DNA of 64,000 nucleotides from contig NZ_JACSWB010000147.1 in assembly GCF_016888135.1 (NCBI RefSeq), positions 186,001-250,000 on the forward strand. Direction: 5' to 3'. Made by a program: the position numbers and the translations under genes. Shown here in pieces: positions 1 to 64,000 of this stretch; position 1 is the stretch's first letter; every line of letters starts with the position of its first letter. The notes below the pieces were generated by a model, which was not told where the DNA came from, made no database searches, and saw only the letters and a list, made by a program, of their open reading frames with translations. Source of the DNA: Leptolyngbya sp. CCY15150 (GTDB lineage: Bacteria; Cyanobacteriota; Cyanobacteriia; RECH01).

Positions 1-153
1 AAGGGTGTAGGCGACGGGGTCTCCCCGCAAAATGTTGTAACGCCTCCGGCCGTTCCGGGAACGTATCTGCAGGAGCAAGGGTGTAGGCGACAGGCCTTGT
101 TGAGGCCTGGACGACATTGGATCTAGAAAGCCGGGTTGTCCACCAAGGCCTCC

Positions 154-209
154 CTGTTGATTGAGGGCTGTTGATTGAGGGCTGTTGATTGAGGGCTGTT
201 GATTGAGAG
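154..209. repeat. Four tandem 14-bp repeats (heptamer-type STRR)
   Basis: The unit CTGTTGATTGAGGG occurs at 154-167, 168-181 and 182-195, and a fourth copy with one mismatch at 196-209. The unit is two heptamers long, as in the short tandemly repeated repetitive (STRR) sequences of cyanobacteria. The flanking sequence 1-390 has no convincing complete gene. A 15-bp direct repeat (AAGGGTGTAGGCGAC) occurs at position 1 and again near 78, and one frame is open from the window edge to a TAG at 124-126, which could be the tail of a gene outside the window. Confidence 0.85.
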
Positions 210-390
210 CGGAGAGTTGCCAAGAGCTTGGCGTCGGAGGCGAGCTGCAAATCCTCTCGCGACCCGTGGTGCCCATGCCCCTGTCAGCATCACGGGCGAC
301 GGTCAGTCTGGTTGTGAGGTTAACGAGTGATGACATCAGCTTTGTTTTGATCATAAAAAGAGTTAAAATTTCTGTGTAATTCAATACATT

Positions 391-579
391 ATGAGGTTTT
401 TCCTGATGTTTTTTAATCGCTTAGCCAACACAGTTTTTACTCGTCCCAAGCGATCGGCTCAGATCGATGGGGATGGGCAGGAGAGACAGGATGTAGCTAC
501 GCCTGAACAAATCCAGACGCAAGCCCATCGCAGTCAGCTTATGAACTGGTTTCGTTGGAATCGCTCATCTGCTAGCTAA
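391..579 (+). CDS. Possible small protein, 62 aa
   Basis: The frame encodes a basic, slightly hydrophobic N-terminus (MRFFLMFFNRLANTVFTRP) followed by a polar tail. An AT-rich stretch that could hold a promoter lies just upstream (about 330-390). No clear Shine-Dalgarno sequence precedes either ATG (391 or 406). I recognise no family. It is listed because it is the only plausible frame between the window edge and the acyltransferase, and it may be spurious. Confidence 0.28.
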   Translation: MRFFLMFFNRLANTVFTRPKRSAQIDGDGQERQDVATPEQIQTQAHRSQLMNWFRWNRSSAS

Positions 580-735
580 GTCCGTTGATGGCTCTGGCAA
601 GATTGCTCTGGCTGCACGGCGCGTTCTTCCGTGGAGTGGGGCCAGTCTGCTGGAGGTGCCCCTATACTGGCGATAGTAAAATGAGCGGTGGGATCACAGC
701 CCGATCGCCAGCTCGATCGCCATGGAGCACAAGCA

Positions 736-2232
736 ATGACATTACTGTCCATTTTGTATGGCATCTTTCTGCTCAGCGTCCTGGGAGTGTACTGGGCAGT
801 TGAGGGGCGATCGCTGCGATTGTGGGTCTTGCTGCTAGCTAGCTTGGTGTTCTACAGTTCCCTGCAGCTTCAGTACGTGCCGTTGCTGCTCGTCATTGCC
901 TTGGTGACCTTCCGCATTGGGCTAGATCTGGGAGCCCCGCTCGACTGGCGCATTGACAATGTGGACTGGGACTTTGCCCAGCAAGACTGGGGCCGCCGCC
1001 GCTTTAGATTGCTGTGGCTAGGCATTGTGGTGAATGTCTTGCTGCTGCTGGGCTTCAAGTATGTACCCTTTGTCCTGTCATCCTTGGGGCTAGCCTTTGC
1101 CTGGCCCGCTGCCCAAGCGTCGGCGAGTTGGGTGGCTACCCAGATTATGGCTCCCTTGGGCATTAGCTTTTTCTGTTTTGAATGTATCGCCTATTTGGTG
1201 GATGTCTATCGAGGCGCGCCTGCCAGCCAAAGTTTTCTCAAATTTGCTACCTATAAGCTGTTTTTTCCTAAGCTCATCTCGGGGCCGATCACCCGTTTTC
1301 ATCCCTTTATGCAAGAGGTGCAGGCGGCTCAGTTTCCCAGCACCGTCAAGATTGTGGATGCTCTATGGCTAATTGCCTGTGGGGCGGTGAAGAAGCTGCT
1401 GTTGGCGGATCACTTGGGCACGTTGGTGGATCTAAGTTTTGCTAACTTGGAGCGGGCGGGGAGTGGCGATCTATGGCTGGCGGCGATCGCCTACGGGTTT
1501 CAGCTCTACCTAGATTTCAGCGGCTATGTGGATGTGGCGCGGGGTACGGCCATGCTCATGGGTTTCTCGCTGCCTCAAAACTTTGACTTTCCCTACTTGA
1601 CGACCAATATTGCCGACTTTTGGCGGCGCTGGCATATGACCCTCGGGGACTGGCTGCGCAACTATCTCTATTTTCCCTTGGGGGGATCGCGCCAGGGTCT
1701 GAGTCGCACCTGCTTGAATTTGCTGATCATTATGCTGATTGCCGGCATTTGGCATGGTGCGGCCTGGGGGTTTGTGGTGTGGGGAGCCGTCCATGGTGTA
1801 GCGCTGGTGGTGCATCGTCTCACCCATGCCCTGTCAGAGCGATCGCCTCAGTTGGCTCAATGGTGGCAAAGTATTCCCGGTACGTTGGTGGCTTGGGGCG
1901 CGACCCAGTCGATGGTGTTTGTGGCCTGGATCTTTTTCCGCCTGCCGAATCTGCGAGATTCCTGGTGGGTGCTCACCCATTTGTGGGGACATCCGGCGGA
2001 TGTGCAGTTTGGGCAAAAAATCTATGTGGAAACGCTGCAGATGGGACGGGCAGAAATTGCTGTGATTCTAGGGGCGATCGCCTTGGTGATGATTGCTATC
2101 TATGGCGTGCAGCGAGGGCTCAAGCTACAGCTCAATTGGCCGGTCAAAATCCTGCTGGTGCCCATTTGCCTTTTCGCCGCTTGGCTCCTGGCTCCTAGCG
2201 AAAGTTCTCCCTATATTTACTTTGACTTTTAG
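736..2232 (+). CDS. MBOAT family membrane O-acyltransferase (AlgI/DltB-like)
   Basis: A polytopic membrane protein of 498 residues. The MBOAT signature is clear: a FWRRWHMTLGDWLRNYLYFP block around residues 296-315 followed by GIWHGAAWG, whose His340 matches the invariant catalytic histidine. Family members such as AlgI and DltB move an acyl group (often acetyl) across or onto an extracytoplasmic polysaccharide or lipid. The acceptor here cannot be told from sequence. An in-frame ATG exists at 688, but 736 gives the natural hydrophobic N-terminus (MTLLSILYGIFLLSV). No partner acetyltransferase (AlgJ/AlgX-like) is adjacent, so the gene may act alone or with a distant partner. Confidence 0.85.
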   Translation: MTLLSILYGIFLLSVLGVYWAVEGRSLRLWVLLLASLVFYSSLQLQYVPLLLVIALVTFRIGLDLGAPLDWRIDNVDWDFAQQDWGRRRFRLLWLGIVVNVLLLLGFKYVPFVLSSLGLAFAWPAAQASASWVATQIMAPLGISFFCFECIAYLVDVYRGAPASQSFLKFATYKLFFPKLISGPITRFHPFMQEVQAAQFPSTVKIVDALWLIACGAVKKLLLADHLGTLVDLSFANLERAGSGDLWLAAIAYGFQLYLDFSGYVDVARGTAMLMGFSLPQNFDFPYLTTNIADFWRRWHMTLGDWLRNYLYFPLGGSRQGLSRTCLNLLIIMLIAGIWHGAAWGFVVWGAVHGVALVVHRLTHALSERSPQLAQWWQSIPGTLVAWGATQSMVFVAWIFFRLPNLRDSWWVLTHLWGHPADVQFGQKIYVETLQMGRAEIAVILGAIALVMIAIYGVQRGLKLQLNWPVKILLVPICLFAAWLLAPSESSPYIYFDF

Positions 2233-2330
2233 GCAGAAGTGGGCGTTCAAAAGTCTCGTACAATGCAAGGGGTGGCGATCGCTGTCAGTGCCGTGAAGAT
2301 GGCCTTGTGGGCTGTTGTAAAGCTCGAAGA

Positions 2331-2440
2331 CCCTCACCCCAAACCCCTCTCCCAGGTCGGTAGAGGGGCTCTGAAAACACCTGTATTTTCTTGCTCTCCT
2401 TCTCCTCTTGTAATAACAAAAGGGACTGGAGGATGGGGGG
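2331..2440. repeat. Dispersed cyanobacterial CCCTCACCCC/AGAGGGG hairpin element
   Basis: The non-coding gap after the acyltransferase contains CCCTCACCCC followed by the inverted pair CCCCTCT (2344-2350) and AGAGGGG (2362-2368), then a purine-rich stretch ending in GGGGGGA. This composition is typical of small palindromic repeats scattered between cyanobacterial genes. A related but different element lies at 40378-40465. It carries no open frame and may help end transcription. Confidence 0.5.
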
Positions 2441-2519
2441 AAATGATGGGTCAGTTGGCCTTATAGGTACGCCAAGGTAGGGCGGCGATCGCTCCCTATG
2501 TTATTCGTTTAATATGCTC

Positions 2520-3110
2520 ATGACCCATTCTACAGATATCAAAACCCTAGCCCGCTGGATGGCGGCAGACTTTAGTAACCAGCCTCAAGCGTTTGAAAAT
2601 CCACCCTTTTTCGCCCATATCCGTGTCTGTATGCGCCCCCTGCCGTTGGAGCAGTTGTCGGGGATGAGCTTTTTGGTGGAGCAAGCCTACGATATTAATT
2701 TGAATGCGCCATACCGTCTGCGGGTGCTGAAGCTGCTAGACTTGGGCGACCATATTGAAATTGAAAATTATCTCGTCGCGGATCAAGAAGCGCTGTTTAA
2801 TGCTTCTCGCCACCCAGAACGCCTGAAGGATGTGACGAGCGATCGCCTCCAGAAAATGCCGGGCTGTAATATGGTGGTTCACTGGACGGGCACGTCGTTC
2901 AAAGGCGTTGTTGAACCGGGGAAGGCCTGCATGGTGGAGCGCAAGGGGCAGCTCACCTACCTGGATAGCGAATTTGAAATTGACGCCGATCGCTTTATTA
3001 GCCTCGATCGAGGGCGGGATCCCAATACGGATGAACATCTATGGGGCTCCATCGCTGGCCCATTCCACTTTGTTCGCTGGGCTAGCTTTGCCGATGAAGT
3101 GATGCTGTAG
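2520..3110 (+). CDS. cpcT: CpcT-type phycobiliprotein lyase (CpeT/CpcT family)
   Basis: A protein of about 196 residues, the usual length for the family. It carries the N-terminal block LARWMAADFSNQPQAFENPP, the central RLRVLKLLDLGDHIEIENY, and the C-terminal GSIAGPFHFVRWASFADEV, all characteristic of CpcT/CpeT lyases. CpcT attaches phycocyanobilin to the second cysteine of the phycocyanin beta subunit, in the cytoplasm, before phycobilisome assembly. Two ATGs are close together (2514 and 2520); the second gives the family-like N-terminus MTHSTD. No phycobiliprotein genes are adjacent, as is common for cpcT. Assignment to CpcT rather than CpeT rests on overall resemblance. Confidence 0.85.
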   Translation: MTHSTDIKTLARWMAADFSNQPQAFENPPFFAHIRVCMRPLPLEQLSGMSFLVEQAYDINLNAPYRLRVLKLLDLGDHIEIENYLVADQEALFNASRHPERLKDVTSDRLQKMPGCNMVVHWTGTSFKGVVEPGKACMVERKGQLTYLDSEFEIDADRFISLDRGRDPNTDEHLWGSIAGPFHFVRWASFADEVML

Positions 3111-3295
3111 ACAAGCTTGATCTGCCGCGATCGCATGGACGCTAGAAGCTTGCTGCCTACGGGCTAGATTGTAGGATTGCTTGAGGTGAAGATAAATGGG
3201 GGCGATCGCAATGGGGCGATCGAGAAGGGTCGCATCATCAACGCCCCTTCCTCCCCGCTTCAAGGTTGACAACAGGTGTAGCGATCGCCGCTTGG

Positions 3296-3475
3296 TTAGC
3301 GAAACCGCCGTTTCCGTCGAGCCATCACCGCCTTCCGCTTCCGCTTTTCCTGCGGTGTTTCAAAGTGTCGATGGCTTTTGACATCTGCCAAAATTCCTGC
3401 CTTTGAGACCTGACGCTTAAACCGACGCAGTGCTGACTCAATTCCTTCATTTTCTCCTAAGAGCACCTGGGTCAT
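3296..3475 (-). CDS. rpsU: 30S ribosomal protein bS21
   Basis: A 59-residue frame reading [18 protein letters not shown], then [11 protein letters not shown], and ending in a strongly basic tail ([16 protein letters not shown]). This is the bS21 pattern: an acidic start, a FKR motif and an Arg/Lys-rich C-terminus that contacts 16S rRNA near the anti-Shine-Dalgarno helix. A strong ribosome binding site (AGAAGGAG) lies nine bases before the ATG. It is convergent with cpcT and downstream of chpX on the same strand, but 334 bases separate it from chpX, so it probably has its own promoter. Short length makes it easy to miss. Confidence 0.92.
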
Positions 3476-3809
3476 GTATGACTACTCCTTCTAACCTAAT
3501 CAACAATTTCAGTCCATCTGTGGAACCCGCCCACCTGAAATCAGGATATGTGCGTTAGATCCACACAATCGTCCCGCCGTTTGCTGCGCTAGTTGCAGTC
3601 ACCAAAATCTTCCATGGGAAAAGAAGCGTCAGGATACTTCAGTTCACCCAGATTGGATCAAACGGCGCTACATTAAATCATTTTCTATTTTAACCAAGGG
3701 GCTGAACTCAGCACGATTTTTCCATCAAAAATCTGCTAAGAACAATCGATAGTCGGTTAAGGGCTATGCCTAGATGGGGCACGAATGGGCTCTAGCACGA
3801 CCTGTCTGG
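3476..3809. other. Non-coding gap between chpX and rpsU
   Basis: No frame of convincing coding quality. It carries the rpsU ribosome binding site and probably the rpsU promoter. A short dyad (CCTGA..TCAGG) lies about 60 bases upstream of the rpsU start. In many cyanobacteria a cupS gene follows the related cupA gene, and none is present here. Confidence 0.6.
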
Positions 3810-4940
3810 CTAGATTTGAACTTCTTGAATCCGAGATGTGACGAAGCGATTCATCCAGTTTTCTAGGTAGGCTCGATTGGCGCGCCGTTCGTCTAAGGTG
3901 GTGGTAGACAGGGGGTAGGGCGCTAATCCTTGAATGGTGGCAGTGGTGACGCAAAACATAGATTTCTGAAACGTCTCACAGATTTTCACCCGTAGATCAT
4001 CGTCTTGGCGGGTACTCTGCTGATAGAGATCGCGCAGATAATCGGGTAAAAAGTGACGCATATCTTGCATCAGCAAGGTGGGGGGAATGCCGGAACCACC
4101 GACAGGGAGAGGGTCGGCAAAGAGGGCACCGTAGGCGAAGTCTTGCTGGTAGAACGGAATTTGGTAGGCCTGAGCGTTGTAGGAAATGGTGCCCGGAAAG
4201 GGAGTGCCGCGAAAGAAAATGGCCTCGACGTAGGGTATGGCGGTGTCGGCGAGGAAGGTTAGACCAGCGGAGGGGGGAATGATCTCATGGGTGCGATCGC
4301 CCAGTTGGACGTTGTAGACAATGGGCTGGCTGGCCGCTGCCACAAGACCCTCGCGAATATGGCTGACCACGTCAGGAATAGTTGTGATCTCTCCCGCATC
4401 GTAGCGATCGGAGAGCGACAAAAACATATCGCTCATGACCCGCCAGAACTGGCCAAGACCGCTGTAGTAGGCCATCATCCGCAGTTGTTCTGGCAAGAAG
4501 TCGGGAAATAAGCGATGCAGCCCCAGCATGAATGGATTGGTTTTAAATTTGTCGCGGATTAAGACCTCGGCCCGCTGACGAAAGTCTGGGGTATCGAGGT
4601 AGGCATCTAAGCCACCGCCGCCATGCCAAAACATTCCTTTCATGCAATATTCGGCATATTCGTAGTTGATGCGATCGTGCCACCAATGCTGAAGCAGTTT
4701 CGTGAATGAAACTTGACCGTTGAAATACTTGAAGAAGGGCAAGATCACCAAACATTGATGGTCGGCAATGTAGTTCAAATTGATGGAATAGGCATCCAGA
4801 ACAACCCCGTAGCTTTTGAGGATGCCGACGACTTCGGTGACGTGGACGGGGGAGTCGGGAAGCAGGGCCTGCCCCGATTCTAGCTGGTAAATATAGGCAG
4901 CAAGGGGATGCTTGGAGGGATCGAGTTGGGTGCTCAGCAT
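3810..4940 (-). CDS. chpX: CO2 hydration protein of the NDH-1 CO2-uptake complex (ChpX/CupB type)
   Basis: A soluble protein of 376 residues matching the ChpX/ChpY (CupB/CupA) family, known only with specialised NdhD/NdhF subunits. It sits on the proton-pumping arm of NDH-1 at the thylakoid and drives CO2 + H2O to HCO3- + H+. A conserved His/Arg-rich block, HWWHDRINYEYAEYCMKGMF followed by WHGGGG, supplies His85, His88, Arg90 and His106 as visible metal-ligand candidates. I infer the constitutive CupB/ChpX form because the protein is shorter than CupA, no cupS gene follows, and the operon lies divergent to the ccm genes as ndhF4-ndhD4-chpX does in some filamentous cyanobacteria. The low-CO2-induced CupA form is the alternative. 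It follows ndhD by 37 bases. Confidence 0.85.
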   Translation of the reverse strand: MLSTQLDPSKHPLAAYIYQLESGQALLPDSPVHVTEVVGILKSYGVVLDAYSINLNYIADHQCLVILPFFKYFNGQVSFTKLLQHWWHDRINYEYAEYCMKGMFWHGGGGLDAYLDTPDFRQRAEVLIRDKFKTNPFMLGLHRLFPDFLPEQLRMMAYYSGLGQFWRVMSDMFLSLSDRYDAGEITTIPDVVSHIREGLVAAASQPIVYNVQLGDRTHEIIPPSAGLTFLADTAIPYVEAIFFRGTPFPGTISYNAQAYQIPFYQQDFAYGALFADPLPVGGSGIPPTLLMQDMRHFLPDYLRDLYQQSTRQDDDLRVKICETFQKSMFCVTTATIQGLAPYPLSTTTLDERRANRAYLENWMNRFVTSRIQEVQI

Positions 4941-4977
4941 GACAAACTGTGGGTGATGAATCGACGTATATAAACCG

Positions 4978-6498
4978 CTAGGGCAGCAGCCGGGCCGGCT
5001 CTATCTTGGCGGTGAGGGCTACGGGCGGTGGCGTCCTCATCGACATTCTGGTCAGGAGCATTCCTGACTCAGATTCACTCCAGCGCACGAGCCAGTTGGG
5101 CTGGAGTCCTAAAACTAAAATGAAGGCTACCAGCACTAGGGCCGGGATGCGATCGTTCCAGTTGACCCGGGGGAGTTTGTCAAAGGGAGCATCCAAGCGG
5201 CCAAAGAAGACCCGATTGATCATCAGAAGAAAATAGACAGCGGTGAGCCCTGTTCCCACCATACACAGCAGCGTTTGAATCGGGAAGATGGGGAAGCTGC
5301 TGCGAAAGACCATAAATTCGGCAATAAAGCCCACCATGCCAGGAATGCCAGCGCTGGCCATGGCCGCTAAAATCATCAAACTGCCAATGAGGGGAAGCCC
5401 CCGCTCGGGATTTAAGAGCCCCCGCAAGACTTGGACATCGCGGGTGCCGGTTTTTTTGTACACCACGCCCACTAGGAGAAAGAGCAGGGCAGAGATCAGC
5501 CCATGGCTGACCATTTGGGCGACAGCCGCAATCAGGCTCAGGCGGGTGGTGGCGGCGGTAGCTAGGAGGACAAAGGCCATGTGGGCGATGGAGGAGTAGG
5601 CAACCACCTTTTTCATGTCCTGCTGGGCGATCGCACAACAGGCACCATAGAGGGCTCCTACGGCGGCCCAGGTGGCTAACCAAGGCGCGAGATAGGCCCA
5701 GGCATCCAGAAACATCGACAGGCCAAAGCGCAGGAGACCATAGGTACCCAATTTCAGCAGCACGCCGGCTAGGAGCACCGAGACGGGGGTGGAGGCTTCC
5801 ACGTGGGCATCGGGCAGCCAGGTATGGAGAGGAATGAACGGTGTTTTAATGCCAAATCCTAGCAGAATGCCGGATAGCAGCAGAAGCTGGGTGCCGAGGG
5901 GGAGGAGTTGCGATCGCCCTGGATCGTAGGCAAAGCTGCTGGCTCCCGTAAACCAAACGGTTCCTAAAAAGGCGGCGAGAATCAGCACACCGGATGCGGC
6001 GGTGTAAATCAAAAACTTGGTGGCGGCGTATCCGCGTTTCTGCCCGCCCCAGATGGCAATGAGAAAATAGAGGGGCAGAATTTCGATTTCGTAAAACAGG
6101 AAGAACAGCAGTAGGTTTTGGGCTAGAAATGCACCGGCCACGCCCACGTTCAACACAAAAATTAGCGCGTAGTAGAAGCGAGAGCGGGGAATGTCTGGGT
6201 CTGTGGCAGCGATCGCCACCACGTTGAGCAGCGCGTTTAAAAACAACAGGGGTAGCGATAGCCCATCTAACCCCAGGCTATAGTTCAACCCAATGGTGTC
6301 GAGCCAAGGCAGCAACTCGGTAAACTGCATTTCGGTGGCAGTTAGGTCAAACTGACTGCCGATCACGATAGTCCAAACGAGTAAAACGATCGCGAGCACC
6401 AGACTCACACTGCGCACCGTGCGCGATGAGACGGTACTCGGAAAGCAGGAAATGACGATTGCTCCTAGGAGAGGTAGCCAAATTAAGGCACTCAGCAT
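4978..6498 (-). CDS. ndhD4: NAD(P)H-quinone oxidoreductase subunit D4 (CO2-uptake type)
   Basis: A 506-residue antiporter-like membrane subunit, mostly hydrophobic helices. Visible family motifs are FFLFYEIEILPLYFLIAIWG with the channel glutamate, and GIKTPFIPLHTWLPDAHVEA with the channel lysine and histidine. NdhD subunits pump protons in the membrane arm of NDH-1; D3/D4 paralogues replace D1/D2 in complexes devoted to CO2 uptake. Placement between ndhF and chpX defines the paralogue class. D4 rather than D3 follows the argument given for chpX and is less certain than the family. It lies 93 bases after ndhF and is probably in one operon with it. Confidence 0.88.
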   Translation of the reverse strand: MLSALIWLPLLGAIVISCFPSTVSSRTVRSVSLVLAIVLLVWTIVIGSQFDLTATEMQFTELLPWLDTIGLNYSLGLDGLSLPLLFLNALLNVVAIAATDPDIPRSRFYYALIFVLNVGVAGAFLAQNLLLFFLFYEIEILPLYFLIAIWGGQKRGYAATKFLIYTAASGVLILAAFLGTVWFTGASSFAYDPGRSQLLPLGTQLLLLSGILLGFGIKTPFIPLHTWLPDAHVEASTPVSVLLAGVLLKLGTYGLLRFGLSMFLDAWAYLAPWLATWAAVGALYGACCAIAQQDMKKVVAYSSIAHMAFVLLATAATTRLSLIAAVAQMVSHGLISALLFLLVGVVYKKTGTRDVQVLRGLLNPERGLPLIGSLMILAAMASAGIPGMVGFIAEFMVFRSSFPIFPIQTLLCMVGTGLTAVYFLLMINRVFFGRLDAPFDKLPRVNWNDRIPALVLVAFILVLGLQPNWLVRWSESESGMLLTRMSMRTPPPVALTAKIEPARLLP

Positions 6499-6591
6499 CT
6501 GTTGTTGTTTTGCTCCCTACATCACGGCTCAAGTAGATGGATGACTGGTGGATCGAGTGGTTGTGATAGGCGACACAGCTTTTATGCAGCC

Positions 6592-8451
6592 CTAGGATGG
6601 CAGATTGACGGTGACCATCAACAACAGCCCCACCCCCAGCAAAATGGTTAATGCATAAAATCGGAATTGCCCTGAGACGTTGTAGCGCAATCCTTGCCCG
6701 CTAAAAATGGTCGCTAACCCTACCAGGTTGACGGCTCCATCAATGATGTAGCGATCGATCCAGTCTGATAGCCACGATAACCAGCTCACGGCGGCTACCA
6801 CCGTGACGTTGTAGATCTTCTCGATGTAAAAGTCGTAGGCGAGGAGATCTTGTAAAAACCTGAGGGATATGAGGGCAGGGCGTGACCAGGCCCGTCGTAG
6901 CTCTATGGAAAATCCGATGACACAGCCGATCAGACCGGCTGCCAACTCGATGGGCATTGCGATCTGGGAAAACAAGCTGTCTTGAGCAATTAATGGCGTG
7001 ATTGGACTCAGCCAAAACTGCCAGTGTTGGGGCACAGTGTAGGCTATCAGGGTGACGATGCTTAGGGTCACCATGGGAATGGCCATGGGCCAAGGCACCT
7101 CTGGAGCCCGGCGAGTTTTGGCTTGGGGGGTGCCTAAAAAGACGAGCCGAAACACTCGGGTGAGGTTAATGGCGCTGAGGAGGTTGGCAAAGGCCAGCAC
7201 GGCCAACAACCACCAAGAGTTGGTCCACGTTCCATCGAGCCAGCGATGCATCGTCCAAAACATGCCCAAGGGCGTTACAGCCACGAGCCCGGCTGAGCCG
7301 ACGACAAAGGCGGTGGTGGTAGCCGGCATCCGCGACCACAGACCACCCATTTCGGTGATGTTTTGTCCACTGGTGGTCATAATGATGCCCCCAGCACTCA
7401 TGAAGAGCAGCGCTTTGGCAACGGCATGACTAAAGAGAATCAGCAGGGCAATATCCACATGCCCCAAGCCCACGGCAATAAACACCAACCCGAGATAGGC
7501 ACTGGTGGAGTGGGAGAGGGTGCGTTTGATGTCAATCTGAGCGATCGCCATCAGCGAGGCTCCAATGGCTGTGACGGTGCCAATGGCGATCAGCGCGTTT
7601 GCCGAAACCGGTGAAAGGGTGAACACGGGCTGCAGCTTGATCAAGACATAGGCCCCTGATGACACCACCACAGAATTCCGCAAAATTCCGGCTGGATTGG
7701 GCCCTTCCATGGCTTCATCGAGCCAGAGATTTAAGGGGAATTGGGCGCATTTGCCCGTGGGGCCAGCAATCAGGGACAGTCCTAGAGCTGCTGCAGCCCA
7801 AGGAACTAGAGGCGTGGCATCTGCCCAGTCTGCCAGCTCAGAAAAGTTGAGCCCTTCGCCATAGCTGGATAAGGCCACTAGCCCCATCAGCAGAATAATA
7901 TCGCCCACCCGCTTGGTCAAAAAGGCGTCTCGGGCTGCGGTTACTACAAGGGGCTGAGCATACCAAAACCCTACCAAGAGATAGGTAGACAGGGTCAGCA
8001 TCTCCAGCAAGCCGTAGCTGAGGAAGAGGGAATCGCTGAGGGCAATGCCAGCGAGCGCTCCTTCAAAGAAGCCCATCAGCCCAAAGAATCGGGCTAACGA
8101 CCAGTCTTTTTCCATGTAGCCTAGGGCGTAAATCTGGGCCAGCAAGCTAATGCAGGTCACCAGTTCCATCGCTCCGAGGCTGATGGGAGAAATTTCAATG
8201 GTGAGGGCAATGTCTAGATCGGCTGCGTGGAGCCATTCCAGAGCAAGCTGTTGTGGCGGCTGCCCCCAAACTTGTATAAAGCCAATCGACCCATGCACAA
8301 AGGAGAGCAGGGTCATAAAAAGGTTAATATAAGCGCCCGGACGCGGCCCTGTGCGATGAACCATCCCCGCCGACCAGGGTATGGTCACCAGTGCTCCCGC
8401 TACGCCATAAAACGGAACAAGCCAAATTGTCTGCAGCAAAAACTGGGTCAT
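6592..8451 (-). CDS. ndhF4: NAD(P)H-quinone oxidoreductase subunit F4 (CO2-uptake type)
   Basis: A 619-residue antiporter-like subunit, the distal member of the NDH-1 membrane arm. Typical blocks include LEMLTLSTYLLVGFWYAQP and TKRVGDIILLMGLVAL. In place of the histidine-rich segment of respiratory NdhF1 it has LWLDEAMEGPNPAGILRNSV, the pattern I associate with CO2-uptake F3/F4 paralogues. First gene of the ndhF-ndhD-chpX operon, transcribed away from the ccm genes. The shared upstream region (8452-9930) probably carries promoters for both. F4 versus F3 is inferred from context. Confidence 0.88.
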   Translation of the reverse strand: MTQFLLQTIWLVPFYGVAGALVTIPWSAGMVHRTGPRPGAYINLFMTLLSFVHGSIGFIQVWGQPPQQLALEWLHAADLDIALTIEISPISLGAMELVTCISLLAQIYALGYMEKDWSLARFFGLMGFFEGALAGIALSDSLFLSYGLLEMLTLSTYLLVGFWYAQPLVVTAARDAFLTKRVGDIILLMGLVALSSYGEGLNFSELADWADATPLVPWAAAALGLSLIAGPTGKCAQFPLNLWLDEAMEGPNPAGILRNSVVVSSGAYVLIKLQPVFTLSPVSANALIAIGTVTAIGASLMAIAQIDIKRTLSHSTSAYLGLVFIAVGLGHVDIALLILFSHAVAKALLFMSAGGIIMTTSGQNITEMGGLWSRMPATTTAFVVGSAGLVAVTPLGMFWTMHRWLDGTWTNSWWLLAVLAFANLLSAINLTRVFRLVFLGTPQAKTRRAPEVPWPMAIPMVTLSIVTLIAYTVPQHWQFWLSPITPLIAQDSLFSQIAMPIELAAGLIGCVIGFSIELRRAWSRPALISLRFLQDLLAYDFYIEKIYNVTVVAAVSWLSWLSDWIDRYIIDGAVNLVGLATIFSGQGLRYNVSGQFRFYALTILLGVGLLLMVTVNLPS

Positions 8452-9930
8452 TACAGGCGATAGAACAGTTCTACAAAGAAGTTTTAAAAAAGAGGCAAGG
8501 ACGGTCGAGATCTCACAGGAACAAGGAACATGTTGTTGGCGGCAAAGAGCTAGAGCGATCGCTGCCGAGGCTGAATGAGCCTGTAGATCTCCTTGACCTC
8601 ATGAATTATCTCAAATATTTGTGACTGTTATTAGAGACTTTTCTTAGAGACGTTTCAGCAAGGACGGTTCCAAACATCATCCTGATTGTGACATAAGACC
8701 TCCCCCTCACCGGATGGCTTGCTCCTATCAACTTGATAAGAAGCCGTTATGAAGCGGTGATAGATGAGGGCATGGCGAGTGGATATCCACAGCGATCGCT
8801 TGCCTCACTCCCATCGATCGCGGCTCATTGTAACCCTTACTCCCCTAGGGATGTAGGCTCTGCGATGCGCTCCTAGAAGGGCTCCTCCATCAGATTCAAC
8901 CTGCCAGAGAATAGGAGATGGATGGGTGCGCCGGGATTCTATAGGGATGCGATCGCTGCCTGCAACTGCTGTTCTGAATCGATGCATGGAGCCAAAAAGA
9001 TATATTTGTTAACACAATTAAGCTGAAGCGATCGCTGTGTTGTTTAGATTTATAGCTATAAGTAACAAAATATGAATCAATCTAACCTAATGTTGAAGGC
9101 ACTTTTGAACACAAGAAACCGGGGCAACAGCTTGGTACTATTAAAGGCAGATCATCAGAGTTTGTGAGTCAAATATCCTCTAATGTGTTTTGAATAATGT
9201 GTTTTGAACCTTTAGTTGATTTGAATCCTTGTCTTCAATGATCATCTTCTCAACTTTAGTTGCCTGAAAGGATGTTCAATTAGTGCTTAGATGATAGAGG
9301 CAGACGTTGATCGCTGGATGAAATGGTGAGCATACAATGCATCTAATGAGCTTTATGCACCTTAGATGATGTTAATCTTCACAATTTGACAGTTTTGATG
9401 GTAAGGCTAGTGACAAAGCGATCGCAATCATACGAAGCCCCCCAATCTAAATGTGTGAATGTGTGAGTATCGTAACCTCGCCTGTCTTCGGTGAAGCTTG
9501 ATCGTTGACCCGTCATTCCTAAGTTTTAGTTCTCTTTTGCTTAGGCTAGCAGTCAGATGTACTCAACATGGTGTCTTGTTGAGGCGGTAGGCGCTGTTTA
9601 GCGTTCAAGGATAAACAATGCAGCCGGGCAGACCATGGCTCTATCGAAAGAAGGGTCGGTTTGTGGATGCATTCATCCCTCTGATCCCCTATCTCCTTGA
9701 CCGGTTATCCCTGGTTCGTACACCCAAGAATGGCTGTATGATAAGTCTGGATTATTTTTCGCATAAACAAGAATCATTTTGCTTTATATTGTCAAACCTG
9801 ATCCACCACCTGTATTCTTAATCTTGGGAATTTTACGGTGCTTTTCTGAATAATTAAAATCGACCATCCCGTCGATCACGTCAGAAAAAGGTTTAGAAGT
9901 TTTGTCAGTTTTCTTTGTGGGAGACGAGAG
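8452..9930. promoter_or_regulatory. Long divergent non-coding region between ndhF4 and ccmK2
   Basis: About 1.48 kb without a convincing protein gene; the longest frames (8805-8987 minus and 9618-9821 plus) have no family resemblance or good start. The central part (about 9000-9500) is AT-richer than the flanking genes. One TTA-N7-TAA site occurs at 9009-9021, the loose pattern bound by LysR-type carbon regulators such as CmpR, but such a short motif arises often by chance. A GGGAG ribosome binding site precedes the ccmK2 ATG. The region should contain the promoters of both CO2-concentrating operons and is long enough for a small or antisense RNA. Confidence 0.55.
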
Positions 9931-10239
9931 ATGCCAATCGCAGTCGGAATGATTGAAACCAGGGGATTTCCCGCTGTTGTGGAAGCGGCTGATGCCATGG
10001 TCAAAGCGGCGCGTGTCACTCTAGTCGGCTATGAAAAAATCGGCAGTGGACGTGTCACCGTGATTGTGCGTGGCGATGTCTCTGAAGTACAGGCTTCCAT
10101 ATCAGCAGGGATTGACTGTACAAAGCGGGTGAATGGGGGGGAAGTTCTCTCCACCCACATCATTGCTCGCCCCCACGAGAACTTAGAGTACGTGCTGCCC
10201 ATTCGCTATACCGAAGCCGTTGAGCAGTTCCGGACTTAA
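9931..10239 (+). CDS. ccmK2: Carboxysome shell protein CcmK2
   Basis: A 102-residue single BMC-domain protein forming hexameric tiles of the beta-carboxysome shell. It carries [40 protein letters not shown], and ends [13 protein letters not shown]. The short C-terminus and the R in ETRGFP match CcmK2 of other species. The KIGSGR segment lines the hexamer pore through which bicarbonate and sugar phosphates are thought to pass. First gene of the ccm operon, with GGGAGACGAGAG just before the ATG. The next gene, 144 bases on, is a close paralogue. Confidence 0.95.
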
Positions 10240-10383
10240 AAGAGTCTCGTTGTTGGTGTTTGCATCAGCACCCTTGGTTTGTCTTCAGTTGTACCTTAAG
10301 GTGTCATTCTGAAGATAGGCAGGGAACGAGTGCCACGATACAAAAGTTTGTTCATTACGTTAACTGGAAGGGAGTAAGGTCTC

Positions 10384-10725
10384 ATGTCAATTGCAGTTGG
10401 AATGGTAGAAACGCTAGGGTTCCCCGCTGTTGTGGAAGCCGCTGATGCGATGGTCAAGGCTGCTCGGGTCACCTTGGTGGGCTACGAAAAGATTGGTAGC
10501 GGTCGCGTGACCGTGATTGTCCGGGGTGATGTCTCTGAAGTGCAAGCTTCTGTGGCTGCCGGTATCGAGAATGTGAAGCGCGTCAACGGCGGTCAAGTTC
10601 TTTCCACCCACATCATTGCTCGTCCCCACGAAAACCTAGAGTATGTGCTGCCGATTCGCTACACCGAAGCCGTTGAAGCATTCCGGGAAAGCGTCACCGG
10701 TATTCGTCCGATGAACCGTCCATAG
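10384..10725 (+). CDS. ccmK1: Carboxysome shell protein CcmK1
   Basis: A 113-residue BMC-domain protein nearly identical to CcmK2 over the first 95 residues but with METLGFP-type wording (MVETLGFP), [17 protein letters not shown] in the variable helix, and a longer C-terminal tail ([12 protein letters not shown]). These features match CcmK1. It forms shell hexamers with or beside CcmK2. The ATG follows a GGAAGGGAG ribosome binding site. The high nucleotide similarity to ccmK2 could allow gene conversion. The stop is only five bases before the degenerate ccmL copy described below. Confidence 0.95.
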
Positions 10726-10730
10726 ACCTG

Positions 10731-10787
10731 AAGCAGCTTGCTAAGGTTTGTGGAATGGTAGTCAGCGCTCAACAAGATCCGAGGTTC
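10731..10787 (+). pseudogene. Degenerate duplicate of the ccmL 5' end
   Basis: Bases 10731-10787 align without gaps to the first 57 bases of ccmL (10789-10845), with 44 of 57 identical by eye. Read in the matching frame the copy gives QLAKVCGMVVSAQQDPRF against QIAKVCGTVVSTQKDPSL in CcmL. Most of the differences fall on third codon positions, so the copy once evolved as coding sequence. Its start codon position is AAG instead of ATG. The offset of 58 bases puts it out of frame with ccmL. Its CCGAGG codons now supply the Shine-Dalgarno sequence of the real gene. Best read as a remnant of a second ccmL allele left by recombination. Confidence 0.8.
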
Positions 10788-10788
10788 G

Positions 10789-11091
10789 ATGCAGATTGCG
10801 AAGGTGTGCGGTACGGTCGTCAGCACTCAAAAAGATCCAAGTTTAACTGGGGTCAAGTTCTTGTTACTCCAATTGCTCGATGAACAGGGAAACCCGTTGC
10901 CCGAGTATGAGGTGGCTGCAGATACGGTGGGTGCTGGGGTTGATGAATGGGTGTTGGTGAGCCGAGGCAGTGCTGCTCGACAGGTGAGCGGCAGTGAATC
11001 GCGTCCACTGGATGCTTTGGTCATTGGCATTATCGATACCGTCAGCCTAGACAATCGCTTGTTTTACAGTAAACGCGACTCGGATCGCTGA
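10789..11091 (+). CDS. ccmL: Carboxysome vertex protein CcmL
   Basis: A 100-residue EutN/CcmL-fold protein that forms the pentamers closing the twelve vertices of the shell. Motifs are QIAKVCGTVVSTQKDPSLTG at the start, KFLLLQLLDEQGNPLP in the middle and DALVIGIIDTVSLD near the end. Length is normal. The ATG at 10789 has GAGG only four bases upstream, inside the degenerate copy of its own 5' end. An overlapping out-of-frame reading frame opens at ATG 10755 and ends at 10883, so ribosomes starting there would read through the ccmL start. Confidence 0.95.
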   Translation: MQIAKVCGTVVSTQKDPSLTGVKFLLLQLLDEQGNPLPEYEVAADTVGAGVDEWVLVSRGSAARQVSGSESRPLDALVIGIIDTVSLDNRLFYSKRDSDR

Positions 11092-11103
11092 CGTTTAGGG
11101 TTC

Positions 11104-11141
11104 GGAGGTAAGGGCGATCGCTTCTGGTTGCTCTTACCTCT
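11104..11141 (+). other. 12-bp intercistronic hairpin between ccmL and ccmM
   Basis: GGAGGTAAGGGC (11104-11115) pairs along its full length with GCTCTTACCTCT (11130-11141), including two G-U pairs, around a 14-base loop containing most of a HIP1 site. No T-run follows, so a classical terminator is unlikely. A hairpin here could protect or define the ends of processed ccm transcripts and so tune the amount of vertex protein against scaffold. Confidence 0.6.
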
Positions 11142-11279
11142 AGAATTACCGGCTGGGGGTGAAGTCTAAAAGGCAGCGATCGCTGCATCCATCTAGGGAT
11201 GTTTGATTGCCGTCTGGAGTTTAGGCAAGGGAAGCATCGCCCTAGCTTACTGGTTTGTATTGCTTAGAAGGGAATGCTT

Positions 11280-13295
11280 ATGGTAGCTCATTACTCCGCT
11301 ACTCCCCCAACACCATGGTCTAAAAGCTTGGCACAGCCTCAAATTCACGACACGGCCTACGTTCATTCATTCGCCAATATCATTGGTGATGTTTGTATTG
11401 GAGCTGGCGTAGTGGTCGCTCCAGGGACCTCCATCCGGGCGGATGAGGGGCACCCATTTTTTATTGGTGAGGGCAGTCGTGTTCAAGATGGTGCTGTCAT
11501 TCATGGCTTAGATCAGGGTCAAGTGGTGGGAGATAATGACCGCTCCTACTCCGTTTGGATTGGGCAACGAGTCACCCTCACTCACATGGCGCTGATCCAT
11601 GGCCCAGCCTATGTTGGGGATGATTGCTTTATCGGATTTCGCTCCACCCTGTTCAATGCTCGCATTGGTCAAGGCTGCATCATTATGATGCACGTGTTGA
11701 TTCAAGACGTGGAAATTCCACCTGGAAAATTTGTGCCATCTGGTTCCGTGATCACGTCTCAGCAACAAGCCGATCAGTTACCGGATGTGCAAGAAGCCGA
11801 TAGTCGCTTTGTGCAACATGTGGTGGGTGTCCATGAATCCGTGCGATCGCATCCCCATCAAGCGGAGAACGCCGTGCAGGTATCTACCCTGCGCCGTGAG
11901 TTAGAGCAGGTATACCAAGCAAGTGGTGATAGTGCTGACAGGGTCAATGATAGCGATGGGCAGGTACAACGTATGAAATTGAGTCCAGAAGTAGTAGAGC
12001 AGGTGCATCAACTGTTGACTCAGGGCTATCGCATTAGCACTGAGTTTGCCGATGCGCGTCGATATCGGATTAGTTCGTGGAAGACAGGGCCGTCGATTTC
12101 TGCCGGACAGCGATCGGAGGTGATTGCTGCCCTAGAGCGATGTTTGGATGAACATAGCCAAGAATATGTCCGCATGATTGGTGTGGATACGGGGTCTAAG
12201 CGACGGGTGGCTGAGGTGATGTTGCAGCGTCCGGGCGATCGCAATGGCAACTCCGCCCCCTCCCAGGATCGTCGCTCCACCTCCAACTATTCGCCCTATC
12301 AGTCTGGGCAAGCGATCGCCTCTCCGTCTTCCGAGCCTGTCTCTGGCGATATTGCTGAGCAGGTGCGTCAGCTTCTATCCCAGGGTTACCGGATCGGTAT
12401 GGAGCATGTGGATGCTCGCCGCTTCCGCACAGGCACGTGGAAGAGCTGCGCCCCCATTCAGTCTACGCGCTTGAATGAGGTGATGGCTGGCTTGGAAGCC
12501 TGTATGGCAGACCATGCCGGAGAATATGTGCGCTTGATTGGCATTGATACCCAATCTCGGCGACGGGTCTTGGAAACGGTGGTGCAGCGCCCCGGTGAGG
12601 CACCGAAGTCTGTTGCCAGCGGCGGACAGCGCAGCAACGGTGCCAGCTATGCATCGGCACCCTCCGCAAGCAGTGCGGGCCTGAGCCGTGAAGTGGCCGA
12701 TCAAGTCCATCAACTCCTGTCCCAGGGCTATCAGATTGGTACAGAGCATGTGGATGCTCGCCGCTTCCGCACAGGCACGTGGAAGAGCTGCTCACCCATT
12801 GAAGCAACCCGTCCTAACGATGTGATCGCCGCATTAAACGCCTGCATGGTCGAACATGCTGGGGAATATGTGCGGATGATTGGTATTGATACTCGGTCGC
12901 GCCGCCGGGTGGCAGAGGTGATGATTCAACGGCCAGGCGATAGCGCTCCCAAGGCTTCTGCATCGAGCAGTAGCTACGCGGCACGAACCAGTACGTCGTC
13001 TTCGAACGGTTCTGGATCACGATCCTCGTCAACATCTGTAGGCAGTGATGTGGCAGATCAGGTGCGTCAGCTCCTGTCCCAAGGCTACCGGATCGGTATG
13101 GAACATGTGGATGCTCGTCGCTTCCGCACGGGTACGTGGAAAAACTGTGCGCCGGTTCAATCCACCCGCCCTGATGATGTGATGTCAGCCCTGTCTGCCT
13201 GTATGGCGGAGCATCAAGGTGAATATGTTCGCCTGATTGGGATTGATACCAAATCCAAGAAACGGGTCGCTGAGATCATGGTTCAGCGTCCATAG
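11280..13295 (+). CDS. ccmM: Carboxysome scaffold CcmM: gamma-carbonic anhydrase domain plus four SSUL modules
   Basis: A 671-residue protein. Residues 1-200 form a left-handed beta-helix gamma-carbonic anhydrase domain with His75, His102 and His107 in the metal-binding positions. Four Rubisco-small-subunit-like modules follow, starting near residues 232, 355, 468 and 588 (pattern [20 protein letters not shown]), separated by Ser-rich linkers. They crosslink Rubisco into the carboxysome core. The ATG at 11280 is preferred over 11274: it follows AGAAGGGA and gives the family N-terminus and histidine numbering. An in-frame ATG at 11973 ([13 protein letters not shown]) would yield a short SSUL-only form like M35. 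The cysteines at 194 and 200 required by the active orthologue are absent (both Gln), and SSUL1 lacks one cysteine of the redox pair. Confidence 0.96.
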
Positions 13296-13319
13296 CTGAC
13301 CTCTGACTGACGTCTAGAA

Positions 13320-13352
13320 CTGGCGGTTGCATGAAGGATGCTAAGCCGCCAG
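13320..13352 (+). other. Hairpin downstream of ccmM
   Basis: CTGGCGG (13320-13326) pairs with CCGCCAG (13346-13352), with an inner GCAT/ATGC pair. It begins 24 bases after the ccmM stop and has no T-run. It may mark a processing or partial termination point before ccmN. Confidence 0.5.
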
Positions 13353-13532
13353 GCTAGGCTTGGTTCAATCTGTTGATCAAGCATCATATGCCAGACCTGT
13401 GAGACAAGAGAGAACTAGATGCGGACGTCTAGGAGCATCGATCTGTTTCGGTGACCGCGTCTGCTTTTAGATGATGCAGTTTTCATCAATCGAATTGTTT
13501 CACGTTCCTGGTTTCCCCAACGAACTGAGTCC

Positions 13533-14354
13533 ATGAGTTTGCCACTCCTGCCACCTACCAATGACACCCATTTCATCCTCAGTGGCGATGTGACCCTGCA
13601 TCCTGGAACAGCGATCGCTCCCGGCGTGGTTCTTCAGGCTGATCCTGGAAGTCGCATTATTATTGAGGCAGGAGTGTGCATTGGTATGGGTTCGGTGCTG
13701 CATGCCTACCAAGGTACGGTGCATCTTGAACAGGGAGTGATTCTGGGCCTGCAGGTGTTAGTGGTAGGAGCAGGACGGGTGGGGCAGAATGCCTGTCTTG
13801 GATCAGGGGTGACCATCTTTGCCTGTGATGTGGCGGCAGGATCTGTGGTACCAGCAGGAACGCTCCTCGGGCAGATGGGGCGGCAAGCGGTGGCCCAGGC
13901 CGGAACATCGCCCTTCATCTCTAGCCCAACGGCCTTACCGCAGGCGGTGGGGCAGGTTGTGGAGCAGATCGTGGAGCATACCGTAAGCGAAACGCAGTTT
14001 AGGTCTGTAACCTTAACCGATCGAGAGCTCAGCGCGGATCCTTGGGAAGACGAAAGCAGTGACGCTGAGAGCAGTCTTAGATCGCACCATCCGTCTACAG
14101 GATCTACACCACCAAAGCCGTCTTCAGAGCTATCTCCAGAACCATCTAAGGCCAACGCATCGGCAAGCAACGCATCGGAGAACGGTGCAACGGGGGGCGG
14201 CTCCGATGCACCGTCCTCCCAGCTCACCTCCCAGCCAACGATGCAGACCCCCGTCTATGGGCAAGCCTCTCTCGATCGCTTAATGGGCATGTTGTTCCCC
14301 CATCGGCAAGCGCTGCAATCAGACTCAGACGAGCCGAATACGCCTAATTCGTAG
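13533..14354 (+). CDS. ccmN: Carboxysome assembly protein CcmN
   Basis: A 273-residue protein. The first 130 residues are a hexapeptide-repeat beta-helix (for example VTLHPGTAIAPGVVLQADPG) that binds the CcmM gamma-CA domain. A long disordered Ser/Pro-rich linker follows (about 150-240). The C-terminal amphipathic helix YGQASLDRLMGMLFPHR (242-258) is the encapsulation peptide that docks onto shell CcmK proteins. An acidic tail (QSDSDEPNTPNS) follows the peptide. The 237-base gap from ccmM contains the hairpin listed separately. CcmN links the Rubisco core to the shell, so it is essential in strains where it has been tested. Confidence 0.92.
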   Translation: MSLPLLPPTNDTHFILSGDVTLHPGTAIAPGVVLQADPGSRIIIEAGVCIGMGSVLHAYQGTVHLEQGVILGLQVLVVGAGRVGQNACLGSGVTIFACDVAAGSVVPAGTLLGQMGRQAVAQAGTSPFISSPTALPQAVGQVVEQIVEHTVSETQFRSVTLTDRELSADPWEDESSDAESSLRSHHPSTGSTPPKPSSELSPEPSKANASASNASENGATGGGSDAPSSQLTSQPTMQTPVYGQASLDRLMGMLFPHRQALQSDSDEPNTPNS

Positions 14355-14630
14355 GGCACAGCTATGAATCTACGAGATAATTTTAATGGCAGGCTAAGAT
14401 AGAGCTAAGCAACCCATGTTGTTGGGTTCGTCTAGTTTGATTCAGTCGTCTCTGGTGAGTTGACCTTGCTAGAGAGAGCAAAACATTCCCGGAAGCGGGC
14501 GGTTATCTAATGTAGCGACTCAATCCGGTCGAGGCTCAATCATGGACGGTGATGATCCGACGCTCATGTCATCTCCATGATGGTCAGCACGCGGTGTAGA
14601 TGCTCACCCACAGGACGCACGAGGGCAATC

Positions 14631-15503
14631 ATGGAGCTTCGTAATCCACCATCAAAATTTATTCAAGCCGCTGGGCGATCGATCGACTTCCGAGATCAGG
14701 CCCTCGGATTGGTCTCGACCCGCAGCTTTCCAGCGATCGTGGGCACTGCCGATATGATGCTCAAGTCATCTGGGGTGAGGCTTGTGGGGTATGAAAAAAT
14801 TGGTAGCGGTTACTGCACGGCGGTGGTGCGAGGCAACCTATCGGATGTGCGCATTGCGGTGGAGGCTGGAGCTGAGACTGCTGAACAATTTGGCCAATTC
14901 ATTTCAAAGCTGGTAATTTCTCGACCGTTGCCCAACCTTGATGCGGTGCTGCCCATTGGCAGTCGTCTTGCCAGCATCGTGGAGGGACGCGGCCATAACC
15001 GTCTGAGTAATCAAGCGGTTGGCTTGGTGGAAACCCGTGGTTTTCCAGCCATGGTGGGAGCCTGTGATGCCATGCTTAAGGCGGCTGATGTGCAGCTTGC
15101 TTCCTACGAAATGGTGGGGGCAGGGCTCTGCACAGCCATTATTCGGGGCCGGGTGGCAGATGTGGCGGTGGCGGTGGAAGCTGGGATGCATGAAGCAGAG
15201 CGCATCGGTGAGCTCCATGCTGTGATGATTATTCCTCGGCCGCTGGATGATTTGGAAGATACGCTGCCGGTGGCGAGCTGTTGGATTGAGCGGCCCGAAC
15301 CGCTGTCTATCCCCCTCGATCTCCAGGATCCTCAGGAAGAAGAGCTAGTTGAACTGCCCGATTTGCGATCGCTTCCCCAGTCTCAGGAAGAAGCGCTAGA
15401 ACCTCCCATGCAGGATGAAGAGGTTCTAGAAGTTTTTGAGCCAGAAGTAGTACAGCATCCAGAATCTCTCTCCCAAGATTTGCCTGATCACGATCGGGGT
15501 TAG
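14631..15503 (+). CDS. ccmO: Carboxysome shell protein CcmO (tandem BMC domains)
   Basis: A 290-residue protein with two BMC domains, the first around residues 25-105 ([29 protein letters not shown]) and the second around 130-215 (QAVGLVETRGFPAMVGACDA). Tandem-BMC proteins form trimers that look like hexamers and sit at facet joins. The last 70 residues are very acidic and proline-rich (PQEEELVELPDLRS, MQDEEVLEVFEPEV) and predicted to be disordered. The ATG at 14631 follows GAGGG and gives a family-like start (MELRNPPSKF); the in-frame ATG at 14577 would add a Cys/Arg-rich leader. Last gene of the main ccm cluster, convergent with the next gene. Confidence 0.92.
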   Translation: MELRNPPSKFIQAAGRSIDFRDQALGLVSTRSFPAIVGTADMMLKSSGVRLVGYEKIGSGYCTAVVRGNLSDVRIAVEAGAETAEQFGQFISKLVISRPLPNLDAVLPIGSRLASIVEGRGHNRLSNQAVGLVETRGFPAMVGACDAMLKAADVQLASYEMVGAGLCTAIIRGRVADVAVAVEAGMHEAERIGELHAVMIIPRPLDDLEDTLPVASCWIERPEPLSIPLDLQDPQEEELVELPDLRSLPQSQEEALEPPMQDEEVLEVFEPEVVQHPESLSQDLPDHDRG

Positions 15504-15533
15504 GCAGGACAGGGATCTTGGATGCTGCCCGTA

Positions 15534-16271
15534 TTAGCTAACGGATTGGACGGCGAAAAACTCGCAGTGGAGCTGGTTGAGCAGGGAACGGTACATCACG
15601 TCTAGTTCGTCTACCGTTGCCGCGCCATCCAGGGCGATCGCTCCTTGGTGAGACGATTCTCCGTCAGGGTGGAGGGCAATCACTTGATCGGCCCCATCAC
15701 GACAGGCCTTCTCGGTGTTGATCTGGGCGCTGGCCAGCATAGGAATCGTAGTGGCATCCTGATAGCGATCGCTACCTAGGGCATGGTGCGTGTGAATCAA
15801 CTTAATGAGCTGGCGTTGCTTAAGCTCCAGCCCGACCCAGCCCGATAGCCAAGAATGGGTATGAATCAGCGGATAGAGAATGCCGGATTTACTTTGGTAT
15901 TGAACAAATGCTTTGACAAAGTCTGGCAACACTTGATAAGTGTCATCGGCAGACAACGGTGCTGCTTCTCCAGCCATCAGTCGAATGGTGCGACATCCGT
16001 CCAGATGCTCAACCTCAGAGAGCTGCTCTGGATCGGTACATCGAGTGAACATATCCACCTGCCAACCCATTTGGGCTAGTCCTTCACCCAGCTTTTTCAC
16101 ATAAGCACTCTGAACACTAGCGATACCGTTTGTTGCCAACGTCGCTGGATCAGCATGGACGGAAATCAAGGCAACATGCCCTCTTCGTTTCGCTAACATA
16201 GTCTTTAAGTATGAATACTCACTAAGTTGAATCCCCCTAAGCTTACGCTGCTTGGGGACAAAAGGCATCAA
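15534..16271 (-). CDS. Truncated GT4-type glycosyltransferase, N-terminal domain only
   Basis: The 245-residue product resembles the N-terminal half of cyanobacterial GT-B glycosyltransferases: HVALISVHADPATLATNG, GWQVDMFTRCTDPEQ, YPLIHTHSWLSGWVGLELKQ and IKLIHTHHALGSDRYQ. Intact relatives have a GGQN-type substrate loop where this one reads NGIASVQ, and they continue into a nucleotide-sugar binding domain, absent here. The last 35 residues have no resemblance. It is therefore either a decaying gene or a non-catalytic remnant. An alternative start is ATG at 16199 (MLAKRRGHVALI), closer to family N-termini. It converges on ccmO with only 30 bases between stops. Confidence 0.6.
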   Translation of the reverse strand: MMPFVPKQRKLRGIQLSEYSYLKTMLAKRRGHVALISVHADPATLATNGIASVQSAYVKKLGEGLAQMGWQVDMFTRCTDPEQLSEVEHLDGCRTIRLMAGEAAPLSADDTYQVLPDFVKAFVQYQSKSGILYPLIHTHSWLSGWVGLELKQRQLIKLIHTHHALGSDRYQDATTIPMLASAQINTEKACRDGADQVIALHPDGESSHQGAIALDGAATVDELDVMYRSLLNQLHCEFFAVQSVS

Positions 16272-16338
16272 CCCAGAGACCTACTCCTTTAAGGCAAATT
16301 TAACGATTCCCCTCATGAGTCCCAAGATTTTCTGTGGC

Positions 16339-17886
16339 TCATTCACCGTCCTGATCAAGGTTGGCCGGCGTAGCATGATCGGTGTCGAGCTGAAGCTGAT
16401 CTAGATTCCGCACCCCAGATGCCGCGTGATCCTCATGGGAATCGGTTTTAGTCGCTAGGCTCGATTCCTTGGATTTGACCTGCATCACAACCAAGGTCAT
16501 GTCATCCTCGGCGGCGCGACCATGACCGATAAATCGCCAGATTTCATTAAAGAGATGGTCGAGGATGGCTTGGGGCCCCGAGCAATGGTGGCAGGCCCAC
16601 TGGAAAGCAGCGGTGAGATTTTCTTCATCAAAGCGATCGCCCTGGCGGTTAGCCGCATCGGTGAAGCCATCGGTGTAGTAGATGAGCGTATCGCCTGGGT
16701 AGAGCTGGATTTGGGCATCGTAGTACTGGGTGTCTACATCCAGCCCAATCAACATGCCTAGGGTATCTAGCCGGCGAATTTTATTGGTTTCCGCTTGCCA
16801 GAGCAGGGGTGGATTGTGGGCGGCGTTGCTGTAGGACAGCACTTGGGTCTCGGTGTCGTATTCGGAATAGAACAGGGTCACAAAGCGATTGGAGTTTTCC
16901 AAGTCGCCATACATGACGTGGTTCAGGTGCTGCAAAATCCGGGCGGGGGAGTGGCCGTTGAGCACTTCAGCCCGCAACATGCCCCGCAGCATGGTCATAA
17001 TCAAGCCAGCCGGGACACCTTTGCCCATCACGTCGCCAATAGCTAAACTCCAGCACTGAGACTCGGAGCGATCGCCCTTGCGAGGACGAATGCGATCGTA
17101 GTTGGCAGGAATGAAGTCGTAATAATCGCCACCGACCCGGTTGGCCGTTTGACAAAGGGCCGCCAGATCTACTCCTTCAATGGTGGGACAGTGGCGCGGC
17201 AAAAGCTGAAGCTGAATTTCTGCACCAATTTCTAGTTCGCGATCGAGGCGTTCTTTCTTGCGCAGTTCTGCCGTTAACTGATCGTTTTCAATCGCTACGG
17301 CGGTTTGGTCGGCCACCAGGCGAATCAGCTTTTGGCGGGTTTCCGTCCAGGCATAGTCTGGATCATGGCTAAAGACATAGAGCCGTCCCCGCTCTGCATT
17401 TTTGATGAGAATGGGGGAGCCAAAGAGGCGCACCTCTGGGCCCAAGAAATGGCTCACTTGGGCATCGAGCACTTCTGTAAGGTTCGGCAGCGGCAGGATC
17501 ACCCGTCCAGAATTGCCCGTTGAGGCGGTGGTAATTTGGCGGGTGGCAGCCTCTAGGGCCCGGCGCACGTCTTGACATTGGCGTCCGTCCTGACAGTGCA
17601 GCCGTTCTAGACGCATCTGCCCATTGGGCTTGAGCAAAATCAACGCTCCGCCGTCGGCATCGGTCACCCGGCTAGCAATCAGCGGTGTGAGTTCTAAAAA
17701 CTGGTTGAGGTTGTTGAAGCTCCGCAGCGCAAAACCTAGGGAACTGAGGAGGTCTTGAATTTTATTTTGTTCACGGTGGAGGCGCGAGACCAATTCCTTC
17801 AGCGCAAAGACAGGCGTCATCTCTGACGATGAATCGCCAGGAGGATCAGGAGGGCTTGGCTGTCTAGGAATGGGTGCAGCAGTCAT
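16339..17886 (-). CDS. GAF-domain PP2C/SpoIIE-type serine phosphatase (RsbU-like)
   Basis: A 515-residue cytoplasmic signalling protein. A helical segment and GAF domain occupy about residues 30-210. The SpoIIE/PP2C phosphatase domain (about 225-465) shows GGDYYDFIP, IGDVMGKGVPAGLIMTMLRG, YTDGFTDAANRQGDRF and AEDDMTLVVMQV, including the metal-binding aspartates. Such proteins dephosphorylate anti-sigma-factor antagonists in partner-switching pathways; the GAF domain senses an unknown ligand. A charged, low-complexity tail of about 45 residues follows. No anti-sigma factor or antagonist gene is adjacent, so the target is unknown. The 68-base gap to the downstream glycosyltransferase remnant is compatible with co-transcription. 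Confidence 0.87.
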   Translation of the reverse strand: MTAAPIPRQPSPPDPPGDSSSEMTPVFALKELVSRLHREQNKIQDLLSSLGFALRSFNNLNQFLELTPLIASRVTDADGGALILLKPNGQMRLERLHCQDGRQCQDVRRALEAATRQITTASTGNSGRVILPLPNLTEVLDAQVSHFLGPEVRLFGSPILIKNAERGRLYVFSHDPDYAWTETRQKLIRLVADQTAVAIENDQLTAELRKKERLDRELEIGAEIQLQLLPRHCPTIEGVDLAALCQTANRVGGDYYDFIPANYDRIRPRKGDRSESQCWSLAIGDVMGKGVPAGLIMTMLRGMLRAEVLNGHSPARILQHLNHVMYGDLENSNRFVTLFYSEYDTETQVLSYSNAAHNPPLLWQAETNKIRRLDTLGMLIGLDVDTQYYDAQIQLYPGDTLIYYTDGFTDAANRQGDRFDEENLTAAFQWACHHCSGPQAILDHLFNEIWRFIGHGRAAEDDMTLVVMQVKSKESSLATKTDSHEDHAASGVRNLDQLQLDTDHATPANLDQDGE

Positions 17887-18548
17887 GAACTTAACAACAT
17901 CAACAGGAAGAATAGATGAACAAAGGATGGATGAGCGAAGGATACAAGCGGAGCGATCGCCCTCTGGCTCAAATGATGCTATGGACGGTAGATAGGCTAC
18001 ATCTCAGGAAGCTCAACCGATTCATAAGGTGACGACCCAGCCTTAGAATCCGAGCTTTGCGCCATCATACAGCAATGCTAAATGATTCTTGCTGAGAAAA
18101 CCGGAGAACCAACATTTTTCATGACATTGAACATGACATTGAAACTGGTTCTAGATATGAGCGATGGATTGGATGCTTCAGTATAGTTCAGGCATGGTGA
18201 TCTCTATCTCGCCGGTGGGGCACAGGTCAAGGCGATCAAAAAGGCAACCAAATGACGATTATTGATGCCTGAAGCAGCTTTGATTGCGAGAATGATAGTT
18301 ATGCCCAGTATTGCTAGGATCTAGTACTCTGAGGCGGAAGTAACCCACCTAGTTGCTAAGGCGGGAAAGCTTGTTTGTCCTGGAATCCCTTTTCGTTCTT
18401 CTGTCTTCGTTCTTCTGTCTTCGTTCTTCTGTCTTGCAGTACTAGGCAGCTTGCCAAAAATGAAGGTGACCAGTTGAGACTGACCACCTTCATTAAAAAA
18501 TCACAGACCGATCGCTTGTCAGGACTCTGATTTTTTCGTCTAAAATTA
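17887..18548. other. Non-coding region between phosphatase gene and tRNA-Leu
   Basis: About 660 bases with no supported gene. It contains the tandem repeat at 18392-18433 and, on the minus strand, the probable promoter of the phosphatase gene. Nothing else is recognisable. Confidence 0.5.
18392..18433. repeat. Three perfect 14-bp tandem repeats
   Basis: TTCGTTCTTCTGTC is repeated exactly at 18392-18405, 18406-18419 and 18420-18433. Like the repeat at 154-209 the unit is twice seven bases, consistent with a cyanobacterial STRR-type repeat. Perfect identity of all three copies suggests recent slippage, so copy number probably varies between strains. Confidence 0.9.
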
Positions 18549-18632
18549 TGCGGAACCCGGGACTTGAACCCGGAAGTCTTTGCAGACACTAGAACCTGAA
18601 TCTAGCGCGTCTACCAATTCCGCCAGTTCCGC
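18549..18632 (-). tRNA. tRNA-Leu (anticodon CAG)
   Basis: The minus strand folds as a class II tRNA of 84 nt. The acceptor stem is GCGGAAC/GTTCCGC with discriminator A. The anticodon arm is CTAGA-TTCAGGT-TCTAG, giving anticodon CAG for CUG codons. A long variable arm (about TGTCTGCAAAGACTT) precedes the T-arm CCGGGTTCAAGTCCCGG. CCA is not encoded. CTG is a common leucine codon in the genes around it. Confidence 0.97.
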
Positions 18633-18906
18633 ATCAGCTTTTGGCTGCGACTATCAATCATCGCTTGTCTTGAGGCATTCGTCAACCCAGTCAGGGGGGA
18701 TTTTTTTTGAGTTTACCCATGATTAGGTTAAGGTTGAGTAAACCTTGAATCATGCTTCGTGGTCAGATCTGAGCCAAAGGGCGATCGCCTTTTGTTTCCT
18801 TGGTTTTTCTAAAATGTGATATTCAGATCTAGACATTTGGCTGCTTTTCGGTAGAATCAGAACCGAAATCTTCATAACCCTACATAATTTTTGGGAGGAC
18901 AGACCC

Positions 18907-20259
18907 ATCGCTCCTTCGTCCCGCTCATCTAACTCCGCTTCTAGTGCTGAATCTAGCAACGCGGTGCTTCACATTCAGGGTGGTGCTCGTCTATCCGGGC
19001 AGGCCCACGTCAGTGGTGCAAAAAACTCTGCGCTTGTTTTGTTGGCTGGTGCATTGTTATGCCCTCAGGATTGTCGTTTGCGCAATGTTCCTTCGCTGCT
19101 AGACATCGACCGCATGATGGAAATCCTAGCCACCCTGGGTGTCAAGGTTGAGCGGGACGGTACTGCATTGGTGATGAATGCCAGCCACATCTCCCAATCT
19201 AAGGCTCCCTACGAACTCGTGAGCCAGTTGCGCGCTAGCTTTTTCATCATCGGGCCTCTGCTAGCTCGGCTAGGCATTGCTCGGGTGCCCTTGCCCGGCG
19301 GCTGTGCCATCGGTGCTCGCCCGGTTGATCTCCATGTGCGCGGGTTGCAGGCCATGGGGGCCAATGTGCAAATCGATCGCGGTGTGGTTCATGCCTACAT
19401 CCCAGGGGTGCGTAAACGGCTCCAGGGGGCACGCATCTACCTCGATTGCCCCAGTGTGGGCGCAACGGAAACCTTGATGATGGCTGCGACCCTGGCTGAG
19501 GGAGAAACCATCCTAGAGAATGCGGCCCAGGAGCCCGAGGTGGTGGATCTGGCCAACTTCTGTCGAGCGATGGGGGCCAAGATTCGCGGAGCTGGCACCA
19601 ACACCATCGTGATTTCTGGTGTTCCTAGCTTACACACCACTGACTATGCCGTGATCCCAGACCGGATTGAGGCTGGAACGTTTTTGATCGCTGGGGCAAT
19701 TACCCATTCCGATATCACCGTATCGCCTGTGGTGCCCGAGCATCTCACCGCCGTGATTGCCAAACTGCGCACGGTGGGTGCAACGGTGCTCGTGGAAGCG
19801 CCCAACCGGCTGCGGGTGATTGGGGCCGATCGCTATCGGGCCACTGACCTCAAAACCTTGCCCTACCCCGGTTTTCCCACGGATATGCAGGCTCAGTTCA
19901 TGTCACTGCTGGCGCTAAGTGAAGGCAACAGCATTGTCATTGAGAATATCTTTGAAAACCGACTGCGCCACGTTGCGGAACTCAGCCGCATGGGGGCAGA
20001 CATTCGCGTGGAGGGCAACACCGCGATTATCTGCGGTGTACCGAAGCTGTCTGGTGCGCCGGTGGTGGCGACCGATCTACGGGCTTCGGCGGCGCTGGTG
20101 TTGGCGGGCTTGGCGGCGGAGGGAACAACCACACTCCAAGGTTTGCAGCATCTCGATCGCGGCTATGACAACTTGGAATGGAAACTGAAGCAGTTGGGTG
20201 CTGATCTACGCCGTATTCATGGCGATGCAGAACCAGTCTTGACCTATGCTCCGGTGTAG
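18907..20259 (+). CDS. murA: UDP-N-acetylglucosamine 1-carboxyvinyltransferase
   Basis: MurA adds enolpyruvate to UDP-GlcNAc, the first committed step of peptidoglycan synthesis in the cytoplasm. Clear EPT-fold motifs: [16 protein letters not shown] with the conserved Lys-Asn, [30 protein letters not shown] with the active-site cysteine of the loop, and [16 protein letters not shown]. The nearest conventional start is GTG at 18964 (431 residues, no ribosome binding site). I place the start at 18907 because GGGAGG lies eight bases before an ATC codon that opens the same frame and adds a Ser-rich leader ([20 protein letters not shown]). ATC starts are very rare, so either this is unusual initiation, a base error for ATG, or the GTG is used. 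The enzyme assignment does not depend on this. Confidence 0.9.
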
Positions 20260-20428
20260 CGATCGCCCTTAATCTCTAAGTCCATTGGGATTTGGCTGAT
20301 CGACCCATACCCTCTTCCTATCTAGGGAGGGGGTTTTCCATTAGATATGGTGCAAGTGTGATGAAGCGCGGCAAGATGGAAGATAACGCACCTTTGATGT
20401 TGATATTGAGCTTTTTCCTACATACACC

Positions 20429-20617
20429 ATGTCACAGTCTAGATTTCCCTCCGAGCTTCTCCTCAGCGCAGCAACCGTTCCGGTGCTCCTGGGCATCATG
20501 GGCGGCAAGCTGATGGCCGATGTCATGCTGAGTGTTGGGCAAGCTAGTGAAGAACTGTTTCGGGGCGATCGCTTGCCCGTTTTGCACAGAACCACGCCGC
20601 CGCCGTCTGAGTCCTAA
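20429..20617 (+). CDS. Small membrane protein, 62 aa
   Basis: The frame encodes a polar start (MSQSRFPSELLLS), one hydrophobic segment (AATVPVLLGIMGGKLMADVML) and a conserved-looking tail (GQASEELFRGDRLPVLH). I recall similar small proteins in other cyanobacteria sharing the SEE-FRGDRLPVL tail, but none with a known role. One membrane helix with a cytoplasmic tail is likely. It lies alone between murA and ppc, with no clear Shine-Dalgarno sequence. The rest of the 20260-21073 gap shows no other supported gene and probably carries the ppc promoter near its end. Confidence 0.6.
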   Translation: MSQSRFPSELLLSAATVPVLLGIMGGKLMADVMLSVGQASEELFRGDRLPVLHRTTPPPSES

Positions 20618-21073
20618 CCGGGGCGATCGCTCGGGCATCGCGCGGTGTTCGTTCTCTGGTGGACAAATGTAGCCCGCGATACGTTCTAGTCCGAAAAAAT
20701 GTATCAAAATTGCCAAAATCTATGGGATATAGCCGGAATTTTGAGCATTTGCGGCTTCTGAGGGATACTAGATTTTGGCTTGGGTTCTACGGGCTGGGAT
20801 GGCAATCATTCTGACCTGCAAGGGCGATCGCAGCTCCTATCCTTTGGCTATGGCATGACCATTCCAGCGCGGATGTATGCTAGGAGGCTAGACATGAGAT
20901 GGCGATCGACTATTGTGAGCCTAGGGCTTTGGGATCCTGTTGCCGCAGGCTAAGGGTACTGGCATGATCAGTGCAGGGTTGATAGACCAACCGTCGTTGG
21001 CTTTGCCGTTGAAGACCGCCTCGGCCTTAGGGACGTCCCATACAATTATCGAGTATTACCGCTAGGACAGACT

Positions 21074-24000
21074 ATGAGTTCATCTCCTCACCCCTCAGAT
21101 GATGCGTTTCGTTCCGGTACAGTGGTCGAACCATCTACACCTCCCGCTAGCGATCTTTCTCCAACCTCCACATCGGATCTTCTCTTTCGGCATCGCCTGA
21201 GGGTTGTAGAAGATTTATGGGAACAGGTGCTACAGCAGGAGTGCGGCCATGAAACCGTGGCATTGCTTCAGACCTTGAGGTCGGTCTGTTCTCCAGAAGA
21301 AGCGGTGATTGAAGGCGCACCTAAGGTGATTGACCTAATCGAACGCTTAGACCTCACAGAAGCTATTCGTGCGTCTCGCGCCTTTGCGCTGTACTTTCAA
21401 CTGATTAACATTGTCGAGCAGCATTACGAGCAGCGAGGGCAGCAAGAGCAATACCGAGAAGCGACTCAGCGCTACGCTACCCTGCGCAATGGGGAACAGG
21501 AAGGCAACGTTCCTAGCCTAGCCCGTACCTATGCCCAGCAGGCCAGCGCCCGTAGTGCGGCGGCAGAACGCGGCACCCAGGCTGAAATTTTAGAGAAAAG
21601 CCTGCAGGATTCGGTGATGGCTCCTCGGGAGGCCCGCACCCTACAGGGATTATTTCCCCAGCTTTTCCAGCTCAACGTTCCGCCTCGGCAAATTCAAACC
21701 CTGATCGACAACCTCGATGTGCGGCTGGTGTTTACGGCCCACCCCACGGAAATTGTGCGGCATACCATTCGCGATAAGCAGCGCCGCATTGACCGAATTT
21801 TGCGCCAGCTCGATCAAATTGAAGAACGGCTGCCCTCGATCGCTTCCTCGTCGTCCCAGGAAATGGTGGATTTGTGGGAAGAACTGACGGAAGAAATCCG
21901 CCTATGGTGGCGTACGGATGAGCTGCACCAGTTCAAGCCTACGGTGTTAGACGAAGTAGACCATACCCTGCACTATTTTGATGAAGTGCTGTTTGAGGTA
22001 GTGCCCAAGCTCTACCAACGGTTTTGTAAATCCCTCAGCGATACCTTTCCTCGGCTGCGGCCACCCCGCTATAACTTTTGCCAGTTTGGCTCGTGGGTTG
22101 GATCAGACCGCGATGGCAACCCGTCGGTGACGCCGGAGGTGACCTGGAAGACGGCTTGCTATCAGCGCAACTTGGTGATTTCCAAGTACATTGGCTCGAT
22201 AGATCACTTGACGCAGTTGCTTAGCCTGTCGCTGCATTGGAGTGATGTCTTGCCTGACCTGCTCGATTCCCTAGAGCAGGATCAAATGCATATGCCGGAT
22301 GTGTATGAGCAGCTTGCCATTCGCTATCGCCAGGAGCCCTATCGCCTCAAGCTGGCCTACATCAAAAAGCGGCTGGAAAATACTCGCGATCGCAGCCTGC
22401 AACTGTATGAGGGTGACTGCTTCCAAGATGAGCATCCGATTCTCAATCCTGCGATTATCTATCGGTCGGGGCAGGAACTCTTAGCTGAACTCCATCTGAT
22501 TCAGCGTAATTTGACCGAAACAGGCCTGAGCTGCCAGTGGCTCGATAGTCTGATCTGCCAGGTGGAAATTTATGGGTTCAACCTAGCTCGTTTGGATATT
22601 CGTCAGGAAAGCTCGCGCCATTCTGACGCGCTGCATGAGATTGCTGAGTATTTACAGGTTTTGCCGCGCCCCTACGATGAACTGCCGGAGCATGAACGGA
22701 TCGGCTGGCTGGTGCAGGAGCTGAAAACTCGGCGTCCTTTGGTGCCGACGGAGCTACCTTTCTCTGAAAAAGTGTGCGAAACGATTCGTACGTTTCGCAT
22801 GGTGCGTAAACTCCACCAAGAGTTTGGCCCCGAGATCTGTGAGACCTATGTGATCAGCATGAGCCACCATGTGAGCGATCTGCTGGAGGTGCTGCTGTTG
22901 GCGAAGGAAGCAGGGCTCTATGATCCTGCCCTCGGTGCGGGTTGCTTGAATGTGGTGCCGTTGTTTGAAACGGTGGAGGATCTCAAGCGGGCTCCGGCGG
23001 TTATGCGCCAGCTATTTGAGCTGCCGCTTTACCGTGCCTTGCTGGCTGGGGGCTATGAGGCGATGGCTGCAGAGGCTGCTTCCCGTAGTCATGAGGCGGA
23101 GATGAATGGATCGGCCCATGCCACCTCGATTCCTGCACCCCAGGGCGATCGCCCCATGGTGTCTCTCCAAGAAGTGATGCTGGGCTACTCGGATAGCAAC
23201 AAAGATTCCGGCTTTTTGAGCAGTAACTGGGAAATCCACAAGGCCCAGCAAGCGCTCCAGCAAATTGCCGAGGGCTATGGTGTTTCCCTGCGCATCTTCC
23301 ATGGGCGGGGTGGCTCGGTGGGGCGGGGCGGTGGCCCCGCCTATGAAGCAATCTTGGCCCAGCCGGGACGCAGTATTGCCGGTCGCATCAAAATTACGGA
23401 ACAGGGCGAGGTGCTGGCCTCAAAATACAACCTGCCCGACTTGGCGTTGTATAACCTAGAAACCATCACCACGGCGGTGGTGCAGGCTAGCTTGCTGCGC
23501 AATGGGTTTGATGACATCGAACCCTGGCGCGAAATTATGGAAGATCTGGCGGCGCGATCGCGGGAGCACTATCGCGGGCTGATTTACGAACAGCCGGACT
23601 TCATCGACTTTTTCCATCAGGTGACGCCGATTGAAGAAATTAGTCAGCTTCAGATCAGCTCTCGTCCAGCCCGGCGGGGCGGTAAAAAGGGGTTGAGTAA
23701 TCTGCGGGCGATTCCTTGGGTGTTTAGCTGGACGCAGACGCGCTTCCTGTTGCCCTCGTGGTATGGCGTGGGTACCGCTTTGCAGGACTTCCTAGAGCAA
23801 GCTCCGGAAGAGCATCTGAAGCTATTGCGCTATTTTTACTACAAGTGGTCTTTCTTCCGCATGGTGGTGTCGAAGGTGGAGATGACCTTGTCGAAGGTTG
23901 ACTTGGACATTGCCCATCATTATGTGAAGGAGTTGACGCCGCCGGAAGATCGCGATCGCTTCAATCGAGTCTTTGAGCAGATTGCTAGCGAATACTACCT

Positions 24001-24262
24001 CACCCGTGATTTGGTGTTGGCGATTACGGGGCATGAACGGCTGCTAGACGGCGATCCTGAGCTCCAGCGATCGGTGCAGCTTCGCAACAGCACCATTTTG
24101 CCCCTCGGCTTCCTGCAGGTGGCCTTGCTGAAACGGCTGCGGCAGCATAAGACCGATACCCAGTCTGGGGTGGTGCGATCGCGCTATAGTCGCGGTGAGC
24201 TGCTGCGGGGGGCACTGTTGACCATCAACGGCATCGCTGCCGGAATGCGCAATACGGGCTGA
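21074..24262 (+). CDS. ppc: Phosphoenolpyruvate carboxylase
   Basis: A 1062-residue enzyme converting PEP and bicarbonate to oxaloacetate, the main anaplerotic route in cyanobacteria. Signature segments are [20 protein letters not shown] (catalytic His, near residue 223), [20 protein letters not shown] (near 703), the glycine-rich loop [19 protein letters not shown] (near 744), and the invariant C-terminus [15 protein letters not shown] variable N-terminal extension of about 40 residues and a short insertion around 675-695 ([18 protein letters not shown]) are probably disordered. The C-terminal residues take part in allosteric control in the family. It is monocistronic, and is functionally connected to the bicarbonate pool produced by the NDH-1 and ccm genes nearby. 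Confidence 0.98.
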
Positions 24263-24533
24263 TGCCTGCTCCAAGACCAAGGCGATCGCCCTTGAGTAGG
24301 GAACTGGAACACGGGGGGCGATCGCGGTTGAAACAGTTCTCTACCGCTGTGGATAGCGTTAGGTGATGCTAACAGGACTCCACGATCTACCCATCAGGTT
24401 GCGCGATCGCTGCATTATCATAGAACAGCCAACGTTGTTCCTCTCAAATTGTCAAATCCTCGGGACGAACGACGGCTCTGGCTATAGGATATAAGTTCAA
24501 ACCTGTTAGGGTCGTTGGTGAGCCGATAATCTC

Positions 24534-26525
24534 ATGCTGTGTTGCCTCAACCCTCAATGCTCAACTCCTCACAACACAGATGACGCGACTCAGTGCGCCA
24601 ACTGTGGACAGCCACTGGTGACCTCTCTGCGGGGGCACTATCGTCCTGTGCAGCTTTTGGGACAGGGAGGATTTGGGCGTACCTATTTGGCAACGGATCA
24701 GGATCGCTTGGGCACCCGCTGTGTGATCAAGCAATTTTCGCCCAGGGTGCAGGGCACGAGGTCGCACCAAAAGGCGGTGCGCTTGTTTAACCAAGAGGCG
24801 GTACGGCTGCATGAGCTGGGTGAACATCCTCAAATTCCCAATCTGCTGGCCTATTTCGAACAAGACGGCTATCTTTACCTCATTCAGCAGTTCATCAAAG
24901 GGCAAAATCTGTCTCAATTGGTGCGGCGGCAGGGCAGTTTTTCTGAGCCCCAACTGCGCGAGGCCCTGCTCGATATTTTGCCGGTGCTGACGTTTGTGCA
25001 TGACCATCAGGTGATCCACCGCGATATCACCCCCATGAATATTCTGCAGCGGCAGGTGGACAATCGCTTGGTGTTGATTGATTTTGGGGTGGCGAAACAA
25101 ATTTCCGAAGCTACCGACAACCTCACCGGCACCCGCATTGGTACGGAGGGCTATGCACCCCTCGAACAATTTCGCAGTGGGCGCGCTTATCCTGCCAGTG
25201 ATCTCTACAGTCTAGGTGCCACCTGTTTATACCTGCTAACGCAAACTCGTCCTGATAGTCTCTACGACCCCCTTGCGGGACGATGGATCTGGCGAGAGTA
25301 TCTGGTGCGGCAGGAGAAAAGCATTAGCGATCGCTTGGCGGCAGTGCTAGAGCGGATGCTGAAGGATCTCGTCACTGAGCGCTACCAGTCTGCCACGGAG
25401 GTGATTCAAGATCTAACCCGAGTGGTGGTGGGGAGTCCGGTGCCGCCACCGCCCCGCTGGCGAGCTGCTAGCCCAGGGATGCCGTCAGGATCAGCGATCG
25501 CTTCCCCTCCCACAGCTCCTCCCTTAGCCGAAGACACGATCTCCTCCGTGCCCACCTCCATCTCTGGGATGCCGTCGGGTGCTCCCTCGGGCTCATCCCC
25601 AGCCTCTCGTCCTCCCACCTCTGGCCCCACGGAGCAAGGCTGTTTGCATGTCCTAGAAGGGCATTCATCTTGGGTGACGGGCATTGCCCTCAGTCCTGAT
25701 CAGCGCATCGTGGCTAGCAGCGGTTTGGATGACACCATTTACCTCTGGGATGCGTTTACGGGGCGGAGTATGGCCAAGCTGACCGGCCATGCCCGAGGCG
25801 TGAATGTGGTGATCGTTAGTCCCGATGGTACAACTCTGCTTAGCGGTAGTGATGATTACACCATTAAAGAATGGAATCTGAGCACGGGTAACCTGATTCG
25901 TACCTTGAAGGGGCACTCGCGGGATGTGAATGCCTTGGCAATTAGCGCCAATGGTAAGCTGCTGGCCAGCGGTGGCGAAGATCGGACGATCAAGCTATGG
26001 CAGATGGGTACGGGCACATTACTCAAGACCTTGGTGGGGGTTGCAGGCATGATTAAGTCTGTCGCCATGAGTCCCGATAACAGTGTTTTGGTCAGCGGTG
26101 GGTTTGATAACAAAATTAAGTTCTGGAGCCTGAGGACAGGCGAGCAGCTCAAATCTTGGGTGGCTCACCATAATTCGGTGAATGCGGTGGCGGTAAGTCC
26201 AGATAGTAAGCTGTTGGCTAGCGGCAGCAAAGATCGCACGGTACGTCTTTGGGATCTGGCCACCGGTCGGTTGCTGCACACCATGGCGGGGCATAATCGA
26301 GATGTCAACACGCTGGTGTTTAGTCCTGATGGACGGATGGTGGTGACGGGAAGTAGTGATGCCACCTTGAAGTTTTGGGATGTGCGGGATGGTTCTTTGT
26401 TGCGATCGCGTCGGGCTCATTTAGATTCGGTGAATGCGATCGCCCTCAGTGGGGATGGCAAGATTCTCGTGAGCGGTGGTTCTGACAAGATGGTCAAAAT
26501 TTGGCAAGTCGCTGATTTGCTATGA
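24534..26525 (+). CDS. Ser/Thr protein kinase with N-terminal zinc ribbon and C-terminal WD40 propeller
   Basis: A 663-residue protein of the cyanobacterial kinase-WD40 type. Cys4, Cys9, Cys21 and Cys24 form a zinc-ribbon-like N-terminus. The kinase domain (about 33-295) has GQGGFGRTYLA, Lys66 in VIKQF, HRDITPMN with Asp164 and Asn169, and DFG at 183-185. A Pro/Ser-rich linker (about 300-365) leads to seven WD40 repeats (about 368-660), each with an SPD-type turn and a terminal W-D/W-type motif (for example DRTIKLWQMG). The WD40 part should recruit partners or substrates. The usual lysine in the catalytic loop (HRDLKPxN) is Thr166, which may alter specificity or activity. Substrate unknown. 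Confidence 0.9.
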   Translation: MLCCLNPQCSTPHNTDDATQCANCGQPLVTSLRGHYRPVQLLGQGGFGRTYLATDQDRLGTRCVIKQFSPRVQGTRSHQKAVRLFNQEAVRLHELGEHPQIPNLLAYFEQDGYLYLIQQFIKGQNLSQLVRRQGSFSEPQLREALLDILPVLTFVHDHQVIHRDITPMNILQRQVDNRLVLIDFGVAKQISEATDNLTGTRIGTEGYAPLEQFRSGRAYPASDLYSLGATCLYLLTQTRPDSLYDPLAGRWIWREYLVRQEKSISDRLAAVLERMLKDLVTERYQSATEVIQDLTRVVVGSPVPPPPRWRAASPGMPSGSAIASPPTAPPLAEDTISSVPTSISGMPSGAPSGSSPASRPPTSGPTEQGCLHVLEGHSSWVTGIALSPDQRIVASSGLDDTIYLWDAFTGRSMAKLTGHARGVNVVIVSPDGTTLLSGSDDYTIKEWNLSTGNLIRTLKGHSRDVNALAISANGKLLASGGEDRTIKLWQMGTGTLLKTLVGVAGMIKSVAMSPDNSVLVSGGFDNKIKFWSLRTGEQLKSWVAHHNSVNAVAVSPDSKLLASGSKDRTVRLWDLATGRLLHTMAGHNRDVNTLVFSPDGRMVVTGSSDATLKFWDVRDGSLLRSRRAHLDSVNAIALSGDGKILVSGGSDKMVKIWQVADLL

Positions 26526-26639
26526 CCCAGGGATGATCTAGTCATCCCCAAGCGATCTGCAAGTGATCTGCAACTGATCCTCTGGCGATCGCCCCTGTCT
26601 AACCGGTTCAAGATTTAAGGTGATGGTGCATAACGTCTG

Positions 26640-27467
26640 ATGACTGAAGCTATAGACGCCGTAAAAACGTCTCCGACCTGGCGGTTGATTCCCCATTTAC
26701 AAGCACCAGGCTCGGTGCAGATGGCCATCGATCGCTGGCTGCTGGAGCAGCATCGTGCCGGACATCATCCCCCGGCGCTGCGGTTTTATACCTGGTCTCC
26801 CCCGGCGATTTCTGTGGGCTATCACCAACGGCAGCTTCCCGATCATTGGGCAACGCTGCGCTGGCAGGATGCTCCGCTGGCGGTGGTGCGCCGTCCTTCC
26901 GGTGGGCGAGCGGTGCTGCATCAGGGTGATCTCACCTATGCGATGGTGACTTCTGGGCTGAAGGGCGATCGCTCCACGGTCTATCGCACGCTTTGTGAGG
27001 TTTTGATCCAAGGATGGCGATCCCTGGGAGTTGCTTTGCACTACGGTGATGCCCAGGGCGGCTATCATCAGCATACGAACTGCTTTAGCCTAGCTACAGC
27101 GGCAGACCTGATCACCGCCAGCGGCACTAAGATGATTGGCAGTGCTCAACTGCGGCGAGGGGCGGCCATTCTCCAGCATGGCTCCATGCGCCTCCATCCC
27201 GATATCGCCCTAGCGCAGCAGGTCTTTCTCCTGGATAAGCTGGGTGACGAACAACCTCTTTTGCCTGCACCGCTGCAATCCCTAGCCGATGATGTTCTAC
27301 GCCGGGTGATTAGTCATGCCCTCGCCCAAGCAGCGGAGGCTGTGTTGAATATTCAGCTCCAGGAACAACCCTTGACCATGGCGGAGTGGGAGCAGATCAT
27401 GGCTGAGCATGATGCAGCTATCTCAGGAGATGGGACGGCAACTGTGCCTGATCAGACCTCAGACTAG
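26640..27467 (+). CDS. Lipoate-protein ligase/octanoyltransferase family protein (LipM-like)
   Basis: A 275-residue cytoplasmic protein of the LplA/LipM fold. Visible motifs: RPSGGRAVLHQGDLTYAMVT (the lipoyl/octanoyl binding region), TNCFSLATAADLITASGTKM and GSAQLRRGAAILQHGSM. Cys148 sits where LipM enzymes carry their nucleophile, while the following GTKMIGSAQ has the conserved lysine. An octanoyl transfer from ACP to lipoyl domains is the likely reaction; ligation of free lipoate is the alternative. A client, the pyruvate dehydrogenase E2 with its lipoyl domain, is encoded at 48088 in this window. Starts 115 bases after the kinase gene and is probably independent. Confidence 0.8.
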   Translation: MTEAIDAVKTSPTWRLIPHLQAPGSVQMAIDRWLLEQHRAGHHPPALRFYTWSPPAISVGYHQRQLPDHWATLRWQDAPLAVVRRPSGGRAVLHQGDLTYAMVTSGLKGDRSTVYRTLCEVLIQGWRSLGVALHYGDAQGGYHQHTNCFSLATAADLITASGTKMIGSAQLRRGAAILQHGSMRLHPDIALAQQVFLLDKLGDEQPLLPAPLQSLADDVLRRVISHALAQAAEAVLNIQLQEQPLTMAEWEQIMAEHDAAISGDGTATVPDQTSD

Positions 27468-27540
27468 AGCTGGATTATAGGACTAGAGACCGAGCTCCAC
27501 GGCCACGTTGAATCATTCTGTGATGCGTGGGCGATCGCTG

Positions 27541-28353
27541 CTAACGCTGGGATCGAGTTTCTCCCCGATATCGAACATATTCAGCCAGGAAGGCCAGCAG
27601 GGCAGAGGTTGAAATTAACAGCACGCTCAGGGCATTGATATCGGGTTTAACGCCGGTGCGGATGCGGCTGAAAATTTCAATGGGCAATGGATTTGCGCCG
27701 CCGCCCGCCGTGAAGCTAGAAATCAGCAGGTCATCCATACTGAGGACAAACGACAGCAGGCAGCCCGAGATAATCGCGGGCATTAACTCGGGTACCAAAA
27801 TCTTTAGGAATGCCTGCACAGGCGTAGCTCCTAGATCGAGGGCTGCTTCTTCCAGCCGTGGATCGAGGGTGGCCAGCCGTGAGGAGACCACGACGGCAAT
27901 GTAGGCCAGGCAAAAGACCATATGGGCGGCGATGATCGTCCATAAGCTCAAGGGAATCGCCATGGTGGCTAGAAATACTAGGGTAGCCACGGCGATCGCA
28001 ATGTCAGGAATAATTAACGGTAGATAGGATACGCCTCGATATAGACTCTTGCCGGGAAAGCGATACTTGGCTAAACCAACGGCCATGAGCGTGCCCAACA
28101 CCGCCGATAGGGCTACGGCCACGGTGGCTACAGTGACGCTGTCTTGGAGTGCGGATAGAATGCGTCCGTCGTTGAATAGGCGGACATACCACTGCAGGCT
28201 GAAGCCTTCCCAACGAGCGCTGTAGCGGGAGGCGTTGAAGCTAAACACCCCTAAGACCAGGATGGGGATGTACATGAACCCAAACATGATCAGGGTGATA
28301 ATCCCTAGGATGGGGATGGGAAACCGTCTAGGAGGCTGGGACACGGGTTTCAT
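27541..28353 (-). CDS. potC: Spermidine/putrescine ABC transporter permease PotC
   Basis: A membrane permease of about 270 residues with six predicted helices. The cytoplasmic EAA loop, LEEAALDLGATPVQAFLKIL, is the coupling helix that contacts the PotA ATPase. The first helix (FPIPILGIITLIMFGFMYIP) follows a short basic N-terminus. ATGs exist at 28368 and 28353; the latter (MKPVSQPPRR) looks more natural. It is the last gene of potD-potB-potC, starting a few bases after potB ends, so translational coupling is likely. Substrate class is inferred from the whole operon. Confidence 0.88.
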   Translation of the reverse strand: MKPVSQPPRRFPIPILGIITLIMFGFMYIPILVLGVFSFNASRYSARWEGFSLQWYVRLFNDGRILSALQDSVTVATVAVALSAVLGTLMAVGLAKYRFPGKSLYRGVSYLPLIIPDIAIAVATLVFLATMAIPLSLWTIIAAHMVFCLAYIAVVVSSRLATLDPRLEEAALDLGATPVQAFLKILVPELMPAIISGCLLSFVLSMDDLLISSFTAGGGANPLPIEIFSRIRTGVKPDINALSVLLISTSALLAFLAEYVRYRGETRSQR

Positions 28354-28373
28354 GACATTCTCCTGCAAGACCC

Positions 28374-29288
28374 TTAGGCTTTTGTAGCGTTGCGATCGCC
28401 ATATTTCATCAAGAGAGCGATCGCAATGCTGACGGCGACAATCAGCAGCATACTCAGAGCCGATCCCAGCCCCCAGTTGCGCACTCTCAAGAACTGGTTG
28501 TAGATCAGTCGCGACATGGTGCTACTGGATGCTCCACCGAGCAGCTCGGGTACAACAAAGTCACCCAAGCTGGTGATGAACACTAGCAAGCTGCCAGCGG
28601 CAATTCCCGGTAGGGTTTGGGGGATGGTGACTTTCCAAAAGGTTTGTAGCGGCGTAGCCCCTAGATCCGCAGATGCCTCTAACAAGCGAAGATCAAGCTT
28701 TTCCAGTGAGGCATAGAGAATCAGCACCATGTAGGGCAAAAAGCTGTAGCTGAGACCAATACCCACGGCCACTTCGGTATAAAGCCAGTTTTGGGTGGGC
28801 AGTTGGAGGAGGGATAAAAAAGAATTGAGAACACCTGTGGGACGTAAAATCGACACCCAGGCATAGGCCCGCAGGAGAGATGATGTCCAAAGTGGCAGCA
28901 CGAAGGCGATCAGCAGCAGCACCCGCCAGCGCTTCGGCGACTTCAGCGCAATCCAGTAGGACACTGGAAATCCTAAGATCAGGCAGGCTGCGGTGGTGAC
29001 GAGGGCAAACCCCAGCGATCGCTCAATCACATCTTGATAGGTTTGGTTGAGGAGCTGAATGTAATTTCCTAATCCGTAGGCTGGCGGTGCCGCACCAGGC
29101 CGCAGTCCGGGTAGAAAGCTGACATCTAGAATGAGCAGCGTGGGCAGCACGAGGAGCACCACTAGCCATAGACCGGCGGGGCCCAGCAGCAAGGTAGGCT
29201 GTATCCACCGCAGCCAGCGCCGAGGTGGCTTGGAGGGGGGACGGCTGGTCTGGAGGGTGCTCGGTGGCGTTGGTGTGGAGGTTGACAT
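28374..29288 (-). CDS. potB: Spermidine/putrescine ABC transporter permease PotB
   Basis: A 304-residue permease with a Pro/Thr-rich cytoplasmic N-terminus of about 35 residues and six helices. The EAA loop reads LLEASADLGATPLQTFWKVT. It pairs with PotC to form the membrane channel of a polyamine importer. Located 72 bases after potD in the same direction. The N-terminal extension (STPTPPSTLQTSRPPSK) is longer than in E. coli PotB and probably disordered. Confidence 0.88.
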   Translation of the reverse strand: MSTSTPTPPSTLQTSRPPSKPPRRWLRWIQPTLLLGPAGLWLVVLLVLPTLLILDVSFLPGLRPGAAPPAYGLGNYIQLLNQTYQDVIERSLGFALVTTAACLILGFPVSYWIALKSPKRWRVLLLIAFVLPLWTSSLLRAYAWVSILRPTGVLNSFLSLLQLPTQNWLYTEVAVGIGLSYSFLPYMVLILYASLEKLDLRLLEASADLGATPLQTFWKVTIPQTLPGIAAGSLLVFITSLGDFVVPELLGGASSSTMSRLIYNQFLRVRNWGLGSALSMLLIVAVSIAIALLMKYGDRNATKA

Positions 29289-29360
29289 AGCTCACCCATG
29301 GGCTGGGGTTGAGTTGGGGCTGAAACCAATCTAGTTCAAGCAGGGGCAAGTTGAAGGGGG

Positions 29361-30515
29361 CTAAGCGCTGGACAGCTCCGTCCATAAGCGATCGTAGAGT
29401 TCAATCGCCTCTCCTACTGGGGCGATGCCTTCACATTTTGCCAAAATTTCCTCGGGGGGGAACAGGTCATCGTTGGCTTTGAGGTCGTCGGGCAGTAAGT
29501 CGAAGGCGGGTTGAATGGGTGTTGCAAAAAAGAGCCGACTGACGACCTCTGCGGATACTTCAGGCTCGTAGAAGAGGTTCATCCAGGCATAGGCTGCCTC
29601 AGGGTTGGGGGCAGATTTGGGAATGACCATGGTATCGGTCCACAGGGAGGAACCGCTGTTGGGGACGACGTAGACGAGGGATGGATCTTCCAGGGTGGCA
29701 GCGATCGCATCCACGGAATAGGCCATCACCAGAGCTAAGTCGCCACTGAGTAGCTGATCTTCCCAGCCGAAGGACTGGAAGGACGCCAAGGCAGGCTTTA
29801 GCTCTACTAATCGCTGGTAGGCTTCTTCAATCTCGGCTGGGTTGGTGGAATTATAGGAGTAGCCAAGGGAGCGTAGGACGGCACCCATCACTTCACGCAC
29901 ATCGTCCAGCAGCGTCATGCGGCGGAAGAGCTGCTCTTGGTTGTCCCATAGATCGCTCCAATCGCTGGGCTCAAAGTCTAATTGACTGGTGTTATACAGC
30001 AGCCCTGTCGTGCCCCAACTCATAGGAATGCTGTGGGCATTACCCGGATCATAGGTAGGATTCTGCCACTGGGGAAAGAGGGTGTCTAGCCCCTGAATCT
30101 TGGCGTGATCTAGCTCTGACAGCATGTCTAGCCGGATCATTTCCTCCACCATGTAGTCTGATGGATAAATAATGCTGTAGGCGTCCCCGCCGCCGGCCTG
30201 CATCTTGGCGAGCATGACCTCATTGGAGTCATAAATATCAATGACTACTTCAATGCCTGTGCGCTCCGTAAAGAGCTGGGCAAGCCCTTCATCGGTGTAA
30301 TCTGCCCATGTATAGATGTGGAGGGTCTCAGACTGAGCATTGGCAGACCCACCGTTTGAGGCTGATCCGCTTTGGACATTGGAAATGCCACGGCGGCAGT
30401 TAGACAATGCTAAACCAGAGAGAACTGCTGCAGAGGCTTGTAAGAACCGTCGCCGGCTTGTTGAGATCACCCGAGGCGATCGCCCTAGGGAGCGTTGGGG
30501 ATAATGATGCTTCAT
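29361..30515 (-). CDS. potD: Polyamine-binding periplasmic protein PotD
   Basis: A substrate-binding protein of 384 residues. The N-terminus has a twin-arginine export signal (STSRRRFLQASAAVLSGLAL, residues 18-37) and a cysteine at position 40 in a weak lipobox, so it is exported folded or tethered. The mature part begins TLHIYTWADYTDEG and contains YSIIYPSDYMVEEMIRLD, GTTGLLYNTSQL and DLALVMAYSVDA, typical of PotD/PotF. ATG 30515 is preferred because it places the Tat motif normally; GGAGGG lies 13 bases upstream. An ATG at 30539 is also in frame. It is preceded by a long structured leader and separate promoter, described below. Confidence 0.9.
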   Translation of the reverse strand: MKHHYPQRSLGRSPRVISTSRRRFLQASAAVLSGLALSNCRRGISNVQSGSASNGGSANAQSETLHIYTWADYTDEGLAQLFTERTGIEVVIDIYDSNEVMLAKMQAGGGDAYSIIYPSDYMVEEMIRLDMLSELDHAKIQGLDTLFPQWQNPTYDPGNAHSIPMSWGTTGLLYNTSQLDFEPSDWSDLWDNQEQLFRRMTLLDDVREVMGAVLRSLGYSYNSTNPAEIEEAYQRLVELKPALASFQSFGWEDQLLSGDLALVMAYSVDAIAATLEDPSLVYVVPNSGSSLWTDTMVIPKSAPNPEAAYAWMNLFYEPEVSAEVVSRLFFATPIQPAFDLLPDDLKANDDLFPPEEILAKCEGIAPVGEAIELYDRLWTELSSA

Positions 30516-30539
30516 GGATAGTGAGTGACCCTCCGGCAT

Positions 30540-30660
30540 ACAACCTGGCAGGTGCGTCGATGCTCGACGCGTACCATAGAAACGTAGACGCTACACCTCG
30601 TCATGGCTACTCATTCCCAGGAGGATGGGCTGAACCCTGGTTCAGAGAACATAGACCATG
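30540..30660 (-). ncRNA. Proximal potD leader: hairpins and three-way junction
   Basis: On the minus strand CTGAACC pairs with GGTTCAG around a two-base loop (30630-30645). Nearer potD a three-way junction can form: outer stem AGGT/ACCT (30550-30553 with 30595-30598), one arm GTAG/CTAC (30584-30594) and one arm GCGTCGA/TCGACGC (30554-30570). The junction ends shortly before the GGAGGG of potD, so refolding could expose or hide the ribosome binding site. Seen by manual pairing only. Confidence 0.45.
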
Positions 30661-30806
30661 GGCGTGGGAAGCTTAAATCAACATGGGATACCCATGCCGT
30701 CGAAGAGCGATCGCCACCATGCCCGATGGGCAGGTTTTGATGGTTCACGGCGCAAGGCCTGAGAGATTCTGGGATCTGCGCAGATGACCAGAGCGAAACC
30801 CACGCC
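30661..30806 (-). ncRNA. Multi-stem structured RNA candidate between potA and potD
   Basis: About 146 nt on the minus strand closed by a perfect 8-bp stem, GGCGTGGG (30806-30799) with CCCACGCC (30668-30661). Inside are three further helices: TCTGG..CCAGA with an inner ATCTG/CAGAT (30768-30792), ACCA..TGCCC/GGGCA..TGGT (30716-30744), and CATGGG/CCCATG (30682-30696). The result is a four-way junction. It lies downstream of a good promoter and upstream of potD. It matches no riboswitch or small RNA I can recognise. It may be a cis-regulatory leader of potDBC, perhaps for polyamines, or an independent small RNA. Confidence 0.5.
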
Positions 30807-30817
30807 ACGTTAGGTGT

Positions 30818-30829
30818 TCGATATATCGA
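30818..30829. promoter_or_regulatory. 12-nt perfect palindrome (operator candidate)
   Basis: TCGATATATCGA is a perfect palindrome located about 12-24 bases after the predicted potDBC transcription start. That position would suit a repressor operator. No regulator gene is adjacent. Confidence 0.35.
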
Positions 30830-30847
30830 CAGACAAGATGCCCCCGG

Positions 30848-30877
30848 AAAATATCATTCCCTGTCTAGGCTTGTCAA
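30848..30877 (-). promoter_or_regulatory. Sigma-70-type promoter upstream of the potD leader
   Basis: TTGACA (30877-30872) and TATTTT (30853-30848) are separated by 18 bases on the minus strand, giving a predicted start near 30841. It lies just after the potA stop, so potD-potB-potC can be transcribed separately from potA with a leader of more than 300 nt. A HIP1 site precedes the -35 element. Confidence 0.6.
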
Positions 30878-30918
30878 TGGGGGGCGATCGCCCGTTTCTT
30901 TTGCTGACATTCTTCTGC

Positions 30919-32046
30919 TTACATGGTTAGCGCCAGACAGTCGGTGGCAGACCAGTAGACATGAATGGGCGTGTGGGGTTCGGGCAGGCTTTCTAAGCGA
31001 TTGGGCTGCAACACCGTGAGGCTATCTCCCGACAAAAGCTCTATCAGGTAATGAACGTGGGTGCCTAAGTACATGACATGCTTCAGGCGACCTTCAAAGC
31101 AGTTGCTGTCGGCTGTGGGCAGGTCAAGGCTCACCTGAATTTTTTCAGGACGCACACTCACCACCACGGGGCTATTGGTGTCGCCTGTCCAGTATTCCGA
31201 TGGTTTGACGCGAATTTTCAGCCCATTTTGAGTGGTGACCTGCATATCGGCCGTGTCGGATGCTTCCACATAGCCCTGGAATAAATTGGTATCCCCAATA
31301 AAATCCGCCACAAACGGGGTTGAGGGATGCTCATAAATCTGGCTAGGGGTGCCTATTTGCTCAATTAACCCACCCCGCATCACCGCAATCCGATCAGACA
31401 AGCTCAGGGCTTCTTCTTGATCATGGGTCACCATTACAAAGGTGACTCCTAAGGTTTGGTGGAGGTTGGATAACTCGACCTGCATCTCTTTGCGAAGCTT
31501 GAGGTCGAGTGCGCCTAAGGGTTCATCCAAGAGCACTACGGCAGGACGGTTGACCAACGCCCGGGCCAGGGCCACCCGCTGTTGCTGTCCTCCCGACAGT
31601 TGGGCCGGAAAGCGTTGGGCATAATCATCCATTTTGACGAGCTGCAGCACGTCAGCTACCCGCTGTCGCACCTGAGCCCGACTACATTTTTTGATCCGCA
31701 GCCCAAAGGCAATGTTGTCCCACACGGTCATGTGGTTGAACAAGGCGTAGTTCTGAAAGACCGTGTTGACCGGGCGACGGTAGGGGGGCACGTAGGACAT
31801 CGACTGCCCACGGATATAGAGGTCACCGGATGAGGGTGTTTCAAATCCTGCAATCAGGCGAAGTGTGGTGGTTTTACCACAGCCTGATGGCCCCAAAATA
31901 CTGAAAAACTCGCCCTTCTGGATGCTGAGATTAACACCCCGAACAGCGGTTTCTCCATCAAAGACCTTGAACACGTTGCAGAGTTCTACATCGATCCCTG
32001 CACGAGTTTCAGTTGCACGTTGGCTTTGAGCAACGGTCTGAGGCAT
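30919..32046 (-). CDS. potA: Spermidine/putrescine ABC transporter ATPase PotA
   Basis: A 375-residue ABC ATPase. Walker A is GPSGCGKTTTLR, the signature is LSGGQQQRVALARAL, Walker B is AVVLLDEPLGALD and the switch histidine is in VMVTHDQEEAL. A C-terminal TOBE domain (about 285-370) marks the PotA/MalK type. It energises uptake through PotB/PotC. GGGGGA precedes the ATG. It is followed on the same strand by potD, but a gap of about 400 bases with its own promoter separates them, which is unlike the tight potABCD operon of enterobacteria. Confidence 0.9.
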   Translation of the reverse strand: MPQTVAQSQRATETRAGIDVELCNVFKVFDGETAVRGVNLSIQKGEFFSILGPSGCGKTTTLRLIAGFETPSSGDLYIRGQSMSYVPPYRRPVNTVFQNYALFNHMTVWDNIAFGLRIKKCSRAQVRQRVADVLQLVKMDDYAQRFPAQLSGGQQQRVALARALVNRPAVVLLDEPLGALDLKLRKEMQVELSNLHQTLGVTFVMVTHDQEEALSLSDRIAVMRGGLIEQIGTPSQIYEHPSTPFVADFIGDTNLFQGYVEASDTADMQVTTQNGLKIRVKPSEYWTGDTNSPVVVSVRPEKIQVSLDLPTADSNCFEGRLKHVMYLGTHVHYLIELLSGDSLTVLQPNRLESLPEPHTPIHVYWSATDCLALTM

Positions 32047-32552
32047 GGCATCATATCCCCCAGTGGCGACTGATGAAAGGCGGAATAGCCCTTCGATAGC
32101 TTCAATAGCTTAATTGGTTTTTCAAGACTTGTGAATGTCTTGATGATGAATGGGTTGCTCCCCATTTAGACGCTTACCATAACACAAGTTCAGGTGTGAT
32201 ATGGAGGGCTTACTGTCTAATATGCCCAAAAACATGCCTGGACTATCGTTTGGCTCCCTCGATGGGAGAACATCATTCAGCGCTGAAACAAAACGACATC
32301 AATCGCTGTACACTAGCTAAGCGGGAGATCTATGGCAAGCTCAGGATAACCAGATAGGCCACTGTGGTCGTCACTTAGGCGATCGCTGATCAAGGTAACG
32401 GGCAAGCATCTTTAACCCAAATAGCATTCACACCCTAGCATTCACGTTGTCTGTGCCCTAGGGATGGGCAAGCATTGAGATTACTCTACCAGACTGCACG
32501 TTCTGTGCTCGTTGTACATGCCGATGTGCCGAGCGTTTTAGCCACATTGTCT
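32047..32552. other. Divergent gap between potA and the PBP2 gene
   Basis: About 500 bases without a supported gene. It contains the dyad at 32122-32143 and must carry the promoters of potA and of the PBP2 gene. An in-frame ATG for PBP2 exists at 32475, but the peptide from there to 32552 does not look like part of the protein. Confidence 0.5.
32122..32143. promoter_or_regulatory. Inverted repeat upstream of potA (operator candidate)
   Basis: TCAAGAC (32122-32128) and GTCTTGA (32137-32143) form a perfect 7+7 dyad with an 8-base spacer, roughly 75-100 bases before the potA start. There is no T-run on the minus strand after it, so a terminator for potA-direction transcription is unlikely. A regulator binding site is the simplest reading. 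Confidence 0.35.
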
Positions 32553-34385
32553 ATGACTCTGACCCAGAATCGTCCGAAGCCTCAACTCCGTCAGCGCAGT
32601 CCTCGCACTGTGGGACGACAGTACCAGTCTGTGCTTGTTCTTTTGGTGATATCGGTGTTTCTGTTGGGCGGTATGGGTGGCCGTCTTGCCTATCTTCAAC
32701 TGCTGGAGGGCGATCGCAACCGCCAACTCGCGGAAGATAATCGCATTCGTCTCATCCCGCAGCAGCCTGAGCGAGGTCGCATTCTCGATCGAGAGGGGCG
32801 AATGTTGGCCGGTAGCCAGCTATCCTACTCGGTGTTTCTCTGGCCGGTTGCCAATACCGAAGAAGACTGGCAGCCGATTATCCGTCGCCTAGCGACGATC
32901 ATTAATGTTCCAGCCGATACGATTCAGAATCGTCTAGAACAGTCTGGCTATGGATCTCCATCCTTAGTGCGCATTGTCCGCAGCGTTGACCCAGATGTCG
33001 TCACCGCCCTGGCGGAGCTAAGTTCTGACCTCAATGGTGTGCAGGTACAGCCAGAAACAGAGCGCTTTTATCCCTACGGTGAGATTGCAGCCCATGTGTT
33101 GGGCTACACCGGAGAAATGAGTGATGAAGAGCTGATTGAGCGTGAGGACGAAGGCTATCGCCTAGGGGATATTACTGGGCAGATGGGTGTGGAAGCTGCG
33201 TTTGAACCCCTTCTGCGGGGGCAGTGGGGCGGGCAGCAGGTGGAAGTCGATAGCTATGGGCATGTGCTTCAGGTGCTGGGGCAGAAGGAGTCGGAGGCGG
33301 GCAGTGATGTACAGCTTACGTTAGACCTCAAGCTCCAGTGGGCGGCGGAGAAGGCCTTGGGCGATCGCATTGGAGCCATTGTCGCCATCGATCCGCGCAA
33401 CGGCGAAGTGTTAGCCATGGTCAGCCGTCCGGTGTTTGATCCCAATATTTTCTCCAACAACATCACGACAGCTCAGTGGCAAGCGCTGCAGGAGCAGGAA
33501 TTTCCGTTTGTGAACCGAGCCTTGCAGGGCTATCCTCCTGCCAGTACGTTCAAGATTGTGACCACAACCGCCGCGATCGAATCGGGGAACTACAGCCCAG
33601 ATACGGTGTTGCCGACCTTTCCCTTTATTCGGGCCGGTGGTATTGAGTTTTGGGATTGGAACAATGCTGGATTTGGCCCCCTTGGATTTACCGGTGCCAT
33701 GGCCTACAGCAGCGATACCTTTTTCTACCAAACCGCCATGCGCATGGGTAGCCAGCCCCTAATTCAATGGACACGTCGCTTTGGCTTTGGGCAAAAAACC
33801 GGCATTGAGCTGTCTTCGGAAGAGTCATCAGGGTTGGTGCCTGATGAAAGCTGGAAACTTGAAAACATTGATGAGTCCTGGTTTCAAGGCGACACCATCA
33901 ACATGTCTATTGGTCAAGGCTATCTGCAAGCGTCGCCCCTGCAGGTGGCGATCATGTTTGCGGTGGTGGCTAATGGGGGCGATCGGGTCACGCCTCATCT
34001 GCTGAGAACGGCTGAGCCTGTGGAGCGGTATCGCGAGAGTTTGGGCATTAGTGAGGAAACCTTGCGAGTGCTGCGCCAAGGCTTGCGAGAGGTAATTACC
34101 TATGGAACAGGGGCTGGGCTGAATGATGGCAACACGCCACCGATTGCAGGGAAGAGCGGTACGGCAGAAGATCCGCCGCGAAAATCCCATGCCTGGTTTG
34201 GAGCCTATGGCCCTGCGGACAATCCAGAAATTGTGGTAGTTGCCTTTGCTGAAAATGATGGTGGCGGCGGTAGTTCGGTGACGGGGCCGATGGTGCGTCA
34301 GGTATTGAATGCCTATTTTGGTGATGCACCGTTGCCAACGCCGCGTACCCCACCTCGTCCCGTGGATGATTCGTTAGATCCTTAG
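32553..34385 (+). CDS. mrdA: Penicillin-binding protein 2 (class B transpeptidase)
   Basis: A 610-residue protein with a short basic cytoplasmic segment, one membrane helix (VLVLLVISVFLLGGMGGRLA), a dimerisation domain beginning PERGRILDREGRMLAGSQL, and the transpeptidase domain. Catalytic motifs are STFK (Ser331-Lys334), SSD in AYSSDTFFY and KSGTAE (Lys534). It crosslinks peptidoglycan during cell elongation. The chosen ATG gives MTLTQNRPKPQLRQRSPR. MreB/RodA genes are not adjacent. The proline-rich C-terminus (PTPRTPPRPVDDSLDP) ends just before a tandem repeat that codes an acidic peptide in another frame. Confidence 0.92.
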   Translation: MTLTQNRPKPQLRQRSPRTVGRQYQSVLVLLVISVFLLGGMGGRLAYLQLLEGDRNRQLAEDNRIRLIPQQPERGRILDREGRMLAGSQLSYSVFLWPVANTEEDWQPIIRRLATIINVPADTIQNRLEQSGYGSPSLVRIVRSVDPDVVTALAELSSDLNGVQVQPETERFYPYGEIAAHVLGYTGEMSDEELIEREDEGYRLGDITGQMGVEAAFEPLLRGQWGGQQVEVDSYGHVLQVLGQKESEAGSDVQLTLDLKLQWAAEKALGDRIGAIVAIDPRNGEVLAMVSRPVFDPNIFSNNITTAQWQALQEQEFPFVNRALQGYPPASTFKIVTTTAAIESGNYSPDTVLPTFPFIRAGGIEFWDWNNAGFGPLGFTGAMAYSSDTFFYQTAMRMGSQPLIQWTRRFGFGQKTGIELSSEESSGLVPDESWKLENIDESWFQGDTINMSIGQGYLQASPLQVAIMFAVVANGGDRVTPHLLRTAEPVERYRESLGISEETLRVLRQGLREVITYGTGAGLNDGNTPPIAGKSGTAEDPPRKSHAWFGAYGPADNPEIVVVAFAENDGGGGSSVTGPMVRQVLNAYFGDAPLPTPRTPPRPVDDSLDP

Positions 34386-34411
34386 GGGCTAGCGTTGAAG
34401 CCGATGGTGTG

Positions 34412-34471
34412 GATGCTGAGACTTCAAACGCTGAGACGTTGGATGCTGAGACGCTGGATCCTGAAACTAGC
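34412..34471. repeat. Four 15-bp tandem repeats after the PBP2 gene
   Basis: Units near GATGCTGAGACGTTG occur at 34412-34426, 34427-34441, 34442-34456 and 34457-34471, diverging slightly. Read in a frame different from PBP2 they code for D/N-A-E-T-x repeats, open from 34370 to a TAG near 34481. The period is a multiple of three, unlike the heptamer repeats elsewhere, suggesting that the segment once was coding. Confidence 0.7.
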
Positions 34472-34766
34472 AATCGCGTTTAGCTCCCTAAACGAGCGGC
34501 AGCCCTGAGGTGAAAATGGGCGTGGGTGCGTTGGGGCGGCGGGCTAGATACAAAAAGTTTTAGGTTCTTAGAAAAAGTACACCAATCCCTCAAAATTCCT
34601 CAACAGAGCAGGGGGAAAACCTTTCGGGGATCAGGGCAGATGAAACGATACTGCGCCGCTAATCCGAGACAGAGTATTGGTAGTCGGGTTTACAACTGAT
34701 CTAAATCGCAGAGTGTTAGGTTAAAGGCGCAGTCGAATTTTTGGCATACCTCTCCTCCACAAGCTT

Positions 34767-35156
34767 ATGGCTCAGATTCTTGATTCCCTTCCCACAGGCG
34801 TTGATAACCCTATCACGTGCTGCTACGTAAATGCTACCAGTAAGATTCAGATCGCTCGGATTACCAATGTTCCCAACTGGTATTTTGAACGGGTTGTTTT
34901 TCCTGGACAGCGATTGCTGTTTGAAACATTAAAGCATGCCCAACTGGAGATTCATACCGGTATGATGGCAAGCGCAATTTTGTCGGATACGATTCCCTGC
35001 GATCGCCTCGAAGTTGAGGAAGCAGAAGATGGATCGATTCGCTTTCTTGATCGCCGTCAGCCGGATGATGAAGCGTCTGACTACTCAGCCCCCATGCCGG
35101 TGGCTTCGGTATCTACGGCACCTCAGGCTTTGGCTGTGGCGTTATCGGCCGATTAG
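34767..35156 (+). CDS. DUF1830 domain protein
   Basis: A 129-residue soluble protein. The first 90 residues match the cyanobacterial DUF1830 family: ITCCYVNATSKIQIARITNV, then NWYFERVVFPGQRLLFE and LEIHTGMMASAILSDTIPC. The C-terminal 35 residues are low complexity. The function of DUF1830 is unknown. The gene stands alone, 380 bases after PBP2, and ends before a strong terminator at 35321, which supports a monocistronic transcript. Confidence 0.85.
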   Translation: MAQILDSLPTGVDNPITCCYVNATSKIQIARITNVPNWYFERVVFPGQRLLFETLKHAQLEIHTGMMASAILSDTIPCDRLEVEEAEDGSIRFLDRRQPDDEASDYSAPMPVASVSTAPQALAVALSAD

Positions 35157-35320
35157 TCTTGGTTGTGTTCCAAGAGCGATCGCTCGTTGGTAATGTGGTA
35201 TTACATCTGCAGGTTCAGAATCCTTTGCATTTTAGGACGCCCAATTGCTTAAAACCCTAGGCTGTCTAGGCATCTGATGACTTTTTTTGAATAATGGCTT
35301 TAGAAACACAAGAAACAATG

Positions 35321-35349
35321 GGGACATACCAACCGTATGTCCCTTTTTT
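35321..35349 (+). terminator. Rho-independent terminator
   Basis: GGGACATAC (35321-35329) pairs perfectly with GTATGTCCC (35335-35343) around a 5-base loop, followed directly by six T residues (35344-35349). It ends transcription after the DUF1830 gene and insulates deoC. Confidence 0.92.
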
Positions 35350-35511
35350 CTTCGGTGTGGCGGGGCCTAGGGGTCTACTCGTTCCCGTCGTCTGGTCAGC
35401 GATCGGGGCGACACATGAGCGGGATAGCACAGTTTACGAAACATCCGATCACCCATACCTTGAGGGGAGATCTAAGCGACAATGGAGAATGGTGTTGCTT
35501 AGGGATTGATC

Positions 35512-36207
35512 ATGGCCGCTGCTCATTCAGACCTTGATATTGCTCCCTTTATTGATCATGCCCTGCTCGACGTGACGGCTACGCCTGAACAGGTGGCTCG
35601 GTGCTGTGATGAAGCCGATCGCTTTCAGTTTGCCTCCGTTTGTGTCTATCCCATCCATGTGCAGCAGGCGGTGGAATATTTGCACAATAAAAATCCTAAG
35701 GTTTGTTCGGTGATTGGCTTTCCCACCGGCGCAACCACGGCGGCCGTTAAACTCTATGAAGCCCAAGAAGCCGCCGACCATGGTGCTACCGAGTTGGACG
35801 TGGTGATGAACATTGGCTGGCTGAAAACTGGGCAGAGCCAACTGCTGCATCGGGAATTGGCAGATATTTGTGATGCCACGGGGCAAACGGTGAAGGCGAT
35901 TTTAGAAACCCATCTCCTCACCTACGAAGAAAAGCAACTGGCCGTTGATGTGTGCTTAGATGCCGGGGTACAGTTTCTGAAGACCAATACGGGCTGGTTT
36001 GGTGGCGTCACGGTGGAGGATGTGAAATTTCTCAAGGCTGCAGCCCGCGATCGCATCGGCATTAAGGCGTCCGGCGGCATTCGTACCTTTGAGCAAGCCA
36101 TTGAACTCATCCTGGCTGGTGCAACCCGTCTGGGCACGTCTCGTGGCCCGGCCTTGATTCAGCATCGGCAGGATCCCAACGCCGAGAGTTCTGCGTCAGC
36201 CTATTAG
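35512..36207 (+). CDS. deoC: Deoxyribose-phosphate aldolase
   Basis: A 231-residue TIM-barrel class I aldolase that cleaves 2-deoxyribose-5-phosphate to glyceraldehyde-3-phosphate and acetaldehyde, in deoxynucleoside salvage. Conserved parts: [44 protein letters not shown] with the catalytic Asp, [12 protein letters not shown] with the Schiff-base Lys, and [10 protein letters not shown] with the second Lys. ATG 35512 has AGGG seven bases upstream; a TTG at 35506 also lies in frame. An adenosine-deaminase-like gene at 40528 may belong to the same salvage metabolism. Confidence 0.95.
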
Positions 36208-36327
36208 TCGTCTCTTAGTTGTCTTGAAGAATCTAGCGCTGAGGGTAGACGTTACCTCTTGTTTGTGACTGGATCCCCGAGTGGTCATAGTCTGTTCGTG
36301 CCCCGTTCGCGCCTAACCCCATAGTTC

Positions 36328-37281
36328 ATGCCCAAAACCTACAAGGCCATTGGAATTAACCTCAAAGGGATGCCTCTCGGTGAGAGCGATCGCTTGCTGA
36401 CGTTGCTCACCCGTGAGCAGGGGCTAATGCGAGTCGTAGCTCCTGGCGCGCGTAAACACCACTCCAAACTAGGCGGGCGCAGCGAACTGTTTGTGGTCAA
36501 CGACCTGCTGATTGCCACGGGACGGAGTCTTGATAAAATTGTCCAAGCAGAGACCATTGAATCGTTTCCAGGGTTAAGCCGGGATCTGAGAAAGCTCACG
36601 GCAGGGCAATATTTAGCAGAGCTGGCTCTCGGTCAAGCCATGGGGGATCAGCCCCAGGATGAGCTCTTTGACCTGGTGGTTGAACATCTGGGGCGCATTG
36701 CTGCCTTGCCAGGGGCCTTGGCGATCGCCACGCTCACCCATGCCATGTTTCACCTGCTGACCCTAGCCGGCCTGTCTCCCCAAGTGCAGCTTTGTTGCAT
36801 GACTCAGCAACCCCTGAGTCCAAACTTTAGCCAGGCAGGATGGCGGGTTGGGTTTAGTCCGGCTGCAGGTGGTATTGTGCAGTTAGATCCTGCTGTTGGT
36901 CTACCGAGGCATCCCGATCGCCCTCGCCGCCCACCGATTCAGCCACCGGATCAAATGGCATCGCCTACGATCCCTAGGCATCGTCATCCCGCTCGCGTTC
37001 AGCCCGCGATCGCCTCCATGGGTGCCTTGGAACTCGCCGTCTTACAGCGACTTTCCCAACCGCACCTCATTCAAGCCGACGGTCGGCTGATGATGGGGGG
37101 CACGATGGATGGCACGGCTGCCGCTGCGGCATCGCTGGTGGAAGCCGACCCGATTCCCCCTGATGTCTGGCTGTCTCTAGAGCGACTCCTGCGCCACTAC
37201 GCCCAGTATCATTTCGATCGCCCAATTCGGTCGGCCGACTTAATTGAAACCTGTTTTGCAGGTGTTCCCCCCGCGCCCTAA
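36328..37281 (+). CDS. recO: DNA repair protein RecO
   Basis: A 317-residue RecO. The OB-fold N-terminal domain reads KAIGINLKGMPLGESDRLLT and MRVVAPGARKHHSKLGGRSE; the helical C-terminal domain includes YLAELALGQAMGDQPQDELF. RecO loads RecA on SSB-coated DNA with RecR. The internal zinc-finger region is reduced: only a CC pair in QLCCMTQQPLSPN is visible. A long Pro/Arg-rich segment (about residues 192-225) is an insertion relative to E. coli. The gap to the following gene is 35 bases. Confidence 0.92.
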   Translation: MPKTYKAIGINLKGMPLGESDRLLTLLTREQGLMRVVAPGARKHHSKLGGRSELFVVNDLLIATGRSLDKIVQAETIESFPGLSRDLRKLTAGQYLAELALGQAMGDQPQDELFDLVVEHLGRIAALPGALAIATLTHAMFHLLTLAGLSPQVQLCCMTQQPLSPNFSQAGWRVGFSPAAGGIVQLDPAVGLPRHPDRPRRPPIQPPDQMASPTIPRHRHPARVQPAIASMGALELAVLQRLSQPHLIQADGRLMMGGTMDGTAAAAASLVEADPIPPDVWLSLERLLRHYAQYHFDRPIRSADLIETCFAGVPPAP

Positions 37282-37316
37282 CGCCATCCACCCTCCGCTA
37301 TGCCGTTGTCAGATTT

Positions 37317-38822
37317 ATGAAGCGATCGCCCCCGTCTGATTTTGACTATCCCGTCTTTCATTCCAGTCGGCTTGAGCCAGACGGTGGTGATGCATGGAAT
37401 GCGGCACCTGAGGTTTCTATCCCTCCAGAGCGATCGCCCACGATCCAGCCTGATCCCGCATCTCACCACGATTCAGCCCCTATGCCCTCTCCCCTCCCAT
37501 CTTCCCCGGAGCAAGACTCTGGTTTCTGGCCAGTTTTAAGGAACCGTAACTTTCTGCTGATGTGGATTGGGCAAGTGTTTTCCCAACTCGCAGACAAGGT
37601 GTACCTGGTGCTGATGATTTCGATCATCGCCAACCACTTTCAGGGGCCAGGGCAAAGCATTAGTGGATGGGTTTCGGCGATCATGATTGCCTTTACCATT
37701 CCCGCCATTTTATTTGGCTCCATTGCTGGCGTCTTCGTCGATCGCTGGTCGAAAAAAGCTGTTCTAACGAGTAGTAATCTCCTGCGGGCAGGATTGGTGT
37801 TTCTGCTGCCAATTTTGCTGGTCATCTTCGAACCCTGGGTCGAGATCTCTCAGATTCCTGCAGGATTTGCGGTTCTCCTCGTCGTGACTTTCTGTATCTC
37901 GACCTTAACCCAGTTTTTTTCCCCTGCCGAGCAAGCAACCCTACCGTTGATTGTGCCGTCTAGGCATTTGTTATCGGCTAATTCTCTCTACACCACCACC
38001 ATGATGGCGTCGGTGATTGTCGGCTTTGCTGTGGGAGAACCATTGCTGGAAGCTGCGGGGCAGTGGGTGGAAGCGGTTGGTGCATCTGTTGGTTTGGATT
38101 CAGAGGGTGGAAAAGAAGCGATCGTTGGACTAGGCTATGGAATTGCGGGATTAATTCTCCTGTTTTTGAACACCAACGAAGCGGCCCTCGATCCCCATCG
38201 AGAACATCCCCATGTCTGGCAAGATATTCAAGATGGGGTGAGGTATCTGGGCAAAAACGACCGTGTGCGAGCGGCGCTGATTCAGTTGGTGATGCTGTTC
38301 TCTGTCTTTGCTGCCCTAGCCGTACTGGCTGTACGACTGGCGGAAGTGATCCCCACGATTGAATCAGATCAATTTGGTTTCCTGTTGGCAGCCGGCGGCG
38401 TTGGTCTGGCCATGGGTGCAACGGGTATTGGCCAATTTGGACAATCTATGCCCCGTGCGCGCCTGAGTTTGTATGGGTCTCTCGGAATGGCGATCGCCCT
38501 CTGTACCCTTGCTTTGTTCACCCAACAACTGTTGCCAACGCTAATCATTATTGGACTACTGGGCATGTTTGCTGCCATTATTGCAGTACCCATGCAAACC
38601 ACCATTCAGGCTGAAACTCCAGAAGCCATGAGAGGCAAAGTTTTCGGCTTGCAAAATAATGCCGTTAACATTGCTCTAAGCCTGCCCTTAGCCCTAGCTA
38701 GCGTAGCGGAAAGCTATCTCGGCCTGCAAACTGTCTTTGTTGGTTTAGGCGGGATGGTTGCCATGGGAGGTGTCTTAACCTGGTATATTTCCCGTAAGGG
38801 ATCAATAAAAACCAGCTCTTAA
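37317..38822 (+). CDS. MFS transporter (MFS_3/EntS-like)
   Basis: A 501-residue membrane protein. About 65 disordered N-terminal residues rich in Pro/Ser precede NRNFLLMWIGQVFSQLADKV, the first helix of the MFS_3 group. Other typical pieces are FGSIAGVFVDRWSKKAVLTS (the loop 2-3 motif) and QAETPEAMRGKVFGLQNNAV near the end. About twelve helices are expected. Substrate unknown; members export siderophores or drugs. Close spacing (35 bases) after recO suggests co-transcription. A HIP1 site sits in the first codons. Confidence 0.82.
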   Translation: MKRSPPSDFDYPVFHSSRLEPDGGDAWNAAPEVSIPPERSPTIQPDPASHHDSAPMPSPLPSSPEQDSGFWPVLRNRNFLLMWIGQVFSQLADKVYLVLMISIIANHFQGPGQSISGWVSAIMIAFTIPAILFGSIAGVFVDRWSKKAVLTSSNLLRAGLVFLLPILLVIFEPWVEISQIPAGFAVLLVVTFCISTLTQFFSPAEQATLPLIVPSRHLLSANSLYTTTMMASVIVGFAVGEPLLEAAGQWVEAVGASVGLDSEGGKEAIVGLGYGIAGLILLFLNTNEAALDPHREHPHVWQDIQDGVRYLGKNDRVRAALIQLVMLFSVFAALAVLAVRLAEVIPTIESDQFGFLLAAGGVGLAMGATGIGQFGQSMPRARLSLYGSLGMAIALCTLALFTQQLLPTLIIIGLLGMFAAIIAVPMQTTIQAETPEAMRGKVFGLQNNAVNIALSLPLALASVAESYLGLQTVFVGLGGMVAMGGVLTWYISRKGSIKTSS

Positions 38823-38985
38823 ATAGCTTCTTTCGATTGAAATTCAGAATAGCCTCAGGCTGCTCGTCAGAATAACATAGCTCTCAAACGGCATACCGCT
38901 GAGACATAGGGATTATGACATCAAACCTTTGATCTGACTGCATCTGTCGTTCGTCCCACTTTTATATCATTTCAAATTCACTTGA

Positions 38986-40140
38986 ATGCACATCGCTTGG
39001 CTTGGAAAAAAATCCCCCTTTTGCGGGAATGTCACCTATGGTCGAGAGATCACCAATGCGCTAGTTCATCGCGGGCATCGCGTCAGCTTTTTACACTTCT
39101 CCCAAGCAGATTCCACTGAATCGACGGCCCACAATCAGGGGCATGATGAAGTATCGATCCCATTTTTATATAAATCCCAGATTGCCACGATTCCCTCTCC
39201 CCGATCGGGCAAGGTCTTGTTTGATGCCCTACGGGATTTGAAGCCAGATTTAGTTCATGCCTCGCTGACCCTCTCCCCGCTTGACTTCCGCCTTCCCGAG
39301 ATCTGCCATGAACTCGGCATCCCCCTCGTGGCCACCTTTCATCCTCCCTTTGATCGCAAGCGGCGCAACCTCACGTCTAGCACCCAGCATCTCACCTACC
39401 AGGTCTATGCTCCATCCCTAGCGCAGTACGATCGCGTCATTGTGTTTTCCTACATCCAGCGCGACCTCCTGATGAAGCTGGGCGTGCCGTCCGAGACTGT
39501 TGCGGTGATCCCCAACGGTGTGGATGTGGAAAAATACTCCCCCGGCTTCTCCAATATCAAACGCGAAGTTCAGGCTGAACGGCTATTTGTTTACCAAGGA
39601 CGGGTTGCCCTTGAGAAAAATGTGGAGTCATTACTCAGGGCGTGGCGACAGGCTGATCTAGCACCCAGTAGTAAGCTGCTGATTGTGGGCAATGGCCCCC
39701 TTGCGCCGTCGCTGCGGGCCTTTTACGCCTTGGATAGCAGTATTGTTTGGCTGGGGTTTATTTCCGATGAAGCGCGGCGGATCGAGATCTTGCGGGGAGC
39801 TGATGTGTTTATTCTGCCTTCCCTGGTGGAAGGTTTATCCTTGTCTTTGCTAGAGGCGATGTCCTGTGAAACGGCTTGCCTAGCCACCGATGCCGGTGCT
39901 GATGGCGAGGTGCTAGAGACTGGCGCTGGGATTGTCTTGAATACCCAACGCGTTGCCACCCAACTGCAAACGCTGATCCCAGTTTTCCAAGATCATCCCG
40001 AACTCGCTGCCCTTCTCGGACGAAAGGCACGACAGCGCGTGTTGGATCGCTATACCCTCAGCAACAATATCACCGCCCTAGAACACCTCTATGACCAATT
40101 GGTGAAGCGATCGCAGGTCTTTTTGGGCACCTCTGTGTAG
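38986..40140 (+). CDS. GT4 glycosyltransferase, probably digalactosyldiacylglycerol synthase (DgdA-like)
   Basis: A 384-residue GT-B enzyme. The N-terminus is MHIAWLGKKSPFCGNVTYGR, and the C-terminal nucleotide-sugar site includes FVYQGRVALEKNVESLLRAW, FILPSLVEGLSLSLLEAMSC (the E-x7-E element). I recall this N-terminus and the PSPRSGKVLFDALRDLKPDL block from cyanobacterial DgdA proteins, which add the second galactose to MGDG in thylakoid membranes. I am sure of the GT4 family and moderately sure of the DgdA role. Monocistronic. Confidence 0.75.
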   Translation: MHIAWLGKKSPFCGNVTYGREITNALVHRGHRVSFLHFSQADSTESTAHNQGHDEVSIPFLYKSQIATIPSPRSGKVLFDALRDLKPDLVHASLTLSPLDFRLPEICHELGIPLVATFHPPFDRKRRNLTSSTQHLTYQVYAPSLAQYDRVIVFSYIQRDLLMKLGVPSETVAVIPNGVDVEKYSPGFSNIKREVQAERLFVYQGRVALEKNVESLLRAWRQADLAPSSKLLIVGNGPLAPSLRAFYALDSSIVWLGFISDEARRIEILRGADVFILPSLVEGLSLSLLEAMSCETACLATDAGADGEVLETGAGIVLNTQRVATQLQTLIPVFQDHPELAALLGRKARQRVLDRYTLSNNITALEHLYDQLVKRSQVFLGTSV

Positions 40141-40377
40141 CCATTCTGTATTGCGATTCGATGAATGTTGCGGCTTAGACAGATTAATTTGTCTATCATT
40201 TTATTAGGTGCTTACTCCTAGCACTTAATGAAACTTCACTATGTGTTGCTGTTGTCGGTCGATGCCGCTCCATCCCATTTGGAGATCAGGCTCGGCCGAT
40301 TCTAATAAAACTGAACAACGTGGATCGCATCGCATATCCCTGATTGACGGACAAAACTTGTTAGCCAAATTCTTGAA

Positions 40378-40465
40378 AGCCCTCACCCCAGATCTCCCCC
40401 CAGTGGAGATCCGTAGGGGTGAATCAACTCCTCTCGATCTCTAGGAGGGCTTGGGGATAAGGGCT
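40378..40465. repeat. Palindromic dispersed repeat upstream of the ADA-like gene
   Basis: AGCCCT (40378-40383) pairs with AGGGCT (40460-40465), CCCC with GGGG (40386-40389/40453-40456), and inside GATCTCC (40391-40397) pairs with GGAGATC (40405-40411). Such CCCTCACCCC-type elements are spread through cyanobacterial genomes. It ends 63 bases before the probable start of the next gene. Confidence 0.65.
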
Positions 40466-40527
40466 GTAAGCTTTTGTCAATCAACCAGCGAAGACTCAGT
40501 CAACCTAATCTAGTATCAGAGGTTCTT

Positions 40528-41571
40528 GTGGCTTTATACGCAGAATTGCATCGCCATCTCGGTGGCTCCGTCGTGCCGAGAGTGCTGTGGCGGTATCTCC
40601 ATCGCCATCATCCCGATCAGGTGTCCCAGTTTCAAACCTACGATGACTTTGAAACCTTTTTCACTCGCCCACGTAATACCCTGGATGAATATCTAGAGCT
40701 GCACACCTTGGTGGAGCATGTGCAAACCCTGGAAGCCCTGCCCTACTTTGTATATCGTTTGATGCGCGGGGCCTATGTGTTTGAAAACCTAGCCTACCTG
40801 GAGTTGCGGTATACCCCCTACCTACGAACGCCCAATCATCTCAGTCAAACAGAACGGATCGATCAAATGGGAGCGATCGTTGAAGCGGTGGGGCAGGCTA
40901 GTCAGATTGGTGAGTATCCCATTGTGACTAGCCAAATTTTATGTATGCATTCCCGGCTACCCTACGAGGTGAATCGGGCCATTGTGGATCTGGCTGCCCA
41001 GATGCCGCAGTATGTCTGCGCCATTGATTTAGCTGGGGGCGATGCTCACTATGCTGAACGCCTAGATGAGTATGTAGAACTGTATCGCTACGGGCGATCG
41101 CTTGGGCTGAAAACCACTGGGCATCTTTACGAAACGCCCCAGGGTTGCTATCCAGAACTGTTGCCCTACCTGATGCGCATTGGCCATGGCATTCAGATTC
41201 CTTTGCTGTATCCTGAACTGCTGCGGCAGGTGGCAGCCAACCAGCAATGCTTAGAAGTCTGTCCCACCACGTATCTCAAAACCGGGACGTTGGAGGATAT
41301 TGAGCAACTTAAGGTCGTCTTCGATCGCTGCTTTGAAGCCGGCGTAGACATTGCCATTTGCACCGATAACGCTGGGCTCCACAACAAGCGCCTGCCGTTT
41401 GAGTATGAAAGCCTGCTCACCCACGACATCATTGGCTTTGAAGAACTCCAGACCTGCCAAGACGCGGCGTTTAAACATGCCTTTGCCTGGACGCATCAAC
41501 AACAGCCTGCTTCCATTCTGAGTAATGTGTTGCGTCCCGAGCCCAAACTTGTGGGGTCGAGCAATTCCTAG
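40528..41571 (+). CDS. Adenosine deaminase-like metallohydrolase
   Basis: About 347 residues of the amidohydrolase fold. Metal-binding and catalytic elements of the ADA family can be followed: ELHRHLGGS (HxH), AIDLAGGD, TGHLYE (canonical HAGE: His and Glu kept), RIGHG, and CTDNAGL in place of TDDP. The first Asp, a metal ligand, is kept; the second, which holds the purine N7, is Asn. It may deaminate a different purine. GTG 40528 is chosen because AGAGG lies five bases upstream and it gives the family start MALYAELHRH; TTG 40474 would add 18 residues. No partner gene is adjacent. Confidence 0.78.
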   Translation: MALYAELHRHLGGSVVPRVLWRYLHRHHPDQVSQFQTYDDFETFFTRPRNTLDEYLELHTLVEHVQTLEALPYFVYRLMRGAYVFENLAYLELRYTPYLRTPNHLSQTERIDQMGAIVEAVGQASQIGEYPIVTSQILCMHSRLPYEVNRAIVDLAAQMPQYVCAIDLAGGDAHYAERLDEYVELYRYGRSLGLKTTGHLYETPQGCYPELLPYLMRIGHGIQIPLLYPELLRQVAANQQCLEVCPTTYLKTGTLEDIEQLKVVFDRCFEAGVDIAICTDNAGLHNKRLPFEYESLLTHDIIGFEELQTCQDAAFKHAFAWTHQQQPASILSNVLRPEPKLVGSSNS

Positions 41572-41733
41572 GCATCTCCGTGGGCTGAGCAGAGCTGAAG
41601 CCCACGCCTCTTCTGGTGGTGCATTGAAGCAAGCCAATCGGAGTGCTATGGTTTGGGAGTTAGAGACGCGGTTGCCCTGTGTCTCGATCCCCACAACCTA
41701 ACCCTTCGTCGATTTGATAGTGATCCCGCTGCT

Positions 41734-41952
41734 ATGACAGAAACCCCGTCTCACCATCAGCCCCACTGGGCTATGCAATTCCTCCAGCTCTTAGCCCTGT
41801 TTTCCATGGCGATTTTGCTCAGTGGTCTAGCCACGAACTACGTCTTCCATCGACTTCGGCTATTAGCAGGAGATGGGGTGAGCTGCACGCGCTATCTACC
41901 CGACGGTGGTGTTGAGCGGCTTTATGGTGCTACGCAATGCGATCGCAACTAG
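41734..41952 (+). CDS. Small membrane protein, 72 aa
   Basis: From ATG 41734 the product has a polar start (MTETPSHHQPHWAM), one hydrophobic helix (FLQLLALFSMAILLSGLAT) and a tail with two cysteines (GVSCTRY and ATQCDRN). No family recognised and no strong ribosome binding site. An upstream in-frame ATG at 41653 adds 27 residues without resemblance to a signal. Real but unassigned is my best reading. Confidence 0.5.
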   Translation: MTETPSHHQPHWAMQFLQLLALFSMAILLSGLATNYVFHRLRLLAGDGVSCTRYLPDGGVERLYGATQCDRN

Positions 41953-42009
41953 TTCGGTCTAGGCTGGCGAAGCAAAGCTCAGAGGCAAAGATTCAGGAGC
42001 CAAGGAGCA

Positions 42010-43455
42010 CTAGAACCCTTGCCACGGGCTCACCTGGAGCACACCATCTTGAGTAATGACCACCAAAAACTGTCCTTGATCGTCTTGGCGATCGCTGTCC
42101 GTCGCTGCTGCGCTGAGGGTGGGCAAGGGTGTTTTGCTCAGAAACTCTGATGCTGCATCATCCAGAGGTTCATAATCAACGACTACGCCATCGGGGGTCA
42201 TGTTGACCCGATAGCTGATGTCTGTAGAGAGCGATCGCCGATCGGCATCCTCCAACCCATCCAGGATCAGGTCGTATAAGTCCCAATTGAGGTTGGCGAG
42301 CTGGGCAGGATCCGTGATTTCAGTCCCCAATTCTACGGGCTCTTGCTCTGCCGATGCCTCCGGCAAGCGGCCGTGCCATGGGCTGACTTCTACGGCTCCA
42401 GCGGGCGTAAAGACCACTCGATATTGGGCCACGGGCTCCTGTTGTGCTGCCTCTGGATCCAGCAAGGTGTATTGCAGATCGGGCAGGGGTGTTTCATCGA
42501 CCCGGACTAGGGCGGCATCGTTGACATATTTAAAGCCCAAGACATCGCCATTCTCAGCCACCGCCACTCGGTAGACCAGCGCATCTTCAAAGCTATGCTC
42601 CTGAGTCCAGCTATCAAACAGATTTTCCTGAAGCTGCACCATTAATTGATCAACTACATCTGGCTCGACAATCAGCGGCGCATCGCTAAACAGCACCTCG
42701 GTTGCTTCATCGCTTGCGGCATCTAGGTCACTGCCTGCATCCAGGGATTCTGCTTCTTCGGAGGAGGCTTCGCTGGGGGGATTGTCACCGCTGGCCACCG
42801 TATCCGTCGAGTTGGCTTGCACATCGGTGACCGCTTCTGAAGGCGATTCCTCCGATGGGCGAAACTCGGGTACCGGCACAAAGAAGAAGGCGATCGCGGC
42901 GGTTGCTAAGCCGGCCACGCCCAAAGCTGCTGGTAACGCTCGTTTGGCCAAAGGCTGTTTGGGAGTGGTTTGACGCTTGCGCACTGGCGTCAGGCTGAGC
43001 GTTAGCCCTGGAATCGTTTGGCTATCGGCATAAAACTGATCGATAGCTTCTACTAAGTCAAACAACTGCACCGTCATTAAGTCAAAACTGATGGACTCTG
43101 ACTGGGTGCGGGCCGGATCATCCGTCAACGCTTGGGGGTAGATGGTCAGGCGATGAAAATTGGACGAGACTTGTTCGATGACGACGGGTTTGGCGCGATC
43201 GCCTCGCTCACGGCTGTAGGGTACACCGCTCAAAAATTGCTGGGCGTAGGCGCTGGCGGTGGCGATGAGCTGCTCGAAAAACTCACGCCCGCCTTTGATG
43301 GAGCGATCGTGACCATTAAACCGACATTCAAAGCTCGTCAAAATAGACAACAGGGGGCGTCCGGCTGAGTCGCCATTCCCCAAGCCCACCTCTTCTCCCC
43401 AACCATCGAGGGTGAGGGTGCAATTTGGTAAGCTATACAGCCGCTGAATACTCAT
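42010..43455 (-). CDS. DUF4335 domain membrane-anchored protein
   Basis: A 481-residue protein. The N-terminal 160 residues (MSIQRLYSLPNCTLTLDGWG, SFECRFNGHDRSIKGG) are the cyanobacterial DUF4335 domain. One membrane helix near 180-205 (ALPAALGVAGLATAAIAFFF) separates it from an acidic disordered linker and two repeated segments (LYRVAVAENGDVLGF-like and ISYRVNMTPDGVVVDY-like, both ending ..VVFTPAGAVEVSPWHG or ..VVITQDGVLQVSPWQG). The repeats end in the shared VSPW motif. Function unknown. Its start overlaps the DUF3038 stop by four bases (ATGA type), so the two are co-translated and may interact. Confidence 0.82.
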   Translation of the reverse strand: MSIQRLYSLPNCTLTLDGWGEEVGLGNGDSAGRPLLSILTSFECRFNGHDRSIKGGREFFEQLIATASAYAQQFLSGVPYSRERGDRAKPVVIEQVSSNFHRLTIYPQALTDDPARTQSESISFDLMTVQLFDLVEAIDQFYADSQTIPGLTLSLTPVRKRQTTPKQPLAKRALPAALGVAGLATAAIAFFFVPVPEFRPSEESPSEAVTDVQANSTDTVASGDNPPSEASSEEAESLDAGSDLDAASDEATEVLFSDAPLIVEPDVVDQLMVQLQENLFDSWTQEHSFEDALVYRVAVAENGDVLGFKYVNDAALVRVDETPLPDLQYTLLDPEAAQQEPVAQYRVVFTPAGAVEVSPWHGRLPEASAEQEPVELGTEITDPAQLANLNWDLYDLILDGLEDADRRSLSTDISYRVNMTPDGVVVDYEPLDDAASEFLSKTPLPTLSAAATDSDRQDDQGQFLVVITQDGVLQVSPWQGF

Positions 43456-44057
43456 GCCACTTCCCCGTCAAACACACTACTCCAAAGGCGCTGAGTTCCT
43501 GATGTACCGGTGCAAAATAGGAGCTGACCGAGTAATAGGAGAGCCAGTTCATTCAGCTTTTCATCCGTATCGTAGGCCATGACGCCAGCCCGTTTTGGAT
43601 TCATCCGCGAGCGGAAATGGGCCCGAAAGCGCTCCAAATATTCTGCCAACCGGAAGTGATGATCGGGCGACAGTTGCTTTTCCTGAAGCTGTTGATGGGC
43701 AAGCAACAGTTGACGAATCAGCACGGTTAATCGACGGGCCAGGCTACAGGCAATCAGCACCAAGGCTTTGCCCTCTGCCAGGGTGAGAGGACGACGTTGG
43801 CTATTGCGACGAAACGGATTGGTGCTCCGCAGCCGCCAGAGCATGACCCGATTTTTAATAATGCTTTGCAGTTCTAGCTCTTTGGCGGCCTTGAGGATGG
43901 CTTCTGAACCACTGAGGTCGAGCGCTTCAATCGCCAATAGAATCAAGTCAATCTGCAAACGGGCCCGACGCGGACAGACTCCATCCGCAACTGGCATATC
44001 TGGCAGGATATCCAAAATCATAGGCACCGGCTTGGCAGGAGGATGGTGTACTTGCAT
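43452..44057 (-). CDS. DUF3038 domain protein
   Basis: A 201-residue, mostly helical soluble protein. ARLQIDLILLAIEALDLSGS, RVMLWRLRSTNPFRRNSQRR and LNELALLLLGQLLFCTGTSG are typical of DUF3038, a family confined to cyanobacteria. No function is known. It is the first gene of a pair with the DUF4335 protein; the four-base overlap implies fixed stoichiometry. Confidence 0.85.
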   Translation of the reverse strand: MQVHHPPAKPVPMILDILPDMPVADGVCPRRARLQIDLILLAIEALDLSGSEAILKAAKELELQSIIKNRVMLWRLRSTNPFRRNSQRRPLTLAEGKALVLIACSLARRLTVLIRQLLLAHQQLQEKQLSPDHHFRLAEYLERFRAHFRSRMNPKRAGVMAYDTDEKLNELALLLLGQLLFCTGTSGTQRLWSSVFDGEVA

Positions 44058-44496
44058 TACCCTCGCGAAAACATTCAGCAGAATTGTATCAAAACCGAGG
44101 ATGACTTTTAGAGAAGACGGGCAGAAAACCCCTAGGGTAACCCAGTGTATTTTCTAACCGACCGGTAGGTCACCGTTGCGATCGCCAAGGCTACCCCCAT
44201 GGAAGGTCGCCCAGACATTCCCCTAGTCTGCCCTCAAACATGTTCTTGATGAACATAATGCTAGGCTACATTCTCCAGAGGTTGACTCCGTAGGCAGGGA
44301 TCTAGCACAACCGCGCTGATGGGTAACGTGCGGCCTTCCAATGGTAGGGTGTTACGCGCCAATTTGGGTAAATCTGACGCAATTTTGTAGACGGCGATCG
44401 CTTGGGTAGGGTTGCAGGATGGAGGCTGATGGTGCAACCGTCGTTTCCAGCGTAGGTTGCCAACGTAGACCCTTGAGTCTGACGGAGGCTGCTGCC

Positions 44497-44781
44497 CTAA
44501 GCTTCAACGGTGACCCCGCGCCAAAAGGCAACATAGCTTTTAATATTCTGAGCCGCCGTCTTGGGCTCCGGATAATACCAGGCTGCATCTTTATTGGTTT
44601 TGCCATTCACGTCCAGGGTGTAATAGCTAGCAACGCCTTTCCAGCCGCAGGTCGTGTGGGTTTCGCTGGGGGTGAAATACTCCATCTGCAAAGCATCAGG
44701 CGGAAAGTACTGGTTGCCTTCAACAACTTCACAGCGATCGCTCTCAGCAATCACAACTCCATTCCAAATTGCTCGGGGCAT
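44497..44781 (-). CDS. DUF427 domain protein
   Basis: A 94-residue protein matching DUF427: MPRAIWNGVVIAESDRCEVV, YFPPDALQMEYFTPSETHTT, CGWKGVASYYTLDVNGK, AAWYYPEPKTAAQNIKSYVA. A single small beta-rich domain; the conserved Cys-Gly-Trp-Lys-Gly and Trp-Tyr-Tyr-Pro-Pro-type motifs are present. Function unknown. Normal length. It stands alone, divergent from the acyl-ACP synthetase gene. Confidence 0.9.
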   Translation of the reverse strand: MPRAIWNGVVIAESDRCEVVEGNQYFPPDALQMEYFTPSETHTTCGWKGVASYYTLDVNGKTNKDAAWYYPEPKTAAQNIKSYVAFWRGVTVEA

Positions 44782-44936
44782 CGTTTTACTGTCCTTGGTG
44801 ACTAGGGTTTAGATCTAGGGCGCGTGGGCCACTGTTCTTATTATGACGGGCGTAGCCAGTAGATATTCTGTCTACCGCTATGTCAATCTAGCAGCATTCC
44901 GCAGTACGCTAGACCCAGCATTGTAGGAGACGGATT

Positions 44937-46931
44937 GTGGCTCAAACCCCCGCAGCTCACTATGGTTTAACGGCGGATGACCAACAGCGTTTGGCTCCCA
45001 TGATTGACTATCGCGCCGTGCGATCGCTTCCCGAGATTTGGGCGATCGCGGCCCAGCGTCCAGATGTGGCCCAGCAGGTGGCCCTCCATGCACCTCACAG
45101 TAAGCCCGAGGTGCGTATCACCTATAGCCAGCTCCATGAACGGATCCAACTCTGCGGCGCGGCGCTGCAGCATTTGGGAATCTGCAAGGGCGATCGGGTG
45201 GGCTTGATTGCCGACAACAGTCCTCGTTGGCTGATTGCCGATCAGGGCATTATGGCTGCGGGAGCTGTGGGCGTGGTGCGCGGTGCCCAGGCAGCGGTGG
45301 AAGAACTATGGTTCATTCTTAAAAACAGTGGGAGCACGAGTCTGATCGTGGAGGATCAGGCCACGTTTCTAAAGCTTAAGGCAGGTTTGGCAGAGCTGCC
45401 GATCCAGCGGGTGATGTGGCTGAGCGATGAGCCGGTGCCCACCGAGGATTTGGGCTACCCGGTCTTCAATTTTTCTAGCCTGCTGGAGCAAGGGGAGGGG
45501 CGATCGCTGCAGCCCGTGCCCCTCGACCCCAGCGACCTGGCCACCCTGCTCTACACTTCCGGCACCACCGGACATCCCAAGGGCGTCATGCTCACCCATG
45601 CCAATCTGCTACATCAGGTCACCACCCTGGGTGTTGTGGTGCAGCCCAAGGCGGGCGATCGCGTGCTCAGCATTTTGCCCACCTGGCACGCCTACGAGCG
45701 CTCCTGTGAATATTTTCTGCTTTCCCAAGGCTGCACCCAGGTCTATACCAGCCTGCGCCACGTGAAAGAAGACCTGAAAACCTTTCAACCCCATTTTATG
45801 GTGGGTGTGCCTCGGCTTTGGGAGTCTATCTATGAAGGCATCCAGCGGCAACTGCGCGAACAGCCGGCCTCTCGCCAAAAGCTGGTCAACACGTTCCTCA
45901 CCAACAGCCATCGCTACATCACGGCTAAACGCACCTACAGCGGTTTGAATCTGGAGCACCTGCACCCTTCAACCCTCGAACGGATGCTGGCAGGACTGGA
46001 AGCGATCGCCCGCTGGCCCCTGCATCGTCTAGGCCATCGCTTGGTCTACAGCAAAATCCGTGGCGCAACCGGCGGCAACATTAAGCAGGTGATTAGCGGC
46101 GGCGGTTCCTTGGCAAAACATTTGGATACCTTCTTTGAAGTGATTGGTGTGGAGGTGCTTGTGGGCTATGGGCTTACCGAAACTGCGCCAGTGCTCACGG
46201 CACGTCGCCCTTGGAACAATCTGCGAGGATCTGCCGGGCAGCCGGTTCCCGGTACCGAAATTCGCATCGTCCATCTCGAAACCCGTCAACCTCTGCCGGT
46301 GGGCGATCGCGGCCTCGTGCTAGCCCGTGGCCCTCAGGTCATGACGGGCTATTATCAAAATCCTGAAGCAACGGCCAAGGCCATCGATGCCGACGGCTGG
46401 TTTGACACCGGCGATCTGGGACATCTCACGGCAGGCGGACATTTGGTGTTGACCGGACGCGCTAAGGACACCATTGTCCTCACCAATGGCGAGAATGTAG
46501 AACCCCAGCCCATTGAAGATGCCTGTGTGCGCAGTCCCTATGTTGACCAGATTATGCTGGTGGGCCAAGATCAGCGCTCCCTGGGGGCTCTGATTGTGCC
46601 CAACTTAAATGCCTTAGAACTTTGGGCCAATCAGCAGGGTAAAACCCTTCAGGTACCTGAAGGCGTCAGCCTAGACAAACCCGACCCCCAACCAGGGCGA
46701 TCGCCCCTGTCTATGGAGGATGGGATGATTCAAAGCCTGTATCGCCAAGAATTAACCCACCATGTGCAAGATCGGTCAAATTACCAAGCCAACGATCGCA
46801 TTGGCCCCTTCCGGCTGATTCTGGAGCCGTTTTCTATGGACAACGGCATGATGACTCAAACCCTGAAGATTCGTCGCCCTGTTGTCTACGATCGCTATCG
46901 GTCGCTGATCGACGAGATGTTTGAACATTAG
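44937..46931 (+). CDS. aas: Acyl-ACP synthetase / long-chain fatty acid ligase
   Basis: A 664-residue ANL-superfamily enzyme. P-loop YTSGTTGHPKGVMLTHANLL, then YGLTETAPVL, GWFDTGDLGHL and LTGRAKDTIVLTNGENVEP. In cyanobacteria the single such enzyme (Aas) activates free fatty acids with ATP and loads them on ACP, recycling fatty acids released from membranes. Start is GTG with AGGAGA seven bases before. An insertion around residues 300-350 and a C-terminal segment are typical of the long-chain type. ACP-loading rather than CoA-loading is inferred from cyanobacterial orthology. Confidence 0.9.
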   Translation: MAQTPAAHYGLTADDQQRLAPMIDYRAVRSLPEIWAIAAQRPDVAQQVALHAPHSKPEVRITYSQLHERIQLCGAALQHLGICKGDRVGLIADNSPRWLIADQGIMAAGAVGVVRGAQAAVEELWFILKNSGSTSLIVEDQATFLKLKAGLAELPIQRVMWLSDEPVPTEDLGYPVFNFSSLLEQGEGRSLQPVPLDPSDLATLLYTSGTTGHPKGVMLTHANLLHQVTTLGVVVQPKAGDRVLSILPTWHAYERSCEYFLLSQGCTQVYTSLRHVKEDLKTFQPHFMVGVPRLWESIYEGIQRQLREQPASRQKLVNTFLTNSHRYITAKRTYSGLNLEHLHPSTLERMLAGLEAIARWPLHRLGHRLVYSKIRGATGGNIKQVISGGGSLAKHLDTFFEVIGVEVLVGYGLTETAPVLTARRPWNNLRGSAGQPVPGTEIRIVHLETRQPLPVGDRGLVLARGPQVMTGYYQNPEATAKAIDADGWFDTGDLGHLTAGGHLVLTGRAKDTIVLTNGENVEPQPIEDACVRSPYVDQIMLVGQDQRSLGALIVPNLNALELWANQQGKTLQVPEGVSLDKPDPQPGRSPLSMEDGMIQSLYRQELTHHVQDRSNYQANDRIGPFRLILEPFSMDNGMMTQTLKIRRPVVYDRYRSLIDEMFEH

Positions 46932-47326
46932 CCAGCCGATTTGAGACCCAGGCAACCAATTCCGTCAGATTGCGTCGAAATCATCCAGGCGGCAATTGTC
47001 GGCCATTTTAGGGACGCGATCGCGGTATGATCAACGGGACGTTTAGCCCACCTTCATCGATCGTTCTAGGCATGGTGCGATCGCCCAACAGATGATCCTA
47101 AAGCTATTGGCCCTGACATGAAGGCTGAATTGCGTCATCAGGCTGCGATCGATGTCATAACGCTCTATATCAATGCGGCATCACGCTACCGTGACGCAGT
47201 CTGACGACAGACCTTACCGGGCTGTCATCCAGCGCGGCAGCTACCGGTATTCGTGAGTGGCCGTGCTAGGGTCGGTGCATCCGTCTTACAACTCATGTTA
47301 CTCCCAAGATTTCTACGCAGTTGCCC
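46932..47326. other. Non-coding gap before ylqD
   Basis: About 395 bases with several HIP1 or near-HIP1 sites and no supported gene. A possible -10 (TATGAT) occurs around 47027. Nothing else is recognisable. Confidence 0.45.
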
Positions 47327-47776
47327 ATGGAAGCTTCACAATCACACCTATTACTGAAACGGCTGATCAACATCAAAGTTGTTGTGACTCCCCGTTGGAA
47401 AGAAGAGGTTCAACAACAGTTGCAAACCCAAATCAACCAACTGGATGGTCAGCTTCAGCAGCTTGAGGCCCAAGGACAGCGGATGGTGACAGAGGTTCAG
47501 AAACAAAGTGGGTCATCGGATGACCCCGCCGTGAGCCAACAAATTGGCAGCATTCAAACCCAAGTCAACCAAAAGAAAAGCGAGTTGCTAGAGAAGAAAA
47601 ACCAAACTCTACAGCAGCTTCAACAGGTGCAGCTCCTAGAAATGGAGCAAGAAGTGGGTCAAGGGCAAATTGAGAGCTTCTTCCGTATTGAGAAGGGCGA
47701 TAACCTGATCCGCAAAATGCAGGTGGAAATCCTCATGCGGGATGGAGTGGTGGAAGATATCCGTGGCGATCTCTAA
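47327..47776 (+). CDS. YlqD family coiled-coil protein
   Basis: A 149-residue protein that begins MEASQSHLLLKRLINIKVVV, followed by about 80 residues of coiled coil (QQLQTQINQLDGQLQQLEAQ) and a small C-terminal domain with IESFFRIEKGDNLIRKMQVE and EILMRDGVVEDIRGDL. This matches YlqD, found in Firmicutes and cyanobacteria without a known role. An in-frame ATG two codons earlier (47321) is also possible. Confidence 0.82.
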   Translation: MEASQSHLLLKRLINIKVVVTPRWKEEVQQQLQTQINQLDGQLQQLEAQGQRMVTEVQKQSGSSDDPAVSQQIGSIQTQVNQKKSELLEKKNQTLQQLQQVQLLEMEQEVGQGQIESFFRIEKGDNLIRKMQVEILMRDGVVEDIRGDL

Positions 47777-48087
47777 CCTCATCCTTCGTTGACCTATGGG
47801 GCGATCGCTGCACCCTGATTGCGGGCAAGCGATCGCCCCTAAAGCTTTACTGGGTGACCTATCTGGGGGCATGATTCATCCCTCCAGGGCCAGATTTGGG
47901 GAACGATGAACCGGTCTCCAGTCCCCCATTGATGTTCCGTAATGAAGCGGTTTCAAGCTACAATCTAGGATCGCGACCGTGAATTGGCGAGGGCGTCTAA
48001 GAACACCTCTGCTGCGTTCATGGGTGCTACCCTGCTGGTTTGCGAGAACTTCGCAGTGCTGTTGTTGATCGAGTCAGACGCTACCCC

Positions 48088-49359
48088 ATGATTCATGAAG
48101 TATTCATGCCCGCTCTCAGCTCCACGATGACCGAAGGCAAAATTGTGTCTTGGGTCAAATCACCGGGAGACAAGGTAGAGAAGGGTGAAACCGTCGTTGT
48201 TGTGGAATCCGATAAGGCCGACATGGATGTAGAGACCTTCTATGAAGGGTATCTGGCCAGCATCATTGTCCCGGCTGATGAAGTTGCGCCCGTGGGGGCT
48301 CCCATTGCCTTGGTGGCAGAAACCGAGGCAGAGATTGAACTAGCCCAGCAGCAGGCCAGCGCCATTCAGGCAGGAACAGCAGCACCGGCAGCTTCTCCAG
48401 CCCCTGCGCCTGCAGCAGCTCCAGCGATCGCCTCTCCCACAACCTCCCAAAATGGAGCCGTTAAGTCTGGCCGCTTGGTGGTTTCCCCCCGGGCTCGCAA
48501 GCTTGCCAAGGAGTTCAAGGTTGATCTCAACACCCTCCAGGGTAGTGGCCCCCACGGCCGCATTATTGCCGCAGATATAGAAGCGGCTGCGGGTAAAGCT
48601 CCCACTCCCCAGCCCACCGCTATTGCACCGAAGCCAGCGGTGGCAGCCCCTGCGCCGATCGTGCCCGCTCCCGTTGCTGCGCCCCTTGGGGAAGTCGCCA
48701 AGTTCAACACCCTGCAGCAAGCGGTGGTGCGCAACATGATGACGAGCCTCCAAGTGCCCACGTTCCGGGTTGGTTACACCATCACCACCGATGCCCTCGA
48801 TGCCCTTTATAAAAAGGTGAAGTCAAAAGGCGTCACCATGACCGCTCTGTTGGCGAAGGCCGTGGCGGTAACGCTGCAGCGCCATCCCTTGGTGAATGCT
48901 TTCTATACCGAACAGGGCACCAGCTATCGCTCGGAGATTAATGTAGCGGTGGCAGTGGCCATGGAGGGCGGTGGTTTGATTACCCCTGTCCTGCGTCAGG
49001 CTGATCAAGTAGATCTCTATTCTCTATCGCGCACCTGGCGAGATTTGGTGGAGCGATCGCGCCTGAAGCAGCTTCAGCCCGACGAATATTCCACCGGTAG
49101 CTTTACCCTGTCTAATCTAGGCATGTTTGGCGTCGATCGCTTCGATGCCATTTTGCCGCCGGGTCAAGGTTCAATTCTAGCCATTGGAGCCTCTCGCCCC
49201 CAAGTGGTGGCCACGGCTGACGGCATGATGGGGGTGCGCAATCAAATGCAGGTCAATCTCACCTGCGACCACCGCATCATCTACGGTGCGGATGCCGCCG
49301 CCTTCCTGCGGGATTTGGCCCAGTTGATTGAAACCAATCCCGAATCCCTCACCCTATAG
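48088..49359 (+). CDS. pdhC: Pyruvate dehydrogenase E2, dihydrolipoamide acetyltransferase
   Basis: A 423-residue E2. The lipoyl domain (1-80) has the modified Lys in VVESDKADMDVE. An Ala/Pro linker precedes the E1/E3-binding domain VVSPRARKLAKEFKVDL...GPHGRIIAADIE. The catalytic domain ends with CDHRIIYGADAAAFLRDLAQ, where the His is catalytic; the Tyr-Gly-Ala instead of Asp-Gly-Ala wording is characteristic of cyanobacterial and plastid E2. It transfers acetyl groups to CoA for fatty-acid synthesis. ATG 48088 gives MIHEVFMPALSSTM. A strong terminator follows. Confidence 0.95.
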   Translation: MIHEVFMPALSSTMTEGKIVSWVKSPGDKVEKGETVVVVESDKADMDVETFYEGYLASIIVPADEVAPVGAPIALVAETEAEIELAQQQASAIQAGTAAPAASPAPAPAAAPAIASPTTSQNGAVKSGRLVVSPRARKLAKEFKVDLNTLQGSGPHGRIIAADIEAAAGKAPTPQPTAIAPKPAVAAPAPIVPAPVAAPLGEVAKFNTLQQAVVRNMMTSLQVPTFRVGYTITTDALDALYKKVKSKGVTMTALLAKAVAVTLQRHPLVNAFYTEQGTSYRSEINVAVAVAMEGGGLITPVLRQADQVDLYSLSRTWRDLVERSRLKQLQPDEYSTGSFTLSNLGMFGVDRFDAILPPGQGSILAIGASRPQVVATADGMMGVRNQMQVNLTCDHRIIYGADAAAFLRDLAQLIETNPESLTL

Positions 49360-49382
49360 TTGTCCCGCGAGTGTGACGCAAG

Positions 49383-49421
49383 ACCGCCCCTTGGATCTAA
49401 AACGAGTCAAGGGGCGGTTTT
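49383..49421 (+). terminator. Rho-independent terminator after pdhC
   Basis: ACCGCCCCTTG (49383-49393) pairs perfectly with CAAGGGGCGGT (49408-49418), followed by TTTT. It lies 24 bases after the pdhC stop and before the convergent hypothetical gene. Confidence 0.9.
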
Positions 49422-49467
49422 ATATAGAGCGTCTAATGGTGTGGTTTTTGAGTGACGGCTCCTCTGG

Positions 49468-50160
49468 CTAACGATAGGCCTGGGGCCCTGTCCAGATATT
49501 ATTGACTAGCTCTCCAAAGACCACAGGGCGATCGCCCACGTCGGCCTCCACCGTTTGCCCATGGAGATTCACGGCCCACACCGGCCACTGCTCTTCGCCC
49601 ATATGGCCGGCCCGGAAAAGCACCCGGTCGGGATCAGACTGGCTCCATCCCAGCAAAATAGCGTTGCTATAGTTCACCGGGGTGGGGGCAATGGTGTGGG
49701 CTTGGCTCTGGTGCTGATCCCAGACGACGGCATAGTCGGACGCTAAACCGGTACCAAAGAGCGATTCAAATTCCCGAGCCAGGATGCGATCGCCCGCCTT
49801 CGACCAAGCAATGGGAATAATCATGGCGATGCTGCCAGGATGTTCGGCTTCGTCTCCCGAAACAAAGGGATTGTCGGCTAGGGGCGATGAGGCGGTAATC
49901 ACCTGCAGAGCACCGGTTTTCAGGTTTTCTAGAAACAGCACGCTAGCCACTTGGGTCTGCGTGGGATCAGGCTGGATGCGGAGCTGAATGCGACTATAGG
50001 CAGCGTAGCAGCCATCAGGAGAGACCAAGGAAGGACTGCGGTAGTAACGCAAAATGGGCGATCGCTGCGCAGGATTCTCCGTGACCATGGTCATCACCCA
50101 GGTCCAGGGGACTGGGTACGGGCTATTCAAGGGGTCTAGGCGGGTGGAAGGTTCGGTCAT
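49468..50160 (-). CDS. Conserved cyanobacterial hypothetical protein
   Basis: About 230 residues from ATG 50160 (in-frame ATGs also at 50193 and 50244). The core reads LRYYRSPSLVSPDGCYAAYS, VASVLFLENLKTGALQVITA, LILGWSQ-like and PVWAVNLHGQTVEADV, ending VVFGELVNNIWTGPQA. The spacing of SPDG, ENLKTG and AVWDQ resembles the blades of WD40/TolB-type beta-propellers, of which this could be a partial one. I recall similar proteins in other cyanobacteria, all uncharacterised. No signal peptide. The region 50161-50821 upstream is otherwise without a supported gene. Confidence 0.7.
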   Translation of the reverse strand: MTEPSTRLDPLNSPYPVPWTWVMTMVTENPAQRSPILRYYRSPSLVSPDGCYAAYSRIQLRIQPDPTQTQVASVLFLENLKTGALQVITASSPLADNPFVSGDEAEHPGSIAMIIPIAWSKAGDRILAREFESLFGTGLASDYAVVWDQHQSQAHTIAPTPVNYSNAILLGWSQSDPDRVLFRAGHMGEEQWPVWAVNLHGQTVEADVGDRPVVFGELVNNIWTGPQAYR

Positions 50161-50821
50161 GGGCAGTACCATCAGCAGGCGTCGTGCTGACATGGGGTTA
50201 GCAAAAAATGAAGCGTATTTAGGCGATGGCGGTAGGGAAGCCAAGATGCTTCTCTTGGCAAAGCATAGGGTTTTGCCTCCGCTCTCCAGAGCGATGACGG
50301 GGATCGCTTTCCCGTCATCGCCGGTGGCACACTATCTACCTCAAACTATTCCCACTCCGGTGAGACTGTTTCCGGTGGAAATAGCCATCACGGTACTATG
50401 GGATAGACATAGCTATGGATAGGCTCGATAGCCATGAAAACCGGTAGGCTTGATGGTTGTACCGCAGGGGGTGGCACAACCCTGAAGGATTTGTACCTGC
50501 GCAGTATTCGCACTACCCAAGCGTCTTGGCTACCATAGCCAGATGCACAGATCTGTAGCTCTTTGCCTAGGACTCAGCCGCCTCACAGTAGCAGCCGCCT
50601 AAGCTCTGATGTATGGCAACGCCATACAGGTTGATATGCTCCTAATTACAGGTATAGCAAGGGAAGAGGGAACTGCCATGGAAAACGCTGAAACTCTTTA
50701 ATAGACTTAACGTATGCAGCGTTACATAGACATCAATCGTTAGATTCTGTCTGTGGCCAGCAGTTCTGGGATGTCCCACTCTTCGTTTGCTCTTCGTTTT
50801 AATTGTTTTACTGGTTCAACT

Positions 50822-51877
50822 ATGGTGCCCTCGTCTCAGCCTCCCCATGACTCTCCTCCCCCTCAACCACCTCCAGAGCGATCGCCCGGTCTGCTGTATG
50901 GCTTGTTGGTTTTAATCTTTCGCCTATTACTGTTGGGAGTTGGGGGAAGCCTAGCTGTTTTGGTAGGTATTGGCGTTGCGCTGTGGCGACCCGGCACCGT
51001 TCCTGATCGGCCCATGTTAGAGGTTCTGTTTCGCCAAGTGTCTGCATGGCGCAGTGGAGAATGGTATGCCCCTGTTGAGCCAGAATCCACGTTGCCACCT
51101 GCGATCCCCCGGCTGGAGTCCCTTCCTGCTCCATCAGATGTCAATGTATCGGATGCAGAGCCTGACTCGGGAGAGACGGAGACCTTGGAAGAGCCTCTGC
51201 CGCTTGATGAGGAAGAACGGGAAGCGGTCGCTACAACCGTGGCTGAATTGCAAACCGAGGTGGAGGCCTTAGGCGATCGCCTCCAAGACTTGGAAGTCCA
51301 GCTTGATGGAGCCCCCCGCTCGGGGCCCGTGGAAGAGCGACTGCGCCGCCTCGAACGTCGTTTAGATCCTGCTAGTGCTGAGTCTTCGTCGGATGAAACG
51401 GCTGGTTTAGATGAGACGGCTGATGTAGACGGGCCGGCCGAACAGCCGGCTGATCCTCCGGCAAGGGCTTCAGAGACAGAGGCTGCTCCGATCACCACGA
51501 CATCTACCCCTAGCCTCTCTCCAGACACCCTGCGGGTTACTCTCCCGAGCGATGCTCTATTTCAGACCAATGACGCACGATTGGTCGATGGGGCCGAAAC
51601 GTTGCTCGATGATATTGCCACGGAGCTGCAAACCTATCCCACGGCTACGATCCGTATCGGCGTTCACACCGCTCCTACCCCAGACAGCACGGACGGTCTG
51701 CCGCTATCCTTTGCGCGATCGCAACAGATTCGTGATGTCTTAGCGCCCCAGCTCGGCCCTAGCTATCGCCTGGTGGCGATCGGCTATGGTTCGACTCGTC
51801 CGCTGATCCTGTCCACGGATCTGTCTGCCCAGCAGCGCAACCGCCGCGTTGAAATCACCATTGATCCCCGCCCATGA
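50822..51877 (+). CDS. OmpA-family C-terminal domain membrane protein
   Basis: About 351 residues from ATG 50822 (GTG 50753 and ATG 50771 are alternatives). A Pro/Ser-rich start is followed by one membrane helix ([20 protein letters not shown]), an acidic region, a short coiled coil ([20 protein letters not shown]) and a C-terminal OmpA-like peptidoglycan-binding domain: [60 protein letters not shown]. The single inner-membrane helix recalls MotB-type rather than porin-type architecture. The stop overlaps the fmt start by four bases (ATGA), so the two are translationally coupled, although no functional connection is known. Confidence 0.82.
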
Positions 51878-52899
51878 AGATCGTGTTTTTTGGTACGCCT
51901 GACTTTGCCGTGCCTAGCCTAGCGCGCCTCCTGCAGCATCCCGACCTGCAAGTTTGTGGCGTTGTCACCCAGCCTGATAAGCGTCGAGGGCGCGGCAAGA
52001 GCCTCTCTCCCTCTGCCGTCAAAGCCTTGGCGGTGGAGCATCAGCTTCCGGTTTGGCAACCCCGCCGCCTCAAAAAAGATCCCCAAACCCTAGGTGAGCT
52101 AGCGGCTCTCAACGCCGATGCTTTTGTAGTGGTGGCCTATGGGCAACTGCTATCGCCGCAGATCCTAGCCATGCCGCGACTGGGATGCATCAATGGGCAT
52201 GGTTCCCTCCTGCCCCACTACCGAGGGGCTGCACCTATCCAGTGGAGTTTGGTGCAGGGAGAGGTGAAAACTGGCATCACCACCATGCAGATGGATGTGG
52301 GGATGGATACGGGCGCTATGTTGCTGAAAGCTACCACGCCCATTCATTGGTGGGATACGGCGGCGACGGTGGGCGATCGCCTGTCCCACCTAACGGCTGA
52401 TCTGCTGATCGAGACGCTACTGGGGCTAGATGCCGGTACTCTGGAGGCGATCGCCCAGGATGATGACCAAGCCACCTATGCACCGCTAATTCAAAAAACT
52501 GACTACGACCTAGACTGGTCTAAGAGTGCGATCGCCCTTCATAACCAGATCCGTGGCTTCTTTCCCAACTGCGTCACCGAGTTTCGGGATCAGCCCCTCA
52601 AAATCCTGCGTACCATTCCTATCCCGCTGCCTAGTGACGACATGCCGGATGAGTTCGCTGGCCTACCGTCCCAACTCGCCTCGTTAGATATTGCTGCTGC
52701 CAGCCAAACTAGCCAACTCGGCGATATTGTTGCCATCCTCAAAAAAACCGGCCCCATCGTGCAGACGGGAGCCGGTTGGTTATTGCTGTATCAAGTACAG
52801 CCCGCTGGGAAGAAGCCTCAGTCGGGTTGGGACTTTGCCAATGGATCGCGGGTGATGCTGGGCGATCGCTGCCTCTCCCGTGATCTGACTAAAGATTAG
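51874..52899 (+). CDS. fmt: Methionyl-tRNA formyltransferase
   Basis: A 341-residue enzyme formylating initiator Met-tRNA with 10-formyl-THF. N-terminal [20 protein letters not shown], catalytic [18 protein letters not shown] (Asn and His of the N-x-H site), and [17 protein letters not shown]. The C-terminal OB-like domain (about 215-330) is normal apart from an insertion around 255-285. It overlaps the OmpA-like gene by four bases and is convergent with ccmK4. Confidence 0.95.
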
Positions 52900-52910
52900 C
52901 GGTGTAATAC

Positions 52911-53264
52911 CTAGCGATTAAACGAAGACCCTAGAATGCGCGGTTGTTCCACAGCATCCCGGAATTCGGCAACGTCATCACCGTAGGCGATCGGCAGCAC
53001 GCACTCCACGTTTTCGTGGGGGCGGGGGATAATCACCCAAGATTCTAGAGCGCCCCCGTAGACGGTTTCGACGGCAGCAATGCCGGCCTCCATCGCCGCC
53101 TTGACTTCCGACACATCTCCACGAATATTCACGGTAAACCGGGCACTTCCCACCCGGATATAGCCCACCAAGGTGACACGCCCAGCTTTCACCATCGCAT
53201 CCGCTGCCGCCAGCACTGCGGGAAATCCCTTCGTCTCAATTGATCCAACCGCAGACAATGACAT
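52911..53264 (-). CDS. ccmK4: Carboxysome shell protein CcmK4
   Basis: A 117-residue BMC-domain protein: [59 protein letters not shown]. The SIETKGFP and IRVGSARF wording match CcmK4 rather than CcmK1/K2; the pore loop differs (VGSARF versus IGSGRV), implying different permeability. Second gene of the ccmK3-ccmK4 pair, known in other species to form mixed hexamers tuned by pH. ATG 53264 is chosen over 53282 because it gives the family start. Distant (about 38 kb) from the main ccm cluster, as usual. Confidence 0.93.
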
Positions 53265-53465
53265 GTATGCTCTCCTAACCATCGATAAACAATGCTGGTG
53301 GGCCTGCTTCTATCCCCACCGACGGCGCGAATAGTTTGTATAGACTCAACTCAATTCTACGGGCCTACGTCCCCAAAAACCCGGGACTTGTTGACCAGAT
53401 AATCGGTTGAACGATAACAATTTATAAGCGCTGTGTATAGTTTTATTTATGCCTATGCCAAGGGC

Positions 53466-53777
53466 TTAATAGACTCGGAAGGCTTCGACTTGATCGGTGT
53501 AGTGGATGGGCAAGACTGACACAATGTTTTCCGGCGGATTCGGCACGGTGTAGTGGGTCATAATTTTGCCCCCGAAGCAAGCTTCTCCCGCTTCTAGCCC
53601 GGCTGCCATGGCAGAGGCTACCTCCGAAACGCTGCCACGAATGGCAATGTAGAAGTTTCCCCGCTCTGCCTTATCAAAATACACCAAGGTCACGCGCCCT
53701 GCCTTGAGCATGGCGTCGGCCGCTGCTAAGGTTGCTGGAAACCCCAACGCTTCAATGACCCCCACGGCTTGTGGCAT
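53466..53777 (-). CDS. ccmK3: Carboxysome shell protein CcmK3
   Basis: A 103-residue BMC protein: MPQAVGVIEALGFPATLAAA, VYFDKAERGNFYIAIRGSVS, HYTVPNPPENIVSVLPIHYT. The pore region KAERGNF and the PNPPENI segment are specific to CcmK3, which in other species does not form homohexamers and assembles with CcmK4. GAAGGAG lies seven to eight bases before the ATG, which settles the start; a much longer frame upstream has no family resemblance. 201 bases separate it from ccmK4, and 56 from the hypothetical gene upstream. Confidence 0.93.
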   Translation of the reverse strand: MPQAVGVIEALGFPATLAAADAMLKAGRVTLVYFDKAERGNFYIAIRGSVSEVASAMAAGLEAGEACFGGKIMTHYTVPNPPENIVSVLPIHYTDQVEAFRVY

Positions 53778-53833
53778 TGCATCGTCTCCTTCAAGACATA
53801 AAACGTAGACAGGCGATCGCCTGCAGCCTTTCA

Positions 53834-54421
53834 CTATACCTTGATCAAGCCCGGTTGCGCGATCGCTGCAATGACTCGTATACATCCCGAGTCTGGCTGT
53901 GACCATTGGTAATGGCATTCCCGAGGGTTGCCCCAACAGAGGTTGAGATAGACCTCGGTGCGAGCTGCTTCCAGTTCTGCCCATTCGGTTTGGTGAATCC
54001 ATTGCTCCACTTGGTCGGGCGTTGCTGGCTGGGGATCATGGCCGGCCAACCAAAATGACATGCCCTGGGTCACCCGTTGCCAAAACTGCAGCACCGCCGC
54101 CGTTGCCTCAATCAGAATCTGCTTATCGTCTGGAATGGCGATGAGCTGGCTATGGAGTTCCGGCGATCGCAAGCTTTGGTCACGGAACTGATGGGTGCGC
54201 CAGATTAGCCCAGACACCTGATGTTCAAGCTGGTATTGATGAATTTGTCCTTGGAAGTCTCGGTAGCCAAACACTTTGCTCAACTGTCCTGCCCCGATCG
54301 CCTTGGCCACAACGGGGTTATCCAGCCGTTTCTCCGACGACAGCAGGAGCCGCTCTCCTTTCCAATGCGCTCGCAGCTCTTGATCGAGAATCTCGATGAG
54401 GTCTTGAGTGGTGTAAGGCAT
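53834..54421 (-). CDS. Conserved cyanobacterial hypothetical upstream of ccmK3
   Basis: A 195-residue soluble protein from ATG 54421 (MPYTTQDLIEILDQELRAHW). It continues KGERLLLSSEKRLDNPVVAK, VFGYRDFQGQIHQYQLEHQV and LIAIPDDKQILIEATAAVLQ; the C-terminus is less familiar. I recall similar proteins in many cyanobacteria, none characterised. It is the first gene of a co-directional group with ccmK3 and ccmK4, 56 bases before ccmK3, so a link to shell remodelling is possible but only contextual. Confidence 0.7.
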   Translation of the reverse strand: MPYTTQDLIEILDQELRAHWKGERLLLSSEKRLDNPVVAKAIGAGQLSKVFGYRDFQGQIHQYQLEHQVSGLIWRTHQFRDQSLRSPELHSQLIAIPDDKQILIEATAAVLQFWQRVTQGMSFWLAGHDPQPATPDQVEQWIHQTEWAELEAARTEVYLNLCWGNPRECHYQWSQPDSGCIRVIAAIAQPGLIKV

Positions 54422-54600
54422 GGACGCAGGTGTACAGCAACAACAATGGGATGATAGGCGGACGATCACTGGGAGATAGCTGGGACGCTACATCAGTGGC
54501 GATCGCCCCCTGAGCCTATTCTACGAGGGTCATCCAGAGAGTGAAATTCCTGGGCCATTTTCCCGTACAGTGATGATACTGGCAGGTCAAAAGGTTCCAC

Positions 54601-55056
54601 TTGCACATTCGGATTGGCACGGATATCGTTCTCATCTCTCGCGTCAGATCACTGTTTGAGCGCTTCGGCGATCGCTTCCTTCAACGCGTGTATACCATCG
54701 CCGAACAAGAGGAATTTCACCGTCGCTGCGCTGAGCGGCATCCTTCGGAGAATGCCATCGGCTTCTTGGCGGGGCGCTGGGCAGCCAAAGAAGCGGTTGT
54801 TAAGGCTCTTGGTACCGGATGGCGCGGAGTTCGATACACTGACATTAGCATTGGCCTCCAGCAGAGCGGAGCACCGGCTGTTATGCTGACGCCAACCCCC
54901 CAAACCCAACCTTGGCTTCAAGGTAGTTGGCAGCTTAGCCTAAGCCATGATGGCGACTATGCGATCGCCACCGCTCTTTGGAGTGGAGACCTGCCCCAGG
55001 AGTCCCTCCATGCCCCCTCGGGGGCTACCAACCCATATCCTTCGGGAGATGTTTAG
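54601..55056 (+). CDS. acpS: Holo-[acyl-carrier-protein] synthase
   Basis: A 151-residue AcpS that moves 4'-phosphopantetheine from CoA to ACP. Conserved HIRIGTDIVLISRVRS with the Mg-binding Asp, FLAGRWAAKEAVVKALGTG with the catalytic Glu, and QLSLSHDGDYAIATAL. The start is TTG, with AAAGG at a good distance; no ATG serves. About 20 extra C-terminal residues (PQESLHAPSGATNPYPSGDV) are unusual. It belongs to the same acyl metabolism as aas. Confidence 0.93.
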   Translation: MHIRIGTDIVLISRVRSLFERFGDRFLQRVYTIAEQEEFHRRCAERHPSENAIGFLAGRWAAKEAVVKALGTGWRGVRYTDISIGLQQSGAPAVMLTPTPQTQPWLQGSWQLSLSHDGDYAIATALWSGDLPQESLHAPSGATNPYPSGDV

Positions 55057-55420
55057 GTGGGATGGTCATCCATCTAGGTTTCGATCTAGTCTTTAGCTCT
55101 TAGAGAAAGACGGCTCATCAGACCCTCAATGAGCGATCGTGGCCGACGACTGTACTATAGCTCTAAGCTACCCATGCGATCGCTTTCCCTAGAGTCTACC
55201 GAACGATCTACCAACATTGCTGTCTTCGATCCTTGACTAGGTCGAGATACGCTGACTCAACTAACGGATGATGTCATCCTAGCGTTCATCTATCGCCGGT
55301 CTAGCCCCCGTCTCTACCGTGCCCATTCATCCCACAGCGGTCATTGCTGATCGTGCCTTCAGACTCTATCTCCACCGTCGTGATTCATGGCGACCCAATT
55401 GCTAGTCAACCTAAACTTGA
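55057..55420. other. Non-coding gap upstream of pipX
   Basis: About 365 bases, no supported gene. It should carry the pipX-pipY promoter. No NtcA site (GTA-N8-TAC) was found in good position by eye. Confidence 0.4.
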
Positions 55421-55690
55421 ATGAGCACTGAAACCTATCTTAATCATCCAACCTTTGGACTGCTGTTTAGAGTGTGCCTAGTTGACAGCAGCCAAGAGCT
55501 CTTTGCTACGCTATACGCCCAGCGCCTGTTTTTTGTGGTCAAAACGGCAGCCGGCGGCTTGCAGTTTGATCCCATTGGGCGTAGCGATGCCCGTATTCTG
55601 GTTGAAAATCGTCTGCGCAGCCTTCGACGGGAAGGAGCCTTGAAAGACTATCAACTGCTCCAAAAAATCCATAAGCAGACGTTCCAATAG
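55421..55690 (+). CDS. pipX: PII-interacting coactivator PipX
   Basis: An 89-residue protein with an N-terminal Tudor-like domain (TYLNHPTFGLLFRVCLVDSS, LFATLYAQRLFFVV, FDPIGRSDARILVENRLRSL) and two C-terminal helices. PipX binds either PII (low 2-oxoglutarate) or NtcA (high 2-oxoglutarate), coupling carbon/nitrogen balance to transcription. Normal length. It starts the pipX-pipY pair. Confidence 0.95.
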   Translation: MSTETYLNHPTFGLLFRVCLVDSSQELFATLYAQRLFFVVKTAAGGLQFDPIGRSDARILVENRLRSLRREGALKDYQLLQKIHKQTFQ

Positions 55691-55706
55691 TGAATCTAGT
55701 GAATCT

Positions 55707-56390
55707 ATGACTCGGTTGTCCTTGAGCGGCTCTCTACCCGATCGCATAGCCCAGCTTCGCCAAACCCTTCCCCCCCATGTGCGTCTCGTGGCTGTGACCA
55801 AGCAAAAGCCGGTCGAAATGATTCGCGCGGCCTATGCGGCTGGGGTGCGAGATTTTGGGGAAAACCGGGTGCAAGAAGCTGAGGAAAAACAGGCCCAGCT
55901 CGCCGACTTACCAGACATCACCTGGCATTTGTTAGGGCACTTACAAACCAATAAGGCCCTCAAGGCCCTTGAGCACTTTCACTGGATTCACTCCCTGGAT
56001 AGCCTCAAGCTAGCGACCCGGCTGAATCGCCTGGCCGAAGAGCGATCGCTCCGTCCTACGGTGCTACTGCAGGTGAAATTTCGTCCGGATCCCAACAAGT
56101 ATGGCTGGGATCCTTTAGAGCTCCAGTCCGACCTTCCGGCTCTAGATCAACTGTCTCACTTGGCGATCGCTGGCATGATGACCATTCCGCCTTTGGGGCT
56201 TTCTGAGGCAGAAACATTGGCCGTATTTCAAGACGCCCAGCAGTTTTTTCAAACGGTGCAGCAGGCGGGGTATCGCAACCTTGCCTTCCACCATCTTTCT
56301 ATGGGCATGTCTGACGACTATCCCCTAGCTATTCAAGCTGGAAGCACGGTCATTCGCCTCGGCCGCGTGTTGTTTGGCGATCGCCCCTAA
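55707..56390 (+). CDS. pipY: PLP homeostasis protein PipY (YggS/PROSC family)
   Basis: A 227-residue PLP-binding TIM-barrel protein: VRLVAVTKQKPVEMIRAAYA with the PLP lysine, FGENRVQEAEEKQ, WHLLGHLQTNKA and SMGMSDDYPLAIQAGSTVIR, GRVLFG. It keeps pyridoxal phosphate homeostasis and has no known catalytic activity. It follows pipX by 16 bases, an arrangement conserved in cyanobacteria and connected functionally with PipX. Confidence 0.95.
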   Translation: MTRLSLSGSLPDRIAQLRQTLPPHVRLVAVTKQKPVEMIRAAYAAGVRDFGENRVQEAEEKQAQLADLPDITWHLLGHLQTNKALKALEHFHWIHSLDSLKLATRLNRLAEERSLRPTVLLQVKFRPDPNKYGWDPLELQSDLPALDQLSHLAIAGMMTIPPLGLSEAETLAVFQDAQQFFQTVQQAGYRNLAFHHLSMGMSDDYPLAIQAGSTVIRLGRVLFGDRP

Positions 56391-57437
56391 GACTACCATC
56401 GGCAGTTTGGGTGATTGGGGGAGGTGAAGCGCGATCGCCTCAATCCTCATCGCCTCAATCCTAAAGATATCTATCGATAGCGTTAAAAGCTGGACAAAAC
56501 TGAAATCGCCCCCTAGACTTGGCGTAATGGCTAGGTATCAATCTAGTCCAAGCGTTGTTCTATCCCCTGAGATCGGCGCAAGGAATGGATTCCAAGTTAG
56601 GTTCTCTCCTGTTTTCATCTTGTCCTGAGTCTGTGAAATACCCTTGTAACTTGGTATGGGCGGATGTCTAGCCTGTTTGGCAGGGGTGAGCGATCGCTTT
56701 TCTGGATGATAGGGTCTATCCCTACTGCCCAATAACGCATAAATCGTTTAGGATTAGGACGCGAAACACCACTAGGAAATCCGCCGGACAATCACCTCAA
56801 ATTCTTGAATCGTGGTTTGTTCGGATCAATGGCTAGGGATGTTCAAGAGCGATTAAACCCTGGGACTGCCATCGGCTTGATGAAGGCCAGTGGCGGTGGA
56901 TTACGTCAAGACGGTATGAGGCACCTTGGGGCCTGTCCCTAACCATGCTAGGTTTGGCGTTGGGATAGAGCAAAAGTTGTTGATTAGACCATGTTCAACT
57001 TCTTTTAATCAATCCACGTTAAAGATAGTTATTGCCTGCCTTTCTTGTCTCAGTCTCATAGGGCGATCGCTCCATGGGATGCCCCATGAACCATGAGTCT
57101 CACGCCCTAAAGTATTGGGGTCAAATTCAGGGCAATGGTCTCAAAAGCCGCCTCCATTCAGTGCCCAAAGCTTGAAGTTTTAAACTTGTCGTTTTACGGT
57201 TTTGCCTTTACAAAAGTAATGTATACTGATGACGCAAATCCAAGAGGCGATGGGCAGGGTGCTCTGGCTGGCAGGGATGAGTTCCATATAAACCATTTAT
57301 AAAGCTCTGATCCCAGTTTCTTTCGCAGAAGCGTCTCTCACGTTCAATCGATAGCTTTCGCACGTAAAGGTATAGTTTGACGTAGGGCTGGGCATAAGTT
57401 TTCTTAGTTGATCTTAGATTGCGATGGAGCGTAAACA
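56391..57437. other. Long non-coding region before sepF
   Basis: About 1.05 kb without a convincing gene. Two near-identical CGCCTCAATCCT blocks lie close together near 56435-56465. A TATACT sequence around 57222 could be a -10 element for sepF transcription, giving a leader of about 200 bases. Its length suggests a small RNA or a complex promoter, but I recognise no RNA family. Confidence 0.45.
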
Positions 57438-58046
57438 GTGAACAGCATATTCACTAAGCTACGAGACTTTGTTGGTCTGAATGACCCCGGAGACTACGAG
57501 TACGAGTACGAAGAAATGGATAGCGGTGAAGAGTACCAAAATCTTTACCAGCAAGAAAATAAGGAGACGGTTGCAGAGGACTCTCCGCGTCGCCGTCGCC
57601 TGCGTGAACGGTCAATCATTTCATCTGGTGAGATAGGAACAAGTTCCACTATGAACTCTGCTATGAACAATGTGATTGGTATGCCTGGCGCTGCGAACGG
57701 AATGTCTGAGGTGGTGGTCATGGAGCCTCGCACCTTTGAGGAAATGCCTCAAGTCATTCGCGCCCTGCGGGAACGCAAGTCGGTGGTTCTTAACCTAACC
57801 ATCATGGATCCAGACCAAGCTCAGCGAGCCGTTGACTTCGTCGCTGGCGGCACCTATGCCATTGACGGTCATCAAGAGCGGATTGGTGAAAGCATCTTCC
57901 TGTTCACACCGAACTGTGTGCAGGTTAGCACCCAGGCCGGCAACCTTGGCGACCTAACGGGAGCTCAGCCCCAGGCTCGTCCAGTTGCTCGCCCCACGGC
58001 TCCAACCCCAGCTTGGGCCACGGAAGCACAAACTCGCATGGCATAA
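57438..58046 (+). CDS. sepF: Cell division protein SepF
   Basis: A 202-residue protein. [20 protein letters not shown] is the membrane-binding amphipathic helix, followed by an acidic linker, then the SepF core (about 85-170): [59 protein letters not shown]. It tethers FtsZ to the membrane at mid-cell. The start codon is GTG. The C-terminal tail is Pro/Ala-rich. The sepF-proC order is common in cyanobacteria. Confidence 0.95.
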
Positions 58047-58139
58047 TGCCGTTGATTGTTTACCATCCGTCATCCAATTAAGATCGTTGAGAGTTGGGGG
58101 GAAAGTCTCCCATCTCTCACCCCTTAGCCAGCCTCTAGA

Positions 58140-58177
58140 AAGGCACCGTGAGGATCTCATGGTGCCTTATAATTTTT
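58140..58177 (+). terminator. Terminator between sepF and proC
   Basis: AAGGCACC (58140-58147) pairs with GGTGCCTT (58161-58168), with an inner TGAG/CTCA helix, then ATAATTTTT. It would end sepF transcription about 95 bases after its stop. A GTG in the same frame as proC lies at 58148 within the hairpin, which argues against that GTG as the proC start. Confidence 0.85.
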
Positions 58178-58204
58178 GGGGTTATGACAAAGGAAGTTTC
58201 GTTC

Positions 58205-59011
58205 GTGTCTAGCAAACTTGGGGTTATTGGTGGCGGAGTTATGGGGGAGGCGCTCCTGTCTCGCCTAATTGAGCAGGGTACCTATCACCCTGACGACATT
58301 GTGGTGAGCGATCCCTCTCCGCAGCGCCGAGAGATGATGGAGAAGACCTATCACATTGCAGCTTGCGCCGACAACCAGCAGGTTATAGACCAAGCATCCC
58401 AGGTTTTATTGGCTATTAAGCCTCAAGTTTTTACCGCCGTAGCTGCTGACCTAACGCCCTGTCATCCCGATCAGGTTGTGCTATCGATCCTGGCAGGAGT
58501 ACCCCTACAGCGTCTAGAAGCCGCTTTTCCAGGACAGCCGGTGATTCGGGCTATGCCCAATACTCCTGCAACGGTAGGCGCTGGCATCACGGCGATCGCC
58601 CTAGGGCAGCACACCACATCTGCCCATCGTGATCAGGCCCACCAAATTTTTCAAGCCGTGGGTGAGGTGGTGGATGTGCCCGAATCGTTGATGGATGCCG
58701 TGACGGGGCTGTCTGGGTCGGGGCCAGGGTATGTAGCGGTGATCATAGAAGCGCTGATTGATGGCGGTGTGGCCGTTGGCCTACCCCGGGCCACCGCCAC
58801 CCAGCTTGCCCTGCAAACGCTACGCGGTACGGCCGAGTTGCTGCAAACCACGGGTTTACATCCAGCAGAACTGAAAGATCGGGTGACCAGTCCCGGCGGT
58901 ACAACCATTGCTGGCATTGCTCAACTCGAACAGGCGGGGGTGCGATCGGCTCTGATCAAAGCGGTGCAGGCTGCCCACCAGCGATCGCAAGATCTGGGAC
59001 GCTCTAGCTAA
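58205..59011 (+). CDS. proC: Pyrroline-5-carboxylate reductase
   Basis: A 268-residue NAD(P)H-dependent enzyme for the last step of proline synthesis. Rossmann motif KLGVIGGGVMGEALLSRLIE, then VIRAMPNTPATVGAGITAIA and DAVTGLSGSGPGYVAVIIEA, and DRVTSPGGTTIAGIAQLEQ. Start choice: GTG 58205 has AAAGGA about ten bases upstream and gives MSSKLGVIGGG, the usual N-terminus; ATG 58184 is the alternative and would add seven residues. Confidence 0.94.
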   Translation: MSSKLGVIGGGVMGEALLSRLIEQGTYHPDDIVVSDPSPQRREMMEKTYHIAACADNQQVIDQASQVLLAIKPQVFTAVAADLTPCHPDQVVLSILAGVPLQRLEAAFPGQPVIRAMPNTPATVGAGITAIALGQHTTSAHRDQAHQIFQAVGEVVDVPESLMDAVTGLSGSGPGYVAVIIEALIDGGVAVGLPRATATQLALQTLRGTAELLQTTGLHPAELKDRVTSPGGTTIAGIAQLEQAGVRSALIKAVQAAHQRSQDLGRSS

Positions 59012-59062
59012 TCCTCACCGAAGTTCGATGACGCTATGAGTAGAAAACGCTATGGACAGGCA

Positions 59063-59130
59063 GGATGCGTTAGCGACAGCGTAACGCATCCAAGCTCCAT
59101 GGGACGGTGCGGTGCTTTGCCTAACCGCAC
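59063..59130. repeat. Two palindromes of a dispersed intergenic element
   Basis: GGATGCGTTA (59063-59072) pairs with TAACGCATCC (59082-59091), and GTGCGGT (59107-59113) with ACCGCAC (59124-59130). Sequences of this kind recur between cyanobacterial genes. It fills most of the gap between proC and coaX and may act as a transcript end. Confidence 0.65.
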
Positions 59131-59154
59131 CCTACGACAGAGGTACAACGGTGG

Positions 59155-59994
59155 ATGACTCCGCCCTCTCCTTGCTTTGCCCTTGCTATTGGTAACTCCC
59201 GCCTGCACTGGCTGTGGGAGGAGCCGTCCCAACCTCCACTGGTTTGGCATACGCCCCATCTTTCTAGGGAAGCGATCGCCCACTGGTTACTCCACCGCTG
59301 CCAGGCCCAAGCTTTGCCGGACGGATTTCTGATGGTGGACGACGATCGCAGCCTGCTGCGCCTCCAGCAACCGCTCTGGAACGGGCCGCCACCGCTGTTG
59401 CACATGGCATCGGTTGTCCCAACACAAACTCGACTGTGGCAAGATTCGTATACCCCCGTTCACTGCCTGAGCCTGGCAGATGTGCCCCTGAGCGGCCTCT
59501 ATCCCAGCCTCGGACTCGATCGAGCCATTGCCCTCTGGGGGCTGATTGCCCAGCAGCGATCGCCCGCCCTGGTCATTGATGCCGGCACCGCCCTGACCTT
59601 CACCGGAGCCGATGCTCACCGTCGCCTGGTCGGCGGCGCGATTGTACCGGGGCTGTCGTTACAACTGCGATCGCTCTCCCAGCAAACCGCTGCTCTGCCC
59701 TGGTTAGACGCTCAAGCCCTGCACCAGCCTGAGCGCTGGGCCAGCACCACCGAGGCTGCCATCTACAGCGGCGTGCTCCACACCCTGCTAGCCGGGCTGA
59801 CAGATTTTGTGCAGGCTTGGCAGCAGGACTATCCCACCAGTGCGATCGCGCTCACCGGCGGCGATGCGCCCCTGCTCTACCGCCACCTCCAGCAAGCCAC
59901 TCCTGCCCTGGCCCAAACCCTTGATCTCCTGCCCAGTCTTCTCATGATGGGACTGCGATCGCTGACCTGCGAGTCTATGAAGAAACGTAATTGA
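59155..59994 (+). CDS. coaX: Type III pantothenate kinase
   Basis: A 279-residue ASKHA-fold kinase for the first step of coenzyme A synthesis. The ATP-binding phosphate loop reads LAIGNSRLHWLWEE (IGNS for the usual DxGNT), followed by GLDRAIALWGLIAQ, LVIDAGTALTFTGADAHRRL and GGAIVPGLSLQLRSL. The first Asp of the DxGNT motif is replaced by Ala-Ile-Gly; cyanobacterial CoaX often deviates here. It supplies CoA for AcpS and acyl metabolism encoded nearby. Confidence 0.88.
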   Translation: MTPPSPCFALAIGNSRLHWLWEEPSQPPLVWHTPHLSREAIAHWLLHRCQAQALPDGFLMVDDDRSLLRLQQPLWNGPPPLLHMASVVPTQTRLWQDSYTPVHCLSLADVPLSGLYPSLGLDRAIALWGLIAQQRSPALVIDAGTALTFTGADAHRRLVGGAIVPGLSLQLRSLSQQTAALPWLDAQALHQPERWASTTEAAIYSGVLHTLLAGLTDFVQAWQQDYPTSAIALTGGDAPLLYRHLQQATPALAQTLDLLPSLLMMGLRSLTCESMKKRN

Positions 59995-60108
59995 ATCTAA
60001 ACCTTGGTTACGAGATCCCCAGTCTCAGTACTGCTCAAAAGCTAGGGAATGGTACGGTTATGTCTACGGTTTTAAGACTCACATTGGGAACACAGTAAGG
60101 CAAGTCCT

Positions 60109-60279
60109 ATGTATAACAAAGACTCCCGCAAAGATTGGGTTAGCGCAGCGGTCACGGCTGGTTTAGGCGCAGGCATCGTCACCACCTTTGCCATTAGCCA
60201 AGGGCAACATCCACTGATGGCTCTAGGTATCACTGGGTTCGCAATTGCAGCAGCATTAGTGATTGATCACTACTCATAA
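60109..60279 (+). CDS. Small hydrophobic protein, 56 aa
   Basis: The frame reads MYNKDSRKDWVSAAVTAGLG, then AGIVTTFAISQGQHPLMALG and ITGFAIAAALVIDHYS. Two hydrophobic segments with glycines suggest a helical hairpin in the membrane. I recall close relatives in other cyanobacteria, all uncharacterised. No strong ribosome binding site precedes it (AGTAAGGCAAGTCCT is the nearest). It lies alone after coaX. Confidence 0.7.
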   Translation: MYNKDSRKDWVSAAVTAGLGAGIVTTFAISQGQHPLMALGITGFAIAAALVIDHYS

Positions 60280-60388
60280 ATGTGGGTTCGATGACGGTAT
60301 AGCTCTCGCCGGTAGGGTAGACACTGCCTACCCTACTAGCGCATCCTCCACCTACTCAATGAGCGCTGATCAGCGATCGCTCAACGGA

Positions 60389-61411
60389 CTAAGCCATCAT
60401 GGGCATTGGATCGGTTGACTGTACGCGATGCATTCCCGCCGCTGCAAATCGCTGGAATGCTTCCTCTGCGGCATCCGTAAAGTCCACCACTCCCGGCACC
60501 ACCACGGGAGACATGCAGTCTTCTAAAAGATAGACCCGCTGGGCGATCGCTGGATCAACGGCTTGAATGCGGGTCAGCAAATCATCCACCGTCCAGGCCA
60601 CGCAATGGCTCTTAGCCTGCCCAGCAATATAAATCGCATCAAATGAGAGCAGATGATCCATCAACCCTTGATTGGCTTGAGCGATCGCTTGTTGTTGATC
60701 ATCCTGCATAATTTCTGGCTTGAGCACAGAATAGTTTTCCGTCAGCGGATGATCGCCCTTGAGTTCAAATCGGGTTGTCCATTGGCGCGCAATGGAATGA
60801 AAGAAACAGGCCTCTTCCACTGCTGCCACCAAGGCGTGGCCAATGCCCCCCAGCATGGAATGATAGGGCCAAATCGTGAGCGGATATTTACCATCCTGGG
60901 AGAGCTGGCGCACGTAATATAGCCCGTAGCGTTGCAGAGCCTCAACATCGCCTTGGGTAACCTGGGGAGCGATCGCTGGATTGACGCGCCAACGCCCCTG
61001 CTCCACATCCGTTGCTGAAATCATGGTCATCGCCGGTGGATGCTCGCCCTGCTCGTTCACCCAAAATACCGCATGGAAAATTTGCAGCGCCGTGTGGGTG
61101 TCGAGGGTGGGAATAATTTCGGTAATGGCTCCTAGATTACGATAGATGAAGTCACAAAGCCGCACATTATCGGCGATCGCTCCTGTCCCCGATCGCCCGC
61201 CCACAAACAGCTCAAACTGCGGCAGGCAAAATGTATTTTGCACATCAATCGCCAAAAGGGCAATGCGGATATGATCCTGGCTAGACGGCGGAATGTCATA
61301 GCACTGGGACCAAGCCGCGGCCTGGGCAGCCCGTTGCTCGTAGGGCACTGGCCACACAGCGCCCACCTTAGACGGATCAAAATAGTCAGGCAAGGGTAAA
61401 GCGATCGCCAT
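60389..61411 (-). CDS. Isochorismatase-fold cysteine hydrolase
   Basis: About 340 residues from ATG 61411 ([20 protein letters not shown]); a longer frame to 61549 has no resemblance. The catalytic triad of the nicotinamidase/isochorismatase fold is visible: Asp in [13 protein letters not shown], Lys in [14 protein letters not shown], and Cys in [17 protein letters not shown]. The protein is longer than simple nicotinamidases, with an insertion between the Asp and Lys parts. A nicotinamidase-like amidase role is likely but the substrate is not determined. No NAD-salvage gene is adjacent. Confidence 0.8.
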
Positions 61412-61927
61412 CGTTGTTGAGCATCTCCATATCATCCCGTTGTCTCTAGGGTACCTATAGCCACGGCGCTTGTGGGTACTTGGAGTACAGATTCCCCTCG
61501 CCATGATCGCCCCCGACTCTACCCCATCGCTGCTCTCCAGCACGAGCATTCCTAGGCTTCACGCCCATGGAGCTTTTAAAGCCGTGCTTGCGATCATCTT
61601 CATCGAGTAAACGTTATGATTTGGGCAACATTGAGTAGCGGGGCATTGAGCTTGTCTAGTCCTGAACACCATTCCGTTTTGGGAGAGGCTATCATCTAGG
61701 CATGACAATCGTTCAACGGCTTGGCGTAGCGATCGCCATCCCCTTAGCCGTTCCCCCACCGTTCCTTCTTCAGACTGACCTGGCAAGCGCCTGGGTTTGT
61801 CTAAGCAACTCAGCCGGTGCTCATCCGTCTCACCCACCGCACCCTTAAAATGCTGCCATCGATTATGAAGCTCTGATGAAGGGTTCTGGGAATACTGACT
61901 CATACTAAGGAGATTTCGACAGTAGAT
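61412..61927. other. Non-coding gap upstream of pilB
   Basis: About 515 bases without a supported gene; a minus-strand frame at 61559-61903 is Cys/Arg-rich and has no plausible family. AAGGAG occurs 15 bases before the pilB ATG. Confidence 0.45.
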
Positions 61928-63928
61928 ATGGCTAATTCCTCGTCGCGGCGTGCCCTAGTCGTCCAGCATAATTTCTCTCCCTTCAGCAACAAACTGGTTC
62001 AATCTGGCTATGCAGATACCGACCAAATGCAGCAGGCGTTGGTCGAAAGCCGCAAGTCTGGACGGCCTTTGACTGATGTTTTAGAGGTGATCACCGGCAA
62101 ACGACTGCCTCCCGATCTCATTCGTCAGTACAAGAAACAGCAGCTTTTTGAGCTGAAGATTCTCTACGGCGTTGAGTCCCTCGACCCTGAAATCAGCCAA
62201 ATTTCTACGAGTCAAGTCGCGACGTTGATCGACAACCTGATTCCCATTGACGTATGTCGGCGCTATCAGCTCATCCCGCTCTCAAGAAATGATGAGGAGC
62301 CGCCTTCTGTCCTCATTGCCATGGTGAATCCTGATGATCTTGGTGCCCAGGATGACCTCAATCGGATTCTGCGCCCCCAGGGTTTAGCCCTGCAGCGGAT
62401 GGTGATCACCAATGAAGATTACCAACGCATCATCTCCAAATATTTAGACGAGAAGGTTGAGCAAGACAAGCAGCGCGAGCGTGAGTCCAAGGTTGACGTT
62501 AAATCTGATCTAGAAGAGCTTGAATATCTTGAGCTGGAAGAAGACCTCGGCGATGCCGAAGCCAACCTAGACGATGCTCTTCAGGATGCAGAGGCTGCTC
62601 CGGTCATTGCCTTGGTTAACAAAATCTTGGTCAAAGCCCTGCAGGAAGAGGTCTCTGACATTCACATCGAACCCCAAGAAGAGCATCTGCGTATCCGCTT
62701 CCGCAAAGATGGGGTGTTGCGTCAAGCCTTCGATCCGCTGCCGAAGAAGATTATTGCTGCCGTCACCGCCCGGTTTAAAATCATCGCCAGCCTAGATATT
62801 GCCGAGCGCCGCTTACCTCAAGATGGACGGATTCGCCGGATCTTTGATGGACGGAAAGTAGACTTCCGGGTCAATACGCTGCCCAGCCGCTACGGGGAAA
62901 AGGTGTGCGCCCGGATTCTCGATAACTCCTCAACCCAACTCGGGCTCGATAAGCTGATTACGGATCCTGATAGCCTGCATATTGTTCAAGAAATGGTAGC
63001 GCGTCCCTTCGGGCTGATCTTGGTGACGGGGCCCACCGGTTCCGGGAAAACCACCACCCTGTATTCTGCCCTAGCGGAGCGGAACGACCCCGGTGTTAAC
63101 ATTAGTACCGCGGAAGACCCGATTGAATATTCTCTGCCTGGGCTAACTCAGGTGCAGGTGATTCGGGAAAAAGGCATGGACTTTGCTTCCATTCTGCGTG
63201 CCTTCCTGCGTCAAGATCCTGATGTGATTCTGGTGGGTGAGACCCGTGACCGAGAAACGGCGAAAACAGCTATTGAGGCTGCCCTAACTGGACACTTGGT
63301 ATTAACCACTCTGCACACCAACGATGCTGCCAGTGCGATCGCTCGTTTAGATGAAATGGGCGTAGAGCCGTTCATGGTGTCTAGCTCCCTCATTGGGGTC
63401 TTGGCTCAGCGCCTGATGCGCCGCGTTTGTTTTGAATGCCGTATTCCCTATACGCCCACGCCAGAAGATCTAGCCCGTTTTGGTCTAAGCGTTGCCCGGG
63501 ACTCAGAGTTCACCTTCTATCGGGCTAACAGCCTCCAGCCGGACGAAATTCAGGCAGCTCGGGAACGGAATGAACTGTGCTCAACCTGCAGCGGCATTGG
63601 CTATAAAGGACGATCCGGGGTTTATGAGATTATGCGCATTACCGAAAATCTGCAAACCCTGATTACGCAAGGAGCCCCCACCGAGCGTATTAAGGAAGTT
63701 GCCGTGGAAGAAGGAATGCAAACCCTACTGGCCTATAGCCTCAACCTCGTGCGACAAGGGGCGACGACCCTCGAAGAAGTGGAACGGGTCACCTTCACCG
63801 ACACCGGCTTAGAGTCTGAACTGAAGGCGAAACGCAAAACCTCACTCACCTGTCGAGTATGCAGCGCCGAACTTAAAGCAGAGTGGCTCGACTGTCCCTA
63901 CTGCACAACTCCTCGATTCCAAGACTAG
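61928..63928 (+). CDS. pilB: Type IV pilus extension ATPase PilB
   Basis: A 666-residue GspE/PilB ATPase that powers pilin polymerisation for motility and DNA uptake. An N-terminal MshEN-like domain (about 20-165) precedes an acidic linker (EELEYLELEEDLGDAEA). The ATPase domain has Walker A GPTGSGKTTTLYSAL, Asp box with EDPIEY, Walker B ILVGETRDRETA and the His box LTTLHTNDAA. A four-cysteine site (RRVCFEC ... CSTCSG) follows, and a second zinc-ribbon-like C-x2-C pair ends the protein (CRVCSAE, CPYCTT). A pilT or pilC gene would be expected just beyond the window. Confidence 0.96.
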   Translation: MANSSSRRALVVQHNFSPFSNKLVQSGYADTDQMQQALVESRKSGRPLTDVLEVITGKRLPPDLIRQYKKQQLFELKILYGVESLDPEISQISTSQVATLIDNLIPIDVCRRYQLIPLSRNDEEPPSVLIAMVNPDDLGAQDDLNRILRPQGLALQRMVITNEDYQRIISKYLDEKVEQDKQRERESKVDVKSDLEELEYLELEEDLGDAEANLDDALQDAEAAPVIALVNKILVKALQEEVSDIHIEPQEEHLRIRFRKDGVLRQAFDPLPKKIIAAVTARFKIIASLDIAERRLPQDGRIRRIFDGRKVDFRVNTLPSRYGEKVCARILDNSSTQLGLDKLITDPDSLHIVQEMVARPFGLILVTGPTGSGKTTTLYSALAERNDPGVNISTAEDPIEYSLPGLTQVQVIREKGMDFASILRAFLRQDPDVILVGETRDRETAKTAIEAALTGHLVLTTLHTNDAASAIARLDEMGVEPFMVSSSLIGVLAQRLMRRVCFECRIPYTPTPEDLARFGLSVARDSEFTFYRANSLQPDEIQAARERNELCSTCSGIGYKGRSGVYEIMRITENLQTLITQGAPTERIKEVAVEEGMQTLLAYSLNLVRQGATTLEEVERVTFTDTGLESELKAKRKTSLTCRVCSAELKAEWLDCPYCTTPRFQD

Positions 63929-64000
63929 CTATGTCAGGTCTGCGAAAATTCGCGGGTATCTTAACGTCATTACATCATGCATCGCTTGAGGCAGGAGATC

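Follow-up and report, generated by a model that had tools for sequence, protein, structure and literature searches.

A decayed second copy of the beginning of ccmL in the ccmK1-ccmL spacer of a Leptolyngbya lineage, probably left by a local tandem duplication

Short tandem duplications whose out-of-frame copy then decays are ordinary events in bacterial evolution. The main locus of the beta-carboxysome, ccmK2-K1-L-M-N, has this gene order and the same protein families in nearly all beta-cyanobacteria (PMC5853843). None of 227 surveyed beta-cyanobacterial genomes was recorded to have a second copy of ccmL (PMC5853843); even a partial one is therefore unusual. In the stretch of DNA analyzed here (64,000 nucleotides from Leptolyngbya sp. 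CCY15150, genome G000; hereafter, the window), the upstream gene, ccmK1, is an ORF for a BMC-H shell protein of 113 amino acids (positions 10384..10725, plus strand; stop codon at 10723-10725; Pfam BMC, E 1e-28), and ccmL encodes the carboxysome vertex pentamer of 100 amino acids (10789..11091, plus strand; Pfam EutN_CcmL, E 5e-34). By eye, ccmM (11274-13295) contains four RbcS-like repeats, the known range being three to five. A further sequence in the window, at 52957-53228 on the minus strand, is about 67% identical to ccmK1 and is probably a satellite ccmK gene.

Between ccmK1 and ccmL lie the five-base linker ACCTG (10726..10730, plus strand) and a decayed copy of the 5' end of ccmL (10731..10788, plus strand), 58 bases in length, which directly precedes the intact copy, that is, the first 57 bases of ccmL itself. 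After the linker, the remnant reads AAG CAG CTT GCT AAG GTT TGT GGA ATG GTA GTC AGC GCT CAA CAA GAT CCG AGG TTC G, and the ATG of ccmL follows at 10789. As described in the first-pass annotation, positions 10731-10787 align with bases 1-57 of ccmL without gaps, 44 of the 57 bases being identical (77%); AAG takes the place of the start codon, and the period of 58 bases puts the copy out of frame. The 13 differences fall on codon positions 1, 2, and 3 in the numbers 3, 2, and 8, respectively, and the remnant translates into KQLAKVCGMVVSAQQDPRF, compared to MQIAKVCGTVVSTQKDPSL at the N-terminus of CcmL. The match is far beyond chance, in agreement with the original description of the segment as a fossil duplicate of the beginning of ccmL: the next-best match to the ccmL 5' end in the window, both strands included, is 30/57, which is also the top score among 20,000 dinucleotide shuffles, none of which reached 44/57. 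The remnant is certainly homologous to the ccmL 5' end. A six-frame search across the entire genome yielded a sole second ccmL-like stretch, G000:C147:196734-196787 (67% identity over residues 2-19), with an E value of 0.56 because the stretch is so short; no full second ccmL that could be the source of the remnant was found elsewhere in the genome. An assembly artefact is ruled out as the origin of the remnant by its presence in three separate assemblies.

Alignment of the ccmK1-ccmL junctions of related genomes, the check proposed at first pass, bore out the presence of a ccmL-like remnant in the genus and in no other relatives. All three examined genomes of the genus (G000, G001, and G002) contain the remnant at the ccmK1-ccmL junction; it is absent from G003, the only genome in our sample that comes from another genus of the family, in which ccmL starts 6 bases after ccmK1. 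Neither was it found in the rest of the sample of 388 genomes of the class: a pattern search with the 3' half of the remnant running into the ccmL ATG (31 positions, at most 3 mismatches) over these 388 genomes matched the three genus members only, and the sole extra matches in a DNA search with the remnant, in the distant genomes G219 and G019, were their ordinary ccmL genes.

The spacing of the two genes places the remnant at the ancestral start of ccmL. Among the 110 ccmK1-ccmL junctions that we measured, with some redundancy between the collections, 61 have a spacer of 6 bases; the spacer in the genus consists of 63 bases, that is, 5 + 58. At the other loci, among them those of genera with longer spacers (20 to 471 bases), the 200 bases ahead of ccmL contained no ccmL-like sequence, the best match being 26/57. 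The spacer is also expanded in a few other lineages, namely, L028 and L025 (about 470 bases), L030 (106), L104 (115), and L047 (94), by sequence without recognizable relation to ccmL, so the tight ccmK1-ccmL junction has been lost more than once. The ACCTG that precedes the remnant resembles the bases before ccmL in several relatives (for example, TATCTG and CGCCTG, likewise ending in CTG) and, by comparison of the junctions, is what remains of the ancestral short spacer. Given this likeness, and the length of 5 + 58 bases compared to 6 bases in most relatives, the remnant stands at the former start of ccmL, the downstream copy being the working gene. The remnant lies in direct orientation right beside its source, and the extra length equals one unit, as in the remnants of tandem duplications.

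Thus, the best explanation, which we consider very probable, is a local tandem duplication of about 58 bp, after which the out-of-frame upstream copy lost its ATG and has been decaying. Under this scenario, about 58 bases, encompassing the ccmL start codon and the first 19 codons, would have been duplicated in tandem in the common ancestor of the genus. Since the unit length, 58, is not divisible by three, the remainder of ccmL would be in frame with the downstream copy alone, and the gene would now be read from there. The upstream copy, located at the ancestral start, 5 bases after the ccmK1 stop codon, would then have lost its ATG and decayed more or less neutrally, so that the start of ccmL would have shifted from about 6 to 63 bases past ccmK1, with the last bases of the remnant becoming the GAGG-containing leader of ccmL. 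We infer a single event; a longer duplication followed by a deletion would leave the same trace as one of about 58 bases, and the bases at the joint are not recoverable. An identical 57-base trace would also be expected if a complete tandem duplicate of ccmL had been retained for a while, which permits some selection on the copy before its decay, and most of the upstream copy had then been lost through a deletion reaching as far as the downstream start codon. This course, however, requires two events, with the deletion ending exactly at the ATG; furthermore, a second ccmL is present in 0 of the 227 surveyed genomes (PMC5853843), and the genome of each examined relative contains one ccmL, save for two divergent matches in family f2. 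We therefore regard a complete duplicate as improbable. The f2 genomes (G004, G028, G042, and G055) each contain two adjacent divergent CcmL-like matches that look like the alpha-carboxysome vertex-protein pair.

The excess of differences at third codon positions had been taken in the first-pass annotation as the signature of protein-level selection before decay. The excess itself stands but is modest (8 of the 13 differences; binomial p = 0.035 against a flat expectation), and only 6 of these 13 are synonymous. When we simulated a model in which the remnant is neutral and ccmL changes only silently, the mean number of third-position differences was 5.5, with at least 8 of 13 in 9.5% of the runs (P = 0.095), and at least 6 differences were synonymous in 19% of the runs (P = 0.19). 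Because ccmL can change almost only silently, the divergence on the ccmL side is expected to be synonymous; a decaying copy combined with silent change in ccmL yields such a bias, so the excess does not call for selection on the remnant. Of the 9 differences common to all three remnants, 5 change the amino acid under the standard code. The remnants of G000 and G002 differ at 7 of the 58 bases, compared to synonymous differences at 6 of the 70 sites in ccmL and 13 of the 88 sites in ccmK1, with no amino acid changes in either gene; thus, the remnant evolves at about the neutral rate. Its start-codon position is occupied by AAG in two species and by ACA in the third. No coding constraint acts on the remnant.

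The same third-position bias (p = 0.035) would fit the origin originally proposed for the remnant, an ancient allele or paralogue replacement, in which a foreign ccmL recombined in downstream and displaced an older resident gene, of which the first 57 bases were left behind; also in line with replacement, at base 21 the family relative G003 agrees with the remnant and not with the genus ccmL. The bias is, however, accounted for by decay and silent change, and the phylogenies point elsewhere. In a tree of the 5' ends (54 columns, start codon left out), the remnants did not cluster with ccmL of another lineage, as had been suggested for examination; instead, the three remnants and the three ccmL genes of the genus form one side of a branch with moderate support (88/83, not starred). 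In the ccmL gene tree, the genus ccmL joins that of G003 (support 93/74), so there is no sign here that the working gene is foreign; the tree of ccmK1 neither backs nor rejects the grouping of the genus with G003 (p-AU 0.24). The ancestor of the remnants and the genus ccmL also have in common several states that are rare among 89 other ccmL genes, namely, G15 (16%), G18 (7%), T48 (20%), and T55 (16%), which correspond to AAG in codon 5, GTG in codon 6, and GAT in codon 16, plus T at base 55. The first 60 bases of ccmL are identical in G000, G001, and G002, and the protein is intact. Taking into account that the joining of a foreign gene exactly at its own ATG is a less simple event as well, we consider replacement highly improbable. 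The remnant apparently descends from the genus's own ccmL, a conclusion with moderate support.

The remnant supplies the sequence directly before ccmL, including the Shine-Dalgarno-like GAGG (10781..10784, plus strand), which formed inside the remnant 4 bases before the ccmL ATG. This much of the initial claim that the remnant provides the Shine-Dalgarno sequence of ccmL is observed; judging from the motif and its position, GAGG may serve as the ribosome-binding site. Of the Shine-Dalgarno matches at 111 junctions, GAGGT is the longest: none of the 108 relatives has at least 5 matching bases, and 8 have 4. A match of this length arises, however, in 4-7% of trials when the duplicated unit decays at random, so this is suggestive only. 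The overlapping frame noticed at first pass exists as well: a putative ORF of 42 codons (10755..10883, plus strand) opens at an ATG that arose in the remnant, spans the ccmL start, and ends at the TGA at 10881-10883; its translation has no Pfam match. The ATG at 10755 and the 42-codon frame are kept in all three genus genomes, and the frame stays open largely because most of it lies inside the constrained ccmL. Within the 63-base spacer, 8 of the 29 sites in the 5' part are variable compared to 1 of the 34 in the 3' part (Fisher p = 0.009, with the cut chosen post hoc), so part of the spacer may be constrained; the longest run of invariant sites is within expectation (P = 0.36). No promoter, terminator, or known RNA family was detected at the ccmK1-ccmL junction.

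Compatible with an origin by duplication, the remnant might have been co-opted as a regulatory leader that would uncouple ccmL from the termination of ccmK1, provide a ribosome-binding site, and limit the output of CcmL via the frame from ATG 10755. Such a role would be in line with the length of the GAGGT match and its 4-7% frequency under random decay, the lower variability of the 34 bases before ccmL relative to those further upstream, the conservation of ATG 10755 in the three genomes, and the need for CcmL in tens of copies as opposed to thousands of CcmK2 (29 CcmL per carboxysome and about 11,900 CcmK2 in Synechococcus elongatus; PMC11973430). However, these are only three genomes, two of them very close; the frame is open largely through the constraint on ccmL itself; the overall rate of change in the remnant is near neutral; and the leaderless relatives have ccmL 6 bases past ccmK1, so the remnant presumably is not needed for CcmL stoichiometry in general. 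Co-option therefore appears unlikely to us. The full sequence of events, in which a chance duplication of the gene's own start would break the tight spacing, and the resulting translation leader would then gain the Shine-Dalgarno sequence and an overlapping out-of-frame start, setting the dose of the vertex protein, is a rather doubtful proposition. If the leader does set the CcmL dose, the genus would represent a natural experiment on shell stoichiometry.

The ccmL remnant is a real but minor, ordinary kind of genome scar. We found nothing close to it among partial-duplication remnants in the literature, and it is the sole trace of a second ccmL among the beta-carboxysome genomes examined. 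Provided that it originated by duplication, it indicates that a small tandem duplication can alter gene spacing in an otherwise rigid core operon and give the downstream gene a new leader. As in ordinary partial tandem duplications with a decaying out-of-frame copy, it is a short direct repeat beside its source that has lost the start codon, changes in a neutral-like manner, and is restricted to one lineage. Unlike an ordinary pseudogene fragment, it sits in the core carboxysome operon and forms the leader of its own source gene. The locus as a whole matches the main beta-carboxysome locus, ccmK2-K1-L-M-N, in gene order and protein families and differs from its usual form in the ccmK1-ccmL spacer, which is 63 bases long in this genus instead of the usual 6.
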